From Actinomycetota bacterium (GTDB lineage Bacteria > Actinomycetota > Actinomycetes > Nanopelagicales > Nanopelagicaceae): a DNA stretch of 64,000 nucleotides. Below the pieces are notes generated by a model, which saw only the letters and a program-made list of their open reading frames with translations, did not search any database and was not told where the DNA came from. The position numbers and the translations under genes were made by a program. Positions 1-64,000 of this stretch are shown piece by piece. Within the stretch, counting starts at the first letter, position 1; each line of letters begins with the position of its first letter. The stretch is from the NCBI GenBank assembly GCA_026392825.1, contig JAPLBF010000008.1, positions 29,558-93,557 of the forward strand, written 5' to 3'.

Positions 1-71
1 TCAAAACCGTCGATCACAACGGTAATTAGTTCTACCGCTTGCGCTGTTGGGTTCTCTTGAGTCGTTGTCAT
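1..71 (-). CDS. nuoG: NADH-quinone oxidoreductase subunit G, N-terminal fragment (truncated by window edge)
   Basis: Minus strand reads ATGACAACGACTCAAGAGAACCC... = MTTTQENPTAQAVELITVVIDGF; start overlaps the nuoF stop (TAATG). Position directly after nuoF supports the call. Confidence 0.75.
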   Translation of the reverse strand, partial: MTTTQENPTAQAVELITVVIDGF

Positions 72-1351
72 TATGCGTTCGCTCCAGAAAACAGTGTGGA
101 TTTCACCGGATCGAATGGGCAGCCACCGTTTGTTAGGTGAGCAATGTATTCGTCGCGGAAATATTTAATTGACGATGTGATCGGGCTAGTTGCGCCATCA
201 CCTAGTGCGCAGAAAGAACGTCCCATGATGTTGTCGCAGAGATCAAGTAACTTAGCTAGATCATCTTCGGTACCAACGCCATTTTCAAGATCGCGCAGAA
301 TTTGTACCAACCACCAAGTGCCCTCACGACAAGGTGTGCACTTACCGCAAGATTCGTGCTTATAAAATTCTGTCCAACGCAATACTGCGCGAACCACACA
401 AGTGGTTTCATCAAAAATTTGTAGCGCTTTTGTACCGAGCATTGATCCGGCTGCAGAAACACCTTCGTAATCAAGCGGTGTATCTAAATGCGCATCAGTA
501 AATAACGGTGTTGAAGAACCACCGGGTGTCCAGAACTTTAACTTGTGACCGGCGCGGACTCCGCCTGATAGTTCAAGAATTTCGCGCAGGGTAATTCCAA
601 GAGGTGCTTCAAATTGACCAGGGTTTGTAACGTGGCCGGAGAGTGAATAAAGAGTGGTGCCCTTTGATTTTTCAGTACCCATTGACTGGTACCACTCGGC
701 GCCGTTGGCAACAATTGCCGGAACCGATGCAATTGATTCAACGTTATTTACAACAGTTGGTCGCGCATAAAGTCCTGCGATCGCCGGAAATGGTGGACGA
801 AGTCTTGGTTGACCGCGGAAACCTTCGAGTGAATCAAGGAGCGCAGTTTCTTCACCGCAGATATATGCGCCAGCACCAACGTGCAGCACTACATCAATAC
901 CTTTACCAAGGTGTCCGGCTTTGTAGGCATCTTCAATCGCTTGGTTTAAACGGCGAACAACGTGGGTTACTTCACCGCGGATATAAATAAAAGCGTGCTT
1001 TGCGCGAATTGCGTGACAGGCGATTATGCAACCTTCAATTAAAACGTGTGGGTTAGCCATCAAGAGCGGCGTATCTTTACAAGTTCCTGGCTCTGATTCG
1101 TCAGCATTTACAACTAGGTAATGATCTTTCTCATCACCTTGTGGGATAAAGCCCCACTTCATTCCAGTTGGGAATCCTGCTCCGCCGCGACCGCGAAGTC
1201 CAGAATCTTTTACAAGTTGAATAACCGCATCGGGATCCATAGCAAGAGCTTTCGCTGAAGCTTGGTATCCACCGTGACGTGTGTATGCCGCAATTGTGAA
1301 TGAATCTTTCTCATCCCAATGAGCCGAAAGTACTGGAGCTAGCTTTGTCAT
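71..1351 (-). CDS. nuoF: NADH-quinone oxidoreductase subunit F
   Basis: 426 aa ORF with GRGGAGFPTGMKW and the ESCGKCTPCREG Fe-S motif. Confidence 0.97.
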   Translation of the reverse strand: MTKLAPVLSAHWDEKDSFTIAAYTRHGGYQASAKALAMDPDAVIQLVKDSGLRGRGGAGFPTGMKWGFIPQGDEKDHYLVVNADESEPGTCKDTPLLMANPHVLIEGCIIACHAIRAKHAFIYIRGEVTHVVRRLNQAIEDAYKAGHLGKGIDVVLHVGAGAYICGEETALLDSLEGFRGQPRLRPPFPAIAGLYARPTVVNNVESIASVPAIVANGAEWYQSMGTEKSKGTTLYSLSGHVTNPGQFEAPLGITLREILELSGGVRAGHKLKFWTPGGSSTPLFTDAHLDTPLDYEGVSAAGSMLGTKALQIFDETTCVVRAVLRWTEFYKHESCGKCTPCREGTWWLVQILRDLENGVGTEDDLAKLLDLCDNIMGRSFCALGDGATSPITSSIKYFRDEYIAHLTNGGCPFDPVKSTLFSGANA

Positions 1352-1977
1352 TACTTGCCCTCTTTCGAAAGTTTTAAACCAAGAAGAGTTGGTTCGCCTG
1401 CTTGCAGACCTTCATTTGCTTTTCCATCATTTATTCCAGCAAGTACTGCAGATGCTTCTTTCCAAGTAACAAGTGAATTGGGTCCGCGCGTTGGTGGCTT
1501 AGGTGTTCCCTTGCGCATTGAATCGACCAATTCTTTGGCAGATGAAACATCTTGGTTATCGTAAAATTCCCAGTTAGCCATAACGACAGGTGCGTAATCA
1601 CAAGCCGCGTTACATTCGATATGTTCTAGCGAAACTTTTCCATCAGCGGTTACGCCATCGTTTTCAACGCCGAGGTGCTCTTTCAGCGCTGCGAAGATCG
1701 CATCTCCGCCCATTACTGCGCACAAGGTATTGGTGCAGACACCGACGTGATATTCGCCAACTGGCTTGCGCTTGTACTGAGTGTAGAAAGTTGCGACTGC
1801 AGAGACTTCAGCGGTTTCTAAAGTAAGTAACTTAGCGACGAGTTCGATACCTTCATTTGTTACATAACCAGCAATTGATTGCACATAGTGAAGTAAGGGC
1901 ATAATTGCAGAACGGCTGCGTGGATAGCGCTTAATGATCGCATCCATAACTTGCAATTGATCAGGTGTGTAAGCCAT
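1351..1977 (-). CDS. nuoE: NADH-quinone oxidoreductase subunit E (2Fe-2S)
   Basis: 208 aa; thioredoxin-like 2Fe-2S motifs (CTNTLCAVMGG, IECNAACDYAPVV); nuo operon context. Confidence 0.95.
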   Translation of the reverse strand: MAYTPDQLQVMDAIIKRYPRSRSAIMPLLHYVQSIAGYVTNEGIELVAKLLTLETAEVSAVATFYTQYKRKPVGEYHVGVCTNTLCAVMGGDAIFAALKEHLGVENDGVTADGKVSLEHIECNAACDYAPVVMANWEFYDNQDVSSAKELVDSMRKGTPKPPTRGPNSLVTWKEASAVLAGINDGKANEGLQAGEPTLLGLKLSKEGK

Positions 1978-3355
1978 TAGCGGTCAACACCTCCCATCAC
2001 AGGATCGATCGAAGCAACTGCGCCGATGATGTCAGCGACCATTGATCCTTCGCACATTGCAGAAGTTGATTGCAGGTTGTTAAAAGATGGTTCGCGGAAG
2101 TGAACGCGATATGGGCGTGTGCCACCATCAGAGACAACGTGTGCACCGAGTTCACCGCGCGGTGATTCAACTGCTGAATAAACCTGACCTGCAGGAACAC
2201 GGAAACCTTCAGTTACTAACTTGAAGTGATGGATCAAAGATTCCATTGATGTACTAACTTGAAGTGATGGATCAAAGATTCCATTGATGTACCCATAATT
2301 TCGCGGATATGGTTTAGTGAATTACCCATTCCGTCAGCACCAATTGCAAGTTGTGCCGGCCAAGCAATTTTCTTATCGGCAACCATTACTGGTGCGCCTT
2401 CAAGTGATTTAAGTTTTTCAGCGCATTGTTCAATGATGCGTAGCGATTGTTCTAGTTCATTGATACGAATTAAGAAACGACCATAAACATCGCAGGTATC
2501 GGCTGTGACAACATCAAACTTGTAATTCTCGTATCCGGAGTAAGGCTGAATCTTGCGCAGATCAAGTGGCAAACCTGTTGCGCGAATAACTGGACCTGTA
2601 ACGCCAAGAGTTGTGGCACCAGCAAGATCTAAATAACCAATTCCTTCAGTGCGCTTCATCCAGATGCTGTTGCCAACGAGCAACTTCTCATTATCTTTAA
2701 AGCTGTGGCGCAAATCTTTTACAGTTGCCAAGATCTTGTCGACAGCGCCGACAGGAAGATCTTGTGCAACTCCGCCTGGGCGGATGTAGGCCATATTCAT
2801 ACGTAGGCCAGAGATAAATTCAAAGATATCGAGAACTTTTTCGCGTTCGCGGAAGCAGAAGATCATCGGTGAAAGCGCACCTAGTTCAAGTGCGCCAGTG
2901 CCGAGTGCGACCATATGTGAAGAAATTCGGTTGAACTCCATCATCATTACGCGAATAACGTTCGCCTTTTCTGGCACATCATTTGTGATGCCAAGGAGTT
3001 TTTCAACGCCTAAGCAATATGCCGCTTCATTAAACAACGGAGCCAAGTAATCCATACGGGTAACGAATGTTGTGGCCTGGGTCCAGTTGCGGAATTCAAT
3101 GTTCTTCTCAATACCTGTGTGCAGGTAACCAATACCGCAACGAACTTCAGTAACGGTTTCGCCTTCAAGTTCAAGCACCAAGCGAAGCACACCGTGAGTT
3201 GATGGGTGCTGTGGCCCCATGTTTACAACAACGCGTTCTTCTTTTGCTTGACCAATTTCAGTTACGAGTGAATCCCAATCGCCACCGGTTACTGAAAAGA
3301 CAGTACCTTCGGTGGTTTCGCGTGATGATGCATATGGATCCGCGTATGTACTCAC
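1977..3355 (-). pseudogene. nuoD: NADH-quinone oxidoreductase subunit D, split by a frameshift (ORFs 2234..3355 and 1977..2246)
   Basis: The upstream ORF encodes the NuoD N-terminal part ([24 protein letters not shown]) and the downstream ORF the C-terminal part ([45 protein letters not shown]...DPVMGGVDR). The frame is broken by a 38-bp tandem duplication at 2214-2292. Confidence 0.9.
2214..2292. repeat. Exact 38-bp tandem duplication (2 copies plus 3 bp) inside nuoD
   Basis: actaacttgaagtgatggatcaaagattccattgatgt occurs at 2215-2252 and again at 2253-2290 with no mismatches. Confidence 0.98.
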
Positions 3356-3987
3356 TTGTATGTCCTCCGATCTGATGGAGGTGGTGTGACAGCGCCTTTG
3401 TATTCAACGCCAATTCCGCCAAGTGCGTAATCCTTACGTTGTGGATGTCCTTGCCAATCATCTGGCATCAAGATGCGGGTTAGACCAGGATGTCCGTCGA
3501 AGATGATTCCGAACATGTCAAAAGTTTCGCGTTCGTTCCAGTTTGATCCAGCCCATACTTCAACGAGTGATGGAATGTGTGGATCAACATCAGGTACGGA
3601 AACTTCAAGGCGAATACGTTGGTTATTTGTTACAGATAACAAGTGATAAACGGCGTGCAATTCGCGATTGGTATCTTCTGGATAATGAACACCGGATACA
3701 CCCATTGACATTTCAAATTTCAATTTATCGCGCAAGATAAGTGCAACTTCAACTAGGCGTTCGCGTTTAATGTGAAGCGTTAACTCACCGCGATCAACAA
3801 CGACTCGTTCAATTGCATCAGCAAAATCAGGGTATGCGCGCTCTAAATCATCAGCGACTTGATCAAAATATCCGCCAAATGGGCGCTGGGCTGAGCCCGC
3901 GTTAGCTTGGCTGCGAACCAAGCCGCCGTAACCAGAGGTGTCCCCAGTTCCTTGCGCGCCAAACATTCCTTGCTGATTTTCAGTCAT
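3352..3987 (-). CDS. nuoC: NADH-quinone oxidoreductase subunit C
   Basis: 211 aa; contains [42 protein letters not shown], typical of NuoC. Confidence 0.96.
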
Positions 3988-4542
3988 TTAAGCCAACAAC
4001 CCCTTTAACTGATGGGTTGGAAGAGCGGCCATTGCAGCAGCTTCAACTTCCTTAATAACTTTTTCACGATTAGGTCCGAGTTTTTCATCGTAAATCTGAT
4101 CGTGCAATTTAAGAATTGCATCCATTAACATCTCTGGACGTGGTGGACAACCTGGCAAGTAAATATCAACCGGCACTACGTGATCCACACCTTGCACAAT
4201 TGCGTAGTTATTAAACATTCCACCTGAAGATGCACAAGCACCCATCGCAATAACCCACTTTGGTGCCGCCATTTGATCATAAATCTGACGAAGTACTGGC
4301 GCCATCTTGTTTGAAACGCGACCAGCAACGATCATTAAATCTGCTTGACGTGGGGATGCGCGGAAAACTTCCATTCCAAAACGTGCAAGATCGTAACGAC
4401 CTGCACCTGCCGCCATCATCTCGATCGCACAACATGCCAAACCAAAAGTTGCAGGCCAAAGCGAGTTCTTACGCATATAACCCGCGAGTTTTTCAACCGA
4501 AGTTAAAACAATTCCACTAGGTAATTTCTCTTCTAATCCCAT
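3988..4542 (-). CDS. nuoB: NADH-quinone oxidoreductase subunit B
   Basis: [10 protein letters not shown]...[11 protein letters not shown]...[20 protein letters not shown]...[10 protein letters not shown]. Start trimmed from the 4653 ORF start to the conserved MGLEEK. Confidence 0.96.
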
Positions 4543-4898
4543 TCGAGACCTCCACGGCGCCAGACGTATGCATAAGCAACAAAGACTGTTGCGATAAAGA
4601 TTGCCATTTCGACTAGACCGAATAGCCCAAGTTGATCGAAGGTGACAGCCCATGGATAAAGGAAAACAATTTCAATATCAAAAATAATAAAGAGCATTGC
4701 GGTTAAGAAATACTTAACTGGAAAGCGTCCACCTTGTGCTGCCTGAGGCGATGGCTCGATTCCGCATTCGTAAGCTTCTAACTTTGCGCGGTTGTAACGC
4801 GCTGGCCCAGTGAGCGCTGCGGCCAAGATTGAAAAAACGGCGAACCCAAAGCCAACTGCGGCAATTGCCAGAATCGGAACATATGGATTTGCGCTCAC
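4533..4898 (-). CDS. nuoA: NADH-quinone oxidoreductase subunit A
   Basis: GTG start proposed at [15 protein letters not shown]; contains YECGIEP...[27 protein letters not shown]. Confidence 0.94.
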
Positions 4899-4938
4899 AG
4901 GCGAAATCTTAAGGCGGGCAGCGGGGTGGCGCTCACCG

Positions 4939-5631
4939 TTACGCCTTGACGGCCATGTGAACTGCAACAACCCCAAAAGTCAGGTTGCGCCAGCCAATTT
5001 GGCTCCAGCCAGCGTCTGCGATCTTGGCGGCGAGCGCCTTCTGATCTGGCCAGGCGCGGATCGATTCGGCTAAATAAATATAGGCATCTGGGTTTGATGA
5101 GGTCTTCTTGGCGATCGCCGGCAGGGCGCGCATTAAGTAATTGGTATAAATCTTGCGAAACGGTGCCCAGGTCGGGCTGGAGAACTCGGCTATGACGATC
5201 CGGCCGCCCTTTTTGGTGACCCGTAGGGCTTCCCGTAGGGCTTTATCAGTATCTGAGGTATTGCGCAGGCCAAAAGAGATGGTCACAACGTCAAATTCCC
5301 CATCAGGGAAAGGCAGGTTTAACGCATCGGCGAAGGTAAAAGGAAGGTGCGGGCGTGCTTTACGGCCGGCAGCCAGCATCCCCTGCGAAAAGTCGGCTGG
5401 AATCACATCGGCACCCGCGGCAGCTAGCGGTTCTGAGCTGGAACCGGTTCCTGCAGCAAGGTCGAGGATCTTCATCCCAGGCTTTGGCGCAATGATCGCG
5501 GTGGTCGCCCGGCGCCATCTCTTGGTCTGGCCCAGACTCAATAAATCATTGACTAGGTCATACCTCTTGGCCACGCCATCGAACATTGCGGCGACTTCAT
5601 CCGGGTTCTTATCCATATTTGCGCGCGACAT
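4939..5631 (-). CDS. menG: Demethylmenaquinone methyltransferase
   Basis: [67 protein letters not shown]; UbiE/MenG family. Start placed at [10 protein letters not shown]. Confidence 0.93.
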
Positions 5632-5692
5632 GAACCCAGTCTCTCGCAAGAGTAGGCTCATCCACAACTTAAAGGCGATTTAAGGAGAATTA

Positions 5693-6283
5693 ATGTCGAT
5701 CTCAACTGGCTCACTTCGCGCCACTGTATTTCCGCGCAGCACTGCGTTGACCCATGCCGCTTTCATAGTCGGTGGCACATTATTTATCGCAGCCCTGGCT
5801 CAAATCGCCATCCCGGTCCCAGGTTCGCCAGTTCCGGTTACGGGCCAAACATTGGCAGTTTATTTAATCGGTACCACTTACGGTGCGCGACTTGGTTTTG
5901 CAACATTTGCTACATATCTATTGGCCGGAATCGCAGGTGCTCCAGTCTTTGCACCTGCCGCAACTGTTGGCCTTGCTCGTCTAACCGGTGCAACTGGTGG
6001 ATATCTAATTGGAATGTTGGTTGCCACATTAGTTTTAGGTGCGCTCGCAGATCGCAAAGCAGATCAAAAGTTTAAAACATCTTTTCCTGCTTTAATTTTC
6101 GGTAGCGTAATTGTCTTTGCCTTCGGATTGATCTGGCTAAATGTTTCACTCAATTTAACTTGGGCTCAGACAATCAGCGCAGGGCTCACACCATTTATTT
6201 TTGGTGAAGTAGTCAAGATTGCAATTACCGCAACTTCACTTCCACTTATCTGGCGCAGAATTTCCAAGAAACTCGCGCGCTAA
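5693..6283 (+). CDS. bioY: BioY family biotin transporter S component
   Basis: Hydrophobic 196 aa protein with QIAIPVPGSPVPVTGQTLAVYLIGTTYGARLGFAT...GATGGYLIGML. Confidence 0.92.
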   Translation: MSISTGSLRATVFPRSTALTHAAFIVGGTLFIAALAQIAIPVPGSPVPVTGQTLAVYLIGTTYGARLGFATFATYLLAGIAGAPVFAPAATVGLARLTGATGGYLIGMLVATLVLGALADRKADQKFKTSFPALIFGSVIVFAFGLIWLNVSLNLTWAQTISAGLTPFIFGEVVKIAITATSLPLIWRRISKKLAR

Positions 6284-6294
6284 AGTATTTCCCT

Positions 6295-7515
6295 ATGCCT
6301 TCCCTTATTCCAGTAACTTCTGCGCGCCTTGGCAATCATCTGCCGTTACTAGAACTTCTACCAGATAACGCACCGCTAACTTGGGTTCGCGGTGGTGATG
6401 GCTTAGTAGGCTGGGGAAGTTATGCATCCACTGTTGTAAAAGGCACAAACCGTTTTGCTGATGCGCGCACCTGGTGGCACCAACAGCTAGAAAAATTTGC
6501 GATTTCTGATTCTGTTCATGCCAGCGGAACAGGCCCAATTCTCTTTACCTCTTTCTCCTTTGATCCAGATGAAGATTCAGTGCTCGTAATCCCCCAAATC
6601 ATCGTTGGAATGCGCAATGGCAGCTCATGGATCACGTGGATTGGCGATCAAGCACAGCCCGAACTCTTAGAAGAAGTCCCACTGCTTCAAGATGCAGAAT
6701 TTAACTGGGGCGATGGATCTTTAAGTCCAGCAGAATGGCAAGTCCGTGTTGCTAAAGCAATTAAGGAAATTGAAGATACCAAGCTGGAAAAAGTTGTTCT
6801 CGCGCGCGATTTAAAGATTAATTCACATCGCCCAATCGATGCGCGAAAAATTCTGCGGAATTTAAGTGCGGAATACCCATCGACTTGGATCTTTGCTGTC
6901 GATGGCCTCGTTGGTGCAACGCCCGAACTTTTACTGCGCCTATCCCGCGGCATGGTTACATCACGTGTTCTCGCCGGAACAATTAGCAAAACAGGTGATG
7001 ACGAAAAAGATTTAGCACTTGCTGCCTCCCTTGCAAGATCTTCTAAAGATTTAGAAGAACACGAATATGCAGTCCGCTCCGTTGCAGATGCACTCGATCC
7101 TTTCTGTACATCAACTAACGTTCCAGAATCTCCTTTTGTTCTGCACTTAGCAAATGTTATGCATCTTGCCACCGATGTAACTGGCGCGTTAATTGAAAGT
7201 AAGAAGAGCGTTGATGCTTTTACCATTTTGGAGAAATTGCACCCATCGGCTGCAGTATGCGGAACTCCAACTAACGTCGCCGCAGATCTGATTAAGCGAA
7301 TCGAAGGAATGTCACGCGGGCGTTACGCCGGCCCCGTCGGTTGGTTAGATGCACGCGGTGATGGCGAGTTAGGGATTGCTCTGCGTTGCGGACAGATCAC
7401 TGTAAATGAGATCCAAATTTATGCAGGATGCGGAATTGTCGCCGGATCTAACCCAGAGAAAGAGTTAAGCGAAAGCAGTGCGAAATTTGCACCAATGCGT
7501 AGCGCTCTAAATTAA
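6295..7515 (+). CDS. menF: Isochorismate synthase
   Basis: Chorismate-binding enzyme motifs: KVVLARDL, PELLLRLSRG, RVLAGTISKTG, LHPSAAVCGTP, RGRYAGPVGWLDARGDGELGIALRCG; adjacent to menD. Confidence 0.93.
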   Translation: MPSLIPVTSARLGNHLPLLELLPDNAPLTWVRGGDGLVGWGSYASTVVKGTNRFADARTWWHQQLEKFAISDSVHASGTGPILFTSFSFDPDEDSVLVIPQIIVGMRNGSSWITWIGDQAQPELLEEVPLLQDAEFNWGDGSLSPAEWQVRVAKAIKEIEDTKLEKVVLARDLKINSHRPIDARKILRNLSAEYPSTWIFAVDGLVGATPELLLRLSRGMVTSRVLAGTISKTGDDEKDLALAASLARSSKDLEEHEYAVRSVADALDPFCTSTNVPESPFVLHLANVMHLATDVTGALIESKKSVDAFTILEKLHPSAAVCGTPTNVAADLIKRIEGMSRGRYAGPVGWLDARGDGELGIALRCGQITVNEIQIYAGCGIVAGSNPEKELSESSAKFAPMRSALN

Positions 7516-7522
7516 CTTAAAT

Positions 7523-9097
7523 TTAGATTGATTCCATCTTGGCATAAAGGCTTTTAATTAGATCAGCGTTAGATTCTCGGTCCGGTACATCGCAGACAAC
7601 AATGCTAATTCCTGAAACTGGTTTCTTAAGCTCATCGCGAAGTTGATCAACTGATGAAATGGTTTTTGCATCCAGCCCCATCGCCTTGGCTATCGCTGCA
7701 GGATCTAAGCCGTGCGGGGTTCCAAAGACTTGCTCAAATCCGTGGGTTCCACGCTGTGGCAAGGTCGAGAAAATTCCGCCACCATCGTTATTAATTACTA
7801 AAATCCGTAGGTTAATTTCTTCCTGATGAATCAATCCGGTGAGGTCATGCAGAAATGATAGATCTCCAAGAACCGCAAATGTTGCGCTGTGGGTGGTGGC
7901 AATACCAAGTGCGGTCGAGATGTTTCCATCAATTCCGGCAAGGCCGCGATTAGCAAATGTCTTAACTCCACTACGTGCCGCACCAAATGCTTCGATATCG
8001 CGAATTGGGCGAGATGAAGCAATAAATAGCGAAGCTCCATCGGGTAAGTGCTGCGATATTTCACGAGCAATAAGCGGTTCAGACCAAGTTGTAATCTCTT
8101 TTACAACTTTAGATGTGCGCTCAGAATACTTAGCCCACTTGGATAACCAATCGGGATCTGCAGGCGACGTGTAAAGCTCAGGGATGTCAGTGAATTTTTT
8201 CTCTGCCATTCGATCAGAATCTACTGTTGCCATACGTGGATCGATTACAAAAGTTGCCCGCGCCGACTTGATAAGTGCATTCACTGAACGAGATAAAGTA
8301 GTTCGCCCAATAACAATAACTGTATCTGGTGCCAAATCTTTTGCAATAGTAGTCGAAGTTAGAAAGAGGCTGGCATGTGCATTTGTATTAGGAAAAGTTA
8401 AAGGATCTTCACTTAAAATTGGCCAACCTAATTGATCGGCAAATTTTGTAACATCTGCAACCGATAACCCACCGCGGTCATGACCAATTACTAACAATCC
8501 ACGCGTTGATTTGCTAGCCAAGGTGCCGGCTTTCTTGCGATCAAATTTTCTAGGTGGGCTAATCTTTAAATCATCTAACCAAGCAGTATCAGCGCTACCG
8601 ATCAACGGTTCATCAAATTGCACATTTAAATGAACTGGTCCGGTTTGCAAAGCATTTAGCGGAAGTTCTAATGGATAGATCGAACCAGAAACATCTGCGA
8701 AGTAGCGAACAGCTTTTCCAAAAATTCTTGCTTGCTCAGTTGTTTGATTGGCACCGGTGCGGCGTAGTTCAGCTGGACGGTCAGCGGTGATCACAAAAAG
8801 CGGAATATTTGAGTGTGAGGCTTCAAGAACTGCGGGGTGGTAATTAGCAACTGCGGTTCCACTGGTGCAAATTACCGGCACCGGAAGATTTGTTGCTTTC
8901 GCCAGACCTAAGGCATAAAACGCGGCAGTTCGCTCATCAATTCGGATATGTAATTTAATTAAACCTAGATCTTGCGCAGTTACTAACGCGAGCGATAGCG
9001 GTGCGTTACGAGATCCTGGAGAAATAACCGCATCGGTAATTCCGGCTTCAATGATCTGTCTGACGATAACGCGAGCTAGTTTTGTTGCATCACTCAT
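7523..9097 (-). CDS. menD: 2-succinyl-5-enolpyruvyl-6-hydroxy-3-cyclohexene-1-carboxylate synthase
   Basis: VISPGSRNAPLSLAL, RIDERTAAFYALGLAKA, TSGTAVANYHPAVLEA; ThDP site with NNDGGGIFSTLPQ. Confidence 0.95.
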   Translation of the reverse strand: MSDATKLARVIVRQIIEAGITDAVISPGSRNAPLSLALVTAQDLGLIKLHIRIDERTAAFYALGLAKATNLPVPVICTSGTAVANYHPAVLEASHSNIPLFVITADRPAELRRTGANQTTEQARIFGKAVRYFADVSGSIYPLELPLNALQTGPVHLNVQFDEPLIGSADTAWLDDLKISPPRKFDRKKAGTLASKSTRGLLVIGHDRGGLSVADVTKFADQLGWPILSEDPLTFPNTNAHASLFLTSTTIAKDLAPDTVIVIGRTTLSRSVNALIKSARATFVIDPRMATVDSDRMAEKKFTDIPELYTSPADPDWLSKWAKYSERTSKVVKEITTWSEPLIAREISQHLPDGASLFIASSRPIRDIEAFGAARSGVKTFANRGLAGIDGNISTALGIATTHSATFAVLGDLSFLHDLTGLIHQEEINLRILVINNDGGGIFSTLPQRGTHGFEQVFGTPHGLDPAAIAKAMGLDAKTISSVDQLRDELKKPVSGISIVVCDVPDRESNADLIKSLYAKMESI

Positions 9098-10041
9098 TTA
9101 AGTAACGCTCCGACTCTCATGATGCGATTCTTCCACCATTCATATCGTTCTGGTGACACATCAAGGCCATCTAACTTTGGAGATATCTGACCTAAAGTGA
9201 TTTTTCCATCGCTAATTTCATGCGCTGCAACATCGCTGGCTAAAAGTGATCCTGTGGCCAAACCACAGTCAAAGGTGAGATCACTAATTGATGCCGCAAG
9301 TTCAAGTCCGTACTCAATTCCGATGGCGCTCTCTAGCGCACTTGAGACAACTACGGGCAGGCCGTGATGGTTTGCAATGTCGAGGCAGCGTTGAATTCCT
9401 CCGAGTGGTTGAACTTTTAGCATCACCACATCTGCGGCATCGGTGAGATCAACGGCAAATGGATCACTCGCTTTGCGAATGGCTTCATCTGCAGCGATAC
9501 GCAGTGGAATCTTTATCTTGCGCTTAAGTTCACGGAGTTCTTCAACAGTTGCACAAGGTTGCTCCACGTATTGAAATGGCCCAATCTCTTCGTAATACGC
9601 GTATAAATGAGTGAGTGCTTCTTCTACAGACCACAGACCGTTGACATCAATGCGGATTGCAGCCTTTGGTGCATTGGAAAAGACTCGGGCAACTCGGACT
9701 ACATCTTCAGTGAGATTGCGCCCCACTTTTACTTTAAAAGTTTTGGCGCCTGAAAAAGTTCGCATAAGAGATTCGATCTCTTTTTTATCGTTTAACTCCG
9801 GAATTATGCCGTTGACTGCAATGGCATCGCGATATCGCGCGGGGCGAGCAACTGTCGCTGCTTCTATTGCGCTAGTGAGCCACGGCCGGCATTCGTTATC
9901 GTCGTATTCCAGAAATGGTGAGAACTCCCCCCAGCCTTGCGGGCCTTGCATAAGTGCAACTTCACGAACTGTTACACCACGAAAATTGGTGCGCGTTGGA
10001 AGTGCAATTACTCGAAGGGTTTTAAGAAGGTCATCAAGCAT
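9094..10041 (-). CDS. menC: o-succinylbenzoate synthase
   Basis: Enolase-superfamily motifs (KVKVGR, IRIDVNGLWS, VEQPC, AADEAIR, VMLKVQPLGGI); overlaps menD. Confidence 0.92.
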   Translation of the reverse strand: MLDDLLKTLRVIALPTRTNFRGVTVREVALMQGPQGWGEFSPFLEYDDNECRPWLTSAIEAATVARPARYRDAIAVNGIIPELNDKKEIESLMRTFSGAKTFKVKVGRNLTEDVVRVARVFSNAPKAAIRIDVNGLWSVEEALTHLYAYYEEIGPFQYVEQPCATVEELRELKRKIKIPLRIAADEAIRKASDPFAVDLTDAADVVMLKVQPLGGIQRCLDIANHHGLPVVVSSALESAIGIEYGLELAASISDLTFDCGLATGSLLASDVAAHEISDGKITLGQISPKLDGLDVSPERYEWWKNRIMRVGALLK

Positions 10042-10046
10042 AAGGA

Positions 10047-10925
10047 CTAAGGACGCTTAGGGAACTTTCCGAAATCGGGAGCGCGCTTTTCTTTATAAGC
10101 ATCGCGGCCTTCTTGGCCTTCTTCGCTTAAATAAAATAGCAAGGTGGCATCGCCAGCAAGTTGTTGAATTCCGGCTAGGCCATCATCGGCGGCGTTCATT
10201 GCAGATTTAAGTAAGCGCAGCGCAAGTGGAGAATTGCGTAACATCTCGCGGCACCACGAAACTGTTTCGGCTTCCAACTCTTTGAGTGGAACAACGGTGT
10301 TAACCAATCCCATAGCGAGCGCTTCTTGCGCATCGTATTGGCGAGTCATAAACCAAATCTCGCGCGCTTTCTTTTGTCCGACACTTGCCGCAAGTAAACC
10401 TGAACCGTAACCACCATCGAATGAACCAACCATCGGACCGGTCTGACCGAACTTGGCGTTATCTGCCGCGATTGTTAAATCACAGACAACGTGCAGAACA
10501 TGTCCGCCACCAATTGCCCAACCAGCAACCATTGCAACAACTGGTTTTGGTGTGCGACGGATTTGAATTTGTAGATCTAAAACATTTAGACGGCCGATAC
10601 CTTTTTGTGCAAGAGGATCTTCACCGAGATATCCATCATCGCCACGAACGCTGATGTCACCTCCAGAACAGAACGCTTCATCGCCGGTTCCAGTAAAGAT
10701 GATTACGCCAACTTCAGAATTATCACGAGCTAATGAAAATGCTTCTTGCAATTCAATAATTGTTTGGGGGCGAAATGCGTTTCGAACATCGGGGCGATTA
10801 ATTGCAATCTTGGCCATGCCTTCGCCAACTTGGTAGGTGATATCCGTAAATTTCTCTCCACCTGCGCCGGTTGCCCAGGCAGGGATGCTTCGGTTACCAA
10901 ATTCACGCTTGATCGGCTTGCTCAC
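10047..10925 (-). CDS. menB: 1,4-dihydroxy-2-naphthoyl-CoA synthase
   Basis: Crotonase-fold: [70 protein letters not shown]. Confidence 0.96.
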
Positions 10926-10967
10926 GATTCCTCCATCGACGACTACGAGCGATAGCCTACGCGTGCA

Positions 10968-12062
10968 ATGGAGCAGACGTCACAACGAGAGATTCGTGCG
11001 ATAGATCCCACGTGGAGCATCGCCGATATAACTGCGCGCCTAGCCAAAACCTTGGCTGGCGAAGGCCCCGCAATCACGTTGGGTCCGATTTCTGTTGAAA
11101 GAGTCCCATCTGAAATAGCCGTTGTCGTATCCACCAGTGGATCAACAGGGGATGCGAAAGAAGTTGGTCTTTCAGCAGGAGCAATATTTGCCAGCGCCAA
11201 AGCCACAAACAAATTTTTTGGAGCAAGTAAAGGTCAAACCTGGTCGTTGTTATTGCCACTCACTCATATTGCGGGAGTCAATGTTCTTGTACGCGCTCTT
11301 GAACTTGGCACAATTGCAATCGATGCACGTGGAATAACCGGCAAATATCCAGACGCAGATTACACAGCGATTGTTCCGACTCAACTATTCCGTGCGTTAA
11401 ATGGTGACAGCGACTTGCTTGCACATTTGCTTTCTGCAAAATCTGTGTTAGTCGGTGGCGCTGCTCTTGATGATGAGTTGCGCGAACAAGCGCGTGCTGC
11501 CGGAATCAATATCGTTGAAAGTTATGGAATGACGGAAACCTGTGGCGGATGTGTCTACGACGGTCTGCCCATTGGTGATACCTCAATTGAGATCAATAGT
11601 GCAGGGCTGATTAAAATTTCTACATCTTCCCTGGCCACAACTTATTTAAATGACGTAACGGGTTGGAGCGCCAAGTTGGAAAATGGCTACTTCCTCACCT
11701 CTGATCTTGGAGAAATCGTAAACGGTAAGTTAAATGTTACGGGCCGCGCCGATGATGTGATCATCACAGGTGGAGAAAATATTTCTTTGACTAAGGTTGA
11801 AGAAGTTATCCGAAATACTTTTGCAGGTATTGAATGTGCTGCCTTTGCCGTTGCAGATCAACAGTGGGGTCAAGCGTTGCATTTAGCAGTTGCTGGGTCC
11901 GTAAAACCAGAAGTTTCGGAAATCAATGCATCACTTTCATCGCAGATTTCGGCAGCTGCCAAGATTAAGGGCGTCATCTATTTAGATCAGTTACCAAAGA
12001 GTGCTTTGGATAAAGTTAATCGTCAGGAATTGGCTAGCCTTGTGCTGAGGAAAGGTAAGTGA
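10968..12062 (+). CDS. menE: o-succinylbenzoate--CoA ligase (AMP-forming, short form)
   Basis: [45 protein letters not shown]; divergent from menB, coupled to menA. Confidence 0.93.
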
Positions 12063-12913
12063 AATCTATGAATAAATGGATTACTGGCGCACGCCCGCGC
12101 ACCTTGCCCGCTGCAATTGCACCCGTATTAGTTGCCACCGCATATGCCGGAAGTAACTGGGAACCTATTCGCGCACTTTCTGCGCTTTTAGTAAGTCTGT
12201 CGCTACAAATAGGTGTCAACTATGCCAATGATTATTCAGATGGAATTCGCGGCACAGATGATTCGCGCATCGGTCCCGTGCGGCTCACCGCCTCTGGTTT
12301 AGCCTCACCAAAATCAGTTCGTGCCGCAGCGTTTATTTCATTTCTTTTCGCAGCACTGGTCGGTTTAACACTTGCTGCTGCGACTTCTTGGTGGATTATT
12401 CTGGTTGGCGCTTTAGCAATTAACGCTGCTTGGGGTTACACCGGTGGCGCTAAGCCCTATGGCTATGTGGGTCTCGGTGAAATTTCCGTATTCATATTCT
12501 TCGGCATCGTCGCAACCGTTGGTAGTTACTACGTGCAGACTGAAGAGTTGAATCGGGAGATCTTTATCGTCGCAATCCCAATGGGTTCACTTGCATGTGC
12601 AATCTTGGCAATCAACAATCTGCGTGATCGTGCGCAAGATCAAATCGTTGGCAAGAAAACCTTGGCGGTTCGATTGGGCGAACGCGGGGCCCGAAAGTTA
12701 TATATCGCGCTCTTGATTTCTGCTCACCTCTTCGCGCTTCTAACTCTTCAGCCAGCCGTTCTATTGACCTTATTAGCCGCTCCCCTGACTTGGAAGTTAG
12801 CCCGCGGCGTTGCCAGCGGAGTATCGGGCGCTGAGTTGATCCCCTATTTGGCCAAGACTGGCAAGTTGCAACTGGTCTTTGCCATCCTTTTTGCACTCGG
12901 CCTAACTTTCTAA
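12059..12913 (+). CDS. menA: 1,4-dihydroxy-2-naphthoate polyprenyltransferase
   Basis: GARPRTLPAAIAPV, NYANDYSDGIRGTDDSRIGPVRLTASG, NNLRDRAQDQIVGKKTLAVRLG. Confidence 0.96.
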   Translation: MKSMNKWITGARPRTLPAAIAPVLVATAYAGSNWEPIRALSALLVSLSLQIGVNYANDYSDGIRGTDDSRIGPVRLTASGLASPKSVRAAAFISFLFAALVGLTLAAATSWWIILVGALAINAAWGYTGGAKPYGYVGLGEISVFIFFGIVATVGSYYVQTEELNREIFIVAIPMGSLACAILAINNLRDRAQDQIVGKKTLAVRLGERGARKLYIALLISAHLFALLTLQPAVLLTLLAAPLTWKLARGVASGVSGAELIPYLAKTGKLQLVFAILFALGLTF

Positions 12914-12932
12914 TTTTCGCTAGAATAGGAGC

Positions 12933-13193
12933 ATGATTAAGTTGCAAGCCATCATCTTTTTAGCCTCACTTGCTTTAACTTTGTACACATTTATCGATTG
13001 CGCTCGTCGTGATGATTCCCGAATTAATAAATTGCCTAAGTGGGGTTGGCTTTTACTCATAGTTTTGCTTTCACCATTCGGAGCTATTGCATTTCTAATT
13101 CTTGGACGCGTTCGGGGCGAAAGAGGCCCACGCCCACCAAAGCGACGCGTTTTGCCGCCTGATGACGACCCAGATTTTCTTCGTAAACTTTAA
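12933..13193 (+). CDS. PLDc_N-type small membrane protein
   Basis: 86 aa: YTFIDCARRDDSRINKLPKWGWLLLIVLLSPFGAIAFLILGR, matching the PLD nuclease N-terminal membrane domain pattern. Confidence 0.85.
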   Translation: MIKLQAIIFLASLALTLYTFIDCARRDDSRINKLPKWGWLLLIVLLSPFGAIAFLILGRVRGERGPRPPKRRVLPPDDDPDFLRKL

Positions 13194-13200
13194 TTAACTG

Positions 13201-14115
13201 TTAAAGGCCGCTATATGTGTGCTTGCCGGTCCCCCAGACATTTACATACACATAGTTAAATAAGAATGTAGATCCGGCAAATAAGCAGAGCCACGCAGCG
13301 CGCTTTCCGCGCCAACCAATAGTTACTCGCGCATGTAAATATGCAGCATAGGCAACCCAAGTAATAAATGCCCAAGTCTCTTTTGGATCCCAGCCCCAAT
13401 ATCTACCCCACGCTGCTTCAGCCCAAATAGCGCCGGCGATAACTGCAAAAGTCCATAGAGGAAATACAAAGGCAACTAAGCGATAGGAAAGTTGGTCGAG
13501 TGTTTCTAAATCTGGCAAACGTTTAGCCCACGGCTTGCGATCACCTTTTGACTCCATCGCATGTAAATAAAGGTAAGCACCAGCGATGACATTTGAGAGT
13601 AAGAAAACACCGCCTGAGATAATTGCAGCAATTACGTGTATGACTAACCAAGGTGAATTTAGCGCTGGGACAAGTGGTGCGCTATCGCGATAGAGCAATG
13701 TAACTGCGGTTCCGAGAGTGAGTAGAACCGATATTGAGATAAACAAGCCCAGCCAACGCAGATCATGTTTGCGAAGTGCTAACAAGTACGCTCCGGTTAA
13801 AGCGAGCGCACCGGTAATTGAAAACTCATACATATTGCCCCAAGGGACGTGTTTATTTGAAATACCGCGAGCAATTACGCCGCTCAGAAGAAGTAAAAAT
13901 CCTAAAATCATCAACGCTGTTGCGATACGCGCTGCGCGTTCGGTGCGCGTGTAATCCAGAGTCTTTGTTAAGACACTTCCAGTTTCATTTGTATCTTGTT
14001 GGGGAGCTTTTACCGCCCAAGCAGTTTCGAAAGCATGTGCCAAGAAAGATAAGGCGAAGATGCCCATTGCTGAGTAAACAAAGTAATTGGAGATATAGGC
14101 CCAAGTGGTCAGCAT
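13201..14115 (-). CDS. ccsB: Cytochrome c biogenesis protein CcsB/CcsA
   Basis: Multi-TM; tryptophan-rich heme motif WGRYWGWDPKETWAFITWVAYAAYLHAR. Confidence 0.94.
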   Translation of the reverse strand: MLTTWAYISNYFVYSAMGIFALSFLAHAFETAWAVKAPQQDTNETGSVLTKTLDYTRTERAARIATALMILGFLLLLSGVIARGISNKHVPWGNMYEFSITGALALTGAYLLALRKHDLRWLGLFISISVLLTLGTAVTLLYRDSAPLVPALNSPWLVIHVIAAIISGGVFLLSNVIAGAYLYLHAMESKGDRKPWAKRLPDLETLDQLSYRLVAFVFPLWTFAVIAGAIWAEAAWGRYWGWDPKETWAFITWVAYAAYLHARVTIGWRGKRAAWLCLFAGSTFLFNYVYVNVWGTGKHTYSGL

Positions 14116-15591
14116 CTACTTCTCCTTTTTCAGGTGCGTTACAAAGCGTTCGATTTCCGCGTCTAGCCCCGGTGCCCCATTCTTAGCCAGACCAGCAACT
14201 TCTACAACTCCAGTTGATGTGATCCTTATCCATATACGTCGGCGCCTGCCAAAGAGTGAGGCAAGTAAGCCAAGAATCGCAGCGATTGCTCCGTATAAGG
14301 AGTAACTCTTGCCCGGATCGTCAACAATTTGCAGATTAATCCAAGGCACAAAAGTTTCAAATTTTATTGAACCCTCTGGGTATGAAAACGTTTCACCAGG
14401 TTTTAGTGAATCTAGCGCTATCCGCTTCATCTTAGAAGTATCAATGCGATAAACAGATTGTGGAATTCCTGAATCTAAACCGAGGTCACCTTCCCAAATA
14501 GAAAATAGCAGCTTTGGATCTAGCGCCTCCGGGAATACGGAAATTCCACCTTGGCCACCTTCGCGCGCAAATGTTGGGTAGAAGCTGGCAACGAAACCAA
14601 GTTGCGGATCTGCATCGGGAACTTTAATTGATCCAATAGAGCGCAGATTGCCATCTTGTGGCAAAAATGGAATTGGGCCTTGCAGGGCAACTTGGCCAGT
14701 TGAATCGCGCACTGTAACTATCGGTGAGTATCCATTGGCTTGTAAGTAAACGCGCGTATTTCCAAAAGTGAGCGGACTATTCACTTTAATTGTTTTCATC
14801 TCGGAAGTCGTTTCACCTGGATTGGTAACTCGAACCGTCGCGGTGTAATCCAGAGGCGCATTCGTCACCGGATCATATTTAGCGACGAAATCAATCACTT
14901 CGATAATGAAAGGTTGCAGTGAATCTTCATTGACTAGCTTTCCAAATGAGAGATTGTCATATGAGGTTGCCAGGCTAATAAAGCGCTCACCTTTATTAAC
15001 TATTGCCTCACCGCGCATTCCAAATAACGATCCGACGCTTACGCCGATGAGAATCAAAATTAGTGAGAGGTGGAAGAGCAGGTTGCCGGTTTCGCGCAAG
15101 TAACCTTTTTCAGCAGAAATTGCACCCTCTTCGCTACGTACTCGAAAACGTGATTTTTTAAACCAGATTTGCGCTTTTTCAAGTTCTGATCCGTTGCCTG
15201 CAAATTGTTGGAAAGATTCCATGCGAGATAAATTGCGAGGAGTCAGCGGTGGCAAAGCTCGCATCGCTTTGAAATGTTCGAAGGTACGCGGCAGAACACA
15301 ACCAATTAGCGAGATGAAGAGCAAGAGATATATCGCGCTAAACCAAGGTGATGAAAAGACAGTAAATCCTGAAAAACGTTCGATCCAGCGGGCTAGCTCT
15401 GGGCTATCTAAATAGTATTGACGCACAGCCATTGGATTCTGGGCTCGTTGCGGAATAAGTGATCCGGGGATCGCGGCCACACCCAGCATCATCAAAAGAA
15501 TCAGTGCGGTGCGCATACTTGTTAATTGGCGCCACATAAAGCGGAGTAGGCCGGTTGCGCCTAATTCTGGAAGTGTTGGTTCTGTCGTCAT
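14116..15591 (-). CDS. resB: Cytochrome c biogenesis protein ResB
   Basis: TSMRTALILLMMLGVAAIPGSLIPQR; position between ccsB and ccdA. Confidence 0.93.
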   Translation of the reverse strand: MTTEPTLPELGATGLLRFMWRQLTSMRTALILLMMLGVAAIPGSLIPQRAQNPMAVRQYYLDSPELARWIERFSGFTVFSSPWFSAIYLLLFISLIGCVLPRTFEHFKAMRALPPLTPRNLSRMESFQQFAGNGSELEKAQIWFKKSRFRVRSEEGAISAEKGYLRETGNLLFHLSLILILIGVSVGSLFGMRGEAIVNKGERFISLATSYDNLSFGKLVNEDSLQPFIIEVIDFVAKYDPVTNAPLDYTATVRVTNPGETTSEMKTIKVNSPLTFGNTRVYLQANGYSPIVTVRDSTGQVALQGPIPFLPQDGNLRSIGSIKVPDADPQLGFVASFYPTFAREGGQGGISVFPEALDPKLLFSIWEGDLGLDSGIPQSVYRIDTSKMKRIALDSLKPGETFSYPEGSIKFETFVPWINLQIVDDPGKSYSLYGAIAAILGLLASLFGRRRRIWIRITSTGVVEVAGLAKNGAPGLDAEIERFVTHLKKEK

Positions 15592-16316
15592 TAAATCACC
15601 GGTGCGAAATCTGTAATCAGCGAGCGAAGTGAAATCATTAAATCAGTCCAAAGTCCAAGCAGTTGCGCGATACCAATCAGAATTAAGAGCGCACCACCAA
15701 ATTTAGTAATCAAATCTCCACGCTTGCTTAAATACTTTCGCAAACGTTCGGATTTATCTAAGTAAAGACCCGATGCAATAAACGGCGCACCTAGTCCGAT
15801 GCAATATCCGAACGAGAGAATTGCACCACGCGCGGCGCTAGATTCTTGAAAGGCGAGCGTTTGAACCGTTGCTAACGCCGGACCGATGCAAGGTGTCCAG
15901 CCGATACCAAAGAGAAAACCTAGAAGTGGTGCACCAATTAGCCCACCGTTTGTCGCAATCTTCGGTGAGAAAGTTCGCATCATGGGAAAGCTCCCCATAA
16001 AGATAAGGCCCAGCAGAATTGTTATTACTCCCAAAATACGTGTGATGGTCTCATCGTTAGTTGCAATACGAGATCCAATTCCGCCAAAGAGTGCACCGTA
16101 AGAGATAAATAGAACGCTAAAGCCAAGAACAAAGAGAATTGAACCGAGAAATACTCGCCCCTTTGCTTTGGAATAACCAGCGGCAAAAGATAAATAACCG
16201 GGTACTAAAGGAAGTACGCAAGGAGAGAGAAAGGAGATGAGTCCGGCAAGAATTGCAATCGGAAAAGCGACGAGCAGAAAACCGCTAAATAATTGATCTA
16301 CGAAGAAGTCAATCAT
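15591..16316 (-). CDS. ccdA: Cytochrome c biogenesis protein CcdA
   Basis: GLISFLSPCVLPLVPGYLSFAAG and GIGWTPCIGPALATV. Confidence 0.94.
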   Translation of the reverse strand: MIDFFVDQLFSGFLLVAFPIAILAGLISFLSPCVLPLVPGYLSFAAGYSKAKGRVFLGSILFVLGFSVLFISYGALFGGIGSRIATNDETITRILGVITILLGLIFMGSFPMMRTFSPKIATNGGLIGAPLLGFLFGIGWTPCIGPALATVQTLAFQESSAARGAILSFGYCIGLGAPFIASGLYLDKSERLRKYLSKRGDLITKFGGALLILIGIAQLLGLWTDLMISLRSLITDFAPVI

Positions 16317-16870
16317 TCTTCTTCAATCTCTCTAATCAATTTACTTAACGAAGTAAGGGTTACTTCTCCCGAAATACGCGCTGCCACATTGCCGCTCTTA
16401 TCAATTAATACCGTTGAGGGAATCGCATTAGCGGGCAGTGAGCCCTTAAAACCAATCAGAAGTGAGTCGTCTATAAATGTTGGATAAGGAATAGCAAATC
16501 TACGGGCAAAAGCTTCGGCGGTGGCTGGGTTATCGCGGGTCAATATCCCCATAAATTGCACATCTGGATACTGTTTTGAAAGTTCAATCAAGGTTGGAAT
16601 TTCTGCTCGACAGGGAGAGCACCAAGATGCCCAAACATTTACCACTGCAACTTGACCGGGATTGAAAATAAATGTTTTTCCGCTAAGCGTCATTCCAGAT
16701 AAAGCGGGCGCTGCCTTTCGCTTTGCGCTATCGATTCTAGTTACCGCACCGCTTCCTTCGATAAAACTTTCTTCCGGGGTGGAGCTTCCCCCGCCGCCGC
16801 AGGCAGTTAAGGAAATTGCAGAAATTAGCGCAAATACTATTACATAAATTGGCTTACGCATATTTCGCAT
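16313..16870 (-). CDS. TlpA/ResA-type thioredoxin-like lipoprotein
   Basis: Lipobox LTAC; WASWCSPCRAEIPTLIEL active site. Confidence 0.93.
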   Translation of the reverse strand: MRNMRKPIYVIVFALISAISLTACGGGGSSTPEESFIEGSGAVTRIDSAKRKAAPALSGMTLSGKTFIFNPGQVAVVNVWASWCSPCRAEIPTLIELSKQYPDVQFMGILTRDNPATAEAFARRFAIPYPTFIDDSLLIGFKGSLPANAIPSTVLIDKSGNVAARISGEVTLTSLSKLIREIEEE

Positions 16871-17505
16871 TACTTCTTAGGTGGTAACAAATGTGCGGCA
16901 GGTTCGGAATATGTAAGTCCAGATATCACGCCATCGTCATCGAAGTGGACACTTGTGACAGATGCCAATGTGCACTCGCGTTTACGTGGGTCGTGCAGCA
17001 TTGATCGTCCTTCAATTGCACTTCGGGTAATCCAAATTGGTAATTGATGTGAAACCACAATTGCATCTTTGCCGTTTGCTGCCTTATTGGCGGCAAAAAT
17101 CGCAGCAAGCATGCGGTTGATTTGTTCTTCATATGGCTCACCCCAAGATGGTTTCCAAGGATTGTATAAATGACGCCAAGAACCTGGATGCTTCAGCACT
17201 CCGCTTCCAAGTTCAAAACTCTTGCCTTCAAAAATATTTGCAGCTTCAATTAAGCGATCATCAGTTGTGATCGTAATTCCGTGCGCTTTCGCAATTGGTG
17301 CAGCGGTCTCTTGTGCGCGTTGCAGCGGGGAGACATGTAATGCGCCCAAATCAATCGCCTTGGACCATTCGCCCAATACTTGAGCCATTTCTTGTCCGCG
17401 ATTAGATAAACGCCAGCCGGGTTGTCTTCCATAGAGAATTTTCTCTGGATTCTCGACTTCGCCGTGGCGTACTACGTGGACCGTTGAACTCATAGCGCTA
17501 AGCAT
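16870..17505 (-). CDS. Histidine phosphatase (phosphoglycerate mutase-like)
   Basis: VHVVRHGEVENPEKILYGRQPGWRLSNRG, HVSPLQRAQETA, VSHQLPIW. Confidence 0.93.
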   Translation of the reverse strand: MLSAMSSTVHVVRHGEVENPEKILYGRQPGWRLSNRGQEMAQVLGEWSKAIDLGALHVSPLQRAQETAAPIAKAHGITITTDDRLIEAANIFEGKSFELGSGVLKHPGSWRHLYNPWKPSWGEPYEEQINRMLAAIFAANKAANGKDAIVVSHQLPIWITRSAIEGRSMLHDPRKRECTLASVTSVHFDDDGVISGLTYSEPAAHLLPPKK

Positions 17506-17555
17506 AAAGCGTCATCCAGCAGGGCAATATCGCGCCTAATCGCTAGGGTAGTGAC

Positions 17556-18323
17556 ATGTCACTCACACCGCGGCGTGCGGCTTTCTTCGACGTCGATAAC
17601 ACCTTGGTGCGGGGCTCAACTATCTACTTTCTCGGCCGCGGAATGTACCAACGCGGATTTTTCACAAAGTCAGATATTTCGCGATTTGTATTGGCAAATC
17701 TGAGATTTCGCTTAACAGGAACTGAAAAGCAAGATGAGATAAATCGTTTCCAAAAATCAGCACAAGATTTTATCGGCGGACACAATGTCTCCGAAATTCA
17801 AGCAGTGGCTCAAGAAATTTATGATGAGTATGTTTCTCCCGCTTTGTGGGAAGGAACGATTGAAATTGCACAACGCCATCTAACTGATGGGGTTGAAGTT
17901 TGGTTAGTAACTGCCGCGCCCGAAGATATGGCAACTCTCATCGCCAAACGTTTGGGATTTACCGGAGCGATTGGAAGCAAGGCGGCCATCGAAGATGGTC
18001 ATTACACCGGTGCCATGAATGGACCACTCTTGCACGGTCGCGAGAAAGCAACTGCAATACAAGAACTTGCTAAAGAAAATGGATTTGATTTAGATGATTG
18101 CTTTGGTTATTCAGATAGCCACAACGATTTACCTTTATTGCTAACTGTTGGCAATCCATCTGCCATCAACCCTGATGCAAAGTTGCGAATTCGCGCATTG
18201 CAAGAGCGTTGGCCGATTCACGACTTCCGTCGCATGCGCTTTCTAAATCGCTTACTTGGGCCGATGGTCTCGCGCCTGGCATGGCTTGGAACCAGACTTA
18301 CTCCGCGCCGTAACTCGCGCTGA
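17556..18323 (+). CDS. HAD-IB family hydrolase (SerB-like)
   Basis: AAFFDVDNTLVRGST, YSDSHNDLPLL. Confidence 0.9.
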   Translation: MSLTPRRAAFFDVDNTLVRGSTIYFLGRGMYQRGFFTKSDISRFVLANLRFRLTGTEKQDEINRFQKSAQDFIGGHNVSEIQAVAQEIYDEYVSPALWEGTIEIAQRHLTDGVEVWLVTAAPEDMATLIAKRLGFTGAIGSKAAIEDGHYTGAMNGPLLHGREKATAIQELAKENGFDLDDCFGYSDSHNDLPLLLTVGNPSAINPDAKLRIRALQERWPIHDFRRMRFLNRLLGPMVSRLAWLGTRLTPRRNSR

Positions 18324-18376
18324 CTTTAAAAGCCAATTCGCGCCACCACCTCACTTACCAGTAATGTAGGCAAGTT

Positions 18377-20578
18377 ATGGAAACGCGCTCCTTTGCAGAT
18401 TACTTACGCACCTTGGATGACGCTGCCCTAATTTCGCTCTTTTCTCATCGGCCAGATCTAGTAACGCCAGTTCCGCCTGATGTTGCTTCTCTTGCGGTTC
18501 GTGCAACATCGGCCCCAAGTTTGGCACGGGCAATTGATGCTTTAAACGCTTGGCAGTATCAAGTATTAGAAGCTTGCGCCGTTGTTGCCGAACCATTTAA
18601 TGAAAAAAACATTACCTCACTAACCGACAAGGCTGCGCTCTTTGTTATTCCCGGGCTAATTGAACGTGGCTTGATTTACCCAGGAAAAGATGGACTTTAT
18701 CTACCAACAACTGTGCGCGAAGTTCTCGGCGGCGACATTGCTGGACTTGGACCGCAATCTATGGCGAAGTTAAATCTAAAGAAATTGGAAGAAGCACCAG
18801 CCGCCGCAAAGAAAGCGCTAGATGCCATGGTTTGGGGCCCACCGCGCGGAACGATTGCTGATGTTAAGAAACCAGGTGCCGGCGTTCAATGGTTATTGGA
18901 AAATGACTTTGTAGTTGTTGCAAACTCTCATACTGTTTTGATGCCGCGCGAAGTTGCAATTTATTTACGTGGTGGCAAGATACATAAAGAACTTTTCATT
19001 CAAGCGCCAGAGTTGGCAGGTGATAAGCGAGATAGTAAGAGCGTTCAACTTGCCGCGATTGCAAACATTTCTACTTTCTTACGCTGGACCGAAGAGATTC
19101 TAAATTTCTGGGCTCAAGAACCTGCAGCTGCCCTGCGCTCTGGTGGGTTGGGCGTGCGAGATTTAAAGATAATTACTAGCCATCTCGGTGTTGATTCCAA
19201 CTGTGCCGCATTTGTGGCAGAACTGGCTTACTTATCCGGCCTGTTAACAATTGAAGCTGACGACCGCATACTTCCAACAAATCAATTTGATATTTGGTTA
19301 ACCCAATCTCCATCTGCGCGTTGGCAATCACTTGTCTCGCAGTGGTTGATTACCTCGCGGATGAGCGGCTTAGTCGGCAAAGAAGAGTCAAAGAACGTTT
19401 CACCGCTTGGGCCAGAGCTAGATCGCGTTGCTGCTGCTCCGATTCGCAAGCTAACTCTGCGATTGCTGCAAGAAAGCGAAGGATCTGCTCCAAAAATCGA
19501 ATCTCTAGTGTCACTCGCACAATGGAATACCCCAGCAAGACGTAGTGGTGGAATTCCAAGTGATTACATCATTTGGAATTTACGCGAGGCAGAATGGCTT
19601 GGAATTACCGGGCAAGGCGCAATTTCAAAGTACGGAATTGGGCTATTGCAAGGTTCAGATCTAGACGAAATTGATGAAGATCTTCCGAAACCTGTTGATC
19701 ACATTCTTATTCAGAGCGATAACACTGCAATTGCACCCGGTCCCCTTGAGCACGAAATAGCTCAAGAGTTAGCGATCCTTGCTGAAATTGAAAGTCGCGG
19801 TGGCGCAACCGTTTATCGCTTTAGCCAATCAACAATCCGTCGCGGTTTAGATCACGGACGCACCGGAGATGAGATAAAGGCATTCTTGAAGAAGGCTTCC
19901 AAAACTCCAATGCCACAACCGCTGGAATATTTGATTGCAGATGTCGCAAAGAAACATGGCAAGTTACGGGTTGGAAACACTGCAGCGTTTATCAGATGTG
20001 AAGATTCTGCCTTGATCGCACAGATAATCAGCGATAAGCGTTTAGAAATGTTATCGCTGCGCCAAATATCTCCCGAAGTTCTAATCTGTCAGCACGATGC
20101 TGCCGATGCCATGGCAATCTTGCGCAGTTTCGGATACTTGCCAGCGGGTGAAGATTCACAAGGTGCGTTACTGAGTGGTCCAAGAATTCAACGAGCAAAA
20201 AGTAAAGCAAGACCACCAAGAATTGTTGGTGAGTTCGATCGTCCTGATGAATTGCAGTTAGAAGCAGCGCTTCGCGCACTTCGCACCGGAGAAAAATCTA
20301 GCCACCGCCAAAGTACTTTGCGCAATATTGCATCGAACGCACTTGGTTCACTTCCGCGCACAACCGCAAATGAAACGCTAGATATCTTGGCGGATTACCT
20401 AAGAAATCAACCCGCGACATCTCTTTCTATTGGATACGCCGATAACAACGGCCTAGTTTCACATCGCATCATTGATCCCTTAAAACTCTCGGCCGGTTCA
20501 CTTATTGCACGAGATCACGCCACTGGCGAGGTTCAAACCTTTAGAATTGCGCGCATAACAGGGGTGGCGGCGATATGA
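18377..20578 (+). CDS. Helicase-associated protein (XPB/Ssl2 N-terminal-domain-like, Rv0862c-type)
   Basis: 733 aa, large actinobacterial helicase-associated protein adjacent to the XPB helicase; no Walker motifs seen. Confidence 0.75.
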   Translation: METRSFADYLRTLDDAALISLFSHRPDLVTPVPPDVASLAVRATSAPSLARAIDALNAWQYQVLEACAVVAEPFNEKNITSLTDKAALFVIPGLIERGLIYPGKDGLYLPTTVREVLGGDIAGLGPQSMAKLNLKKLEEAPAAAKKALDAMVWGPPRGTIADVKKPGAGVQWLLENDFVVVANSHTVLMPREVAIYLRGGKIHKELFIQAPELAGDKRDSKSVQLAAIANISTFLRWTEEILNFWAQEPAAALRSGGLGVRDLKIITSHLGVDSNCAAFVAELAYLSGLLTIEADDRILPTNQFDIWLTQSPSARWQSLVSQWLITSRMSGLVGKEESKNVSPLGPELDRVAAAPIRKLTLRLLQESEGSAPKIESLVSLAQWNTPARRSGGIPSDYIIWNLREAEWLGITGQGAISKYGIGLLQGSDLDEIDEDLPKPVDHILIQSDNTAIAPGPLEHEIAQELAILAEIESRGGATVYRFSQSTIRRGLDHGRTGDEIKAFLKKASKTPMPQPLEYLIADVAKKHGKLRVGNTAAFIRCEDSALIAQIISDKRLEMLSLRQISPEVLICQHDAADAMAILRSFGYLPAGEDSQGALLSGPRIQRAKSKARPPRIVGEFDRPDELQLEAALRALRTGEKSSHRQSTLRNIASNALGSLPRTTANETLDILADYLRNQPATSLSIGYADNNGLVSHRIIDPLKLSAGSLIARDHATGEVQTFRIARITGVAAI

Positions 20579-21684
20579 CGAGCACGAATGAGGCGAAATA
20601 CGGCAGACTTGACCCTATGTTGGCTGCGATTGAAGCTTTGGTGCGATGTGAGTCGCCAACTGAAGATATTGCCGCTTGCCAAAATGTAGTTCGTTTAGCA
20701 AGTGATATCGCAACTCGCGTACTTGGAACGCCGGCGCAAATTAAAGAGATTAAAGGGCGCCCAGTATTTTGGTGGGGTGCTAGCCAACCAGAAATACTTT
20801 TGCTTGCTCATCTCGACACAGTTTGGCCGCACGGTTCGTATCAACCACTTTGGGAAGTTAATGGCGATGTCATTCGCGGCCCTGGGGTCTTTGATATGAA
20901 GGCGGGCTTTGTGCAAGCGCTCTTTGCACTAAAGGATATTGACGGCGCTGCAGATCGTGTTGCTCTTGTTGCAACTACCGATGAAGAGACCGGTTCTTTT
21001 GCTTCACGAGAATTAATTATGGAGCTATCCGCTGCTGCCAAAGCAGTACTAGTTTTAGAAGCCTCACTCGATGGCAAAGTTAAAACTGGTCGTAAAGGCA
21101 CAGCAATGTACAAAGTAACTGTCCACGGATTGGCAGCGCATGCCGGGCTAGAACCTGAAAAGGGTGTTAACGCAACGGTTGAAATTGCCCACGTGATTCT
21201 CAAACTTGCTGCGCTAGAAAATAAAGAGCACGGAACAACTGTTGTTCCAACTTTATTAAAATCTGGCAATAGCGCTAATACCGTTCCGGATCAAGCAGTT
21301 CTTGAAATCGATGCACGCTCATTTGCACAATCTGAAATTGAACGAGTTGATGCAGCAATTAAATCCCTAAAAGCGACGGTTTCTGGCGCACGCTTAGAGA
21401 TAACAGGTGGGCTAAATCGTCCACCACTTCAGCCATCTTCTACGAAAGCGCTTTACGAAAGAGTTGAACGGGTTGCAAAGTCGATTGGAATGGCGCCGCT
21501 AGGTTGTGCCGAAGTCGGAGGAGCCAGTGATGGTAATTTCGCAGCAGCTGCAGGTGCGCAAGTTCTTGATGGTTTAGGTGCAGTTGGTGGCGGTGCACAC
21601 GCGCCGAGTGAATGGCTAAGTTTGAAATCCATCGAAGAACGTAGCGCCTTGCTCCACGCATTTATTAAAGATTTGCTGAAATGA
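20575..21684 (+). CDS. M20 family metallopeptidase (carboxypeptidase G2-like)
   Basis: LLAHLDTVWPHGS, GPGVFDMKAGF, TTDEETGS, HAGLEPEKGVNA. Confidence 0.92.
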   Translation: MTSTNEAKYGRLDPMLAAIEALVRCESPTEDIAACQNVVRLASDIATRVLGTPAQIKEIKGRPVFWWGASQPEILLLAHLDTVWPHGSYQPLWEVNGDVIRGPGVFDMKAGFVQALFALKDIDGAADRVALVATTDEETGSFASRELIMELSAAAKAVLVLEASLDGKVKTGRKGTAMYKVTVHGLAAHAGLEPEKGVNATVEIAHVILKLAALENKEHGTTVVPTLLKSGNSANTVPDQAVLEIDARSFAQSEIERVDAAIKSLKATVSGARLEITGGLNRPPLQPSSTKALYERVERVAKSIGMAPLGCAEVGGASDGNFAAAAGAQVLDGLGAVGGGAHAPSEWLSLKSIEERSALLHAFIKDLLK

Positions 21685-23330
21685 GCGAAGGCCCACTAAT
21701 AGTCCAGAGCGATAAAACGCTTCTGCTAGATATCGATCATCCTCTTTCAACAGAATGTCGGCGCGCGATCGCGCCATTTGCTGAACTAGAACGTTCGCCA
21801 GAACATATCCATACCTATCGTTTAACCAACCTGGGCTTATGGAATGCGCGCGCTGCTGGCCACGATGCAGAGCTAGTCATCGATACTCTGATTAAGTATT
21901 CACGTTACGCGGTTCCGCATTCTCTTCTTGTAGATGTTGCCGAAACAATGTCGCGCTACGGGCGTTTGCGCTTAGAAGCCGACCCAGTACACGGGCTAAT
22001 TTTGATCACGACCGATGTTGGAGTTTTAGAAGAAGTTATTCGCGCGAAGAAGATTGCTCCGCTCTTGGGTGTTCGCATCGATCCCGAAACTATTGTGGTT
22101 CATCCCAGCCAGCGCGGTGCCATTAAACAATCGCTGCTTCGACTCGGTTGGCCAGCCGAAGATTTTGCGGGATATGTTGACGGCCAAGCCCACGAAATTT
22201 CACTTAAGCAGAATGATTGGAAGATCCGCCCTTATCAAGAATTAGCAGCCGAAGGTTTTTGGCACGGTGGTTCAGGCGTAGTAGTTCTTCCCTGCGGCGC
22301 AGGTAAAACAATTGTTGGCGCAGCTGCGATGGCCCACGCCAAGGCAACGACTCTTATTTTGGTGACCAACACGGTGGCGGCGCGACAATGGCGTGATGAA
22401 TTATTGCGCCGAACAACTTTAAATGAAGATGAGATCGGCGAATATTCTGGAGCGAAGAAAGAGATTTGTCCAGTAACAATTGCGACTTACCAAGTTATGA
22501 CCAAGAAAAAGAATGGCGTTTACTCACATTTAGATTTATTCGATACCCACGACTGGGGCTTAATTATTTATGATGAAGTCCACTTACTTCCTGCGCCAAT
22601 CTTCCGATTTACTGCAGATATTCAATCGCGCCGCCGCTTAGGACTTACCGCCACTTTAGTTCGTGAAGATGGTATGGAAGGCGAAGTCTTTTCACTTATT
22701 GGGCCAAAGCGTTTTGATGTACCTTGGAAAGAGATCGAAGCACAGGGTTATATTGCCCCGGCAGAATGTATTGAAGTACGAGTAAACCTGACAGAAGCAG
22801 AGCGACTCTCTTATGCGACCGCAGAACCGGAAGAGCGATATCGCTACTGCGCAACGACTCGAACCAAGCGCAATGTCGTTGAAAAATTGGTGGATCTTCA
22901 CTCGGGAGAACAAATACTCGTAATCGGTCAATACATCGATCAATTAGATGATTTATCAGAGACTTTAGGCGTTCCGGTTATTAAAGGTGAGACTCCAATT
23001 AAAGAACGCGAAAGGTTATTTGCCGCCTTCCGAACAGGTGAAATCACTTGCCTAGTCGTTTCAAAAGTCGCTAACTTTTCAATTGATCTTCCGGAGGCGA
23101 CAATTGCGATCCAGGTATCTGGTGCATTTGGTTCACGTCAGGAAGAAGCGCAGCGACTAGGCCGTATCGTCAGGCCAAAAGCTGATGGCCGTGGTGCAAA
23201 GTTTTATTCTGTAGTCTCACGCGACACTATCGATCAAGATTTTGCACAGAATCGCCAACGCTTCCTCGCAGAGCAGGGCTACTCATACCGAATTATTGAC
23301 GCTGACGATGTTTTTCAAGGGAAGATTTAA
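21681..23330 (+). CDS. XPB-type DNA repair helicase
   Basis: PCGAGKTIVG Walker A, IIYDEVHLLPAP DEVH box, GLTATLVREDGMEG, ARRLGRIVRP-like motif VI (EEAQRLGRIVRPK). Confidence 0.95.
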   Translation: MSEGPLIVQSDKTLLLDIDHPLSTECRRAIAPFAELERSPEHIHTYRLTNLGLWNARAAGHDAELVIDTLIKYSRYAVPHSLLVDVAETMSRYGRLRLEADPVHGLILITTDVGVLEEVIRAKKIAPLLGVRIDPETIVVHPSQRGAIKQSLLRLGWPAEDFAGYVDGQAHEISLKQNDWKIRPYQELAAEGFWHGGSGVVVLPCGAGKTIVGAAAMAHAKATTLILVTNTVAARQWRDELLRRTTLNEDEIGEYSGAKKEICPVTIATYQVMTKKKNGVYSHLDLFDTHDWGLIIYDEVHLLPAPIFRFTADIQSRRRLGLTATLVREDGMEGEVFSLIGPKRFDVPWKEIEAQGYIAPAECIEVRVNLTEAERLSYATAEPEERYRYCATTRTKRNVVEKLVDLHSGEQILVIGQYIDQLDDLSETLGVPVIKGETPIKERERLFAAFRTGEITCLVVSKVANFSIDLPEATIAIQVSGAFGSRQEEAQRLGRIVRPKADGRGAKFYSVVSRDTIDQDFAQNRQRFLAEQGYSYRIIDADDVFQGKI

Positions 23331-23547
23331 ATCTAATCGGATCGACTTTATAAAAGTCGTGGTGCTCTCCATCAATATGAATAACTGGTACTTCGTGCCC
23401 ATACAACTTTTCTAATTCATTTGAACCATCAATGTATTTAACTTCTATCTCAAAGTTAAGTTCATCTTTTAGCTCTGTGAGGGTTGTTTCAGCAACTTCG
23501 CAAAGATGGCACCCGTGGCGCGAGTAGATTGTTACTAAGTTACTCAT
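23293..23547 (-). CDS. Glutaredoxin-like family protein
   Basis: YSRHGCHLCEVAETTL CxxC; HEVPVIHIDGEH. Confidence 0.9.
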   Translation of the reverse strand: MSNLVTIYSRHGCHLCEVAETTLTELKDELNFEIEVKYIDGSNELEKLYGHEVPVIHIDGEHHDFYKVDPIRFKSSLEKHRQRQ

Positions 23548-23879
23548 TTTTTCTTGGATTGCTTTGAGGTAAAAGCGCGATCGACTAGCTCTTGAATAAC
23601 CAAGGTTGCATCACCTTTTGCCCGATACAAATTCTCTTCAGCGCTTTTTAAAACTGTTTCTGCCGTTGTCTTAGTAACCGTTCCGACTAGTGGGCCATAC
23701 TTCTTTGAGAAAATGGTGTGAGCCAACTGACCAATTGCGCTAGCTAACTCCCCACGGGCTTCTTCTAAAGTGGGTTCAGGTCGTGCTGATTCACCGGAAA
23801 AATTAAGAATCGCTGGTCGCTCAGATTTCATACGAGCAATTACCTGATCCAAATCAGTATTAGCGCTTTCGGAGGACAT
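23544..23879 (-). CDS. Hypothetical protein coupled to glutaredoxin-like gene
   Basis: 111 aa ORF overlapping the downstream gene by ATGA; no family recognised. Confidence 0.7.
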   Translation of the reverse strand: MSSESANTDLDQVIARMKSERPAILNFSGESARPEPTLEEARGELASAIGQLAHTIFSKKYGPLVGTVTKTTAETVLKSAEENLYRAKGDATLVIQELVDRAFTSKQSKKK

Positions 23880-23905
23880 GGGGACATTCTCGCATCCTGA
23901 TACCG

Positions 23906-26296
23906 TTGGGCGCTATGGCGAGCAAAAAAGTGAGATCTTTGAAGCGATCCTTCGCCATTGCCACATCTTTTGCGATCTTTTTAGCAGGATTTACAACTCC
24001 GGCCACCGCGCAATCTCAAGTTTTAGTTAGACCGGCCACACAATGGGGAAATGTTTACGCGGGACCTGCCACTAATAGCCTCCAGTCGCCAAAACCAAAG
24101 GTCGCAAATTTAGAGAAGAAGGCGAAAATTATTGTTAAATTCAATAATTTTCCAAAGTGGACCGAAATTCAATTACAGGCAGCCGTTGATGTTTGGGCAG
24201 AGAATTTTGAATCTAAAGTTCCAATTCACATTGAAGCAACCTGGGGGCGTTCTTCTTCATATAGCATTTTAGGAAGTGCGCGTCCCGGAAATTACTTCGC
24301 AAATTTTGCAGGCGCTCCCGATCCAAGTCTTTGGTATCCATCTGCCCTAGCAAATGCTTTAGCGGGTAGAGATCTAGATGGCGATACCCCAGAAATGATT
24401 ATTACTGTGAACTCGTTAGCGGATTGGTATCGCGGTGGCGGAGTTGGTCCGAGCAAAAGTGAATACGATCTACAATCTGTGATGTTGCACGAAATGGCAC
24501 ACGGCTTGGGATTCCTATCCACAAGTAATTACGATAAATTCTTCGGCTATGGGTCGATTGATCAACCAACGCCATTCGATGCATACGTTCAAACTGGCGA
24601 TGGTCGCAGACTCTCTGATCTCCCATCTCCATCTCTTGAACTCGGTGAAGCACTTACTTCAAAGTTAGTTTGGTCAGGTGCAAACGGAATTGCAGCTAAT
24701 GGCGGAGTTAAACCACTTCTTCACTCACCAAAGAAATATGAAGATGGATCTTCAACGAGCCACTTAGATGAAAACGCATTTGATAACGCCGGTAAAAATG
24801 CAGTGATGTCTCCTAATTTGGCAGCAGGTGAAGTTTTTCACGATCCAGGGCCGTTATTGCTGGCAATGATGCAAGATTTGCGCGCTAAACCTCCGGTAGG
24901 AATTGCAGTTGGTATCCCTCAGATTGTCCGCAATCCTGAAGCGTTAATTTCTGACGCTGGAGCAATAGTTAAATTCGACCCACCAGCCAATGCCCGTGCG
25001 GCTCAGATAACTAGCTACACGGTTAAGAACGATAGAACTGGAGCAGAGAAGAGCTTTACAAATAGTCCAGTGATGTTTTCTGGGCTAAAAAATGGCACCT
25101 CTTATACCTTCACTATTACTGCATCAAATTCACTTGGAACTTCTGTCCCAGTTACGACAAATGCCATCACACCAAAGGCGGGTTGGGTCAAGAAGGTTAT
25201 TGATTCAAATGCGGATGCTAAGAACTTAACGACAGTTACATTTAATGGAAATCCGGCAATCATCTATCAAGATGATTTTAACGGTGCACTTAAAGTTGCA
25301 CTTTGGAACGGAAAACTCTGGAGCAAGTTGATTGTGGATGGACGCGGCGGTTCTGCTGGCCGCACCAGAAATCCGATCGCTGGTGATCTATCTGCCTGCG
25401 TAAGTGGTTCTGGAAAAGCACAGACCTTACATATGTTCTACGCCGATTCAGTTGATAAAGATCTTAGGTATGCAACATACGATGGCAAAACATTTAAATT
25501 TGAAGTTATCGACGGCAACGGCGCTGCCGTAAATAAGTATGAAGACCCAATTCGTGTCCGTACTGCAAGCGATGTGAGCGTTTCCAATGCTTGTTCAGTC
25601 AGTGCAGTCGGCGTGCAAGCGTTCTATCGTGATGAGTCACAGGGAATTTTACTAGGCGCGGTAAAAGCTAGCGGTAGCAAAGAATGGAAGTATGAACTTG
25701 TCGATGGTGATCGCAAAACAGATGGCCGGACTACTGGGGATGTGGCTTTTCATTTAGATGCACTCTTTGACGGTAGAGAGACAGTTTTGTTATATGACTC
25801 AGTGGATGCAATTAACCAGCGAAAAGTAGTGACTGCAGGATCTATTCACGTTGCAAAACGAAGTGGCATAAGCCCATCAGCATGGCGTTACTCAATCCTT
25901 GATACATCTAACGGACCGGTTGCAGTTGCAGGTTATGACGTCACACTTCAAAAAGGGGCCCGTGGAATATTAGCTACTTGGCTGACTTCCTCCGGATTGA
26001 CGATCCCGAAAGCGGAGAAAATTCGCTGGACATACCTTGCTGAACCAAGTGATGTAAAAACTCTTGCTACAAATGGATTTGGAACTCCAAGCAAATTCTT
26101 AAGCAGCAACGGTTCGACCACTGTATTCAACTGTCAGGAACGTCTGTGCGCCTTAGATATATCTACCAATGCACTTTCTTTGGTAGCAAAGGAGCAGAGC
26201 GTTGACGGTTTGGATTCAGCGTGGATAGTTTTAAATAAAGTCCGTTATCTAATATCTGGAATAGATGGAAAATTGGTCTCTCTCCGCGCTGCTTAA
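23906..26296 (+). CDS. Secreted zinc metalloprotease with fibronectin type III-like domain
   Basis: Signal peptide; HEMAHGLGFLS zinc-binding motif; FN3-like ITSYTVKNDRTGAEKSF...GLKNGTSYTFTITASNSLGTS. Confidence 0.85.
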   Translation: MGAMASKKVRSLKRSFAIATSFAIFLAGFTTPATAQSQVLVRPATQWGNVYAGPATNSLQSPKPKVANLEKKAKIIVKFNNFPKWTEIQLQAAVDVWAENFESKVPIHIEATWGRSSSYSILGSARPGNYFANFAGAPDPSLWYPSALANALAGRDLDGDTPEMIITVNSLADWYRGGGVGPSKSEYDLQSVMLHEMAHGLGFLSTSNYDKFFGYGSIDQPTPFDAYVQTGDGRRLSDLPSPSLELGEALTSKLVWSGANGIAANGGVKPLLHSPKKYEDGSSTSHLDENAFDNAGKNAVMSPNLAAGEVFHDPGPLLLAMMQDLRAKPPVGIAVGIPQIVRNPEALISDAGAIVKFDPPANARAAQITSYTVKNDRTGAEKSFTNSPVMFSGLKNGTSYTFTITASNSLGTSVPVTTNAITPKAGWVKKVIDSNADAKNLTTVTFNGNPAIIYQDDFNGALKVALWNGKLWSKLIVDGRGGSAGRTRNPIAGDLSACVSGSGKAQTLHMFYADSVDKDLRYATYDGKTFKFEVIDGNGAAVNKYEDPIRVRTASDVSVSNACSVSAVGVQAFYRDESQGILLGAVKASGSKEWKYELVDGDRKTDGRTTGDVAFHLDALFDGRETVLLYDSVDAINQRKVVTAGSIHVAKRSGISPSAWRYSILDTSNGPVAVAGYDVTLQKGARGILATWLTSSGLTIPKAEKIRWTYLAEPSDVKTLATNGFGTPSKFLSSNGSTTVFNCQERLCALDISTNALSLVAKEQSVDGLDSAWIVLNKVRYLISGIDGKLVSLRAA

Positions 26297-26318
26297 TTAA
26301 CGACCTGCAGCGCGCAGA
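26281..26318. terminator. Inverted repeat spanning both stop codons of a convergent gene pair (possible bidirectional terminator)
   Basis: TCTcCGCGCTGC / GCAGCGCGcAGA arms (11 of 12 paired; 8-bp perfect core 26285-26292 / 26307-26314). No T-tract follows on either strand. Confidence 0.5.
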
Positions 26319-27499
26319 ATATCTCCAGAGGAAGTTAAAACTACAAGCCCAGCTTCTGCAGAGTATCCGGCTGCAAAAGGAGTGCTTAGTAGCAACTCTG
26401 TAAATGCACCAATCAGTATTCCTTTGCTATCAAATTGAAGTGCGGCAGATTGTCCTTTTCTCACCTTGAAGCCCGTAACTCCCTTCAATGCGGTAGTCGG
26501 TTCGAAAATTGCAAATACTGAACCGTTCGCTCCAGGTGCAGCCAAGCTATTTCCAGTAGATGGAAATCGAGTGGTCCAAGTTGGGGCAAACGAAGGATTA
26601 AATTTTGTTATCGCTGTTTCAATTTTCGTACCGCTCTTTACTACACCTGTTAAAAAGTTTGTTGCAGTCGCGCTCTGCCAGTCACGTATTGCTCCTGCAG
26701 CGGAGCTACGCACAACGCTAGAGATCGAACCGGCTTTAGAGACTTTCAGCAAAATGCCATCAACTTTACCCGCTAACTTTTTACCGCCTAGCGTTTCGCT
26801 GCTAGATCCAAATAGCGAAGTAGAGCCATCTGCACCACGGAAAATAGCGCTGAATTTACTTTTGATTGTTCCGATTTTTATTTCTTTTTCTAACTTTCCT
26901 GCCTTAACTAAAGCAAGAGATTGTCCATTTTCTCGCGATAGCAATACTGACGCTCCTGATGTATTAACCGAAATTTCATCAACGAGTGCTGGTTGAGTTG
27001 TTTTCAAATCTATCTGTGACAATAAATCACCTAATGGCGAAAATTGCCACAAGGAAATATTCTTCATGTCACCGCGCAGCTCAATCGGACTTTCCACCGT
27101 TACCGAATCTGGATTAAGCGCACCAGCAATAGTGGTCGCAGTCTCTGGAAATGATGCAGAGGCGCTATTTCCTATTAACCAGATTGAGCCCTGGGTATCA
27201 AAGCTTATTGAAGTTGCGACCTCATCTCGGCCAGAATCAACGGTTTTTGACCAGATCTGCGTACCCGCAAAGTCGATGGCGCGAAGCTGAATATCTGAGC
27301 TCTGTCCAACTATGTTGGCATAAGTAATTATCGCTTTATTCGTTACGACCATTCCTTCAGCGGTTGCATCCTTGGTTAATTGCACAAAAGACTTTGTTGC
27401 AACCGTTTTAGGTACAGCTTGTGCGGTTGGCGTAATTGCAACTGCAAATGCAATTGCTGCGAGAAGGGATTTATTAAGCAAGTTCTTGCGAGCGATCAC
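26297..27499 (-). CDS. Secreted hypothetical protein (beta-propeller-like repeats)
   Basis: Signal peptide MIARKNLLNKSLLAAIAFAVAITPTAQA; repeats of the type GSIWLIGNSAS, IQLRAIDFAGTQIWSKTVDSG. Confidence 0.75.
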   Translation of the reverse strand: MIARKNLLNKSLLAAIAFAVAITPTAQAVPKTVATKSFVQLTKDATAEGMVVTNKAIITYANIVGQSSDIQLRAIDFAGTQIWSKTVDSGRDEVATSISFDTQGSIWLIGNSASASFPETATTIAGALNPDSVTVESPIELRGDMKNISLWQFSPLGDLLSQIDLKTTQPALVDEISVNTSGASVLLSRENGQSLALVKAGKLEKEIKIGTIKSKFSAIFRGADGSTSLFGSSSETLGGKKLAGKVDGILLKVSKAGSISSVVRSSAAGAIRDWQSATATNFLTGVVKSGTKIETAITKFNPSFAPTWTTRFPSTGNSLAAPGANGSVFAIFEPTTALKGVTGFKVRKGQSAALQFDSKGILIGAFTELLLSTPFAAGYSAEAGLVVLTSSGDILRAAGR

Positions 27500-28283
27500 G
27501 TGCTGCCTTCATTGCTTTTGCTACTACCTCAGAAATATCAGAGTCGTTAAATGAATTGAGTGCTGCAAAAGTTGTTCCGTTAGGGCTAGTTACCTTTTCA
27601 CGTAACGTTGTTGGACTATCCCCTGATTGATCAAGTAATTTCGCGGCTCCAACCATTGTTTGAATAGTTAATGTGGTTGCATCAGCGTGCGAAAGACCAA
27701 GTGCAACCGCGCCTTCAACCATCGCTTCTACAAATCTAAAGAGGTATGCGGGTCCAGAACCACTGGTTGCGGTGACGGCATCCTGCAGTTCTTCATTGAC
27801 TTCAATGACTTTTCCTACAGCGCCTAAGAAACCAAGAACAAATTGACGTTGTTCTTCAGTTACCAGAGCGCAGCAAGAAATTGCGGCCATGCCGGCGCCC
27901 ACCAACGTTGGAGTGTTTGGCATTACCCTGATTACAGGGTTGGCTTTAGTTCCAATTGAATTGGCGATTCCCTGAATCTGCTTACCCGCGACAAAAGATA
28001 TGACCAGACATCCTGGGCGAATTTCTGACTTAATCTCTTGAAGTACGGTTGCCATATCTTGTGGTTTTACTACCAACAAAATCATGTCGCATTTAGCAAT
28101 GTTTTCACTGAGCGGAGCCCTTGATACTTTATAACGGTCTATTAACTCGAGTGCTCGCTCTTCGCGCTTTTCAGAGATAGTGATCGCACTAGGTGAAATT
28201 CCATATGTAATCAACGCGGAGATAAGGGCTTCACCCATTACTCCGGCACCTATGACGGCAACCTGTTTTTCTGAATTAGCCAT
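27474..28283 (-). CDS. proC: Pyrroline-5-carboxylate reductase
   Basis: VIGAGVMGEALISAL, VIRVMPNTPTLVGAGMAAIS, SGSGPAYLFRFVEAM, KVTSPNGTTFAAL. Confidence 0.96.
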   Translation of the reverse strand: MANSEKQVAVIGAGVMGEALISALITYGISPSAITISEKREERALELIDRYKVSRAPLSENIAKCDMILLVVKPQDMATVLQEIKSEIRPGCLVISFVAGKQIQGIANSIGTKANPVIRVMPNTPTLVGAGMAAISCCALVTEEQRQFVLGFLGAVGKVIEVNEELQDAVTATSGSGPAYLFRFVEAMVEGAVALGLSHADATTLTIQTMVGAAKLLDQSGDSPTTLREKVTSPNGTTFAALNSFNDSDISEVVAKAMKAARDRSQELA

Positions 28284-28313
28284 AGCGAAAGAGTACGCGT
28301 AGGCTCTGCACCT

Positions 28314-29123
28314 ATGTCAGAAATAAAGCCAGGTTTCGCACGCGATTGGGTGGAATTTACCGACCCCAATGATGAGGAAGAAATCTTTAAATGCGACCTC
28401 ACTTGGCTAACTTCATATTGGACCTGTATTTATGGCGATGGCTGTAAAGGTGTATTTGAGAATCGACCAAACGCGGGTTGCTGCACAGAAGGTGCAATGT
28501 ATTCCGATGAAGATGACGAAGAACGCGTTCGTAAAGCAGCCGCTGACTTAACACCTGAAATGTGGCAGTTCTACGATCAAGCACGTCCAAAGAAGCCAAA
28601 TGGACAACTTCGAATTTCAGATTTAGATGAAGATAAAGAACGAAAGACTCGCACAGTTGATGACGGTTGCATTTTCTTAAATCGCAAAGGTTATGAGGCT
28701 CCCGGATTTACTGGTTCGTTTGGTTGCGTGCTTCATCATTTGGCTCAAAAAGAGAACCGTCACTTTGTTGATACCAAACCTGATGTTTGTTGGCAGCTTC
28801 CACTTCGCCGCAGTTTTGAAACTCGCGAAGTTGGCGAGCGCGAATATTCAGTAACTGTAATCGGTGAATACGAACGCCTGGCATGGGGCGATGGCGGAGA
28901 TGACTTTGATTGGTACTGCACTAGCAACACTGATGCACACGTCGGCAGCGAACCGGTTTACATTTCTAATCGCACCGAACTTCAAGCTTTGATGGGTGAG
29001 GCGGCTTATGCAGTCCTTGCCGAGCATTGTGATAAGCGCGTTAAAGGAATCAACGATGCGAAAGCGCGCTCACTTCCACTCTTTGTTATTCAACACCCAG
29101 CATCAGTTGCTGCTGGGAAGTAG
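28314..29123 (+). CDS. Conserved Cys-rich protein (YkgJ/DUF3109-like cysteine cluster)
   Basis: KCDL, CIYGDGCKG, NAGCCTEGAMY, DGCIFLNRKGYEAPGFTGSFGCVLHHLA, KPDVCWQLPLR. Confidence 0.75.
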   Translation: MSEIKPGFARDWVEFTDPNDEEEIFKCDLTWLTSYWTCIYGDGCKGVFENRPNAGCCTEGAMYSDEDDEERVRKAAADLTPEMWQFYDQARPKKPNGQLRISDLDEDKERKTRTVDDGCIFLNRKGYEAPGFTGSFGCVLHHLAQKENRHFVDTKPDVCWQLPLRRSFETREVGEREYSVTVIGEYERLAWGDGGDDFDWYCTSNTDAHVGSEPVYISNRTELQALMGEAAYAVLAEHCDKRVKGINDAKARSLPLFVIQHPASVAAGK

Positions 29124-29149
29124 TCAGCCCCACCCTCTAGAGTTTACGT

Positions 29150-30514
29150 ATGGCTAAAGTCGAGAAGGATCCATTCCGCTGTTCTGAATGCGGCTGGGGC
29201 TCCCAAAAATGGGTTGGTCGATGTGGCGAATGCCAAGCCTGGGGCAGCGTTGAAGAACTTGCTGCACCTAAGAAACTCTCACTTGTCCCTGGAAAAGTTA
29301 CCCACGCAGCAACACCTATCGGCGAAGTTGACCTTTCATCGGCACGCGCTCGTGCAACAGGAGTATCTGAGTTAGATCGCGTACTGGGTGGTGGCTTAGT
29401 ACCAGGTGCCGCAATCTTGCTTGCAGGCGAACCCGGCGTTGGTAAATCAACGCTTCTTTTATCTGTTGCAGCGCAAACAGCTGCTAAAGGAATTCCCGCC
29501 CTCTACATAAGCGGTGAAGAATCCGCTTCACAAGTTCGCTTACGTGCCGAACGAATCAACGCCGTTGATCCTAAATTATTTTTAGCATCCGAAACCGATC
29601 TCGGTGCAGTGATTGCACATATTGATTCCGTTAAACCAGAACTTTTAATTATCGATAGCGTTCAAACAATTGGTTCTGCTGCAGCCGATGGCTCACCAGG
29701 TGGCGTCACACAAGTTCGCGAAGTTGCCGGCGCACTCATCCGCATCTGTAAAGATCGCGATATCACTTTGCTTCTCGTTGGCCACGTTACAAAAGATGGT
29801 TCTATCGCAGGCCCACGCTTGCTCGAACATATAGTTGATGTTGTTCTGCAATTTGAAGGCGAGCGACACTCACGACTTCGTTTGATTCGCGCCATCAAAA
29901 ATCGCTTTGGTGCATCTGATGAAGTTGGTTGCTTTGATTTAAGTGATACCGGAATCGAAAGCGTGCTTGACCCAACCGGACTCTTTACTTCTCGCCATGC
30001 CGAACCAGTTCCAGGTACTTGCGTAACTGTGACTCTGGAAGGCCGCCGTCCACTTCTTGCTGAAATCCAAGCGTTAGTTAGCCAAGGGCGCGAAAATGAT
30101 TTTGGAAATGCTCGTCGCGTCACCAGTGGACTTGATTCTGCGCGCACTTCAATGACTCTGGCAGTACTTGAACTTCGCGCCAATGTGCGCGTCGGTGGTC
30201 GTGATGTCTATGCCGCAACAGTCGGTGGAATGAAGATGTCAGAGCCGGCAGCAGATCTTGCACTAGCACTCGCTGTTGCATCCGCTGCAAAAGCTTTAGC
30301 GCTACCTGCAGATTTAGTTGCGATTGGCGAAGTCGGTCTTGCAGGTGAAATTCGCAAGGTAAGCGGTGTTTCACGTCGCTTGGCTGAGGCATATCGTTTA
30401 GGTTTCAAGCGCGCACTCGTGCCCGCAGGCAGTGATGTAAAAATCGATGGCATGGAGATCTTTGAAGTATCTCGCCTTGATCAAGCGCTACAACGTGTAA
30501 AAATTAACACATGA
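29150..30514 (+). CDS. radA: DNA repair protein RadA
   Basis: N-terminal zinc finger CSECGWGSQKWVGRCGECQAWGS, GEPGVGKSTLL, KNRFGASDEVGCF. Confidence 0.97.
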   Translation: MAKVEKDPFRCSECGWGSQKWVGRCGECQAWGSVEELAAPKKLSLVPGKVTHAATPIGEVDLSSARARATGVSELDRVLGGGLVPGAAILLAGEPGVGKSTLLLSVAAQTAAKGIPALYISGEESASQVRLRAERINAVDPKLFLASETDLGAVIAHIDSVKPELLIIDSVQTIGSAAADGSPGGVTQVREVAGALIRICKDRDITLLLVGHVTKDGSIAGPRLLEHIVDVVLQFEGERHSRLRLIRAIKNRFGASDEVGCFDLSDTGIESVLDPTGLFTSRHAEPVPGTCVTVTLEGRRPLLAEIQALVSQGRENDFGNARRVTSGLDSARTSMTLAVLELRANVRVGGRDVYAATVGGMKMSEPAADLALALAVASAAKALALPADLVAIGEVGLAGEIRKVSGVSRRLAEAYRLGFKRALVPAGSDVKIDGMEIFEVSRLDQALQRVKINT

Positions 30515-31863
30515 GCCATCTCGCAGCGCTTTCTAACCTGCTTGGCCCAGATGCATCGCTGATCTCTGATCCTGATATCACTTCTTCTTATTCACGCGAT
30601 CAAGCGCCATTTGCAAAGAGCGCTCCACCATTTGCCGTATTGCTCGCCCGCAGTGCGGAGGAGATTTCGATTGCTTTGAAATATGCAAATGAAAATAGGA
30701 TTCCAGTTGTAACTCGTGGCGCGGGCAGTGGTTTATCGGGTGGCGCTAATGCATCAGCTGACTCGCTAGTTATCTCGCTCGAGAAAATGAATCAGATAAT
30801 TGAAATAGATGCCGCAAATCAGATTGCCCGAGTTCAAGCAGGGGTAATTAACCTTGATCTTGATACCGCTGCAAGCAAACTCGGTTTGGCTTACCTTCCA
30901 GATCCTGCCAGCCGTGATTGGTCTTCACTTGGCGGCAATGCCGCAACTAATGCAGGCGGCATGTGTTGTGTTAAGTACGGCGTAACTTCAGCGCACGTGC
31001 GAGCGATGCAAGTTGTCTTAGCAAGCGGTGAAATAATTGAGTTAGGTAAAGCCACTAAAAAATCTGTAACAACGTATGACTTACTTCATTTGTTTATTGG
31101 CTCAGAAGGAACTCTCGGTGTAATAACGGAACTCACATTGAATTTAGAAATTCGCCCTGCTGCTCCGTCAACTTTGATCGCAACTTTTCCAGAAATCACA
31201 AAGGCAGGTGCTGCAGCCGCTGCGCTTTTGAAGTACCGACCATCAATGTTAGAAATTGTTGATCAGACAACTCTCAAGGCAGTTGAGGCGTGGCATCCAC
31301 TCGGCTTTGAAGTTGCCGGTGCGGTGTTGTTAATGCAGTTAGATGAAAACCATTCACTATGTGAAGCGGCGTTAAATACTTGTAAAGAATTTGGCTCGAT
31401 TGATGGCGTTTACTCGGATGATCCAACCGATGCTGCCGATTTAATTCGCGTTCGCAAGATGGCATATCCAGCACTTGAAAGAATGGGTGCAACTTTGCTT
31501 GATGATGTCGCTCTTCCGATTACCAAAATCGCAGAATTTGTTGAGAAAGTGGAGGCGTTAAGTAAGCGCGCAGATTTAACTATTGGAATTTTCGGCCATG
31601 CTGGAGATGGAAATATGCACCCAACCATCGTTCATGACCACGGAGATGATGCAGCAGCAGAGCGGGCGCAGCAGACTTTCAATGAGATTGTGGAAATAGC
31701 CCAGTCGCTCGGTGGGTCTGCAAGTGGTGAACACGGAATTGGTTCAATTAAAACCGGATTCGTCACCAACGAAACCTCAGCGAAAGTGATTGAGTTACAG
31801 CGCGCAGTAAAGAAAGTCTTCGATCCGAATTCAATTCTGAATCCAGGAAAGAAGATTCCTTAA
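30511..31863 (+). CDS. FAD-binding oxidase (GlcD/lactate dehydrogenase type)
   Basis: [60 protein letters not shown]. Confidence 0.93.
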
Positions 31864-34358
31864 TTAGTTGCTGCGGCTAAATCTTCTGGAGAATCGGGTG
31901 TGGTTGCTTTGGCTGCACCAGCAAATGTGAATTTAGCTTCCGCTGCATCACCTTCGACATCTACGACGATAATTTCGCCAGCCTTTAGCTCGCCAAAGAG
32001 AATTCGCTCTGAAAGTGAATCTTCGATCTCGCGTTGAATAACGCGACGCAATGGACGGGCACCAAGTAGCGGATCGTAACCACGAGCTGCCAATAGATCC
32101 TTAGCTGCTTGAGTAAGTTCGATTCCCATATCTTTCGCCTTTAAACGCTCATCCAAGTTAGCGATCATCAAATCAACAATTTGAATAATCTGATCTTTCG
32201 TCAACTGGTGGAAGACAATTACATCGTCGATACGGTTAAGGAATTCAGGACGGAAGTGGTTCTTGAGTTCGTCTTGAACCTTGCCCTTCATGCGATCGTA
32301 ATTCGTTAAGTCGTCATCGATATTGGCAAAGCCAAGTCCGAGGCTCTTGGAAATATCGCGAGTACCGAGGTTGGTAGTCATGATGATTACTGTGTTCTTG
32401 AAGTCAACGGTGCGACCTTGTGCATCTGTGAGGCGACCATCTTCAAGAACTTGAAGGAGTGAGTTAAAGATATCTGGGTGAGCTTTTTCTATTTCATCGA
32501 ATAAGACAACTGAGAATGGGCGACGACGCACTTTCTCTGTTAGCTGTCCACCTTCGTCATAACCGACATACCCTGGAGGTGCACCAAATAAACGTGATGC
32601 TGTGTGGCGCTCTGAATACTCAGACATATCTAGTTGGATAAGTGCGGTCTCATCGCCAAATAAGAATGAAGCGAGTGTGCGTGAAAGTTCAGTCTTACCG
32701 ACACCTGATGGGCCAGCGAAGATAAATGAACCACCAGGACGCTTTGGATCCTTTAGACCTGCACGAGTACGGCGAATCGCCTGTGAGAGAGCCTTGATCG
32801 CTTGGTCTTGTCCAATAACGCGGCGATGAAGTTCATCTTCCATGCGAAGCAGACGTGCAGTCTCTTCTTCAGTTAACTTGAATACAGGAATACCGGTTGA
32901 GGCAGATAGAACTTGGGCGATGAGTTCTTCATCAACTTCAGTTACCTTATCGAGATCAGTTGCTTTCCAATGCTTTTCAGCTTCGACCTTTTCCGCAACA
33001 AGAGTCTTCTCTTTATCGCGAAGTGCGGCAGCGCCTTCGAAATCTTGACCGTCAATTGCTGACTCTTTCGCTTTGCGAGCTTCTGCGATCTTGTCATCAA
33101 ATTCGCGGAGTTCAGCCGGAGCAGTCATACGCTTAATGCGAAGACGTGAACCTGCTTCATCAATTAGGTCGATCGCCTTATCTGGCAAGAAACGATCCGA
33201 AACATAGCGATCTGCCATATTTGCAGCGGCAGCTAGTGCGCCATCGGTAATTGAAACGCGGTGATGGGTTTCATAGCGATCGCGAAGACCTTTAAGAATT
33301 TCAATTGTGTGAGCAACTGATGGCTCTTTAACTTGAATTGGTTGGAAGCGTCGTTCTAGCGCAGCATCTTTTTCAACATGCTTGCGGTATTCATCCAAGG
33401 TTGTTGCACCAATTGTCTGCAGTTCACCACGGGCCAACATTGGCTTCAAGATGCTTGCTGCATCAATTGCGCCTTCAGCTGCTCCTGCACCAACGAGGGT
33501 GTGGATTTCATCGATAAACAAAATGATATCGCCGCGAGTTTTAATCTCTTTCAAGACTTTCTTTAGGCGTTCTTCAAAATCTCCACGGTAGCGACTACCG
33601 GCAACAAGTGCACCCAAATCGAGTGAATATAACTGCTTATCCTTAAGGGTTTCTGGGACATCGTTTTTAAAGATCGCTTGTGCAAGTCCTTCAACTACGG
33701 CAGTTTTACCAACGCCTGGTTCGCCAATTAATACTGGGTTATTTTTGGTGCGACGTGACAGAACTTGCATCACGCGTTCAATTTCATTTTCGCGACCGAT
33801 TACTGGATCGAGCTTTCCCTCACGGGCAGCCTGTGTGAGGTTGCGGCCGAATTGGTCTAAGACGAGTGAAGTAGATGGCGTGCCTTCTGCAGGTCCGCCA
33901 GATGTTGCTGCTTCTTTTCCTTGGTAGCCAGAGAGAAGTTGAATAACTTGTTGGCGAACGCGATTTAAGTCTGCGCCGAGTTTTACAAGAACTTGTGCGG
34001 CAACGCCTTCACCTTCGCGGATTAAGCCAAGCAAAATATGTTCAGTTCCGATGTAGTTGTGGCCCAGTTGCAACGCTTCGCGAAGTGAGAGTTCAAGAAC
34101 TTTCTTAGCGCGTGGAGTAAATGGAATATGGCCACTAGGTGCTTGTTGTCCTTGGCCAATAATTTCTTCAACTTGGGCGCGCACGCCTTCAAGTGAGATG
34201 CCGAGCGCTTCCAGGCCTTTAGCTGCTACGCCTTCACCTTCGTGGATCAAACCGAGGAGGATATGTTCAGTACCGATGTAGTTGTGATTGAGCATGCGTG
34301 CTTCTTCTTGAGCCAAGACAACAACACGTCGGGCTCGATCGGTAAAGCGCTCAAACAT
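31860..34358 (-). CDS. clpC: ATP-dependent Clp protease ATP-binding subunit ClpC
   Basis: Two Clp_N repeats, two AAA+ modules ([33 protein letters not shown]), [13 protein letters not shown]. Confidence 0.97.
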
Positions 34359-34514
34359 CGGCAGACTCCTTTGAAGGTGGTAACTATTCTGTTCTAGCCA
34401 AGCCTATAACCCAACGCAGGGAAGACGCGAGGTGGATTGCTTGTCCTCAGTAGAACCCCAGATTTAGGTCTGATATTCCCAAATGGGGCTAGAGATAGCG
34501 TTTTCTGGGGGTGG

Positions 34515-35009
34515 CTACAGGGTTAAGAGCATGCGGGTATTGCCCAGGGTATTGGGCTTAGCCGCTTCTAAATCTAGGAACTCGGCAACACCGGCATCAT
34601 AGGAGCGCAGTAATTGTTGATAGACATCTGGTGCTACTGGTGTTCCCTCGATTTCTACAAAACCGTGGCGCCCGAAGAAAGATGTTTGGAAAGTTAAGCA
34701 GAAGATTCTTTCTACTCCTACTTCACGCGCGCGTTCAATAATTCGTTCCAGAATCTGATGTCCAATTCCTTGCTTATGAAAACTTTTTTCTACTGCAACT
34801 GTACGAACTTCGGCTAAGTCATCCCACAGAATGTGAAGCGCTCCGCAACCAACAACTTTTCCGTCGACTTCGGCAACTGTAAATTCTTGAACGCTTTCAT
34901 AGAGCGTGACTGTTTCTTTGGAGAGCATCTGACCGGGAGCCGCATAAGAATCTACGAGTTGGCGGATGGTTTTAACATCGCTAGTGCGTGCTGGGCGAAT
35001 TACGATCAT
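34515..35009 (-). CDS. GNAT amino-acid N-acetyltransferase (short ArgA-like)
   Basis: IRPARTSDVKTIRQLVDSYA, LHILWDDLAEVRTVAVEKSFHKQGIGHQILERII, FFGRHGFVEIEGTPVAPDVYQQLLRSYD. Confidence 0.88.
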   Translation of the reverse strand: MIVIRPARTSDVKTIRQLVDSYAAPGQMLSKETVTLYESVQEFTVAEVDGKVVGCGALHILWDDLAEVRTVAVEKSFHKQGIGHQILERIIERAREVGVERIFCLTFQTSFFGRHGFVEIEGTPVAPDVYQQLLRSYDAGVAEFLDLEAAKPNTLGNTRMLLTL

Positions 35010-35011
35010 GG

Positions 35012-36526
35012 TTAATCGACTTCAGGTTTTACCAGTGGGAATAAAATAGTTTCGCGAATTCCTAGACCGGTGAGCGCCATCAACAAACGATCCACTCCCA
35101 TACCCATTCCACCTGTAGGCGGCATTGCAAATTCCATAGCGCGCAAGAAATCTTCATCAACCTGCATCGCTTCTAAGTCGCCCTTTGCACCAAGTGTCGC
35201 TTGTTCAACTAATCGATCACGTTGAATCACTGGATCAATCAGCTCGGAATATCCCGTAGCAAGTTCGAAGCCATCAACGTATAGATCCCATTTTTCAGCA
35301 ACCCCCGGCAATTCGCGATGTGCGCGCACCAATGGTGAGGTATCAATAGGAAATCCCATTACAAAAGTTGGGGCAATGAGTTGATCTTTAGCGACGTGTT
35401 CGAAGATTTCTTCCGCGAGTTTTCCAGTAATCCACTTGGGATCAATCTTCATGCCTAGTTTCGTCGCGATTTTCTTTAAATCTTCCAGCGGAGTAAGTGC
35501 AGTAACGCTTTCGCCAACACCCTCAGTAATAGCGTCGTAAAGTGAAATCTCGCGCCACTTTCCACCCAGGTCTGCTTTTCGACCATCGTGGTGTGTAACT
35601 ACATGCGAGCCAGCAATCGCCAGAGCCGCATTTTGAACCAAGGTGCGAGTCAAATCTGCAATAGAGCGCCAGTCACCATATGCCTGATAGCTCTCGATCA
35701 TTGCAAACTCAGGTGAGTGAGATGAATCTGCTCCTTCATTGCGGAAGTTGCGATTAATTTCAAAGACGCGCTCAATGCCACCGACGACACAACGCTTTAG
35801 AAATAGTTCGGGTGCAATGCGCAGGTACAGATCCATATCGTAAGCATTACTGAAAGATTTAAAGGGACGCGCTGCTGCTCCACCGTGCATTACCTGCAAC
35901 ATTGGTGTTTCAACTTCTACGAAATTTTGCTGATGAAATGTCTCGCGCAATGAGCGCATCACCGCTGGACGCAAGCGAGCATTTGCACGCGCTTCATCAC
36001 GAACAATCAAATCCACATAACGCATGCGAACGCGGGTTTCCTCTGACATTGGTTTGTGATCATTTGGCAAAGGGCGCAGAGACTTGGCTGCGATCGCATA
36101 ACTATTTGCCAGAATAGAAAGTTCACCGCGCTTAGAGGTAATGATTTCGCCGGAAACACTGACTATGTCGCCCAGATCAATATCGCTCTTCCAAGAATCT
36201 AAAGTTTCTTGCCCAACCTTGTCGAGTGAGAGCATCGCCTGAAGTTCTGTGCCATCGCCTTCACGCAAAGTGGCGAAACAGAGTTTTCCTGTATCTCGTT
36301 TAAAGATAATGCGACCAGTCAGGCTTTGAATATCACCCGTTGTCGAATCAGTCTCAAGGCTGGCATACTTCGCTCGAATTTCTGCCAGCGATGCAGTGCG
36401 TGCAACTGATACTGGATAAGGCTCAACTCCGCGCTCAATTAACCCCGCACGTTTTTCACGGCGGATACGTAATTGCTCAGGTAGGTCATCTTCTACCGAT
36501 GCGGCGGGCTGCTCTTCTTTGCTCAT
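35012..36526 (-). CDS. lysS: Lysine--tRNA ligase
   Basis: RMRYVDLIV, FVEVETPMLQVMHGGAAARPF, YLRIAPELFLKR, MPPTGGMGMGVDRLLMALTG. Confidence 0.97.
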   Translation of the reverse strand: MSKEEQPAASVEDDLPEQLRIRREKRAGLIERGVEPYPVSVARTASLAEIRAKYASLETDSTTGDIQSLTGRIIFKRDTGKLCFATLREGDGTELQAMLSLDKVGQETLDSWKSDIDLGDIVSVSGEIITSKRGELSILANSYAIAAKSLRPLPNDHKPMSEETRVRMRYVDLIVRDEARANARLRPAVMRSLRETFHQQNFVEVETPMLQVMHGGAAARPFKSFSNAYDMDLYLRIAPELFLKRCVVGGIERVFEINRNFRNEGADSSHSPEFAMIESYQAYGDWRSIADLTRTLVQNAALAIAGSHVVTHHDGRKADLGGKWREISLYDAITEGVGESVTALTPLEDLKKIATKLGMKIDPKWITGKLAEEIFEHVAKDQLIAPTFVMGFPIDTSPLVRAHRELPGVAEKWDLYVDGFELATGYSELIDPVIQRDRLVEQATLGAKGDLEAMQVDEDFLRAMEFAMPPTGGMGMGVDRLLMALTGLGIRETILFPLVKPEVD

Positions 36527-36545
36527 AATGGCGAAAGTCTACCTA

Positions 36546-37310
36546 TTAGATATTTCTCTCGTGGATAAGGCGCAAGCCAATCAAGGTGAGATCAGGCTCA
36601 TGCTCATCAATAGTTTCGGCAACTCCAATAATTAGCGGTGCGAGTCCACCAGTTGCAATCACAGTTGGGGCGCCATCATAACTCTGCGCTAATTCAGCAG
36701 TGATGCGATCAACTAATCCATCGACTTGTCCGGCAAATCCAAAGATGGTTCCAGATTGCAGAGCTTCGACGGTGTTCTTTCCGATTACATTCTTGGGGCG
36801 AATCAGTTCTACTTTGCGCAATTGCGCGGCACGTGCGGCCAGAGCATCAACTGAAATTTCAATACCTGGTGCAAGTGCTCCACCCAAGAATTCTCCTTTA
36901 GGAGAAACGACATCAAGATTTGTTGAAGTTCCAAAATCTACGACGATTGCGGGTCCGCCATAAAGCGTGTGCGCCGCTAAAGTATTTACGATGCGGTCTG
37001 CACCGATCTCTTTTGGGTTATCAACTAAGAGAGGCACGCCAGTTTTAGTCCCTGGCTCCACAATTGTGGTTGGAATCTTAGAGAAGTACGTAGCAATCAT
37101 TGTTCGTAGCTCGCGTAGAGTCGCCGGAACTGTTGAACAGATGGAAAGTCCAGTTATTTCATAGTCAGCAACAAGTGAGCGGTATTGCAACCACAGCTCA
37201 TCTGAGGTTGTGCGGGGATCAGTCTTTACTCGCCAGGAGCGAATTAATTGATCTCCCTGAAAAATACCCAAAACGGTATTTGTGTTTCCGACATCAACAG
37301 TTAGCAACAT
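36546..37310 (-). CDS. coaX: Type III pantothenate kinase
   Basis: MLLTVDVGNTNTVLGIF, IGADRIVNTLAAH, VDFGTSTNLDVVSPKGEFLGGALAPGI, ATGGLAPLI. Confidence 0.95.
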   Translation of the reverse strand: MLLTVDVGNTNTVLGIFQGDQLIRSWRVKTDPRTTSDELWLQYRSLVADYEITGLSICSTVPATLRELRTMIATYFSKIPTTIVEPGTKTGVPLLVDNPKEIGADRIVNTLAAHTLYGGPAIVVDFGTSTNLDVVSPKGEFLGGALAPGIEISVDALAARAAQLRKVELIRPKNVIGKNTVEALQSGTIFGFAGQVDGLVDRITAELAQSYDGAPTVIATGGLAPLIIGVAETIDEHEPDLTLIGLRLIHERNI

Positions 37311-37312
37311 AA

Positions 37313-38137
37313 CTACTCCGCTCTCAGATCTAGACCGATATCAAAGATTGGCGCTGAATGTGTCAGCGCCCCAATTGCAATGTAATCAACACCAGATTGC
37401 GCATACGCCCGCGCATTGGCAATTGAAATCCCACCTGATGCTTCTAATTTAAATGCACCGCTAACTAAAGCAACTGCCTGCGCACATTGTTCTGGGGACA
37501 TGTTGTCCAGGAGCACGAGATCAGGCTTTTGGGATAAGACTTCTCTTAACTGCTCAAGAGTGTCTACTTCAATCTCAATTTCCGCCTCTGGAAACGCGGT
37601 ACGAACTTGGGCGAAAGCAGAGATGACTCCACCTGCTGCGGCAATGTGATTATCTTTAATCAATGCGGCATCACTTAAGTTCATGCGGTGATTGGTTCCG
37701 CCACCCATACGCACTGCATATTTTTCAATAACCCGCATACCTGGTGTGGTTTTTCTCGTATCGCGAACCTGACATTTTGTTCCGGAAACTTCCCCCACCC
37801 ATTTGCTGGTTAAGGTAGAAATTCCGCTTAAGTGTCCAAAAAAATTGAGTGCAGTGCGCTCTGCCAATAAAATCGCTCGTGTATTTCCACGCACGGTCAT
37901 TAACACCTCACCGGCTTTAACGTGATCTCCATCTTTCTTGCAAAGGGTCACATCAGTTAACCCAACTTCGGCAAGAACCGCGTGGGCGATATTGATCCCC
38001 GCAATAACTCCATCCATACGGGCTACAAAATCTGCAGCAGCGTTTGCATCTGCAGCAATAGTTGCCTGTGAAGTTATATCAACTCCCCCGGCTAGATCTT
38101 CCGCGAGTGCAGCTTTTATCAACTCTTGATCTGTCAC
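37313..38137 (-). CDS. nadC: Nicotinate-nucleotide pyrophosphorylase
   Basis: LAERTALNFFGHLSGI, DTRKTTPGMRVIEKYAVRMGGGTNHRMNLSDAALIKDNHI. Confidence 0.96.
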   Translation of the reverse strand: MTDQELIKAALAEDLAGGVDITSQATIAADANAAADFVARMDGVIAGINIAHAVLAEVGLTDVTLCKKDGDHVKAGEVLMTVRGNTRAILLAERTALNFFGHLSGISTLTSKWVGEVSGTKCQVRDTRKTTPGMRVIEKYAVRMGGGTNHRMNLSDAALIKDNHIAAAGGVISAFAQVRTAFPEAEIEIEVDTLEQLREVLSQKPDLVLLDNMSPEQCAQAVALVSGAFKLEASGGISIANARAYAQSGVDYIAIGALTHSAPIFDIGLDLRAE

Positions 38138-39747
38138 TTTCCACCCACTTCTTGATAACTAGTCGTCCAATTTCCATTACGGTCTAATTCTTGAACAATT
38201 CTCTTGCGCCAATTGCTTTCTGGATTTGGAAAATCTTCACGCCAGTGAGAGCCACGAGTCTCTTGTCTAATCAGCGCCGCCTTTAAAATTGCTTCAGCAA
38301 GTTGGAATAAGTTTGTTGTTTCCCACGCCTCAACACAGGGATTGGTGCTCTCGCGATCTTGAATGCGGGTTAAATCCGCGCTGGTTTGCAATAACGAATC
38401 AGAAGAGCGCAACACTCCTGCTCCTCGACTCATACTAAGTTGTAATTCACGTCGGTTGGCTGGGTCTAAGAGAATTGATTTGGAATTATCTGCAACAGGT
38501 TCAGAGCGCTCTTTTAAATTTGCAGCAATATCTGCAGCAATTCGCGCGCTAAAGACCAGTCCTTCAAGCAAGGAATTTGAAGCTAAACGATTTGCGCCGT
38601 GCACACCAGAACAGGCGGTCTCTCCGCAGGCATAAAGTCCTTTAACGCTGGTGTGACCATTTAAATCAACGCGAACTCCGCCGGATGCATAATGCGAAGC
38701 TGGTGCTACTGGGATCAAATCTTTACTTGGATTGATGCCGTGCGAAATGCAAGATGCGTAAATAGTTGGGAAACGGCTCTCAAAACCAACTAAATGTCGT
38801 ACATCCAACCAGACGTGATGCGCACCAGTTTTATTCATTCGACGCATTGATGCGATTGCAACAACATCACGAGGAGCAAGTTCACCTAATTTATGTTCGT
38901 CTAACATAAAACGATCGCCTGAATCATCCAGCAAATATGCGCCTTCTCCGCGAACCGCTTCACTAATCAAAGGTTGTTGACCTTGCGTGTTATCTCCCAG
39001 CCATAAAACTGTGGGGTGAAACTGGATAAATTCCACATCGGCCACTTTTGCACCAGCGCGTAACGCTAAGGCCACGCCATCTCCAGTTGAAACAGAAGGG
39101 TTTGTAGTTTGTGCAAATACTTGGCCGAGTCCACCGGTCGCTAATACAACCGCTTTACCTAAAGCACGACCAACGCCGTCGCGACTTCCTGCGCCAATCA
39201 CGTGCAGTGTTACACCGCAGACCGCGCCACTGGCATCTTTAAGCGCATCCAACACAAGCGCATCTTCAACAACTTCGATCTCTGGATCATCATGCACTGC
39301 AGCAAGGAGTGCGCGCGAAACTTCAGCACCAGTTGCATCTCCACCAGCATGCAGAATCCGATTACGTAAATGTCCACCTTCACGAGTGAGTGAAATTTCT
39401 CCTGAATCTTCGGTATCAAAAATTGCGCCGCGTTCTATTAACTTACGCACCGCTTCAGGACCTTCGGTAACAAGTACGCGCACTGCTTCAACATCACATA
39501 AATCAGCGCCTGCCACCAAGGTGTCCTTTAAATGTTGATCAGGAGTATCACCAGGACCAAGTGCTGCGGCTATTCCGCCTTGCGCCCATTTAGTAGAACC
39601 TTCATCCACTTTAGATTTTGTAACAATTAATACAGAGAGACCGAAAGTGCGCGCTTGCAACGCAGTTGTAAGTCCCGCAATTCCAGAACCAACCACGATT
39701 ACATCAGCAGTTGCAGTCCATCCTGGCTCAGGTGCAAGTAACTTCAT
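38134..39747 (-). CDS. nadB: L-aspartate oxidase
   Basis: VVGSGIAGLTTALQA, STKWAQGGIAAAL, FHPTVL, APASHYASGGVRVDLNGHTSVKGLYACGETACSGVHGANRLASNSLLEGLV. Confidence 0.96.
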   Translation of the reverse strand: MKLLAPEPGWTATADVIVVGSGIAGLTTALQARTFGLSVLIVTKSKVDEGSTKWAQGGIAAALGPGDTPDQHLKDTLVAGADLCDVEAVRVLVTEGPEAVRKLIERGAIFDTEDSGEISLTREGGHLRNRILHAGGDATGAEVSRALLAAVHDDPEIEVVEDALVLDALKDASGAVCGVTLHVIGAGSRDGVGRALGKAVVLATGGLGQVFAQTTNPSVSTGDGVALALRAGAKVADVEFIQFHPTVLWLGDNTQGQQPLISEAVRGEGAYLLDDSGDRFMLDEHKLGELAPRDVVAIASMRRMNKTGAHHVWLDVRHLVGFESRFPTIYASCISHGINPSKDLIPVAPASHYASGGVRVDLNGHTSVKGLYACGETACSGVHGANRLASNSLLEGLVFSARIAADIAANLKERSEPVADNSKSILLDPANRRELQLSMSRGAGVLRSSDSLLQTSADLTRIQDRESTNPCVEAWETTNLFQLAEAILKAALIRQETRGSHWREDFPNPESNWRKRIVQELDRNGNWTTSYQEVGGK

Positions 39748-40565
39748 CGCACACCGGCAATTCCGGTTGATGGGTTCATCTGCATATTGTCAATCAAACG
39801 GACCCCATTTAGCCAACCAGCGATAATTGCACGCTGCTTTGAGGTGGAATCAGTGGCAATTTCAAAGTTTTCTTCATTGATGATCTCGGAATAATCCAAT
39901 TTAAAGAGTGGTTCTTGTGCGCAAATCTGGTGCATCGACTCTCTTGCCGAACTTACATTTTCGCTCTCCTGGGCTGCTGCGAGTGCTCGATAAATCACCG
40001 TTGCAGCAATGCGATCGCTCTGACTTAATCTGATATTTCTAGAGGAAAGTGCCAGACCATCACTCTCTCTTATTGTTTGCGCCGCAATTATTTCAAGGCT
40101 TTTGTAACTTTCCTTAGCAAGGCTTTTTATCAAAGTTAGTTGCTGAAAGTCTTTTTCACCAAAAATTGCCTGAGCGGGAGTGAGCAAATCAAATAGGCGC
40201 GAGACAACTGTGACAACACCGTCAAAGTGGCCCGCCCGATTTACTCCTTCGTAGATTTCACCAATCGGACCCGCAACTTTCTTTGTAACGTTCTCTGGAT
40301 AAATCTCGCTCACATGAGGTAGCCAAAGGTGAGTAACACCAGCTTCGCGCGCTATTTCAATATCGCGATCTGGTGTTCGAGGATAGAGTTCTAAGTCTTT
40401 ACTGTTTTCAAACTGAAGCGGGTTTACGAAGATGCTCGCAACTACAAAGTCGCCTTTCGTTTTTGCTAATTTAAATAGTGATGCGTGCCCAGCATGAAGT
40501 GCTCCCATTGTCGGAACAAATGTGCAGCCGTCATCCAACTCAGCTGCGCTGTTAACTATCTTCAT
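39744..40565 (-). CDS. panC: Pantothenate synthetase
   Basis: VPTMGALHAGHASLF, SIFVNPLQF, IFGEKDFQQLTLI, ESDGLALSSRNIRLS. Confidence 0.95.
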   Translation of the reverse strand: MKIVNSAAELDDGCTFVPTMGALHAGHASLFKLAKTKGDFVVASIFVNPLQFENSKDLELYPRTPDRDIEIAREAGVTHLWLPHVSEIYPENVTKKVAGPIGEIYEGVNRAGHFDGVVTVVSRLFDLLTPAQAIFGEKDFQQLTLIKSLAKESYKSLEIIAAQTIRESDGLALSSRNIRLSQSDRIAATVIYRALAAAQESENVSSARESMHQICAQEPLFKLDYSEIINEENFEIATDSTSKQRAIIAGWLNGVRLIDNMQMNPSTGIAGVR

Positions 40566-40619
40566 ATCGGGCTCCAGTCCTTTCAGGTACCGGGCGGTGA
40601 TAGATATAAGTTTAGAGCC

Positions 40620-41066
40620 TTAAGGCAATTGCTCCAAAATCTCTGAAATCTTTCCGTAGGTCAGCAAAATCGCTTCTGGCTCAATCGAATGCCAAGGTTC
40701 AATGACAAAACGTCGTTCATGCGCTCGTGGATGTGGAAGTAGCAATTCATCTGCCGAACTAAGCAATGTCCCATATTGAATCAGGTCTAAATCAATGGTG
40801 CGTGGCCCCCATTTTTCATTTCTTTCTCGTCCGAGAGTTTTTTCGATGCCGTGTAAGAGCGCCAATAAATCCAGGGCAGGCAAATCACTTTCAACAATGC
40901 AGACTGCATTTAAGTAATCTGGTTGCTCAATATCGCTGACTGGCTTAGTTGAAAAATACTTTGATACCGATTTGAAGTCTGTAGCTTCGCGCAACATCGC
41001 TACAGCTAAATCCATCTGCTCTTTGGGGTTGCCAATATTGGCACCTAGCGCAATAACCGCTTTCAT
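40620..41066 (-). CDS. folK: HPPK
   Basis: ALGANIGNPKEQM, NEKWGPRTIDLDLIQYG, LPHPRAHERRFV. Confidence 0.95.
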   Translation of the reverse strand: MKAVIALGANIGNPKEQMDLAVAMLREATDFKSVSKYFSTKPVSDIEQPDYLNAVCIVESDLPALDLLALLHGIEKTLGRERNEKWGPRTIDLDLIQYGTLLSSADELLLPHPRAHERRFVIEPWHSIEPEAILLTYGKISEILEQLP

Positions 41067-41419
41067 CTATTAATTGTTACTGAAATATCTTGCACTTGAG
41101 CGTTAACTGGAGCTTGTGGTTTGTGCACAGTGACCGAAACTGCGGCGATTTGTGGGTAGGTACTTGTTATTCGGTCGGCAATTCGACCAGCCAATTTCTC
41201 GATTAGCTCAACTCTTTCACCGGTTACTTCTTCTAAAACTAAATCGGTGATTTCTGCGTAGTTAACTGTGTCGGCGACATCATCCGTCACGCTAGCTCGC
41301 ATTAAATCTAATTCCAGTGCCACATCCACGAAAAAATCTTGTCCGGCGATATTTTCTGATTCAAAGACGCCGTGATAGCCAAAGGATTTGATTCCTTTAA
41401 TTTCAATTTGGTCAGCCAT
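41063..41419 (-). CDS. folB: Dihydroneopterin aldolase
   Basis: GYHGVFESENIAGQDFFVDVALELD, VNYAEITDLVLEEVTG, LIEKLAGRIAD. Confidence 0.94.
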   Translation of the reverse strand: MADQIEIKGIKSFGYHGVFESENIAGQDFFVDVALELDLMRASVTDDVADTVNYAEITDLVLEEVTGERVELIEKLAGRIADRITSTYPQIAAVSVTVHKPQAPVNAQVQDISVTINR

Positions 41420-42188
41420 TAGCCAATACCAAATTCTTATGTGGGCTCACGCTATGAACTCTAACTCCCCAAATATCTTTCGCAAGCAGGCTCTTAGTTA
41501 ATTCAATCGTTGCCGCTTCACGCTCATCAGGAGTGTCACCGCCCAAAAAGCGCTTGCGCGAGCCACCGATCAGTACTGGGAAACCTAGATCGATAATCTC
41601 TTCGATTCTATTTAAAATCTCCCAGTTCTGGGCAGCATCTTTCGCAAAACCAAGGCCTGGGTCAATAATCAGATTGTTTCTAGCAATTCCACTTCGTAGC
41701 GCTGCATCGATTTGCGTATTCAACTCTGCGATTACCTCTTTAACTACATCACCATAAACGGCCTGGTTATTCATCTCTTTAGAGTGACCACGCCAATGCA
41801 TCAAAATGTATGGGCAGCCCATTTCAGCAACAACTTCGTGCATTAGATCATCTGCAAGGCCACCACTTACATCGTTAACAATGCTCGCACCTGCAGTAAT
41901 AGCTAGTTCTGCAACTTCTGCTCGCATTGTGTCGATACTGATTGGGATTCCGGTTTGTGACAACTTTTCAATTACCGGGATAACGCGATTCTGTTCTTCC
42001 GCCGCGGAAACGCGTTCTGCACCAGGTCGCGTAGATTCACCACCGATATCAATGATGTCAACGCCTTCGGAAATCATCTCTAACCCGCGCGCAACTGCCT
42101 TTTCAAAAGTGTCATGTTTTCCCCCATCAGCAAATGAATCGGGGGTGACATTTAGAATGCCCATTATCTTCATTGCTGTGCCAACCAA
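41412..42188 (-). CDS. folP: Dihydropteroate synthase
   Basis: MGILNVTPDSFADGGKH, DIGGESTRPGAERVS, GGSRKRFLG, GVRVHSVSPHKN. Confidence 0.95.
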   Translation of the reverse strand: MVGTAMKIMGILNVTPDSFADGGKHDTFEKAVARGLEMISEGVDIIDIGGESTRPGAERVSAAEEQNRVIPVIEKLSQTGIPISIDTMRAEVAELAITAGASIVNDVSGGLADDLMHEVVAEMGCPYILMHWRGHSKEMNNQAVYGDVVKEVIAELNTQIDAALRSGIARNNLIIDPGLGFAKDAAQNWEILNRIEEIIDLGFPVLIGGSRKRFLGGDTPDEREAATIELTKSLLAKDIWGVRVHSVSPHKNLVLANG

Positions 42189-42191
42189 TTA

Positions 42192-42803
42192 TCAGCTTTT
42201 GGTAATAAGGCTGATTGCTTCTGCTCGTGTAGCAGGATCACGCAAAACTCCACGAACCGCACTTGTTGTGGTTCGTGCTTGTGATTTACGAACACCACGC
42301 ATTGACATACACAAATGCTCGCAATCAATAATTACAATTACTCCCATAGGATCGAGAATTTTCACCATTGCATCAGCAATTTGAGTCGTCAAACGCTCTT
42401 GCACTTGTGGGCGCCGGGCGAAGAGATCTACTAAGCGAGCGACTTTAGATAAGCCGGTAATTTTTCCGCGCGGGATATAACCAACGTGCGCTACTCCGTG
42501 AAACGGAGTCAGGTGATGCTCGCAATGTGAAAAGACTTCGATGTCGCGAATGATTACTAATTCTTCATGACCAATATCAAATGTTGTTGTTAGTACTTCT
42601 TCAGGAGATTTCCAAAGTCCTTCAAAGTTCTCTTTGAAAGCCCGCGCAACTCGTGCGGGAGTTTCCTTTAAACCTTCGCGATCAGGATCTTCACCCAGCG
42701 CCAAAAGCAGTTCGCGCACCGCTGCTGCGGCACGTACTTCATCGTAAGGATGCGACGCACGACCAGCATCAGGCCCCATTGAAATTGGATTAACTTCGTT
42801 CAC
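42192..42803 (-). CDS. folE: GTP cyclohydrolase I
   Basis: [67 protein letters not shown]. Confidence 0.97.
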
Positions 42804-42805
42804 GT

Positions 42806-44863
42806 TTAAGAACTTTCCTTGTTCGTACTCTTCTTAACTCGTGATGGTTTTTTATCTGCAGCAGGCTTAACAATCAACCGCTCCGGAACGGCAACAGGTG
42901 GTTGTTGTGAAGGAATGCGAGTTGATGAACCAGTCCAGGAAGGACGGCGCGGCCAAGAATTTACTTTGGCGAATATCGCAGCGATCTCTTCCTTATTAAG
43001 AGTCTCTTTCTCAAGCAACTCCAACACCATTGCATCTAAAGTCGCACGGTTTTCTACCAAAATATCAAAGGCCTCTTGATGGGCGTTCTCAATTAACTTG
43101 CGCATTTCGGCATCGACTTTAGCCGCGACGCTTTCAGAGTAATCGCGTTGATGGCCGTAATCGCGACCCATAAATGGTTCGGAAGCATCTGAACCTAGCT
43201 TTATCGCGCCAATTGCTTCAGTCATTCCGTATTGAGTGACCATTGCACGGGCCAAAGCCGTTGCTTTTTCAATGTCATTTGAAGCGCCAGTTGAAGGATC
43301 GTGGAAAATTAATTCTTCCGCAGCGCGACCACCCAATGAATACGCCAATTGATCTAGCAGTTGATTTCGGGTAGTTGAGTACTTGTCATCATCTGGCAGA
43401 ACCATTGTGTAACCGAGCGCGCGACCACGAGGCATGATCGTGATCTTATGAACCGGATCCGTATGTGGCAGTGCATGCGCAACAAGTGCGTGACCGGCTT
43501 CGTGATAAGCGGTAACGCGACGTTCTTCATCGGACATGATTCTTGATTTACGTTGTGGTCCAGCCATTACACGATCAATAGCCTCATCAATTTGCAGATT
43601 AGAAATTACCTTCTTCTCTTCACGTGCTGCTAATAGCGCCGCTTCATTGAGAACATTGGCAAGATCAGCGCCAGTAAATCCTGGTGTGCGGCGCGCATAA
43701 TTGAGTAACTCGACTTCGTCCGAAAGTGGCTTGGTCTTTGCGTGAACCTTGAGAATTTCTTCACGCCCCTTTAGATCTGGGCGATCAACTGCAATCTGTC
43801 GATCAAATCTACCTGGACGCAAGAGTGCGGGATCTAATACATCTGGACGGTTGGTTGCGGCGATCAGAATTACTTGACCACCAGTTTCAAAACCATCCAT
43901 TTCTACCAATAATTGATTAAGGGTTTGTTCGCGCTCATCGTGACCGCCACCCATACCGGCACCACGTTGGCGACCGACTGCATCGATTTCATCTACGAAG
44001 ATGATTGCTGGTGCATTTGCCTTAGCTTGCGTAAATAAGTCGCGCACACGAGCTGCACCAACTCCAACAAACATTTCTACAAAGTCAGAGCCAGAAATAG
44101 AATAGAAAGGAACCTTTGCTTCACCAGCAACTGCACGTGCCAATAAAGTTTTACCGGTTCCAGGAGGACCGTATAAAAGAACGCCCTTCGGAATCTTTGC
44201 GCCAAGTAACGCGTACTTAGCGGGATTTGCTAGGAAGTCTTTAATCTCCTCAAGTTCGGCAATCGCCTCATCTGCGCCGGCAACATCTGCAAAGGTGTTT
44301 TGTGGAACATCGTTATCTTGCAGTTTCGCCCGAGATTTTCCAAAAGAAAAGACTTTATTTCCGCCTTGAGCATTGCTCATTAAGAAGAAGAATAAGAAAC
44401 CAATCAGAAGGATTGGGAAGATCGAAAATAGGAATGAAACAAATAGAGATTGGCTAGGAACGCTTACATCCCAGCCTTTAGGTGGTGGGTTTCCAGTTAG
44501 GGAATCAATAATTGTTGGTTCTTGGCGAGCAACGTAAGAAGAAACAACTTTACTTGAGCCTTCAATTAACTCGCCTGGCTTCAGAATTAACTGTAACTTC
44601 TGCGATTTATCAATGACCAGTGCTGACTCAACCTTTGATTGCGCGATAGCGTCAAGCGCCTGTGAGGTGCCGATCTCTGTGTAACGATTTCCTACACTAG
44701 AGATTTGTCCAAAAATTGTTACCCCGAGAATTGCAATTATGATCCAGAAAAGTGGACCGCGAACAATTCGGCCAGCGCGAGTTGTCGGAACTTTTTTCGC
44801 CGCTTTCTTATTATTCGAAACTTTGTTAGCCGACTTCTTCTTCAAAGGGTTTTTCTTCTCCAT
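42806..44863 (-). CDS. ftsH: ATP-dependent zinc metalloprotease FtsH
   Basis: [36 protein letters not shown]; two N-terminal TMs. Confidence 0.97.
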
Positions 44864-44880
44864 ATTTAAATTCGCGTTCC

Positions 44881-45432
44881 TTATGAATACATGTGCTTAG
44901 CGAGCACACCGACGAATGAGAGGTTGCGGTACTTCTCGTTAAAATCTAATCCGTAACCAACAACAAAGTCGGTAGGGATATCAAAGCCGACGTACTTGCA
45001 TTCGACTTCGACTTTTGCTGCTTCTGGTTTACGTAAAATTGCCAGGATTTCAACTGACGCCGCTCCGCGTGACATTAAGTTTGCGCGCAACCAAGAGAGA
45101 GTTAAACCTGAGTCAACAATGTCTTCTACGATCAAAATATTGCGTCCTGTAATATCGCGATCTAAATCTTTTAGGATGCGAACTACGCCACTTGATTTAG
45201 TGCCGGAACCGTAAGATGAAACCGCCATCCAATCCATATCAATATGGCGTTGCATTGCGCGGGTTAGGTCTGCCATCGCCATAATCGCACCTTTTAATAC
45301 ACCGACCAGAAGTAAGTCACGATCCTTGTAATCAGCATCAACGCGCGCTGCGAGTTCAGCAACTTTTGATTGCAGTTCTTCTTGAGTAACAATTACGCGT
45401 TCAACATCTGTGCCGACAGCAGCTAGATCCAC
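44881..45432 (-). CDS. hpt: Hypoxanthine phosphoribosyltransferase
   Basis: LLVGVLKGAIMAMADL, ILIVEDIVDSGLTLSWL, DFVVGYGLDFNEKYRNL. Confidence 0.96.
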   Translation of the reverse strand: MDLAAVGTDVERVIVTQEELQSKVAELAARVDADYKDRDLLLVGVLKGAIMAMADLTRAMQRHIDMDWMAVSSYGSGTKSSGVVRILKDLDRDITGRNILIVEDIVDSGLTLSWLRANLMSRGAASVEILAILRKPEAAKVEVECKYVGFDIPTDFVVGYGLDFNEKYRNLSFVGVLAKHMYS

Positions 45433-45469
45433 TTAAGGACTCCTTTAATATCAAATCTCTTTAGGAGAT

Positions 45470-46432
45470 TTATGGGCGGGCCAAGAGCGAAAGTCTGCCC
45501 GAAATCCGAGCAACCTTCACACCACCCGGCAGGCTCACTTCGCCTTGGCCGCGCCAAGAAGTGACCAGCGCCTCTACGCCAGAGAGGTGATCCGCGCTTA
45601 CTGAGCCGCTCGGCGCCCCGGCAGCGTAGATCGCGGCTCGAAGCACGCGAGATCGGATAGCCCGCGGCAGCTCAGCAAGAGCGGCACAATCCAGGTCGCT
45701 TAAATCAACTCGCGAGATAACGGCCTGCGCCATCTCATCCAATGCATCGGCGTCATCGCGCAAAATTGCCGCACTTCGCGCCAAGGCGGCGGCAATACCT
45801 GGGCCAATCTCTTCTTCCATTACCGGCATAACTTTATTTCGCACACGTACTCGAGAAAACTGTTCATTCACGTTGTGCGGATCGTTCCAGGCAGTTATTT
45901 CTGCTTCAGCACATGCCGCAACCGTTTGCAATCGAGTTAATTGTAAAAACGGACGCGCATATTTTCCGTTAACTGTTGCCATGCCAGATAAAGATCGAGT
46001 ACCGGAGCCACGTGCTAATCCAAGCAAAACAGTTTCTGCTTGATCATCTCGTGTGTGACCCAAGAAAACTTGTGAAGCGCCATATGCGTGAGCGATTGCA
46101 TCTAGTGCGGAATAACGAGCGGTACGCGCATCTGCTTCTATTCCAGATTTTTCTACTACTGAAACTTTTTCAATTATTACTTCTTGATACCCCATCGCCT
46201 TTAATTGTTCTTGCACTTTCTTTGCTTGATCCGCCGATCCAGATTGCAATTGATGATCAACTGTTACTGCAATCAAAGTGATTGCCAAATTTGGCGCTTC
46301 TTTAATTAGCGCGTAAGCAAGTGCGAGGGAATCTGCGCCTCCCGAGACTGCAACAATCGCAGAATCTCCAGCAGTTAAATTCTCAAGAAATGGGCGTACT
46401 GTGCTACGAAGTTCTAGCAGCGCCGAAGTCAT
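45470..46432 (-). CDS. tilS: tRNA(Ile)-lysidine synthetase
   Basis: VAVSGGADSLALAYAL PP-loop; FLGHTRDDQAETVLLGLARGSG. Confidence 0.95.
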   Translation of the reverse strand: MTSALLELRSTVRPFLENLTAGDSAIVAVSGGADSLALAYALIKEAPNLAITLIAVTVDHQLQSGSADQAKKVQEQLKAMGYQEVIIEKVSVVEKSGIEADARTARYSALDAIAHAYGASQVFLGHTRDDQAETVLLGLARGSGTRSLSGMATVNGKYARPFLQLTRLQTVAACAEAEITAWNDPHNVNEQFSRVRVRNKVMPVMEEEIGPGIAAALARSAAILRDDADALDEMAQAVISRVDLSDLDCAALAELPRAIRSRVLRAAIYAAGAPSGSVSADHLSGVEALVTSWRGQGEVSLPGGVKVARISGRLSLLARP

Positions 46433-46441
46433 GGGCCAATT

Positions 46442-47647
46442 CTAGACCCGACCACCGAATGGCATAAGCCCCTTGATGCTGTAAATGTTTGAATAAAGCA
46501 GGCCTTTACCTTTGGAATTTGCTTCCCACATCATTCCGTTGCCTGCGTAAATTGTTATGTGGTGAATTGATGAAATTGTTCCCTTATATGAGTAGAAAAG
46601 TAGATCGCCTGGAACTAGTTCGTTGAGTGAAACGTGCTGGGTATAACCAGCATAAAGAGAGGAGTTAAGGCGATCCCAGTTTGGCCAACCTAGTCCAGCA
46701 GACCTATATGCGGCATAGACCAAACCAGAACAGTCAAATGAATTTGGTCCTTCTGAACCCCAGATATATGGCTTGCGCGCTAAGACCTGTTTCTTCGCGA
46801 ATGCAACAGCAACTGCACGTTGTCCCTCCGTTGTTCTGATCGTTGAACGCCCCTTGAAACCAATGTCAGGCCATACTTTTTTCTGTCCGCCGGTATTGGC
46901 TGCGGTATTTGCCAAACTCTCTTCAAGTAAGGCAAGTGCCCGTTGTTGCTCAAGGGTAATTCGAACTTTCTTCGCACTCGCTAAATCTTTTGCCAACTTA
47001 TCTTGAATGGCCTGTAACTTATCGACTTCTTTTTGCTGCAACGCTTTGGCATCATCAGCAACTTTCTTAGCAGCAGCAACTTTGGCGGTCGCCTTTTCTT
47101 GAGCAATTTTTGCTTCATCAGCTTTTGCTTTTGCAGCGCGCGCGATCACTTCGGCAGCTTTGTAACGATCCAAAGCCATTGAATTCTGCTGCCCTAATTT
47201 ATCCAAAGTTGTGATTTGATCTATTAAATCTTGTGGACCGTTTGAACTCAGCAAGGGTTCGATCTCAGTTAAAGAGCCACCCATAATGTATGCACTCGCC
47301 GCCATCTTGCCAATTACGCGATGAGCTGCGGATACTGCTTGTTGGGTTTCAAGTGCATATGCTGCTGCAGCAACTGCAGCAGTTGTGGCTACCGCTAACT
47401 CTTTCTTTGCCTTTGAATATAAGGCTTGCGCTGCATTCGCTTTCGCAGTTAAAGAGCGCAGCGTTTGATTTGCTGCCGCTAATTTCTTTGCTGCAGCATC
47501 AGCAGCTTTCTTCTTTGCTGCTTCTGCTTTCTTCGCCGCTTCAATTTGAGCCAACGTCGGCTTTGGTGTCGCCGCGATTGCAGGGGTAGTGGCAAGGGTT
47601 AGCCCAAAAATTACGGTTAACGCTGCGGCTTTACTGCGATGTGACAC
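46442..47647 (-). CDS. Secreted NlpC/P60 cell-wall hydrolase with coiled-coil N-terminus
   Basis: Signal peptide, Ala/Lys-rich coiled coil, PYIWGSEGPNSFDCSGLVYAAYRSAG...LVPGDLLFYS...HHITIYAGNGMMWEA. GTG start. Confidence 0.94.
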   Translation of the reverse strand: MSHRSKAAALTVIFGLTLATTPAIAATPKPTLAQIEAAKKAEAAKKKAADAAAKKLAAANQTLRSLTAKANAAQALYSKAKKELAVATTAAVAAAAYALETQQAVSAAHRVIGKMAASAYIMGGSLTEIEPLLSSNGPQDLIDQITTLDKLGQQNSMALDRYKAAEVIARAAKAKADEAKIAQEKATAKVAAAKKVADDAKALQQKEVDKLQAIQDKLAKDLASAKKVRITLEQQRALALLEESLANTAANTGGQKKVWPDIGFKGRSTIRTTEGQRAVAVAFAKKQVLARKPYIWGSEGPNSFDCSGLVYAAYRSAGLGWPNWDRLNSSLYAGYTQHVSLNELVPGDLLFYSYKGTISSIHHITIYAGNGMMWEANSKGKGLLYSNIYSIKGLMPFGGRV

Positions 47648-47679
47648 AAAACCCCCAACAAGTAAGGCCTCAGAATAAT

Positions 47680-47696
47680 TGAGTAACCTGAGTAAC
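47680..47696 (-). promoter_or_regulatory. Direct repeat upstream of the NlpC/P60 gene (possible response-regulator site)
   Basis: TGAGTAAC at 47680-47687 and 47689-47696 on + (GTTACTCAGGTTACTCA on the coding strand), 9-bp period, 33 bp upstream of the GTG start. Confidence 0.4.
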
Positions 47697-47719
47697 TTCG
47701 GAGATTGCCTTAAGTGTCG

Positions 47720-48523
47720 CTAGTTGGATACATCTCTCTTAGTAAATAGCACGGTAGCAATCACTAGAGCAACGCTTACATAAATTGCCGACAGGGAGAG
47801 CGCATGAGAATAGGAAACATTTGGGCTTCCACCGGTTGCGATTATTGAAAGCTGATTTCCGGGCAACCAATTTAAGGTGCTGGATTTAAGAGCGCCGACA
47901 ATGTTTTCGATAATCAACAACCAAAGTACGCCTAATGAAATCGAACTAATCGGAGAGCGAAGAACTATTCCTAAAACCATCCCGATAATTCCAAAGCCAA
48001 GAATTGATAGAAAGACATTTAATAGCGTCTTGGCGATTTCTAGGCGCCCATCAGCGTTAAACCAGAGTTCGGTACTCACATTCTTGCCACCAGCCAGCGC
48101 GTAGGAAACTCCAATTGAAATAATCGCGCTAACTAATGTCATCAGCATTGCAAAAGTTTTCATAGAAGCTAGCTTGCCAACCAAAATTCGGATACGTCCA
48201 GGTTGACGAACGAGAAGGTTTCGCAAAGTTCCAAGTGAATATTCCTGAGCAGTCTGGGCTGCAAAGACGCAGAGGGCGATGATCCCGAGAAGTCCACCAA
48301 TGCTTGAGAATGATTGTGTGGCACCGCTTGAAAGAGAGAGCATCTCGCGGGTGATTTGAACTCCGCGATCGCCATTTCCCTGAGGTGAATCAATCATCAA
48401 GAAAAGAACAGATGAGACTAAAACGCTAAAGAAAGAAACGGCACCAAGCGTGCCGAGAAGTAATGTCGGGCGGCGTAACTTGCGCCATTCGGCGAAGAAA
48501 ATTCGAGTGATGCTGCGAATCAT
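47720..48523 (-). CDS. ABC transporter permease
   Basis: ABC-2 type multi-TM protein coupled to the ATPase gene. Confidence 0.88.
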   Translation of the reverse strand: MIRSITRIFFAEWRKLRRPTLLLGTLGAVSFFSVLVSSVLFLMIDSPQGNGDRGVQITREMLSLSSGATQSFSSIGGLLGIIALCVFAAQTAQEYSLGTLRNLLVRQPGRIRILVGKLASMKTFAMLMTLVSAIISIGVSYALAGGKNVSTELWFNADGRLEIAKTLLNVFLSILGFGIIGMVLGIVLRSPISSISLGVLWLLIIENIVGALKSSTLNWLPGNQLSIIATGGSPNVSYSHALSLSAIYVSVALVIATVLFTKRDVSN

Positions 48524-49428
48524 TTCTGATCTCCTGTCATCTCAAAGAAAGTTTCTTCTAGATTTGGTACCTGTGGCGATAATTGAGTGATCAATACTCC
48601 GCTTTCAAATGCCAATTTATTTAGAACACCCGCCCACTCAGCCGGACCTTCAATGTGCGCAGTGCCATCGCGCTTGTGCGCTTTGTGGCCAGCGTTCTGG
48701 GCTATTTCAATAATTCGCTGTAAGTCCGCTTCGCGTTCAGTTTTTACAATCATAAATGGTTGCTGTTGATCAAAGAGTTCTTGAATTGGGCCAGCGAAAA
48801 CAACTTCACCTTTACGCAACATCACCAAATATTCGCTGATTAATTCGAGTTCTGATAACAAGTGGGAAGAAACAAAGACTGTGGTGCCATTATCTGCCAG
48901 AGTGCGCAGCAATTGGCGAATTTCTTGAATACCTTCCGGATCTAGACCGTTGGTTGGTTCATCAAGAATTAATAACTTTGGATTTGGAAGAAGAGCTGCT
49001 GCAATTCCTAAGCGTTGCTTCATTCCCAGCGAATAAGTTTTGTACTTTGATTTTCCGCGTTCGGCTAAACCAACTTGCTTAAGAAGTTGATCAACGCGCT
49101 CTTGCGGGAAACCGCCAAGTGTCGCAAGCACTCGTAAATTCTCAGCGCCAGATAGCGCCGGGTAGAAGGCGGGTCCTTCGATCATTGCGCCAACGCTGGA
49201 AAGATATTTATCGGGCGAAGTAATTGGCTCACCAAGTATTTCGCCCTTGCCGCCCGTTGGTGAGATCAGGCCAAGGAGCATGCGAATCGTGGTCGTTTTA
49301 CCAGCGCCATTTGGACCTACAAACCCACAAATAGTTCCGAGAGGAACTTCAAATTTTGCGTGTGAGACTGCAAGCCCTGTGCCGTATTTCTTGCTCAGAT
49401 CATCAACTGAGATTGCTAGTTTGGACAT
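48520..49428 (-). CDS. ABC transporter ATP-binding protein
   Basis: [56 protein letters not shown]. Confidence 0.95.
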   Translation of the reverse strand: MSKLAISVDDLSKKYGTGLAVSHAKFEVPLGTICGFVGPNGAGKTTTIRMLLGLISPTGGKGEILGEPITSPDKYLSSVGAMIEGPAFYPALSGAENLRVLATLGGFPQERVDQLLKQVGLAERGKSKYKTYSLGMKQRLGIAAALLPNPKLLILDEPTNGLDPEGIQEIRQLLRTLADNGTTVFVSSHLLSELELISEYLVMLRKGEVVFAGPIQELFDQQQPFMIVKTEREADLQRIIEIAQNAGHKAHKRDGTAHIEGPAEWAGVLNKLAFESGVLITQLSPQVPNLEETFFEMTGDQK

Positions 49429-49465
49429 GTATTGAATATAGCAATTGCACCTTAGAATTATCCCT

Positions 49466-50650
49466 GTGAGTAATGAGACCTGGGGCTATCAGCCACGCAA
49501 TGAAAGGCCAGCACCAGATTGGGATTTAAATCCCCAGACGGATGCGGTGCGCGCAGGCTTGGCTCGTTCAGGATTTGGTGAAACTTCAGAAGCGCTCTAT
49601 TTAAATAGCGGATTTACATATTCTTCTGCACAGGAAGCCCTTGATTCATTTGCCGATGAAACAGATCACTATGTTTACAGCCGATTCCATAATCCAACTG
49701 TTCAGATGTTTGAAAAGCGTTTAGCTGCAATTGAAGGCGCTGAATATTGCGTAGCAACTGGGGTCACCGCGGGAGATCACATCGTTGCATCTGCGGCAAT
49801 GTTTAGTTCTTGCCACGTTGTACTCACTGAAATTTTGCCTAAGTGGGGCGTAACCGTTGATTTAGTTAGAGGAAACGATCAAGCGAAATGGGCTGCAGCA
49901 CTTAGCAAGCCCACCAAGGTTGTCTTTATTGAATCCCCAAGTAATCCACTTATGGAAATTGTTGATATTCGCATGGTCAGCGACCTTGCCCACAAGGTTG
50001 GTGCCACAGTTATCGTCGATAACGTAATGGCCTCACCAGTTTTACAAAAACCGCTTCAACTTGGCGCAGATGTAGTTATGTACTCGGCTACTAAACATAT
50101 TGATGGACAGGGTCGCGTACTCGCTGGAGCAGTGCTTGGTTCTTTCTCTTATATCCACGAATATTTGATTCCATTTATCCGCCACACTGGCCCGACCCTT
50201 AGCCCATTTAGCGCGTGGGTTCTTTTGAAATCTCTCGAAACTATGGAGATGCGAGTAGAAAGAATGTGCCAGAACGCACAAACCATTGCTGAATTCTTTG
50301 AAACACGGAAAGAAATTAAATCTGTGAAATACCCTGGGCTCAAGTCTCATCCTGATTATGCAATTGCACAGAAGCAGATGAGTGGCGGAGGCAGCACTAT
50401 CGGTATCGAATTTGTGGGCAGTCAGAAAGATGCCTTCAAATTTATGGATGCCCTGCGAATTATCGATATCTCAAATAACTTGGGCGACAGTAAGTCCCTC
50501 ATCACTCATCCAGCATCGACAACTCACCGTCGCCTATCGCCAGAAGTTCAGGCAGAGATGGGAATTATGCCTTCAGTGTTGCGTCTATCAGTTGGTCTAG
50601 AACACGTGGATGATTTGATTAAAGACTTAACTCAAGCCTTAAACAACTGA
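49466..50650 (+). CDS. metZ: O-succinylhomoserine sulfhydrylase-like PLP enzyme; apparent internal deletion
   Basis: GTG start at SNETWGYQPRNERPAP; YSRFHNPTVQMFEKRLAAIEGAE, SATKHIDGQGRVLAG. The SGM(A/S)A segment expected after EGAE..AT is absent. Confidence 0.88.
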   Translation: MSNETWGYQPRNERPAPDWDLNPQTDAVRAGLARSGFGETSEALYLNSGFTYSSAQEALDSFADETDHYVYSRFHNPTVQMFEKRLAAIEGAEYCVATGVTAGDHIVASAAMFSSCHVVLTEILPKWGVTVDLVRGNDQAKWAAALSKPTKVVFIESPSNPLMEIVDIRMVSDLAHKVGATVIVDNVMASPVLQKPLQLGADVVMYSATKHIDGQGRVLAGAVLGSFSYIHEYLIPFIRHTGPTLSPFSAWVLLKSLETMEMRVERMCQNAQTIAEFFETRKEIKSVKYPGLKSHPDYAIAQKQMSGGGSTIGIEFVGSQKDAFKFMDALRIIDISNNLGDSKSLITHPASTTHRRLSPEVQAEMGIMPSVLRLSVGLEHVDDLIKDLTQALNN

Positions 50651-51528
50651 GCGGCAACTAGCAGGACAGATAACAGGCTTAAATAACTTATTGACCAATT
50701 AAAAATCTTTCCTGCAGTCTTTTCGTAATTTTCAGATTTCTCATCAAGGCCGCGAATCTGCCAGGCAAATACAACACCCAAAATGATATTTAACCCTTGT
50801 GCCCACAATTGCAGATCTGCATTTATAAATAAGGCAACCGAAGATGCAATCATCGCAATCGTGTACACCCACATCTGGCGAAGTAAATGGGTCTTTGTCG
50901 CTACGACTGGCAACATTGGAATTCCTGCTGCGGCATAGTCATCTTTATATTTGATTGCCAGCGCCCAGAAATGCGGTGGTGTCCAGAAGAAAATTACTAA
51001 AAAGAAAGACCACGCAGTGACCGACAACGTATTCGTAACTGCGGCCCAACCAATGAGTGCTGGCATGCAACCGGCGGCACCTCCCCAAACAATGTTCTGA
51101 GGAGTTCGTCTCTTTAGGGCGATTGTGTAAACCAGGACATAAAAGGCAATTGCAATAAATGTTAACAACGTTGCAAGCGATGTTGTGAAGATTTGAAATA
51201 TGGCTAGCGAAAGTAGCCCAATGAAAGTTGCAAAAAGTGTTGCTTCGGTTTTATTCAAAACGCCAGTTGCGAGTGGACGCTTTGCAGTTCGTTTCATTAA
51301 CTTATCTGATTCAGATTCGATCACCATATTAAATGCATTCGCACTTCCGGCAGCCAATGTTCCACCAATTAAAGTTGCGATCGTGAGAGAAAGAGAAGGC
51401 AATCCACCTTGCGCTAATACCATCGCTGGAAGTGTTGAAACCAATAAGAGCTCAACTACGCGCAATTTCATTAGGTCTATATATCCCCGGACTTTTGCGG
51501 AGAGATTTAAGCGTGAATCGGTGCGCAC
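50632..51528 (-). CDS. ctaB: Protoheme IX farnesyltransferase
   Basis: LMKLRVVELLLVSTLPAM, MKRTAKRPLATG, GGAAGCMPALIGWAAVT, FFWTPPHFWALAIKYKDDYAAAGIPMLP. Confidence 0.96.
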   Translation of the reverse strand: MRTDSRLNLSAKVRGYIDLMKLRVVELLLVSTLPAMVLAQGGLPSLSLTIATLIGGTLAAGSANAFNMVIESESDKLMKRTAKRPLATGVLNKTEATLFATFIGLLSLAIFQIFTTSLATLLTFIAIAFYVLVYTIALKRRTPQNIVWGGAAGCMPALIGWAAVTNTLSVTAWSFFLVIFFWTPPHFWALAIKYKDDYAAAGIPMLPVVATKTHLLRQMWVYTIAMIASSVALFINADLQLWAQGLNIILGVVFAWQIRGLDEKSENYEKTAGKIFNWSISYLSLLSVLLVAAQLFKA

Positions 51529-51620
51529 AGGACAAGATTACTCAGCATTAATGAGTGGTGTTCTCACACTTCTCTAAGGATGCTCGCCTATCGTGCGTAA
51601 TGAAGAAAGGGATATGACAA

Positions 51621-51941
51621 ATGACACCTCCAAACAAGCCAGAATGGATCCATCTCGCGGAAACAGATTCTGCACCGCAAAAAAAGAAATCATCTCGCGC
51701 GCTTCCCGCGCTAGTGCTTGCCGCCGCCATGTCGATCGTTGGCCTCGGAGCACTTGTCGCGCAAAACGGAGCTGAAACACCTGCCGCCGCGCTCGAACAA
51801 GGAACTAACCTCTCTTCCGCCTCTTCACCTGCCGAACCATCAACTCCGAAGCAACCATCTATCGCTTCTCTGCCAACAGGCGGTGGAGATGATGACGAAG
51901 CTGTTGATCACGATGATGACGAGGAAGACGACGACCACTAA
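51621..51941 (+). CDS. Small single-TM protein with Asp/Glu/His-rich C-terminal tail
   Basis: 106 aa: MTPPNKPEWIHLAETDSAPQKKKSSRALPALVLAAAMSIVGLGALVAQ...GGGDDDEAVDHDDDEEDDDH; plausible TM segment and tail, upstream of a secreted propeller gene. Confidence 0.7.
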   Translation: MTPPNKPEWIHLAETDSAPQKKKSSRALPALVLAAAMSIVGLGALVAQNGAETPAAALEQGTNLSSASSPAEPSTPKQPSIASLPTGGGDDDEAVDHDDDEEDDDH

Positions 51942-51965
51942 TTTATAAAGGTAAACTCACTCACT

Positions 51966-53045
51966 ATGAAGCTAAAGTGGGTGGGTTTTCTCTTTACCTC
52001 TTTTTTTGTCATTGCTTCAATTCCGGTCAGTGCGAGCACAACAACTGATCAAACTAATTTGAAACTTATCAAGACAATATCTGGAGCTATTGCTCCAAAA
52101 TCAGTTCAAGCTTCTAATGATGGCTTAGTTAGTGCTCACAACATGATGTATCGCCATAGCGTCACTATTTATGATGCGGAAACTTTAGAGCTTAAAAGTA
52201 CGGTTCCTGACTCGGTTGAATTGTCTAAGTTTGGATACAAGAAATATTCTGGATTGTATAAAGGTGCTCCAGTAGAAGGTGCCTATTCGCCAGATGGCAA
52301 ATACTTGTACTTCACAAATTATGCGATGTATGGCAAAGGTTTTAATAAAGAAGGTCACGACACTTGCTCACCAGCATCAGGTTATGATTCAAGTTATTTA
52401 TCTCGCATAAATCTAGCTAACAGCAAGATCGATGCTGTTTATCCCGTCGGATCTGTACCAAAGGTTGTCAAAGTAACGCCCGATAATAAGTACATCCTGG
52501 TTTCGAATTGGTGTTCATATACAGTGACCATAATTTCAATTGAAACTCAGAAGACAATTAAATCAATCAAGATTGGACGCTATCCGCGTGGTATTTCAAT
52601 CTCCAGCGATAGTAAATATGCATACGTTGCCGAAATGGGTGGCAACCGAATTCATCGTATAAATCTTGAAGATTTTTCAGTAAATTACATTCCGATTGGT
52701 TCAAATCCAAGGGCAATTGAATTATCTCCCGATAACTCCACTCTTTACGCGACCTTAAATATCTCTGGCAAGGTAATCGCTTGGGATTTAACAACGAATA
52801 AGGCCATCAAGACGGTAGCGACCGGAAAATCTGCACGCAGTTTGGCAATTTCATCGGATGGTTCTGCGCTTTTCGTTGTTAACTTTCGCAGCGGGACTCT
52901 TTCAAAAGTTAGAACTTCAGATATGAAAGTCCTGCAGAACATCAAAGTTTGCGCTGAACCTATTGGCGTTACTTACGACTCCGTAAATTCTCGAACTTGG
53001 GTTGCATGTTACGGCGGATCAATTAAGGTTTTTGCTAACCAATAA
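51966..53045 (+). CDS. Secreted YncE/40-residue beta-propeller repeat protein
   Basis: Signal peptide MKLKWVGFLFTSFFVIASIPVSAS; repeats such as PDNKYILVSNWCSYTVTIISIETQKTIKSIKIGRYPRGISISSDSKYAYVAEMGGNRIHRI. Confidence 0.88.
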   Translation: MKLKWVGFLFTSFFVIASIPVSASTTTDQTNLKLIKTISGAIAPKSVQASNDGLVSAHNMMYRHSVTIYDAETLELKSTVPDSVELSKFGYKKYSGLYKGAPVEGAYSPDGKYLYFTNYAMYGKGFNKEGHDTCSPASGYDSSYLSRINLANSKIDAVYPVGSVPKVVKVTPDNKYILVSNWCSYTVTIISIETQKTIKSIKIGRYPRGISISSDSKYAYVAEMGGNRIHRINLEDFSVNYIPIGSNPRAIELSPDNSTLYATLNISGKVIAWDLTTNKAIKTVATGKSARSLAISSDGSALFVVNFRSGTLSKVRTSDMKVLQNIKVCAEPIGVTYDSVNSRTWVACYGGSIKVFANQ

Positions 53046-54216
53046 TCGCGGTTGCAGTTTCGATAATAGGCAACATCAGCGGCGCCGCAATCTTGCCTAG
53101 GTAAATATCTAGAGTTTTTCGTGCTCGCTCACTGGCGGCATTGGTCCGTCCTATTTGGTCGGCGATGATCGTAAAGGCATATTCACGATCACCTGATTGA
53201 ACATAGCCCGCCAAACTGACAGTTCCTGAAAGTGTTCCTGTCTTTGCTTTTACTAAACCGACCGCTTGTGGTGCAGATTCGATATAGCGCTTGCTTAGCG
53301 TTCCCGTTTTCCCACTCACTGGCAGTCCGCCTATCAACTGAGAAAACACAGGATCTGAATGAATTTTGTATAAAAGTTGTGACAAAATGTTGGCAGTTAA
53401 CTTATTTTCTTTTGACAGTCCGCTTGCATCTTTGATGATGATTCTTGAAGGATTAATCCCTAATTCGGTAAGTACTTTATCGAAGGTTTTTGCAACGCCT
53501 TTTTCATTAAAGTCATTACCGGCAGCCTTTGCAGCTAATCGCGCCATTCGTTCTGAAACTATATTGTCGCTCCATACCAAGAACCAATTCATAATTTCTT
53601 TAACCGTTGGCGACGTGGAATAAACGATCTGTTCTGTGGCCAATGATTTGGCCTTCGCCTCGCTCACATCAATCATGGTTGCGCTCACGCCTCGTTTTTT
53701 ATAATACGCCTTGAAATTAGCAACATCTTTAGAAAAAAGGTCATTGTAATAAACCTGTAATTTCTTTACTGGTTCTTCTGACTTCTTGGTAACTGCGCTC
53801 AAACCCCTGGAAGCCAAAGCGTAGAAAGAAGTTCTACCCATTTTTAGCGCTTCCTTGCTATTCATAGATATCCAAGGGTCGTACTCACCGTCAATGACTA
53901 TTGAGTCGGGTGTCGGTCCAAGAGCAACTGATGTAGCGAAGACTTTTGAAGGATCTAAATAACGCAACGTGGCTGACGCTGATAGCAACTTCATCAGTGA
54001 TGCCGGTTTGCGTTGCGAGTTGGCATTAGATTCGAAAACTACTTTTCCGGTGCTGACATCAATTAGCGATACTGAAGGATTGCTAAGTGTTGGAGAAGCA
54101 GCCATGCGCGCAAATACAGTTGCTGCGCTAGCGGGATCGAAGGCGGAAGCATTTGAGGTAGCGAAAATACTTGCCGACAGAAAGGCAGCGCTTAACCCCA
54201 AAAGCTTTCTCATCAA
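53035..54216 (-). CDS. dacB: D-alanyl-D-alanine carboxypeptidase/PBP4-type peptidase
   Basis: Active-site motifs KPASLMKLL (SxxK), SDN, SGKTGT/KAKTGTLSG; signal peptide. Confidence 0.9.
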   Translation of the reverse strand: MMRKLLGLSAAFLSASIFATSNASAFDPASAATVFARMAASPTLSNPSVSLIDVSTGKVVFESNANSQRKPASLMKLLSASATLRYLDPSKVFATSVALGPTPDSIVIDGEYDPWISMNSKEALKMGRTSFYALASRGLSAVTKKSEEPVKKLQVYYNDLFSKDVANFKAYYKKRGVSATMIDVSEAKAKSLATEQIVYSTSPTVKEIMNWFLVWSDNIVSERMARLAAKAAGNDFNEKGVAKTFDKVLTELGINPSRIIIKDASGLSKENKLTANILSQLLYKIHSDPVFSQLIGGLPVSGKTGTLSKRYIESAPQAVGLVKAKTGTLSGTVSLAGYVQSGDREYAFTIIADQIGRTNAASERARKTLDIYLGKIAAPLMLPIIETATAIIG

Positions 54217-54264
54217 TGATTGACCTTTCTAGCGTTTAACCGTTATTAAGTTTAGAGTGCGCAT

Positions 54265-54915
54265 ATGGAAATGAATACACCTGCCACGATTGGACCAGGA
54301 GAATTCTTTCCCGTTGTCGGAGTCGGGCCACACGAGAAACCCTGGCCAACAGGCTCGCAATATGATCCAGAGTTGCTAGAAAATGGCGATCGAAGAAATG
54401 TTTTGGATCATTACAGATATTGGTCAGTCGAGGCAATTGTCGCTGATTTAGACACTAAGCGACATAAATTACATATAGCAATTGAGAATTGGCAGCACGA
54501 TTTAAATATTGGATCTGTCGTCCGCACTGCCAATGCATTTAATGTTTCTGCGGTTCATATTGTTGGCAAGCGTGACTGGAATAAGCGTGGCGCAATGGTT
54601 ACAGATAAATACCTACGAGTGATTCATCACCCAACAATCGCCGATTTTGCAACTTGGTGTAAAGAAAACAAGTTGCCGATTATTGGAATAGATAACGTTC
54701 CAACATCTAAACAACTCGAAGGTTCAGATCTGCCTGAATCTTGTGTTCTTCTTTTTGGCCAAGAAGGCGCGGGTATGTCAGATGAAGGAATTGCTGCGTG
54801 CGAAGTTTTATATGCAATTCAACAATATGGATCTACTCGTTCAATGAACGCTTCCGCTGCAGGCGCAATTGCGATGTATCACTGGGCGCTTCAGCATCTT
54901 CCAAGATTGAGCTAG
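54265..54915 (+). CDS. TrmH/SpoU family RNA methyltransferase
   Basis: IENWQHDLNIGSVVRTANAFNVSAVHIVG, LFGQEGAGMSDEGI, QQYGSTRSMNASAAGAIAMYHW. Confidence 0.92.
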   Translation: MEMNTPATIGPGEFFPVVGVGPHEKPWPTGSQYDPELLENGDRRNVLDHYRYWSVEAIVADLDTKRHKLHIAIENWQHDLNIGSVVRTANAFNVSAVHIVGKRDWNKRGAMVTDKYLRVIHHPTIADFATWCKENKLPIIGIDNVPTSKQLEGSDLPESCVLLFGQEGAGMSDEGIAACEVLYAIQQYGSTRSMNASAAGAIAMYHWALQHLPRLS

Positions 54916-54919
54916 CGGG

Positions 54920-55873
54920 CTAGTCACCTAGATCAGTTGGAGCGGGAACATCTTCCATCGCTTCGCGAACCGCGATAAGGCGTCGATCAATCTCGTTCGC
55001 CTCATCCATACGCCCAAGGCTGCGCAGAACCGTTGACATGCGAGTTTCTATATCGACGATGAGTTCAAAATCTTTTGGCTCATCTTCAGAAATTATCTGC
55101 AATACGCCATCTAAAGTGGATAAGCCCTCTTCGAGCTTGCCGATCAGTACTTCCGCTTTGCCGTATTCAAGAAGTGCGAAAGTTTCGCGGCGGTGGTCGT
55201 GTCCGGTTTCAAATACATCGATCGCTTTACGCGCTGCTTCGAGCGCTTTCTCGCCATCGCCAATTTCGACATAACAAGATGCGATTTTCTGATCACAACG
55301 CGCTACTTGAATTACTTCTTTCTCAGTCTTAAAAATTAGACGCGCTTCTTTAAATGTAGAAATTGCTAAATCAAATTTCTTTAATTCGCGATAAGCGCAT
55401 CCGAGGAGATGAAGATCGTTTGCCGCACCAACCTGGTTTCCATCAACCAAATGCTCTTGCGCGCATTCATCCATAATCTCGACAACTTTTTCAAAATTCT
55501 TAGAGGCATACCACCACTCGCCTAAGGTGCAGGCGAGTTCAAGTGAAAGAGGCGATTTACTTTCGCGTAGAATTTCTACCGCTTTACTCATTGCAGATGC
55601 TGCTTCATCCATGCGCTTTAATTGATTTAAGTTGTAACCAATTGCCGAGTAAGCCTGAGCAAGTCCTTCACTGGATTCTGCTGCGCCGAGTTCGGCGAAA
55701 ATATCTCGTGCGGTTTCGGCGAGCGCGAGCGCTTCGTCATATTGACCGCGAGCAAAGATTCGGGCGGAGAGTTCGTAATAAGTATTTGCGCGTTCTGCGC
55801 CATTTACTTCCGGTATTCGATCCCAGAGCATTTCCTCGGATACGAGCTCGTCTTGGCCATCATCTTCGCTCAT
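54920..55873 (-). CDS. TPR repeat-containing protein
   Basis: 317 aa of helical repeats (GQYDEALALAETARDIFAELGA; KKFDLAISTFKEARLIFKTE). Confidence 0.82.
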   Translation of the reverse strand: MSEDDGQDELVSEEMLWDRIPEVNGAERANTYYELSARIFARGQYDEALALAETARDIFAELGAAESSEGLAQAYSAIGYNLNQLKRMDEAASAMSKAVEILRESKSPLSLELACTLGEWWYASKNFEKVVEIMDECAQEHLVDGNQVGAANDLHLLGCAYRELKKFDLAISTFKEARLIFKTEKEVIQVARCDQKIASCYVEIGDGEKALEAARKAIDVFETGHDHRRETFALLEYGKAEVLIGKLEEGLSTLDGVLQIISEDEPKDFELIVDIETRMSTVLRSLGRMDEANEIDRRLIAVREAMEDVPAPTDLGD

Positions 55874-55940
55874 CGATACCCCCAGATCTATTTCACTTGA
55901 GTTGAGATTAGTCCAAAGTGGATCTACGGGAGCGCTGACT

Positions 55941-55960
55941 TAGCCGTTTTCGGCTATTTT
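55941..55960 (+). terminator. Terminator-like hairpin plus T-tract in the cbiM leader region
   Basis: TAGCCG-TTTT-CGGCTA followed by TTTT; perfect 6-bp stem. Confidence 0.5.
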
Positions 55961-55985
55961 CCAGATGCGAATCATTTGCATCTGG
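55961..55985 (+). promoter_or_regulatory. 25-bp near-perfect palindrome upstream of cbiM, candidate metal-regulator operator
   Basis: CCAGATGCgAATcATTtGCATCTGG: 12-nt arms around a central c with one non-Watson-Crick pair; ends 14 bp before the cbiM ATG. Confidence 0.65.
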
Positions 55986-55999
55986 GTTAAAATCAAGCC

Positions 56000-56674
56000 A
56001 TGCATATCCCTGATGGGTTCATTGGCCTTCCTACCTCTGGCGCTTTCGCCGTGGTGGCTGCCGCTGGCGTGGCCATTTCTATCCGTGGGGCGAAATCCTC
56101 ACTCGATGAAAAGACCGCGCCTCTGGCCGGCCTGACTGCCACTTTTATCTTTGCGGTACAGATGCTCAACTTCCCGGTGGCGGCAGGCACCAGTGGCCAC
56201 CTACTTGGCGCCGCCCTCGCCGCAGTTTTGATCGGACCGTATGCGGCAACTCTTGCAATAACAATTGTTCTAATCTTGCAAGCTCTTTTATTTGCCGATG
56301 GTGGACTAAGCGCACTTGGTTTAAGCATTTTCAATATGTCAATCGTTGCCGTCTGGTTTGGCTACGGAGTATTCCTGTTGGTTAAGAAGATTGCACCGAA
56401 GAAGAAGGTCTCAATCAGTATTGCGGCCGCAATCGCTGCGCTGCTATCTGTCCCAGCCGCCGCAGCAGGTTTTGTTCTGCAATATGCAATCGGCGCAAAT
56501 GCCACATTCTCGATCTCGGCAGTATTCACTGCAATGATCGGCACACACTTGCTTATAGGAATCGGCGAAGCTTTAATCACCTTCTTTGCAGTAGGCGCAG
56601 TACTCGCCAGCCGCTCAGATTTAGTTTATGGATATAAGAATCAAGTCTCTCAATTAGAAATTCGGGCTAATTAA
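56000..56674 (+). CDS. cbiM: Cobalt/nickel ECF transporter substrate-specific component CbiM
   Basis: MHIPDGFIGLPTSGAF conserved N-terminus; TSGHLLGAALAAVLIGPYAA; LLIGIGEALITFF. Confidence 0.96.
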   Translation: MHIPDGFIGLPTSGAFAVVAAAGVAISIRGAKSSLDEKTAPLAGLTATFIFAVQMLNFPVAAGTSGHLLGAALAAVLIGPYAATLAITIVLILQALLFADGGLSALGLSIFNMSIVAVWFGYGVFLLVKKIAPKKKVSISIAAAIAALLSVPAAAAGFVLQYAIGANATFSISAVFTAMIGTHLLIGIGEALITFFAVGAVLASRSDLVYGYKNQVSQLEIRAN

Positions 56675-56976
56675 TGAAACAGAAGACATTTTTAATCTCA
56701 GGCTTTATCGCATCACTCTTTCTTGCCGGCGTCGTTTCTTTTTACGCTTCGTCTAGCCCTGATGGACTTGAAAAAGTCGCTGGTGAAATTGGATTTTTAG
56801 ATTCTGCAAAAGAGCACACAAATAGCGATGGCGTGCTCGCTGATTACGGTGTTAAAGGAGTTGAGAACGCCCGACTTTCAACAGGTGCCGCTGGAGTGAT
56901 TGGCGTAATTGCTACTGGCGCTATCTCTACTGGGCTCTTTTTCTTGATCCGTCGTAAACCTGGCGGAATAAAATAA
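56674..56976 (+). CDS. cbiN: PDGLE-domain CbiN-like component
   Basis: SSSPDGLEKVAGEIGF; two TMs; between cbiM and cbiQ. Confidence 0.92.
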   Translation: MKQKTFLISGFIASLFLAGVVSFYASSSPDGLEKVAGEIGFLDSAKEHTNSDGVLADYGVKGVENARLSTGAAGVIGVIATGAISTGLFFLIRRKPGGIK

Positions 56977-57791
56977 AAATTCAAAGCCCAGACCTTGATC
57001 TCGTACATAGTCACGGCCACCATCACGGCCACGATGTAGGGGAACGTCTTTACTTACACCGACATTCGGTAGCCCATTCCCTAGCTGCCCACGTCAAGAT
57101 TTTGACTGTTCTAGCCTTTATTTCAGTCTCCGTAGCCACTCCGATTACCCGCTGGCCCGCGTTTATCGCCTTCTTTAGCCTGTTGATCTTTACTGCGGTG
57201 ATGAGCAAAATTCCGCTTCTGCTTCTCTTTAAGCGCGCATTAATCGAAATTCCATTTATCTTCTTCGCGATATTGATGCCGTTTTTTGGTAAAGGAGAAA
57301 AGTTCTCTGTTTTCGGTTTAGAACTTTATCGTGATGGTTTGCTGGCCGGAACATCGATTGTCATAAAAGGAACACTTGGCGTTTTAGCGGCCGTCATACT
57401 CTCCACGACCACAACTGCGCGCGAAATTTTGCGTGGCGTCGAAACTTTAAAACTTCCTACGATTATGGTTCAGATCGCTTCATTTATGTTGCGCTACATC
57501 AATGTGATTAGCGATGAGATGGAGCGGATGAAAGTCGCCCGCGAATCACGTGGTTTTGTCGCAACTGGAATCAAACATTGGAAAGTTTTAGCAACAGCAG
57601 CCGCAGCGCTCTTTATCCGTTCATACGAACGCGGTGAGCGAGTGCACTTAGCAATGCTCTCGCGTGGCTTTGATGGTGTACTCCCATCTTTAAACAATCA
57701 ATCTGTAACTGCGCGGCAATGGTTAACAGCGCTTTCCATCCCATTTCTAGCTCTCACCGCTTCACTTATTGCTCTAATGATTGGTTGGTAA
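56973..57791 (+). CDS. cbiQ: ECF transporter transmembrane component CbiQ, with putative non-canonical start
   Basis: Canonical-start ORF only from TTG 57102, but the open frame upstream encodes (ATA)KIQSPDLDLVHSHGHHHGHDVGERLYLHRHSVAHSLAAHVKI, matching the His-rich CbiQ N-terminus and continuing into TVLAFISVSVATPITRW. Confidence 0.8.
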   Translation: MKIQSPDLDLVHSHGHHHGHDVGERLYLHRHSVAHSLAAHVKILTVLAFISVSVATPITRWPAFIAFFSLLIFTAVMSKIPLLLLFKRALIEIPFIFFAILMPFFGKGEKFSVFGLELYRDGLLAGTSIVIKGTLGVLAAVILSTTTTAREILRGVETLKLPTIMVQIASFMLRYINVISDEMERMKVARESRGFVATGIKHWKVLATAAAALFIRSYERGERVHLAMLSRGFDGVLPSLNNQSVTARQWLTALSIPFLALTASLIALMIGW

Positions 57792-57793
57792 AT

Positions 57794-58537
57794 ATGACTA
57801 GCACCCCGAGTCTGCAAATCTCCGAACTCGCATTTGCCTATCCCGATGGCAATCAAGCGCTCTTCGGTGTCAATTTAACAATTCAAAAGGGCGAGCGAGT
57901 TGCACTTCTTGGTCCAAACGGTGCCGGCAAGACAACTTTGGTAATGCATATGAATGGAATACACCCAACTATGCAGGGTGAAGTTCGCATCTCTGGACAG
58001 CTGGTCGACAGCAAAAACAAAGAATCGCTTAAAGCAATCCGCTCTAAGGTAGGAATTGTTTTTCAAGATCCAGATGATCAACTCTTTATGCCAACAGTTG
58101 GAGAAGATGTTGCATTCGGCCCTTACAACATGGGCTTGCGCGGTGAAGAGTTAAATAAAGTAGTAGCCCAAGCGCTAACTCAAGTGGGAATGCTCGACTT
58201 TATCGATCGCCCACCACATCACCTATCTTTTGGACAAAGGCGCAGAGTCGCCGTTGCAACTGTGCTTGCAATGAAGCCGGAGATATTAATTCTCGACGAA
58301 CCATCATCTAATTTAGACCCAGCTAGTCGCCGTGAATTAGCCGATATTTTGCGCTCACTCGAAATCACGATCGTGATGGTTACTCACGACTTGCCTTATG
58401 CACACGAACTTTGCGAGCGTTCAGTAATTCTCTCGGGCGGAATAATCGTCGCCGATGGTAAGACTGATGCAATTCTCAAAGATAAGGCGCTATTGAAATC
58501 TCACCGGCTAGAGCTGCCTGTAGGGTTTGTGTTATGA
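57794..58537 (+). CDS. cbiO: ECF transporter ATP-binding protein CbiO
   Basis: [79 protein letters not shown]. Confidence 0.95.
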
Positions 58538-60567
58538 CTACTGCGAATCCATTTGCCAAGAGAAGCACCCTTGAATACGAACTTCCACCTTTTGCTCTTA
58601 TAACAGATGAGCACTATCTCCCTGCCTTTTATGAAGGATGCACGCAACAGTTAGTGGAAGTTCAGGAAATTCTGAACACTCCAGGGGACGCGACGTTTGA
58701 GAACACAATTGTTGCTCTGGAAAAAAGTGGGCAGATGTTGAAGCGTGTGCTCAGAGTGTTTTTCAATAAATCTTCAAGTGATACCAGTGATTCCTTAGAT
58801 GCTATAGAAGAAGAATTGGCGCCTAAGCTTGCGGCGCATCAAGATGCAATTCAGTTAAATCCTGTGCTCTTCAATCGCATTAAATCCCTATATGAAAACC
58901 GCGAATCTTCGGGGCTCAACACTGAAGATGCCTGGTTGCTAGAGCGTTATTACAAAGATCTCGTCCATTCAGGTGCTCACCTATCTGAATCAGAACGCGA
59001 AAGATTGAAGCAACTCAATGAAGAGCTTTCTAAGCTATCAACTCAGTTCGCTAAGAATGTATTGACCGATACGAATGACTTGGCTGTTCTGGTTGAAAGT
59101 ATTGAAGAGTTAGACGGCTTGAGCGAGAATGAAATTGCAACGGCGGCTGCGGCTGCCAAAGAGCGCGGCCACGAAGGTAAATGGCTAATCGCAATGGTGA
59201 ATTTCTCTGGTAATCCTTTACTGTCTTCACTCACTAATCGTTCGCTGCGAAAGAAAATTATGCAGGAATCGCTGGTTAAAGCTAACCGCAAAAATGAAAG
59301 CGACAATAAGCCAATCCTTTTAAAACTGGTTCAATTACGAGCCGAGCGCGCTAAGTTATTTGGAAATAACACGCATGCCGAGCACGTTATTGCTGTTCAA
59401 ACAGCCGAACATCCTGACAACGTAAATGCGATGTTGAGAAAGATCGCCCCTGCCGCCGTTCGCAATGCCAAAGTGGAAGCAGAAGACCTCAAGAAATCTG
59501 CAGGTGCTGATATTGAAAGCTGGGACTGGGGTTTCTATACCGAGCAGGTTCGTCTCGAGAAGTACAACATCGATACCAGCAAAATGCGTCCATACTTTGA
59601 ATTGGAATCAGTCTTAGAAAAAGGCATCTTTTTCGCCGCCAATAAACTCTTTGGGATTTCCTTTAAGGAACGCCCGGATTTAATTACCTACCATCCTGAA
59701 GCCCGCGCCTTTGATGTCTTTAATGAAGATGGCTCAAAGCTTGGGCTCTTCATCGGTGATTTCTACACTCGCGATTCAAAGCGTGGTGGGGCTTGGATGA
59801 ATAGTCTGGTAAATCAAAACTTCCTCTTCAACCAACTTCCTGTTGTTGTAAATAACCTAAATATTGCAAAGCCTCCGGCTGGTAAACCCACGCTGTTAAC
59901 TTTTGATCAAATTACAACTCTCTTTCACGAGTTTGGCCACACACTTCATGGTCTGCTTTCACAAGTTAAATATCCACGAGTATCTGGAACAAGTGTGCAG
60001 CGCGACTTCGTTGAGTTCCCATCACAGGTTAATGAGATGTGGATTTTGTGGCCAGAGGTCGTAGAAAATTATGCGCGCCATTTCGAAACCGGAGAGAAAC
60101 TCCCCCAAGAGTGGATTGACAATTTAAATGCCGCATCAACTTTCAATGAAGGACATGCCACAACTAGTTATTTAGCTGCTGCAATTTTAGATTTAGCGTG
60201 GCACTCACTCACAGTTGAAGAAGCGGCAAAAGTCAGCGATGTAGAAGCTTTTGAAACCCAGGCGATAAAAGACTACGGTCTTGATTTCTCTCCTGTTCCT
60301 ACGCGTTACCGCTCCACTTACTTCTCGCACATCTTTGCTGGTGGTTATTCGGCCGGTTACTACGGCTATATCTGGTCAGAAGTATTAGATGCCGACACCG
60401 TCGATTGGTTTAAAGAAAATGGCGGATTACAACGCAAGAACGGCGAACACTTTAGAAACACGCTTCTGGGGCGCGGCGGATCGATTGATTCGATGCAGAT
60501 GTTCCGTAATTTCCGGGGACGTGATTCAAAGATCGAGCCGCTTTTAAAGCGACGTGGTTTACTATAG
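58534..60567 (+). CDS. M3 family oligopeptidase (PrlC/Dcp-like)
   Basis: TLFHEFGHTLHGLLSQVKYPRVSGTSVQRDFVEFPSQ zinc site; ATGA overlap with cbiO. Confidence 0.95.
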   Translation: MTTANPFAKRSTLEYELPPFALITDEHYLPAFYEGCTQQLVEVQEILNTPGDATFENTIVALEKSGQMLKRVLRVFFNKSSSDTSDSLDAIEEELAPKLAAHQDAIQLNPVLFNRIKSLYENRESSGLNTEDAWLLERYYKDLVHSGAHLSESERERLKQLNEELSKLSTQFAKNVLTDTNDLAVLVESIEELDGLSENEIATAAAAAKERGHEGKWLIAMVNFSGNPLLSSLTNRSLRKKIMQESLVKANRKNESDNKPILLKLVQLRAERAKLFGNNTHAEHVIAVQTAEHPDNVNAMLRKIAPAAVRNAKVEAEDLKKSAGADIESWDWGFYTEQVRLEKYNIDTSKMRPYFELESVLEKGIFFAANKLFGISFKERPDLITYHPEARAFDVFNEDGSKLGLFIGDFYTRDSKRGGAWMNSLVNQNFLFNQLPVVVNNLNIAKPPAGKPTLLTFDQITTLFHEFGHTLHGLLSQVKYPRVSGTSVQRDFVEFPSQVNEMWILWPEVVENYARHFETGEKLPQEWIDNLNAASTFNEGHATTSYLAAAILDLAWHSLTVEEAAKVSDVEAFETQAIKDYGLDFSPVPTRYRSTYFSHIFAGGYSAGYYGYIWSEVLDADTVDWFKENGGLQRKNGEHFRNTLLGRGGSIDSMQMFRNFRGRDSKIEPLLKRRGLL

Positions 60568-60571
60568 AAAG

Positions 60572-60644
60572 TGGGCCCAGACGGGCTCGAACCGTCGACC
60601 CACGGATTAAAAGTCCGTTGCTCTACCGACTGAGCTATAGGCCC
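60572..60644 (-). tRNA. tRNA-Lys (anticodon UUU)
   Basis: Minus strand GGGCCTATAGCTCAGTCGGTAGAGCAACGGACTTTTAATCCGTGGGTCGACGGTTCGAGCCCGTCTGGGCCCA folds as a 73-nt cloverleaf; anticodon loop CTTTTAA; CCA not encoded. Confidence 0.96.
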
Positions 60645-60748
60645 CACTGTAATTTGGCTTAATCACCACCAAACACTCGCCGTATCTTATGTCATTCTCA
60701 GGCCGAAAATTACACTCAGTTCGATACAACTTAAGCCTTTATTAGAAA

Positions 60749-62359
60749 TCATCGCTTTTTGAAGCCTGATGGGCAAACAGGGGCGGTGGAAGTAACTTTC
60801 TTAGTTACCTTTCCTTTGACGCAGGTTATCGTCTGCTTCTTATCTGTCTTTTTTACAATCGGTAAGCGCTCAGCTGGTAAAGCCGACTTAGGAGCTTCCA
60901 CTCCTGCAGCCTTCTCCTGAATTAATTTAACTTTTATATTCTTTTCACTAAATGTAAATCCTGCAGCTTTCATTTTTAGCCAACCATCTTTTTCTGAAAC
61001 AACAGTTGTGGCTACATTTTGAGATCCATCTGAACCAGAGATTGACACGGTCGCTGAAATCGGTGCTTCCGAAAATCTGTATAAACATCTTGCTGCATCG
61101 CTACGCAATAGCAAGTCATAGGTTCCAAGATTTGGAGTCTTACCGTCTGGTCCAAAATGTATGCCTGTTACTCGGTAATTGAGGAATCCGTCTTTGAATT
61201 CTGGGGATGCACCCTCGTAACCAATTGCGTTTGTAGAAACTATCCCAAGTACGCGCGTTGAATCTTGCAGGCAAGGGTTCCGATTATCCCAAGGAGTAGA
61301 AGTCAATGTCCAATAAGTATTAGAAAATTCTGCTACGTCGTTCACAACTTTTCGAGCCATTTCAATATAGTCAAAGATTTCTCTCGCCCCAGGTTCAACT
61401 GAAATCACGCCTTTGAGAGCGCCCGTGTACTTCTTCTCATCCGTACTCAAATTATTTAAATCACGCTGGTATGCAAATGCTGGAACTCTTACTGGCGCAC
61501 CAGTAATTTCGACTCGGCTATTTAGAGAGTTGAGCGATGAAATGCTTATATCCGGATTCATTAATCGAGCTTTAAACCAACCTGCAGCTGATTTTGACAT
61601 ATGAATAACTGCCCGCATCTGCACATTTTCAGGAAAATCGTAGAGAACACCGCTTTCCGTCGCTGTAAAATACAAAGATGACCATTGATTTCCACCGACT
61701 ACCTTGAAAGGTCTAATTCCCAATTGAACATTTTGTAATATGAATTTCTTCTCTGCTGATTCATAGTACATGCTGTACTGGTATGAAACTAAATACTTCA
61801 AATCAGAGATTTGACCATCAATGACATCAGCCCAAATTGAAGCGGCGCTTCCGCGAGGGAGATTCATGGAAGCATCAGCTGGAAACTCCTTGCCATCTTT
61901 ATCTAAACCTGCCACACGTGGCATATCTCTTTCGAATACTAGTTTTCGAAAATTTCCACCATCGCGACTTATCTCAATACTCTCGATGCAATCGTTATTT
62001 GCCTGCTCCGAGCAAATAGTTAGCATTGGAGATGCTCGAATTTTTGGGCTGCTGCCTGACGAAACAACTCCTTTGAAATCGCAAATCGGGTCAGCTGTGG
62101 AGGAACAGATTTTATCTGGCCAAGTACCCAACCCCGAGGACATTGTCCCCGCGTCATCGCCTACCGAGTAGACACGACTATCGTTCATCGGCTTGTGCAA
62201 GTCAGCTGCAAAGAACGCCTTCTTATCAGTTTCGGCTCCAACGCTACCCGACAGGGCAAGGTTTAGCGCAAGAACAAATAATGAAGTGAAGGCGCTTCTT
62301 CGCATAAGTAATCCCTTTCGCGAGTAATTATACAATGATACACCGCGAGCGTTGGACAA
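60749..62359 (-). CDS. Secreted hypothetical protein with Cys/Lys-rich C-terminal tail
   Basis: Signal peptide (RRSAFTSLFVLALNLALSGSVGAE); C-terminus TITCVKGKVTKKVTSTAPVCPSGFKKR. Confidence 0.8.
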   Translation of the reverse strand: MSNARGVSLYNYSRKGLLMRRSAFTSLFVLALNLALSGSVGAETDKKAFFAADLHKPMNDSRVYSVGDDAGTMSSGLGTWPDKICSSTADPICDFKGVVSSGSSPKIRASPMLTICSEQANNDCIESIEISRDGGNFRKLVFERDMPRVAGLDKDGKEFPADASMNLPRGSAASIWADVIDGQISDLKYLVSYQYSMYYESAEKKFILQNVQLGIRPFKVVGGNQWSSLYFTATESGVLYDFPENVQMRAVIHMSKSAAGWFKARLMNPDISISSLNSLNSRVEITGAPVRVPAFAYQRDLNNLSTDEKKYTGALKGVISVEPGAREIFDYIEMARKVVNDVAEFSNTYWTLTSTPWDNRNPCLQDSTRVLGIVSTNAIGYEGASPEFKDGFLNYRVTGIHFGPDGKTPNLGTYDLLLRSDAARCLYRFSEAPISATVSISGSDGSQNVATTVVSEKDGWLKMKAAGFTFSEKNIKVKLIQEKAAGVEAPKSALPAERLPIVKKTDKKQTITCVKGKVTKKVTSTAPVCPSGFKKR

Positions 62360-62371
62360 TTTTATGCGCCA

Positions 62372-63337
62372 CTAACGTCCTTTCGACGCCCGCATTAAAC
62401 GGTCGCGAATGGCAAGAGCCAGTCCATCGCCCGCGGGCTCTGCAACAACTACCGATTTCAAACCTTCTGCATCGCCTTCGCGAAGTGCGGAATACATAAT
62501 TCGCGCAAAATCTGAAATGTTTTTTGGTGCGGCCAAACGAATTACATCGGCAGGTGTTTCGATATCTGCAAGTGCGATGAAGCCTTCACCTGGTTCGGGT
62601 CTACGGTTAAGCGCAACCGTTGCCTTTGGTGCGTAGTGATTTTCGAGCGAACCGCTTACTCGAATATTTGTTTCGGCTTTAGAAACTTTGAGTCCAGTGG
62701 ATTCTTCAATTATCTCAATGGTGATTGCACCGGGGCGCAAGATCCGTGGGGCATCGGATGTGCAATCAATAATTGTTGATTCCAGGCCAACGCTTGAAGG
62801 TCCGCCATCGAGAATCAAATCGCTTTGATCTAGAAATTCACCAATCTCTTCTTGAACGGCTTGTGCTGTAGTTGGTGAAACATGTCCAAAGCGATTAGCA
62901 CTCGGTGCTGCAATTCCTTTTCCACCGATTTTTGCGAAAGCAGAAAGGAGTGCGAGTGCAATCGCATGATCTGGAACTCGCAACCCAACTGTTGGTTGGC
63001 CGCCAGTTACAAAATCTTCAGCTAACAAAGTGCGCTTTAAAACCAGAGTCATCGGCCCGGGCCAGAAATCACGGGCGAGTGATATTGCATAATCTGGAAT
63101 CTCATCAGCCCAATCACCCAGTAATTGCATGGAATGGATATGCACGATTAACGGGTGATCTGCGGGGCGGCCCTTTACTTTGTAAATTCGAGCTACTGCA
63201 TCTTTATTTGTGGCATCTGCGCCAAGGCCATAAACGGTCTCAGTTGGAAGTGCGACCAAGCCACCAGATTTGAGTAATTGCGCTGCAGATTCGAGCGCAT
63301 CAGCGGTGCAATTAGATACAAATTCGCCAGCGGTCAT
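62372..63337 (-). CDS. L-threonylcarbamoyladenylate synthase (Sua5/YrdC)
   Basis: GGLVALPTETVYGLGADATNKDAVARIYKVKGRPADHPLIVHI, STIIDCTSDAPRILRPGAIT, C-terminal Sua5 domain (SGSLENHYAPKATV). Start placed at MTAGEFVSN. Confidence 0.95.
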   Translation of the reverse strand: MTAGEFVSNCTADALESAAQLLKSGGLVALPTETVYGLGADATNKDAVARIYKVKGRPADHPLIVHIHSMQLLGDWADEIPDYAISLARDFWPGPMTLVLKRTLLAEDFVTGGQPTVGLRVPDHAIALALLSAFAKIGGKGIAAPSANRFGHVSPTTAQAVQEEIGEFLDQSDLILDGGPSSVGLESTIIDCTSDAPRILRPGAITIEIIEESTGLKVSKAETNIRVSGSLENHYAPKATVALNRRPEPGEGFIALADIETPADVIRLAAPKNISDFARIMYSALREGDAEGLKSVVVAEPAGDGLALAIRDRLMRASKGR

Positions 63338-63376
63338 GTCCGCAATTATCGCGCCTTTTTGCGAGAAGATAACCAC

Positions 63377-64000
63377 ATGAGCAGCAAAAGTGATCCTATC
63401 CGCGTCCTTCATATTGTGACGCGTATGAACACGGGTGGGGTCGCAGTTTTAATCGCAAATTTAATGAGAAATTTTGACCCAAACGAGATTACAGCGAAAT
63501 TGCTTACTGGGAGTTGCGATAGTTCTGAAGAAGATTACCTAGAGAATGTTGCACGAGGTCTACCCGTAACGAAAATCCCATCTTTAGGCAGGGCCATCTC
63601 GCCGATAAAAGATATCTTCGCGTTTTTCACGATTGCAAGAGAAATTCGTCAATTTAAACCCGATGTAATTCATACTCATACTTCCAAGGCAGGATTAATC
63701 GGCAGAATTGCTGGCTTGATTTCTGCTCCTAAGGCAAAACGCATTCACACTTTTCACGGTCATTTGCTAGAGGGCTATTTCTCAAAATTTAATACCGCGC
63801 TTTTGGTTAAATTAGAATTTCTTTTAGCTAAGAAAACTCATCGTTTAATTGCTATGGGTAAGCACGTGAAAGGAGATTTACTTACGGCTGGAGTAGGAAG
63901 AGAGAATCAATTTTCGGTCTTTTTCCCAGGTCTGCTACCGGCACGATTGATTCCAAAAGTAGACGCTCGTAGCCAACTTAATCTAGATTCCGATTCTGTC
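63377..64000 (+). CDS. Glycosyltransferase family 4-like protein, truncated by window end
   Basis: Read from sequence: MSSKSDPIRVLHIVTRMNTGGVAVLIANLMRNFDPNE...DVIHTHTSKAGLIGRIAG...KRIHTFHGHLLEGYFSKF; not in the ORF track because the stop lies outside. Confidence 0.9.
   Translation, partial: MSSKSDPIRVLHIVTRMNTGGVAVLIANLMRNFDPNEITAKLLTGSCDSSEEDYLENVARGLPVTKIPSLGRAISPIKDIFAFFTIAREIRQFKPDVIHTHTSKAGLIGRIAGLISAPKAKRIHTFHGHLLEGYFSKFNTALLVKLEFLLAKKTHRLIAMGKHVKGDLLTAGVGRENQFSVFFPGLLPARLIPKVDARSQLNLDSDSV

Follow-up and report, generated by a model that had tools for sequence, protein, structure and literature searches.

Support for a family-wide non-canonical start of cbiQ in the freshwater Nanopelagicaceae

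Where does translation of cbiQ begin when its reading frame offers no ATG, GTG or TTG ahead of a conserved N-terminal extension? The locus that raises this question lies on the forward strand of the window, the 64,000-nucleotide stretch of DNA that we analysed. The window comes from a 1.38-Mb draft genome in 38 contigs whose named relatives, judged by cbiQ, are Candidatus Planktophila, in the Nanopelagicaceae, a family of tiny freshwater bacteria.

The locus and its reading frames

The genes form a cbiM-cbiN-cbiQ-cbiO operon, three members of which start canonically with ATG: cbiM (56000..56674), encoding the cobalt ECF transporter S component (PF01891, E 1.8e-54); cbiN (56674..56976), encoding a PDGLE-domain protein (PF13190, E 9.8e-22), whose ATG overlaps the cbiM stop as TAATG; and cbiO (57794..58537), encoding the transporter ATPase (TIGR01166, 221.7 bits against a cut-off of 211.8). 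The cbiQ frame is open from its last upstream in-frame stop, TAA at 56955..56957, to its first canonical in-frame start, TTG at 57102..57104, with no ATG, GTG or TTG between them; after the stop it reads ACC TGG CGG AAT AAA ATA AAA ATT CAA. At 56973..56976 stands ATAA, in which a putative AUA start (56973-56975) overlaps the TAA stop of cbiN (56974-56976), and an alternative start codon, ATT, follows at 56979..56981. Read from ATA, full-length cbiQ (56973..57791, 272 aa) passes as the transmembrane (T) component of the ECF cobalt transporter (TIGR02454, 149 bits, cut-off 111.8), with a PF02361 match (E 7.9e-35) beginning at residue 32. Its N-terminal extension (56973..57101), which has no canonical start and carries coding-type substitutions, contains HGHHHGHDVGERLYLHRHS. 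An earlier note on this DNA had described the open frame, the ATAA and the N-terminal peptide; the sequence agrees on the first two, and the peptide matches the translation given there. No Rfam element was found at the locus beyond a single chance match below its cut-off, and no special folding was evident at the junction (mean z -0.55 vs mononucleotide shuffles).

Translation of the extension and conservation in relatives

Relatives were drawn from one scan of genome contigs, which gave 60, and from further family- and order-level searches; after duplicate removal, the survey set held 88 distinct cbiQ 5' regions with an HxHGHD motif, 87 of them in the Nanopelagicaceae clade and one an outlier. 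In 61/88 loci the frame runs from its last upstream stop to the motif without any ATG, GTG or TTG. A canonical codon lies solely inside cbiN, >15 nt upstream of its stop, in 14 of the 88, a plausible canonical start lies near or after that stop in 12 (including L141, from another family), and one locus is cut by a contig edge. Among readable outgroup Actinomycetes (Streptomyces and others), all 26 of 26 cbiQ genes start canonically (ATG 23, GTG 3).

Two side observations concern the sampled genomes. Only 30/99 near-complete family genomes had a cbiQ match in the family-level search, so the transporter is patchy. Several freshwater assemblies (L003, L008, L020, L021 and others) are titled Bifidobacterium breve, though their cbiQ falls in Nanopelagicaceae, and these titles are probably mislabelled organism names.

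The window does come from a draft genome, but the feature recurs in dozens of independent assemblies, including the finished chromosomes NZ_CP016769 and NZ_CP016774, and the cbiQ frame shows no disruption and evolves under purifying selection. We thus give almost no credence to a decaying gene or to a sequencing error, the latter having been among the options of the earlier note.

The pattern of substitutions argues strongly that the extension is translated, as that note had supposed. Three comparisons over the 44-47 codons that precede TTG 57102 gave 30/15/72 differences at codon positions 1/2/3, and HHHGHDVGERLYLHRHS within the extension shows family-wide conservation. Ahead of the inferred start, differences hit wobble sites of the cbiN frame; beyond it, they hit those of the cbiQ frame. 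In Planktophila-type loci, positions 1/2/3 of the cbiQ frame mismatch at rates of.61/.23/.16 ahead of ATA,.32/.29/.57 from ATA up to the motif and.19/.05/.57 over the motif and beyond. Despite the differing relative frame of cbiN, such a phase switch appeared near the inferred start in 6/6 clades tested, being weakest in the ATC clade, where the segment after the start is short and highly variable. It is this change from one frame to the other that points to translation of the extension, and together with the 61/88 loci it marks a conserved coding start at which a canonical codon is absent.

The same data bear on initiation at TTG 57102, which would yield a CbiQ without its His motif. This codon is the first canonical start, and the truncated protein would still be CbiQ-like (147 bits). 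However, the stretch upstream of it is under purifying selection, and relatives first show a canonical codon between 6 and 69 residues after the initial His of the motif (54 in one relative). Because TTG 57102 is not conserved, reinitiation there, also raised in the earlier note, is not supported, and we consider it very improbable.

A CbiN-CbiQ fusion made through ribosomal frameshifting deserves still less weight. The two frames abut and the window junction is A-rich, but the offset between them is +1, +2 or 0 by clade, which would call for shifts in opposite directions or for readthrough, and L005 and L022/L070 have in-frame stops immediately before ATA. With a relative frame that differs between clades, frameshift fusion is excluded as a common mechanism; we found neither a constant frame nor a conserved slippery site, slippery sites being judged by eye only.

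Identity and history of the start codon

Starts were assigned by a rule plus inspection, with the position of the cbiN stop known. Across Nanopelagicaceae, the inferred cbiQ starts are ATA, ATT, ATC, GTA, GTT, CTG and possibly TTA/CTA. Alignment of the cbiN-cbiQ junctions of relatives, a check that the earlier note had proposed, gave ATA in 13/15 Planktophila-type loci, with one GTA and one TTA; with ATA kept in relatives and the coding frame switching there, a genuine AUA start on the cbiN stop is well supported. In one clade ATA or GTA precedes the motif by 24 nt, and in another ATT or GTT does so by 21 nt. A single member of the latter, L009, has ACT in place of the clade's ATT and an ATG two codons upstream, and L014 carries both ATT and the upstream ATG. 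The ATC clade is invariant (8/8, 33 nt before the motif), as is the CTG clade (5/5, 12 nt before the motif), where the cbiN stop is TGA. One genus has NTA 21 nt before the motif, with ATT/ATC one or two codons on as an alternative, and the exact codon is ambiguous in the genera or clades g9 and g17. The start lies on or within a few nucleotides of the cbiN stop in most clades, close enough for a termination-reinitiation pair; five same-frame copies do not overlap cbiN, and some copies have a stray TTG or GTG further upstream within cbiN that is in principle usable.

Within the window, the same mechanism could instead begin at AUU 56979, two codons past AUA 56973, which we regard as unlikely. 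AUU is a good near-cognate start, and in L003, the closest relative, ATA is replaced by TTA whereas the ATT at 56979 is kept. Among aligned relatives, however, only the window, L003 and L072 have this ATT, others keeping ATA and showing CTT, GCT, CCT or ACT at the ATT position. ATA is also better spaced from the SD-like stretch GGCGGA within the end of cbiN (56962..56967, 5 nt before ATA), itself a weak piece of evidence.

The non-canonical state spans the family on the tree, and canonical starts occur in a few nested places, with a minimum of 5 changes between canonical and non-canonical (89 rows; nine ambiguous rows left out). The state is conserved across related species, and the ATGA copies (L034/L075 and L125) are nested inside it. 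By this comparison, the non-canonical start is probably ancestral to Nanopelagicaceae, which speaks against the private G-to-A change from ATGA that the earlier note had proposed. As a separate observation, the L093 (G163:C52) junction carries a 27-bp tandem duplication, GAA GAG AAG CTA AAT ATT TCA ACT TAA, which repeats the junction and the candidate start with an in-frame stop separating the copies, and which offers a natural test of stop-to-start distance.

The neighbouring genes of the same loci served as controls. A canonical start was found for cbiM in 78/78 cases, counting seven with an ATG a few codons upstream, for cbiN in 83/83, and for cbiO in 80/81 by a lenient test that accepted any in-frame NTG within 90 nt. 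In L084 (G147:C48), alone among the cbiO copies, no canonical start lies between -30 and +60 relative to the cbiQ stop; this cbiO reads TAA AGT CTT TCA ATC GAA GAG in frame, owing either to an assembly indel or to another non-canonical start.

We also screened 400 kb from each of three relatives plus the window, covering about 350-390 orthologs per relative and 62 in the window, looking for protein-like conservation ahead of the first NTG. There were 32 flags, among which long, strongly protein-like stretches occurred only in cbiQ (all four genomes) and infC; the remainder, judged by eye, were short extensions, overlaps and probable shadow frames. These final criteria were loosened in the knowledge that cbiQ and infC should appear, a stricter version having missed both, and an initial version gave 54 mostly spurious flags with alignments running past real ATGs. 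The positive control, infC, has ATC as its start in the genome of the window, with a stop four codons before it; it was flagged in just one of three genomes, owing to stray upstream NTG codons, so the sensitivity of the screen is limited and cases may be overlooked. A general loss of start stringency was considered and rejected, as only cbiQ and infC clearly stood out among these roughly 350-390 orthologs. Separately, most of the Nanopelagicaceae infC loci checked (L163-L176) use ATC, the aligned codon in L176 being GTC, and IF3 is present in 14/14 genomes checked.

The junction itself can be set against those of a relative, G028, where every one of 44 four-base overlaps is NTGA with a canonical start, making an ATAA junction exceptional for that genome. 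G028 also has 27 TAATG junctions, and TAA accounts for 218/351 of its stop codons. The window junction, being ATAA, is not of the NTGA type, in which a canonical NTG shares the bases of TGA in a -4 nt overlap.

A putative coupled start and its known counterparts

We think it quite probable that cbiQ uses a near-cognate, non-NUG start, likeliest AUA 56973 on the cbiN stop, and that initiation there is weak and probably coupled to cbiN. A ribosome terminating on cbiN would reinitiate at the overlapping near-cognate start; initiation would be weak, with help in several clades from SD-like sequence at the 3' end of cbiN, and CbiQ would be made where CbiN is made, at reduced yield. Weak, coupled initiation is suggested by near-cognate starts in S. 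aureus, whose yield is about 10-30% of that from AUG (PMC13009471), and by four-base overlaps, which are the commonest coupled arrangement (PMC12548453). SD-like pairing lies about 5-8 nt upstream of the inferred start in several clades, with -4.8 kcal/mol for GGCGGA (calculated for the same sequence in L003) and GGTGG at a similar place in L005/L007; a convincing SD was not found in the remaining clades. We infer the exact start codon, the coupling to cbiN, the low yield and any IF3 regulation.

The arrangement may also be a by-product without a regulatory role, to which we give somewhat less than an even chance. Reinitiation after cbiN would then be permissive, codon identity would hardly matter and the third base would be trapped by the stop, with a cbiN TAA or TAG forcing NTA, or NNT in the other frame. 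In most clades the cbiN stop codon does include the last base of the start, whose first base varies freely in clade g17, and stop usage in G028 favours TAA. However, canonical starts are rare even over TGA, where CTG is found in 5 copies of one clade and ATG in another, the non-canonical state has outlasted shifts in overlap frame, and many other junctions of the genome are TAATG or ATGA. Our confidence in this account and in weak, cbiN-coupled initiation overlaps because both accept the same cbiQ start.

Retention of the state through changes of codon and overlap frame, with CTG and not ATG over TGA, leans towards weakness that is selected; a third base trapped inside cbiN leans towards weakness that is merely tolerated. 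More tentatively, the weak start could be a family-old lock, with free ribosomes scarcely able to initiate at it, CbiQ coming almost solely from the ribosomes of cbiN and the stoichiometry of the membrane components tied to translation; through IF3 and growth state, metal uptake would perhaps be tied to it as well. Just as tentatively, such a lock would let codon identity drift across about eight near-cognates with weakness preserved.

Our survey adds a conserved non-NUG start kept across a freshwater bacterial family. A literature search found nothing on Planktophila cobalt transport, and papers naming both cbiQ and start codons are, by title or abstract, apparently not about cbiQ starts. This series of naturally occurring codons and junctions makes it possible to ask whether start-codon stringency is lower for ribosomes that reinitiate. 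In addition, gene callers limited to ATG, GTG and TTG would presumably truncate CbiQ in these genomes.

To our knowledge, very few bacterial genes have a documented non-NUG start that is conserved; one of them is infC, which encodes initiation factor 3. This textbook non-canonical start (AUU/AUC/AUA) serves autoregulation, as IF3 rejects non-canonical starts. Like cbiQ, infC has a lineage-conserved non-canonical start, and this genome carries both; infC has an autoregulatory reason for it, whereas none is known for cbiQ, whose start, unlike that of infC, sits on the preceding stop codon and drifts in identity. Near-cognate starts outside infC are also found in S. aureus, in cvfC1 (AUU), ccpN (AUA) and citZ (AUA), those of cvfC1 and ccpN being conserved between species, and near-cognates there lower yield (PMC13009471). 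The S. aureus genes keep one codon and have an extended SD, whereas cbiQ has several codons, mostly weak SD-like stretches and an overlap with the upstream gene. That overlap recalls -4 nt NTGA translational coupling, a four-base stop/start overlap with a canonical start (PMC12548453, PMC6728339), in that it too joins subunit genes of one complex; NTGA systems start canonically, whereas cbiN-cbiQ junctions are mostly NTAA or NTAG (or CTGA) with a non-canonical start. The family-wide non-canonical cbiQ start, well supported by these sequence comparisons, belongs to the known kind represented by infC, ccpN and cvfC1, in a variant form whose start usually sits on the preceding stop and whose identity drifts.
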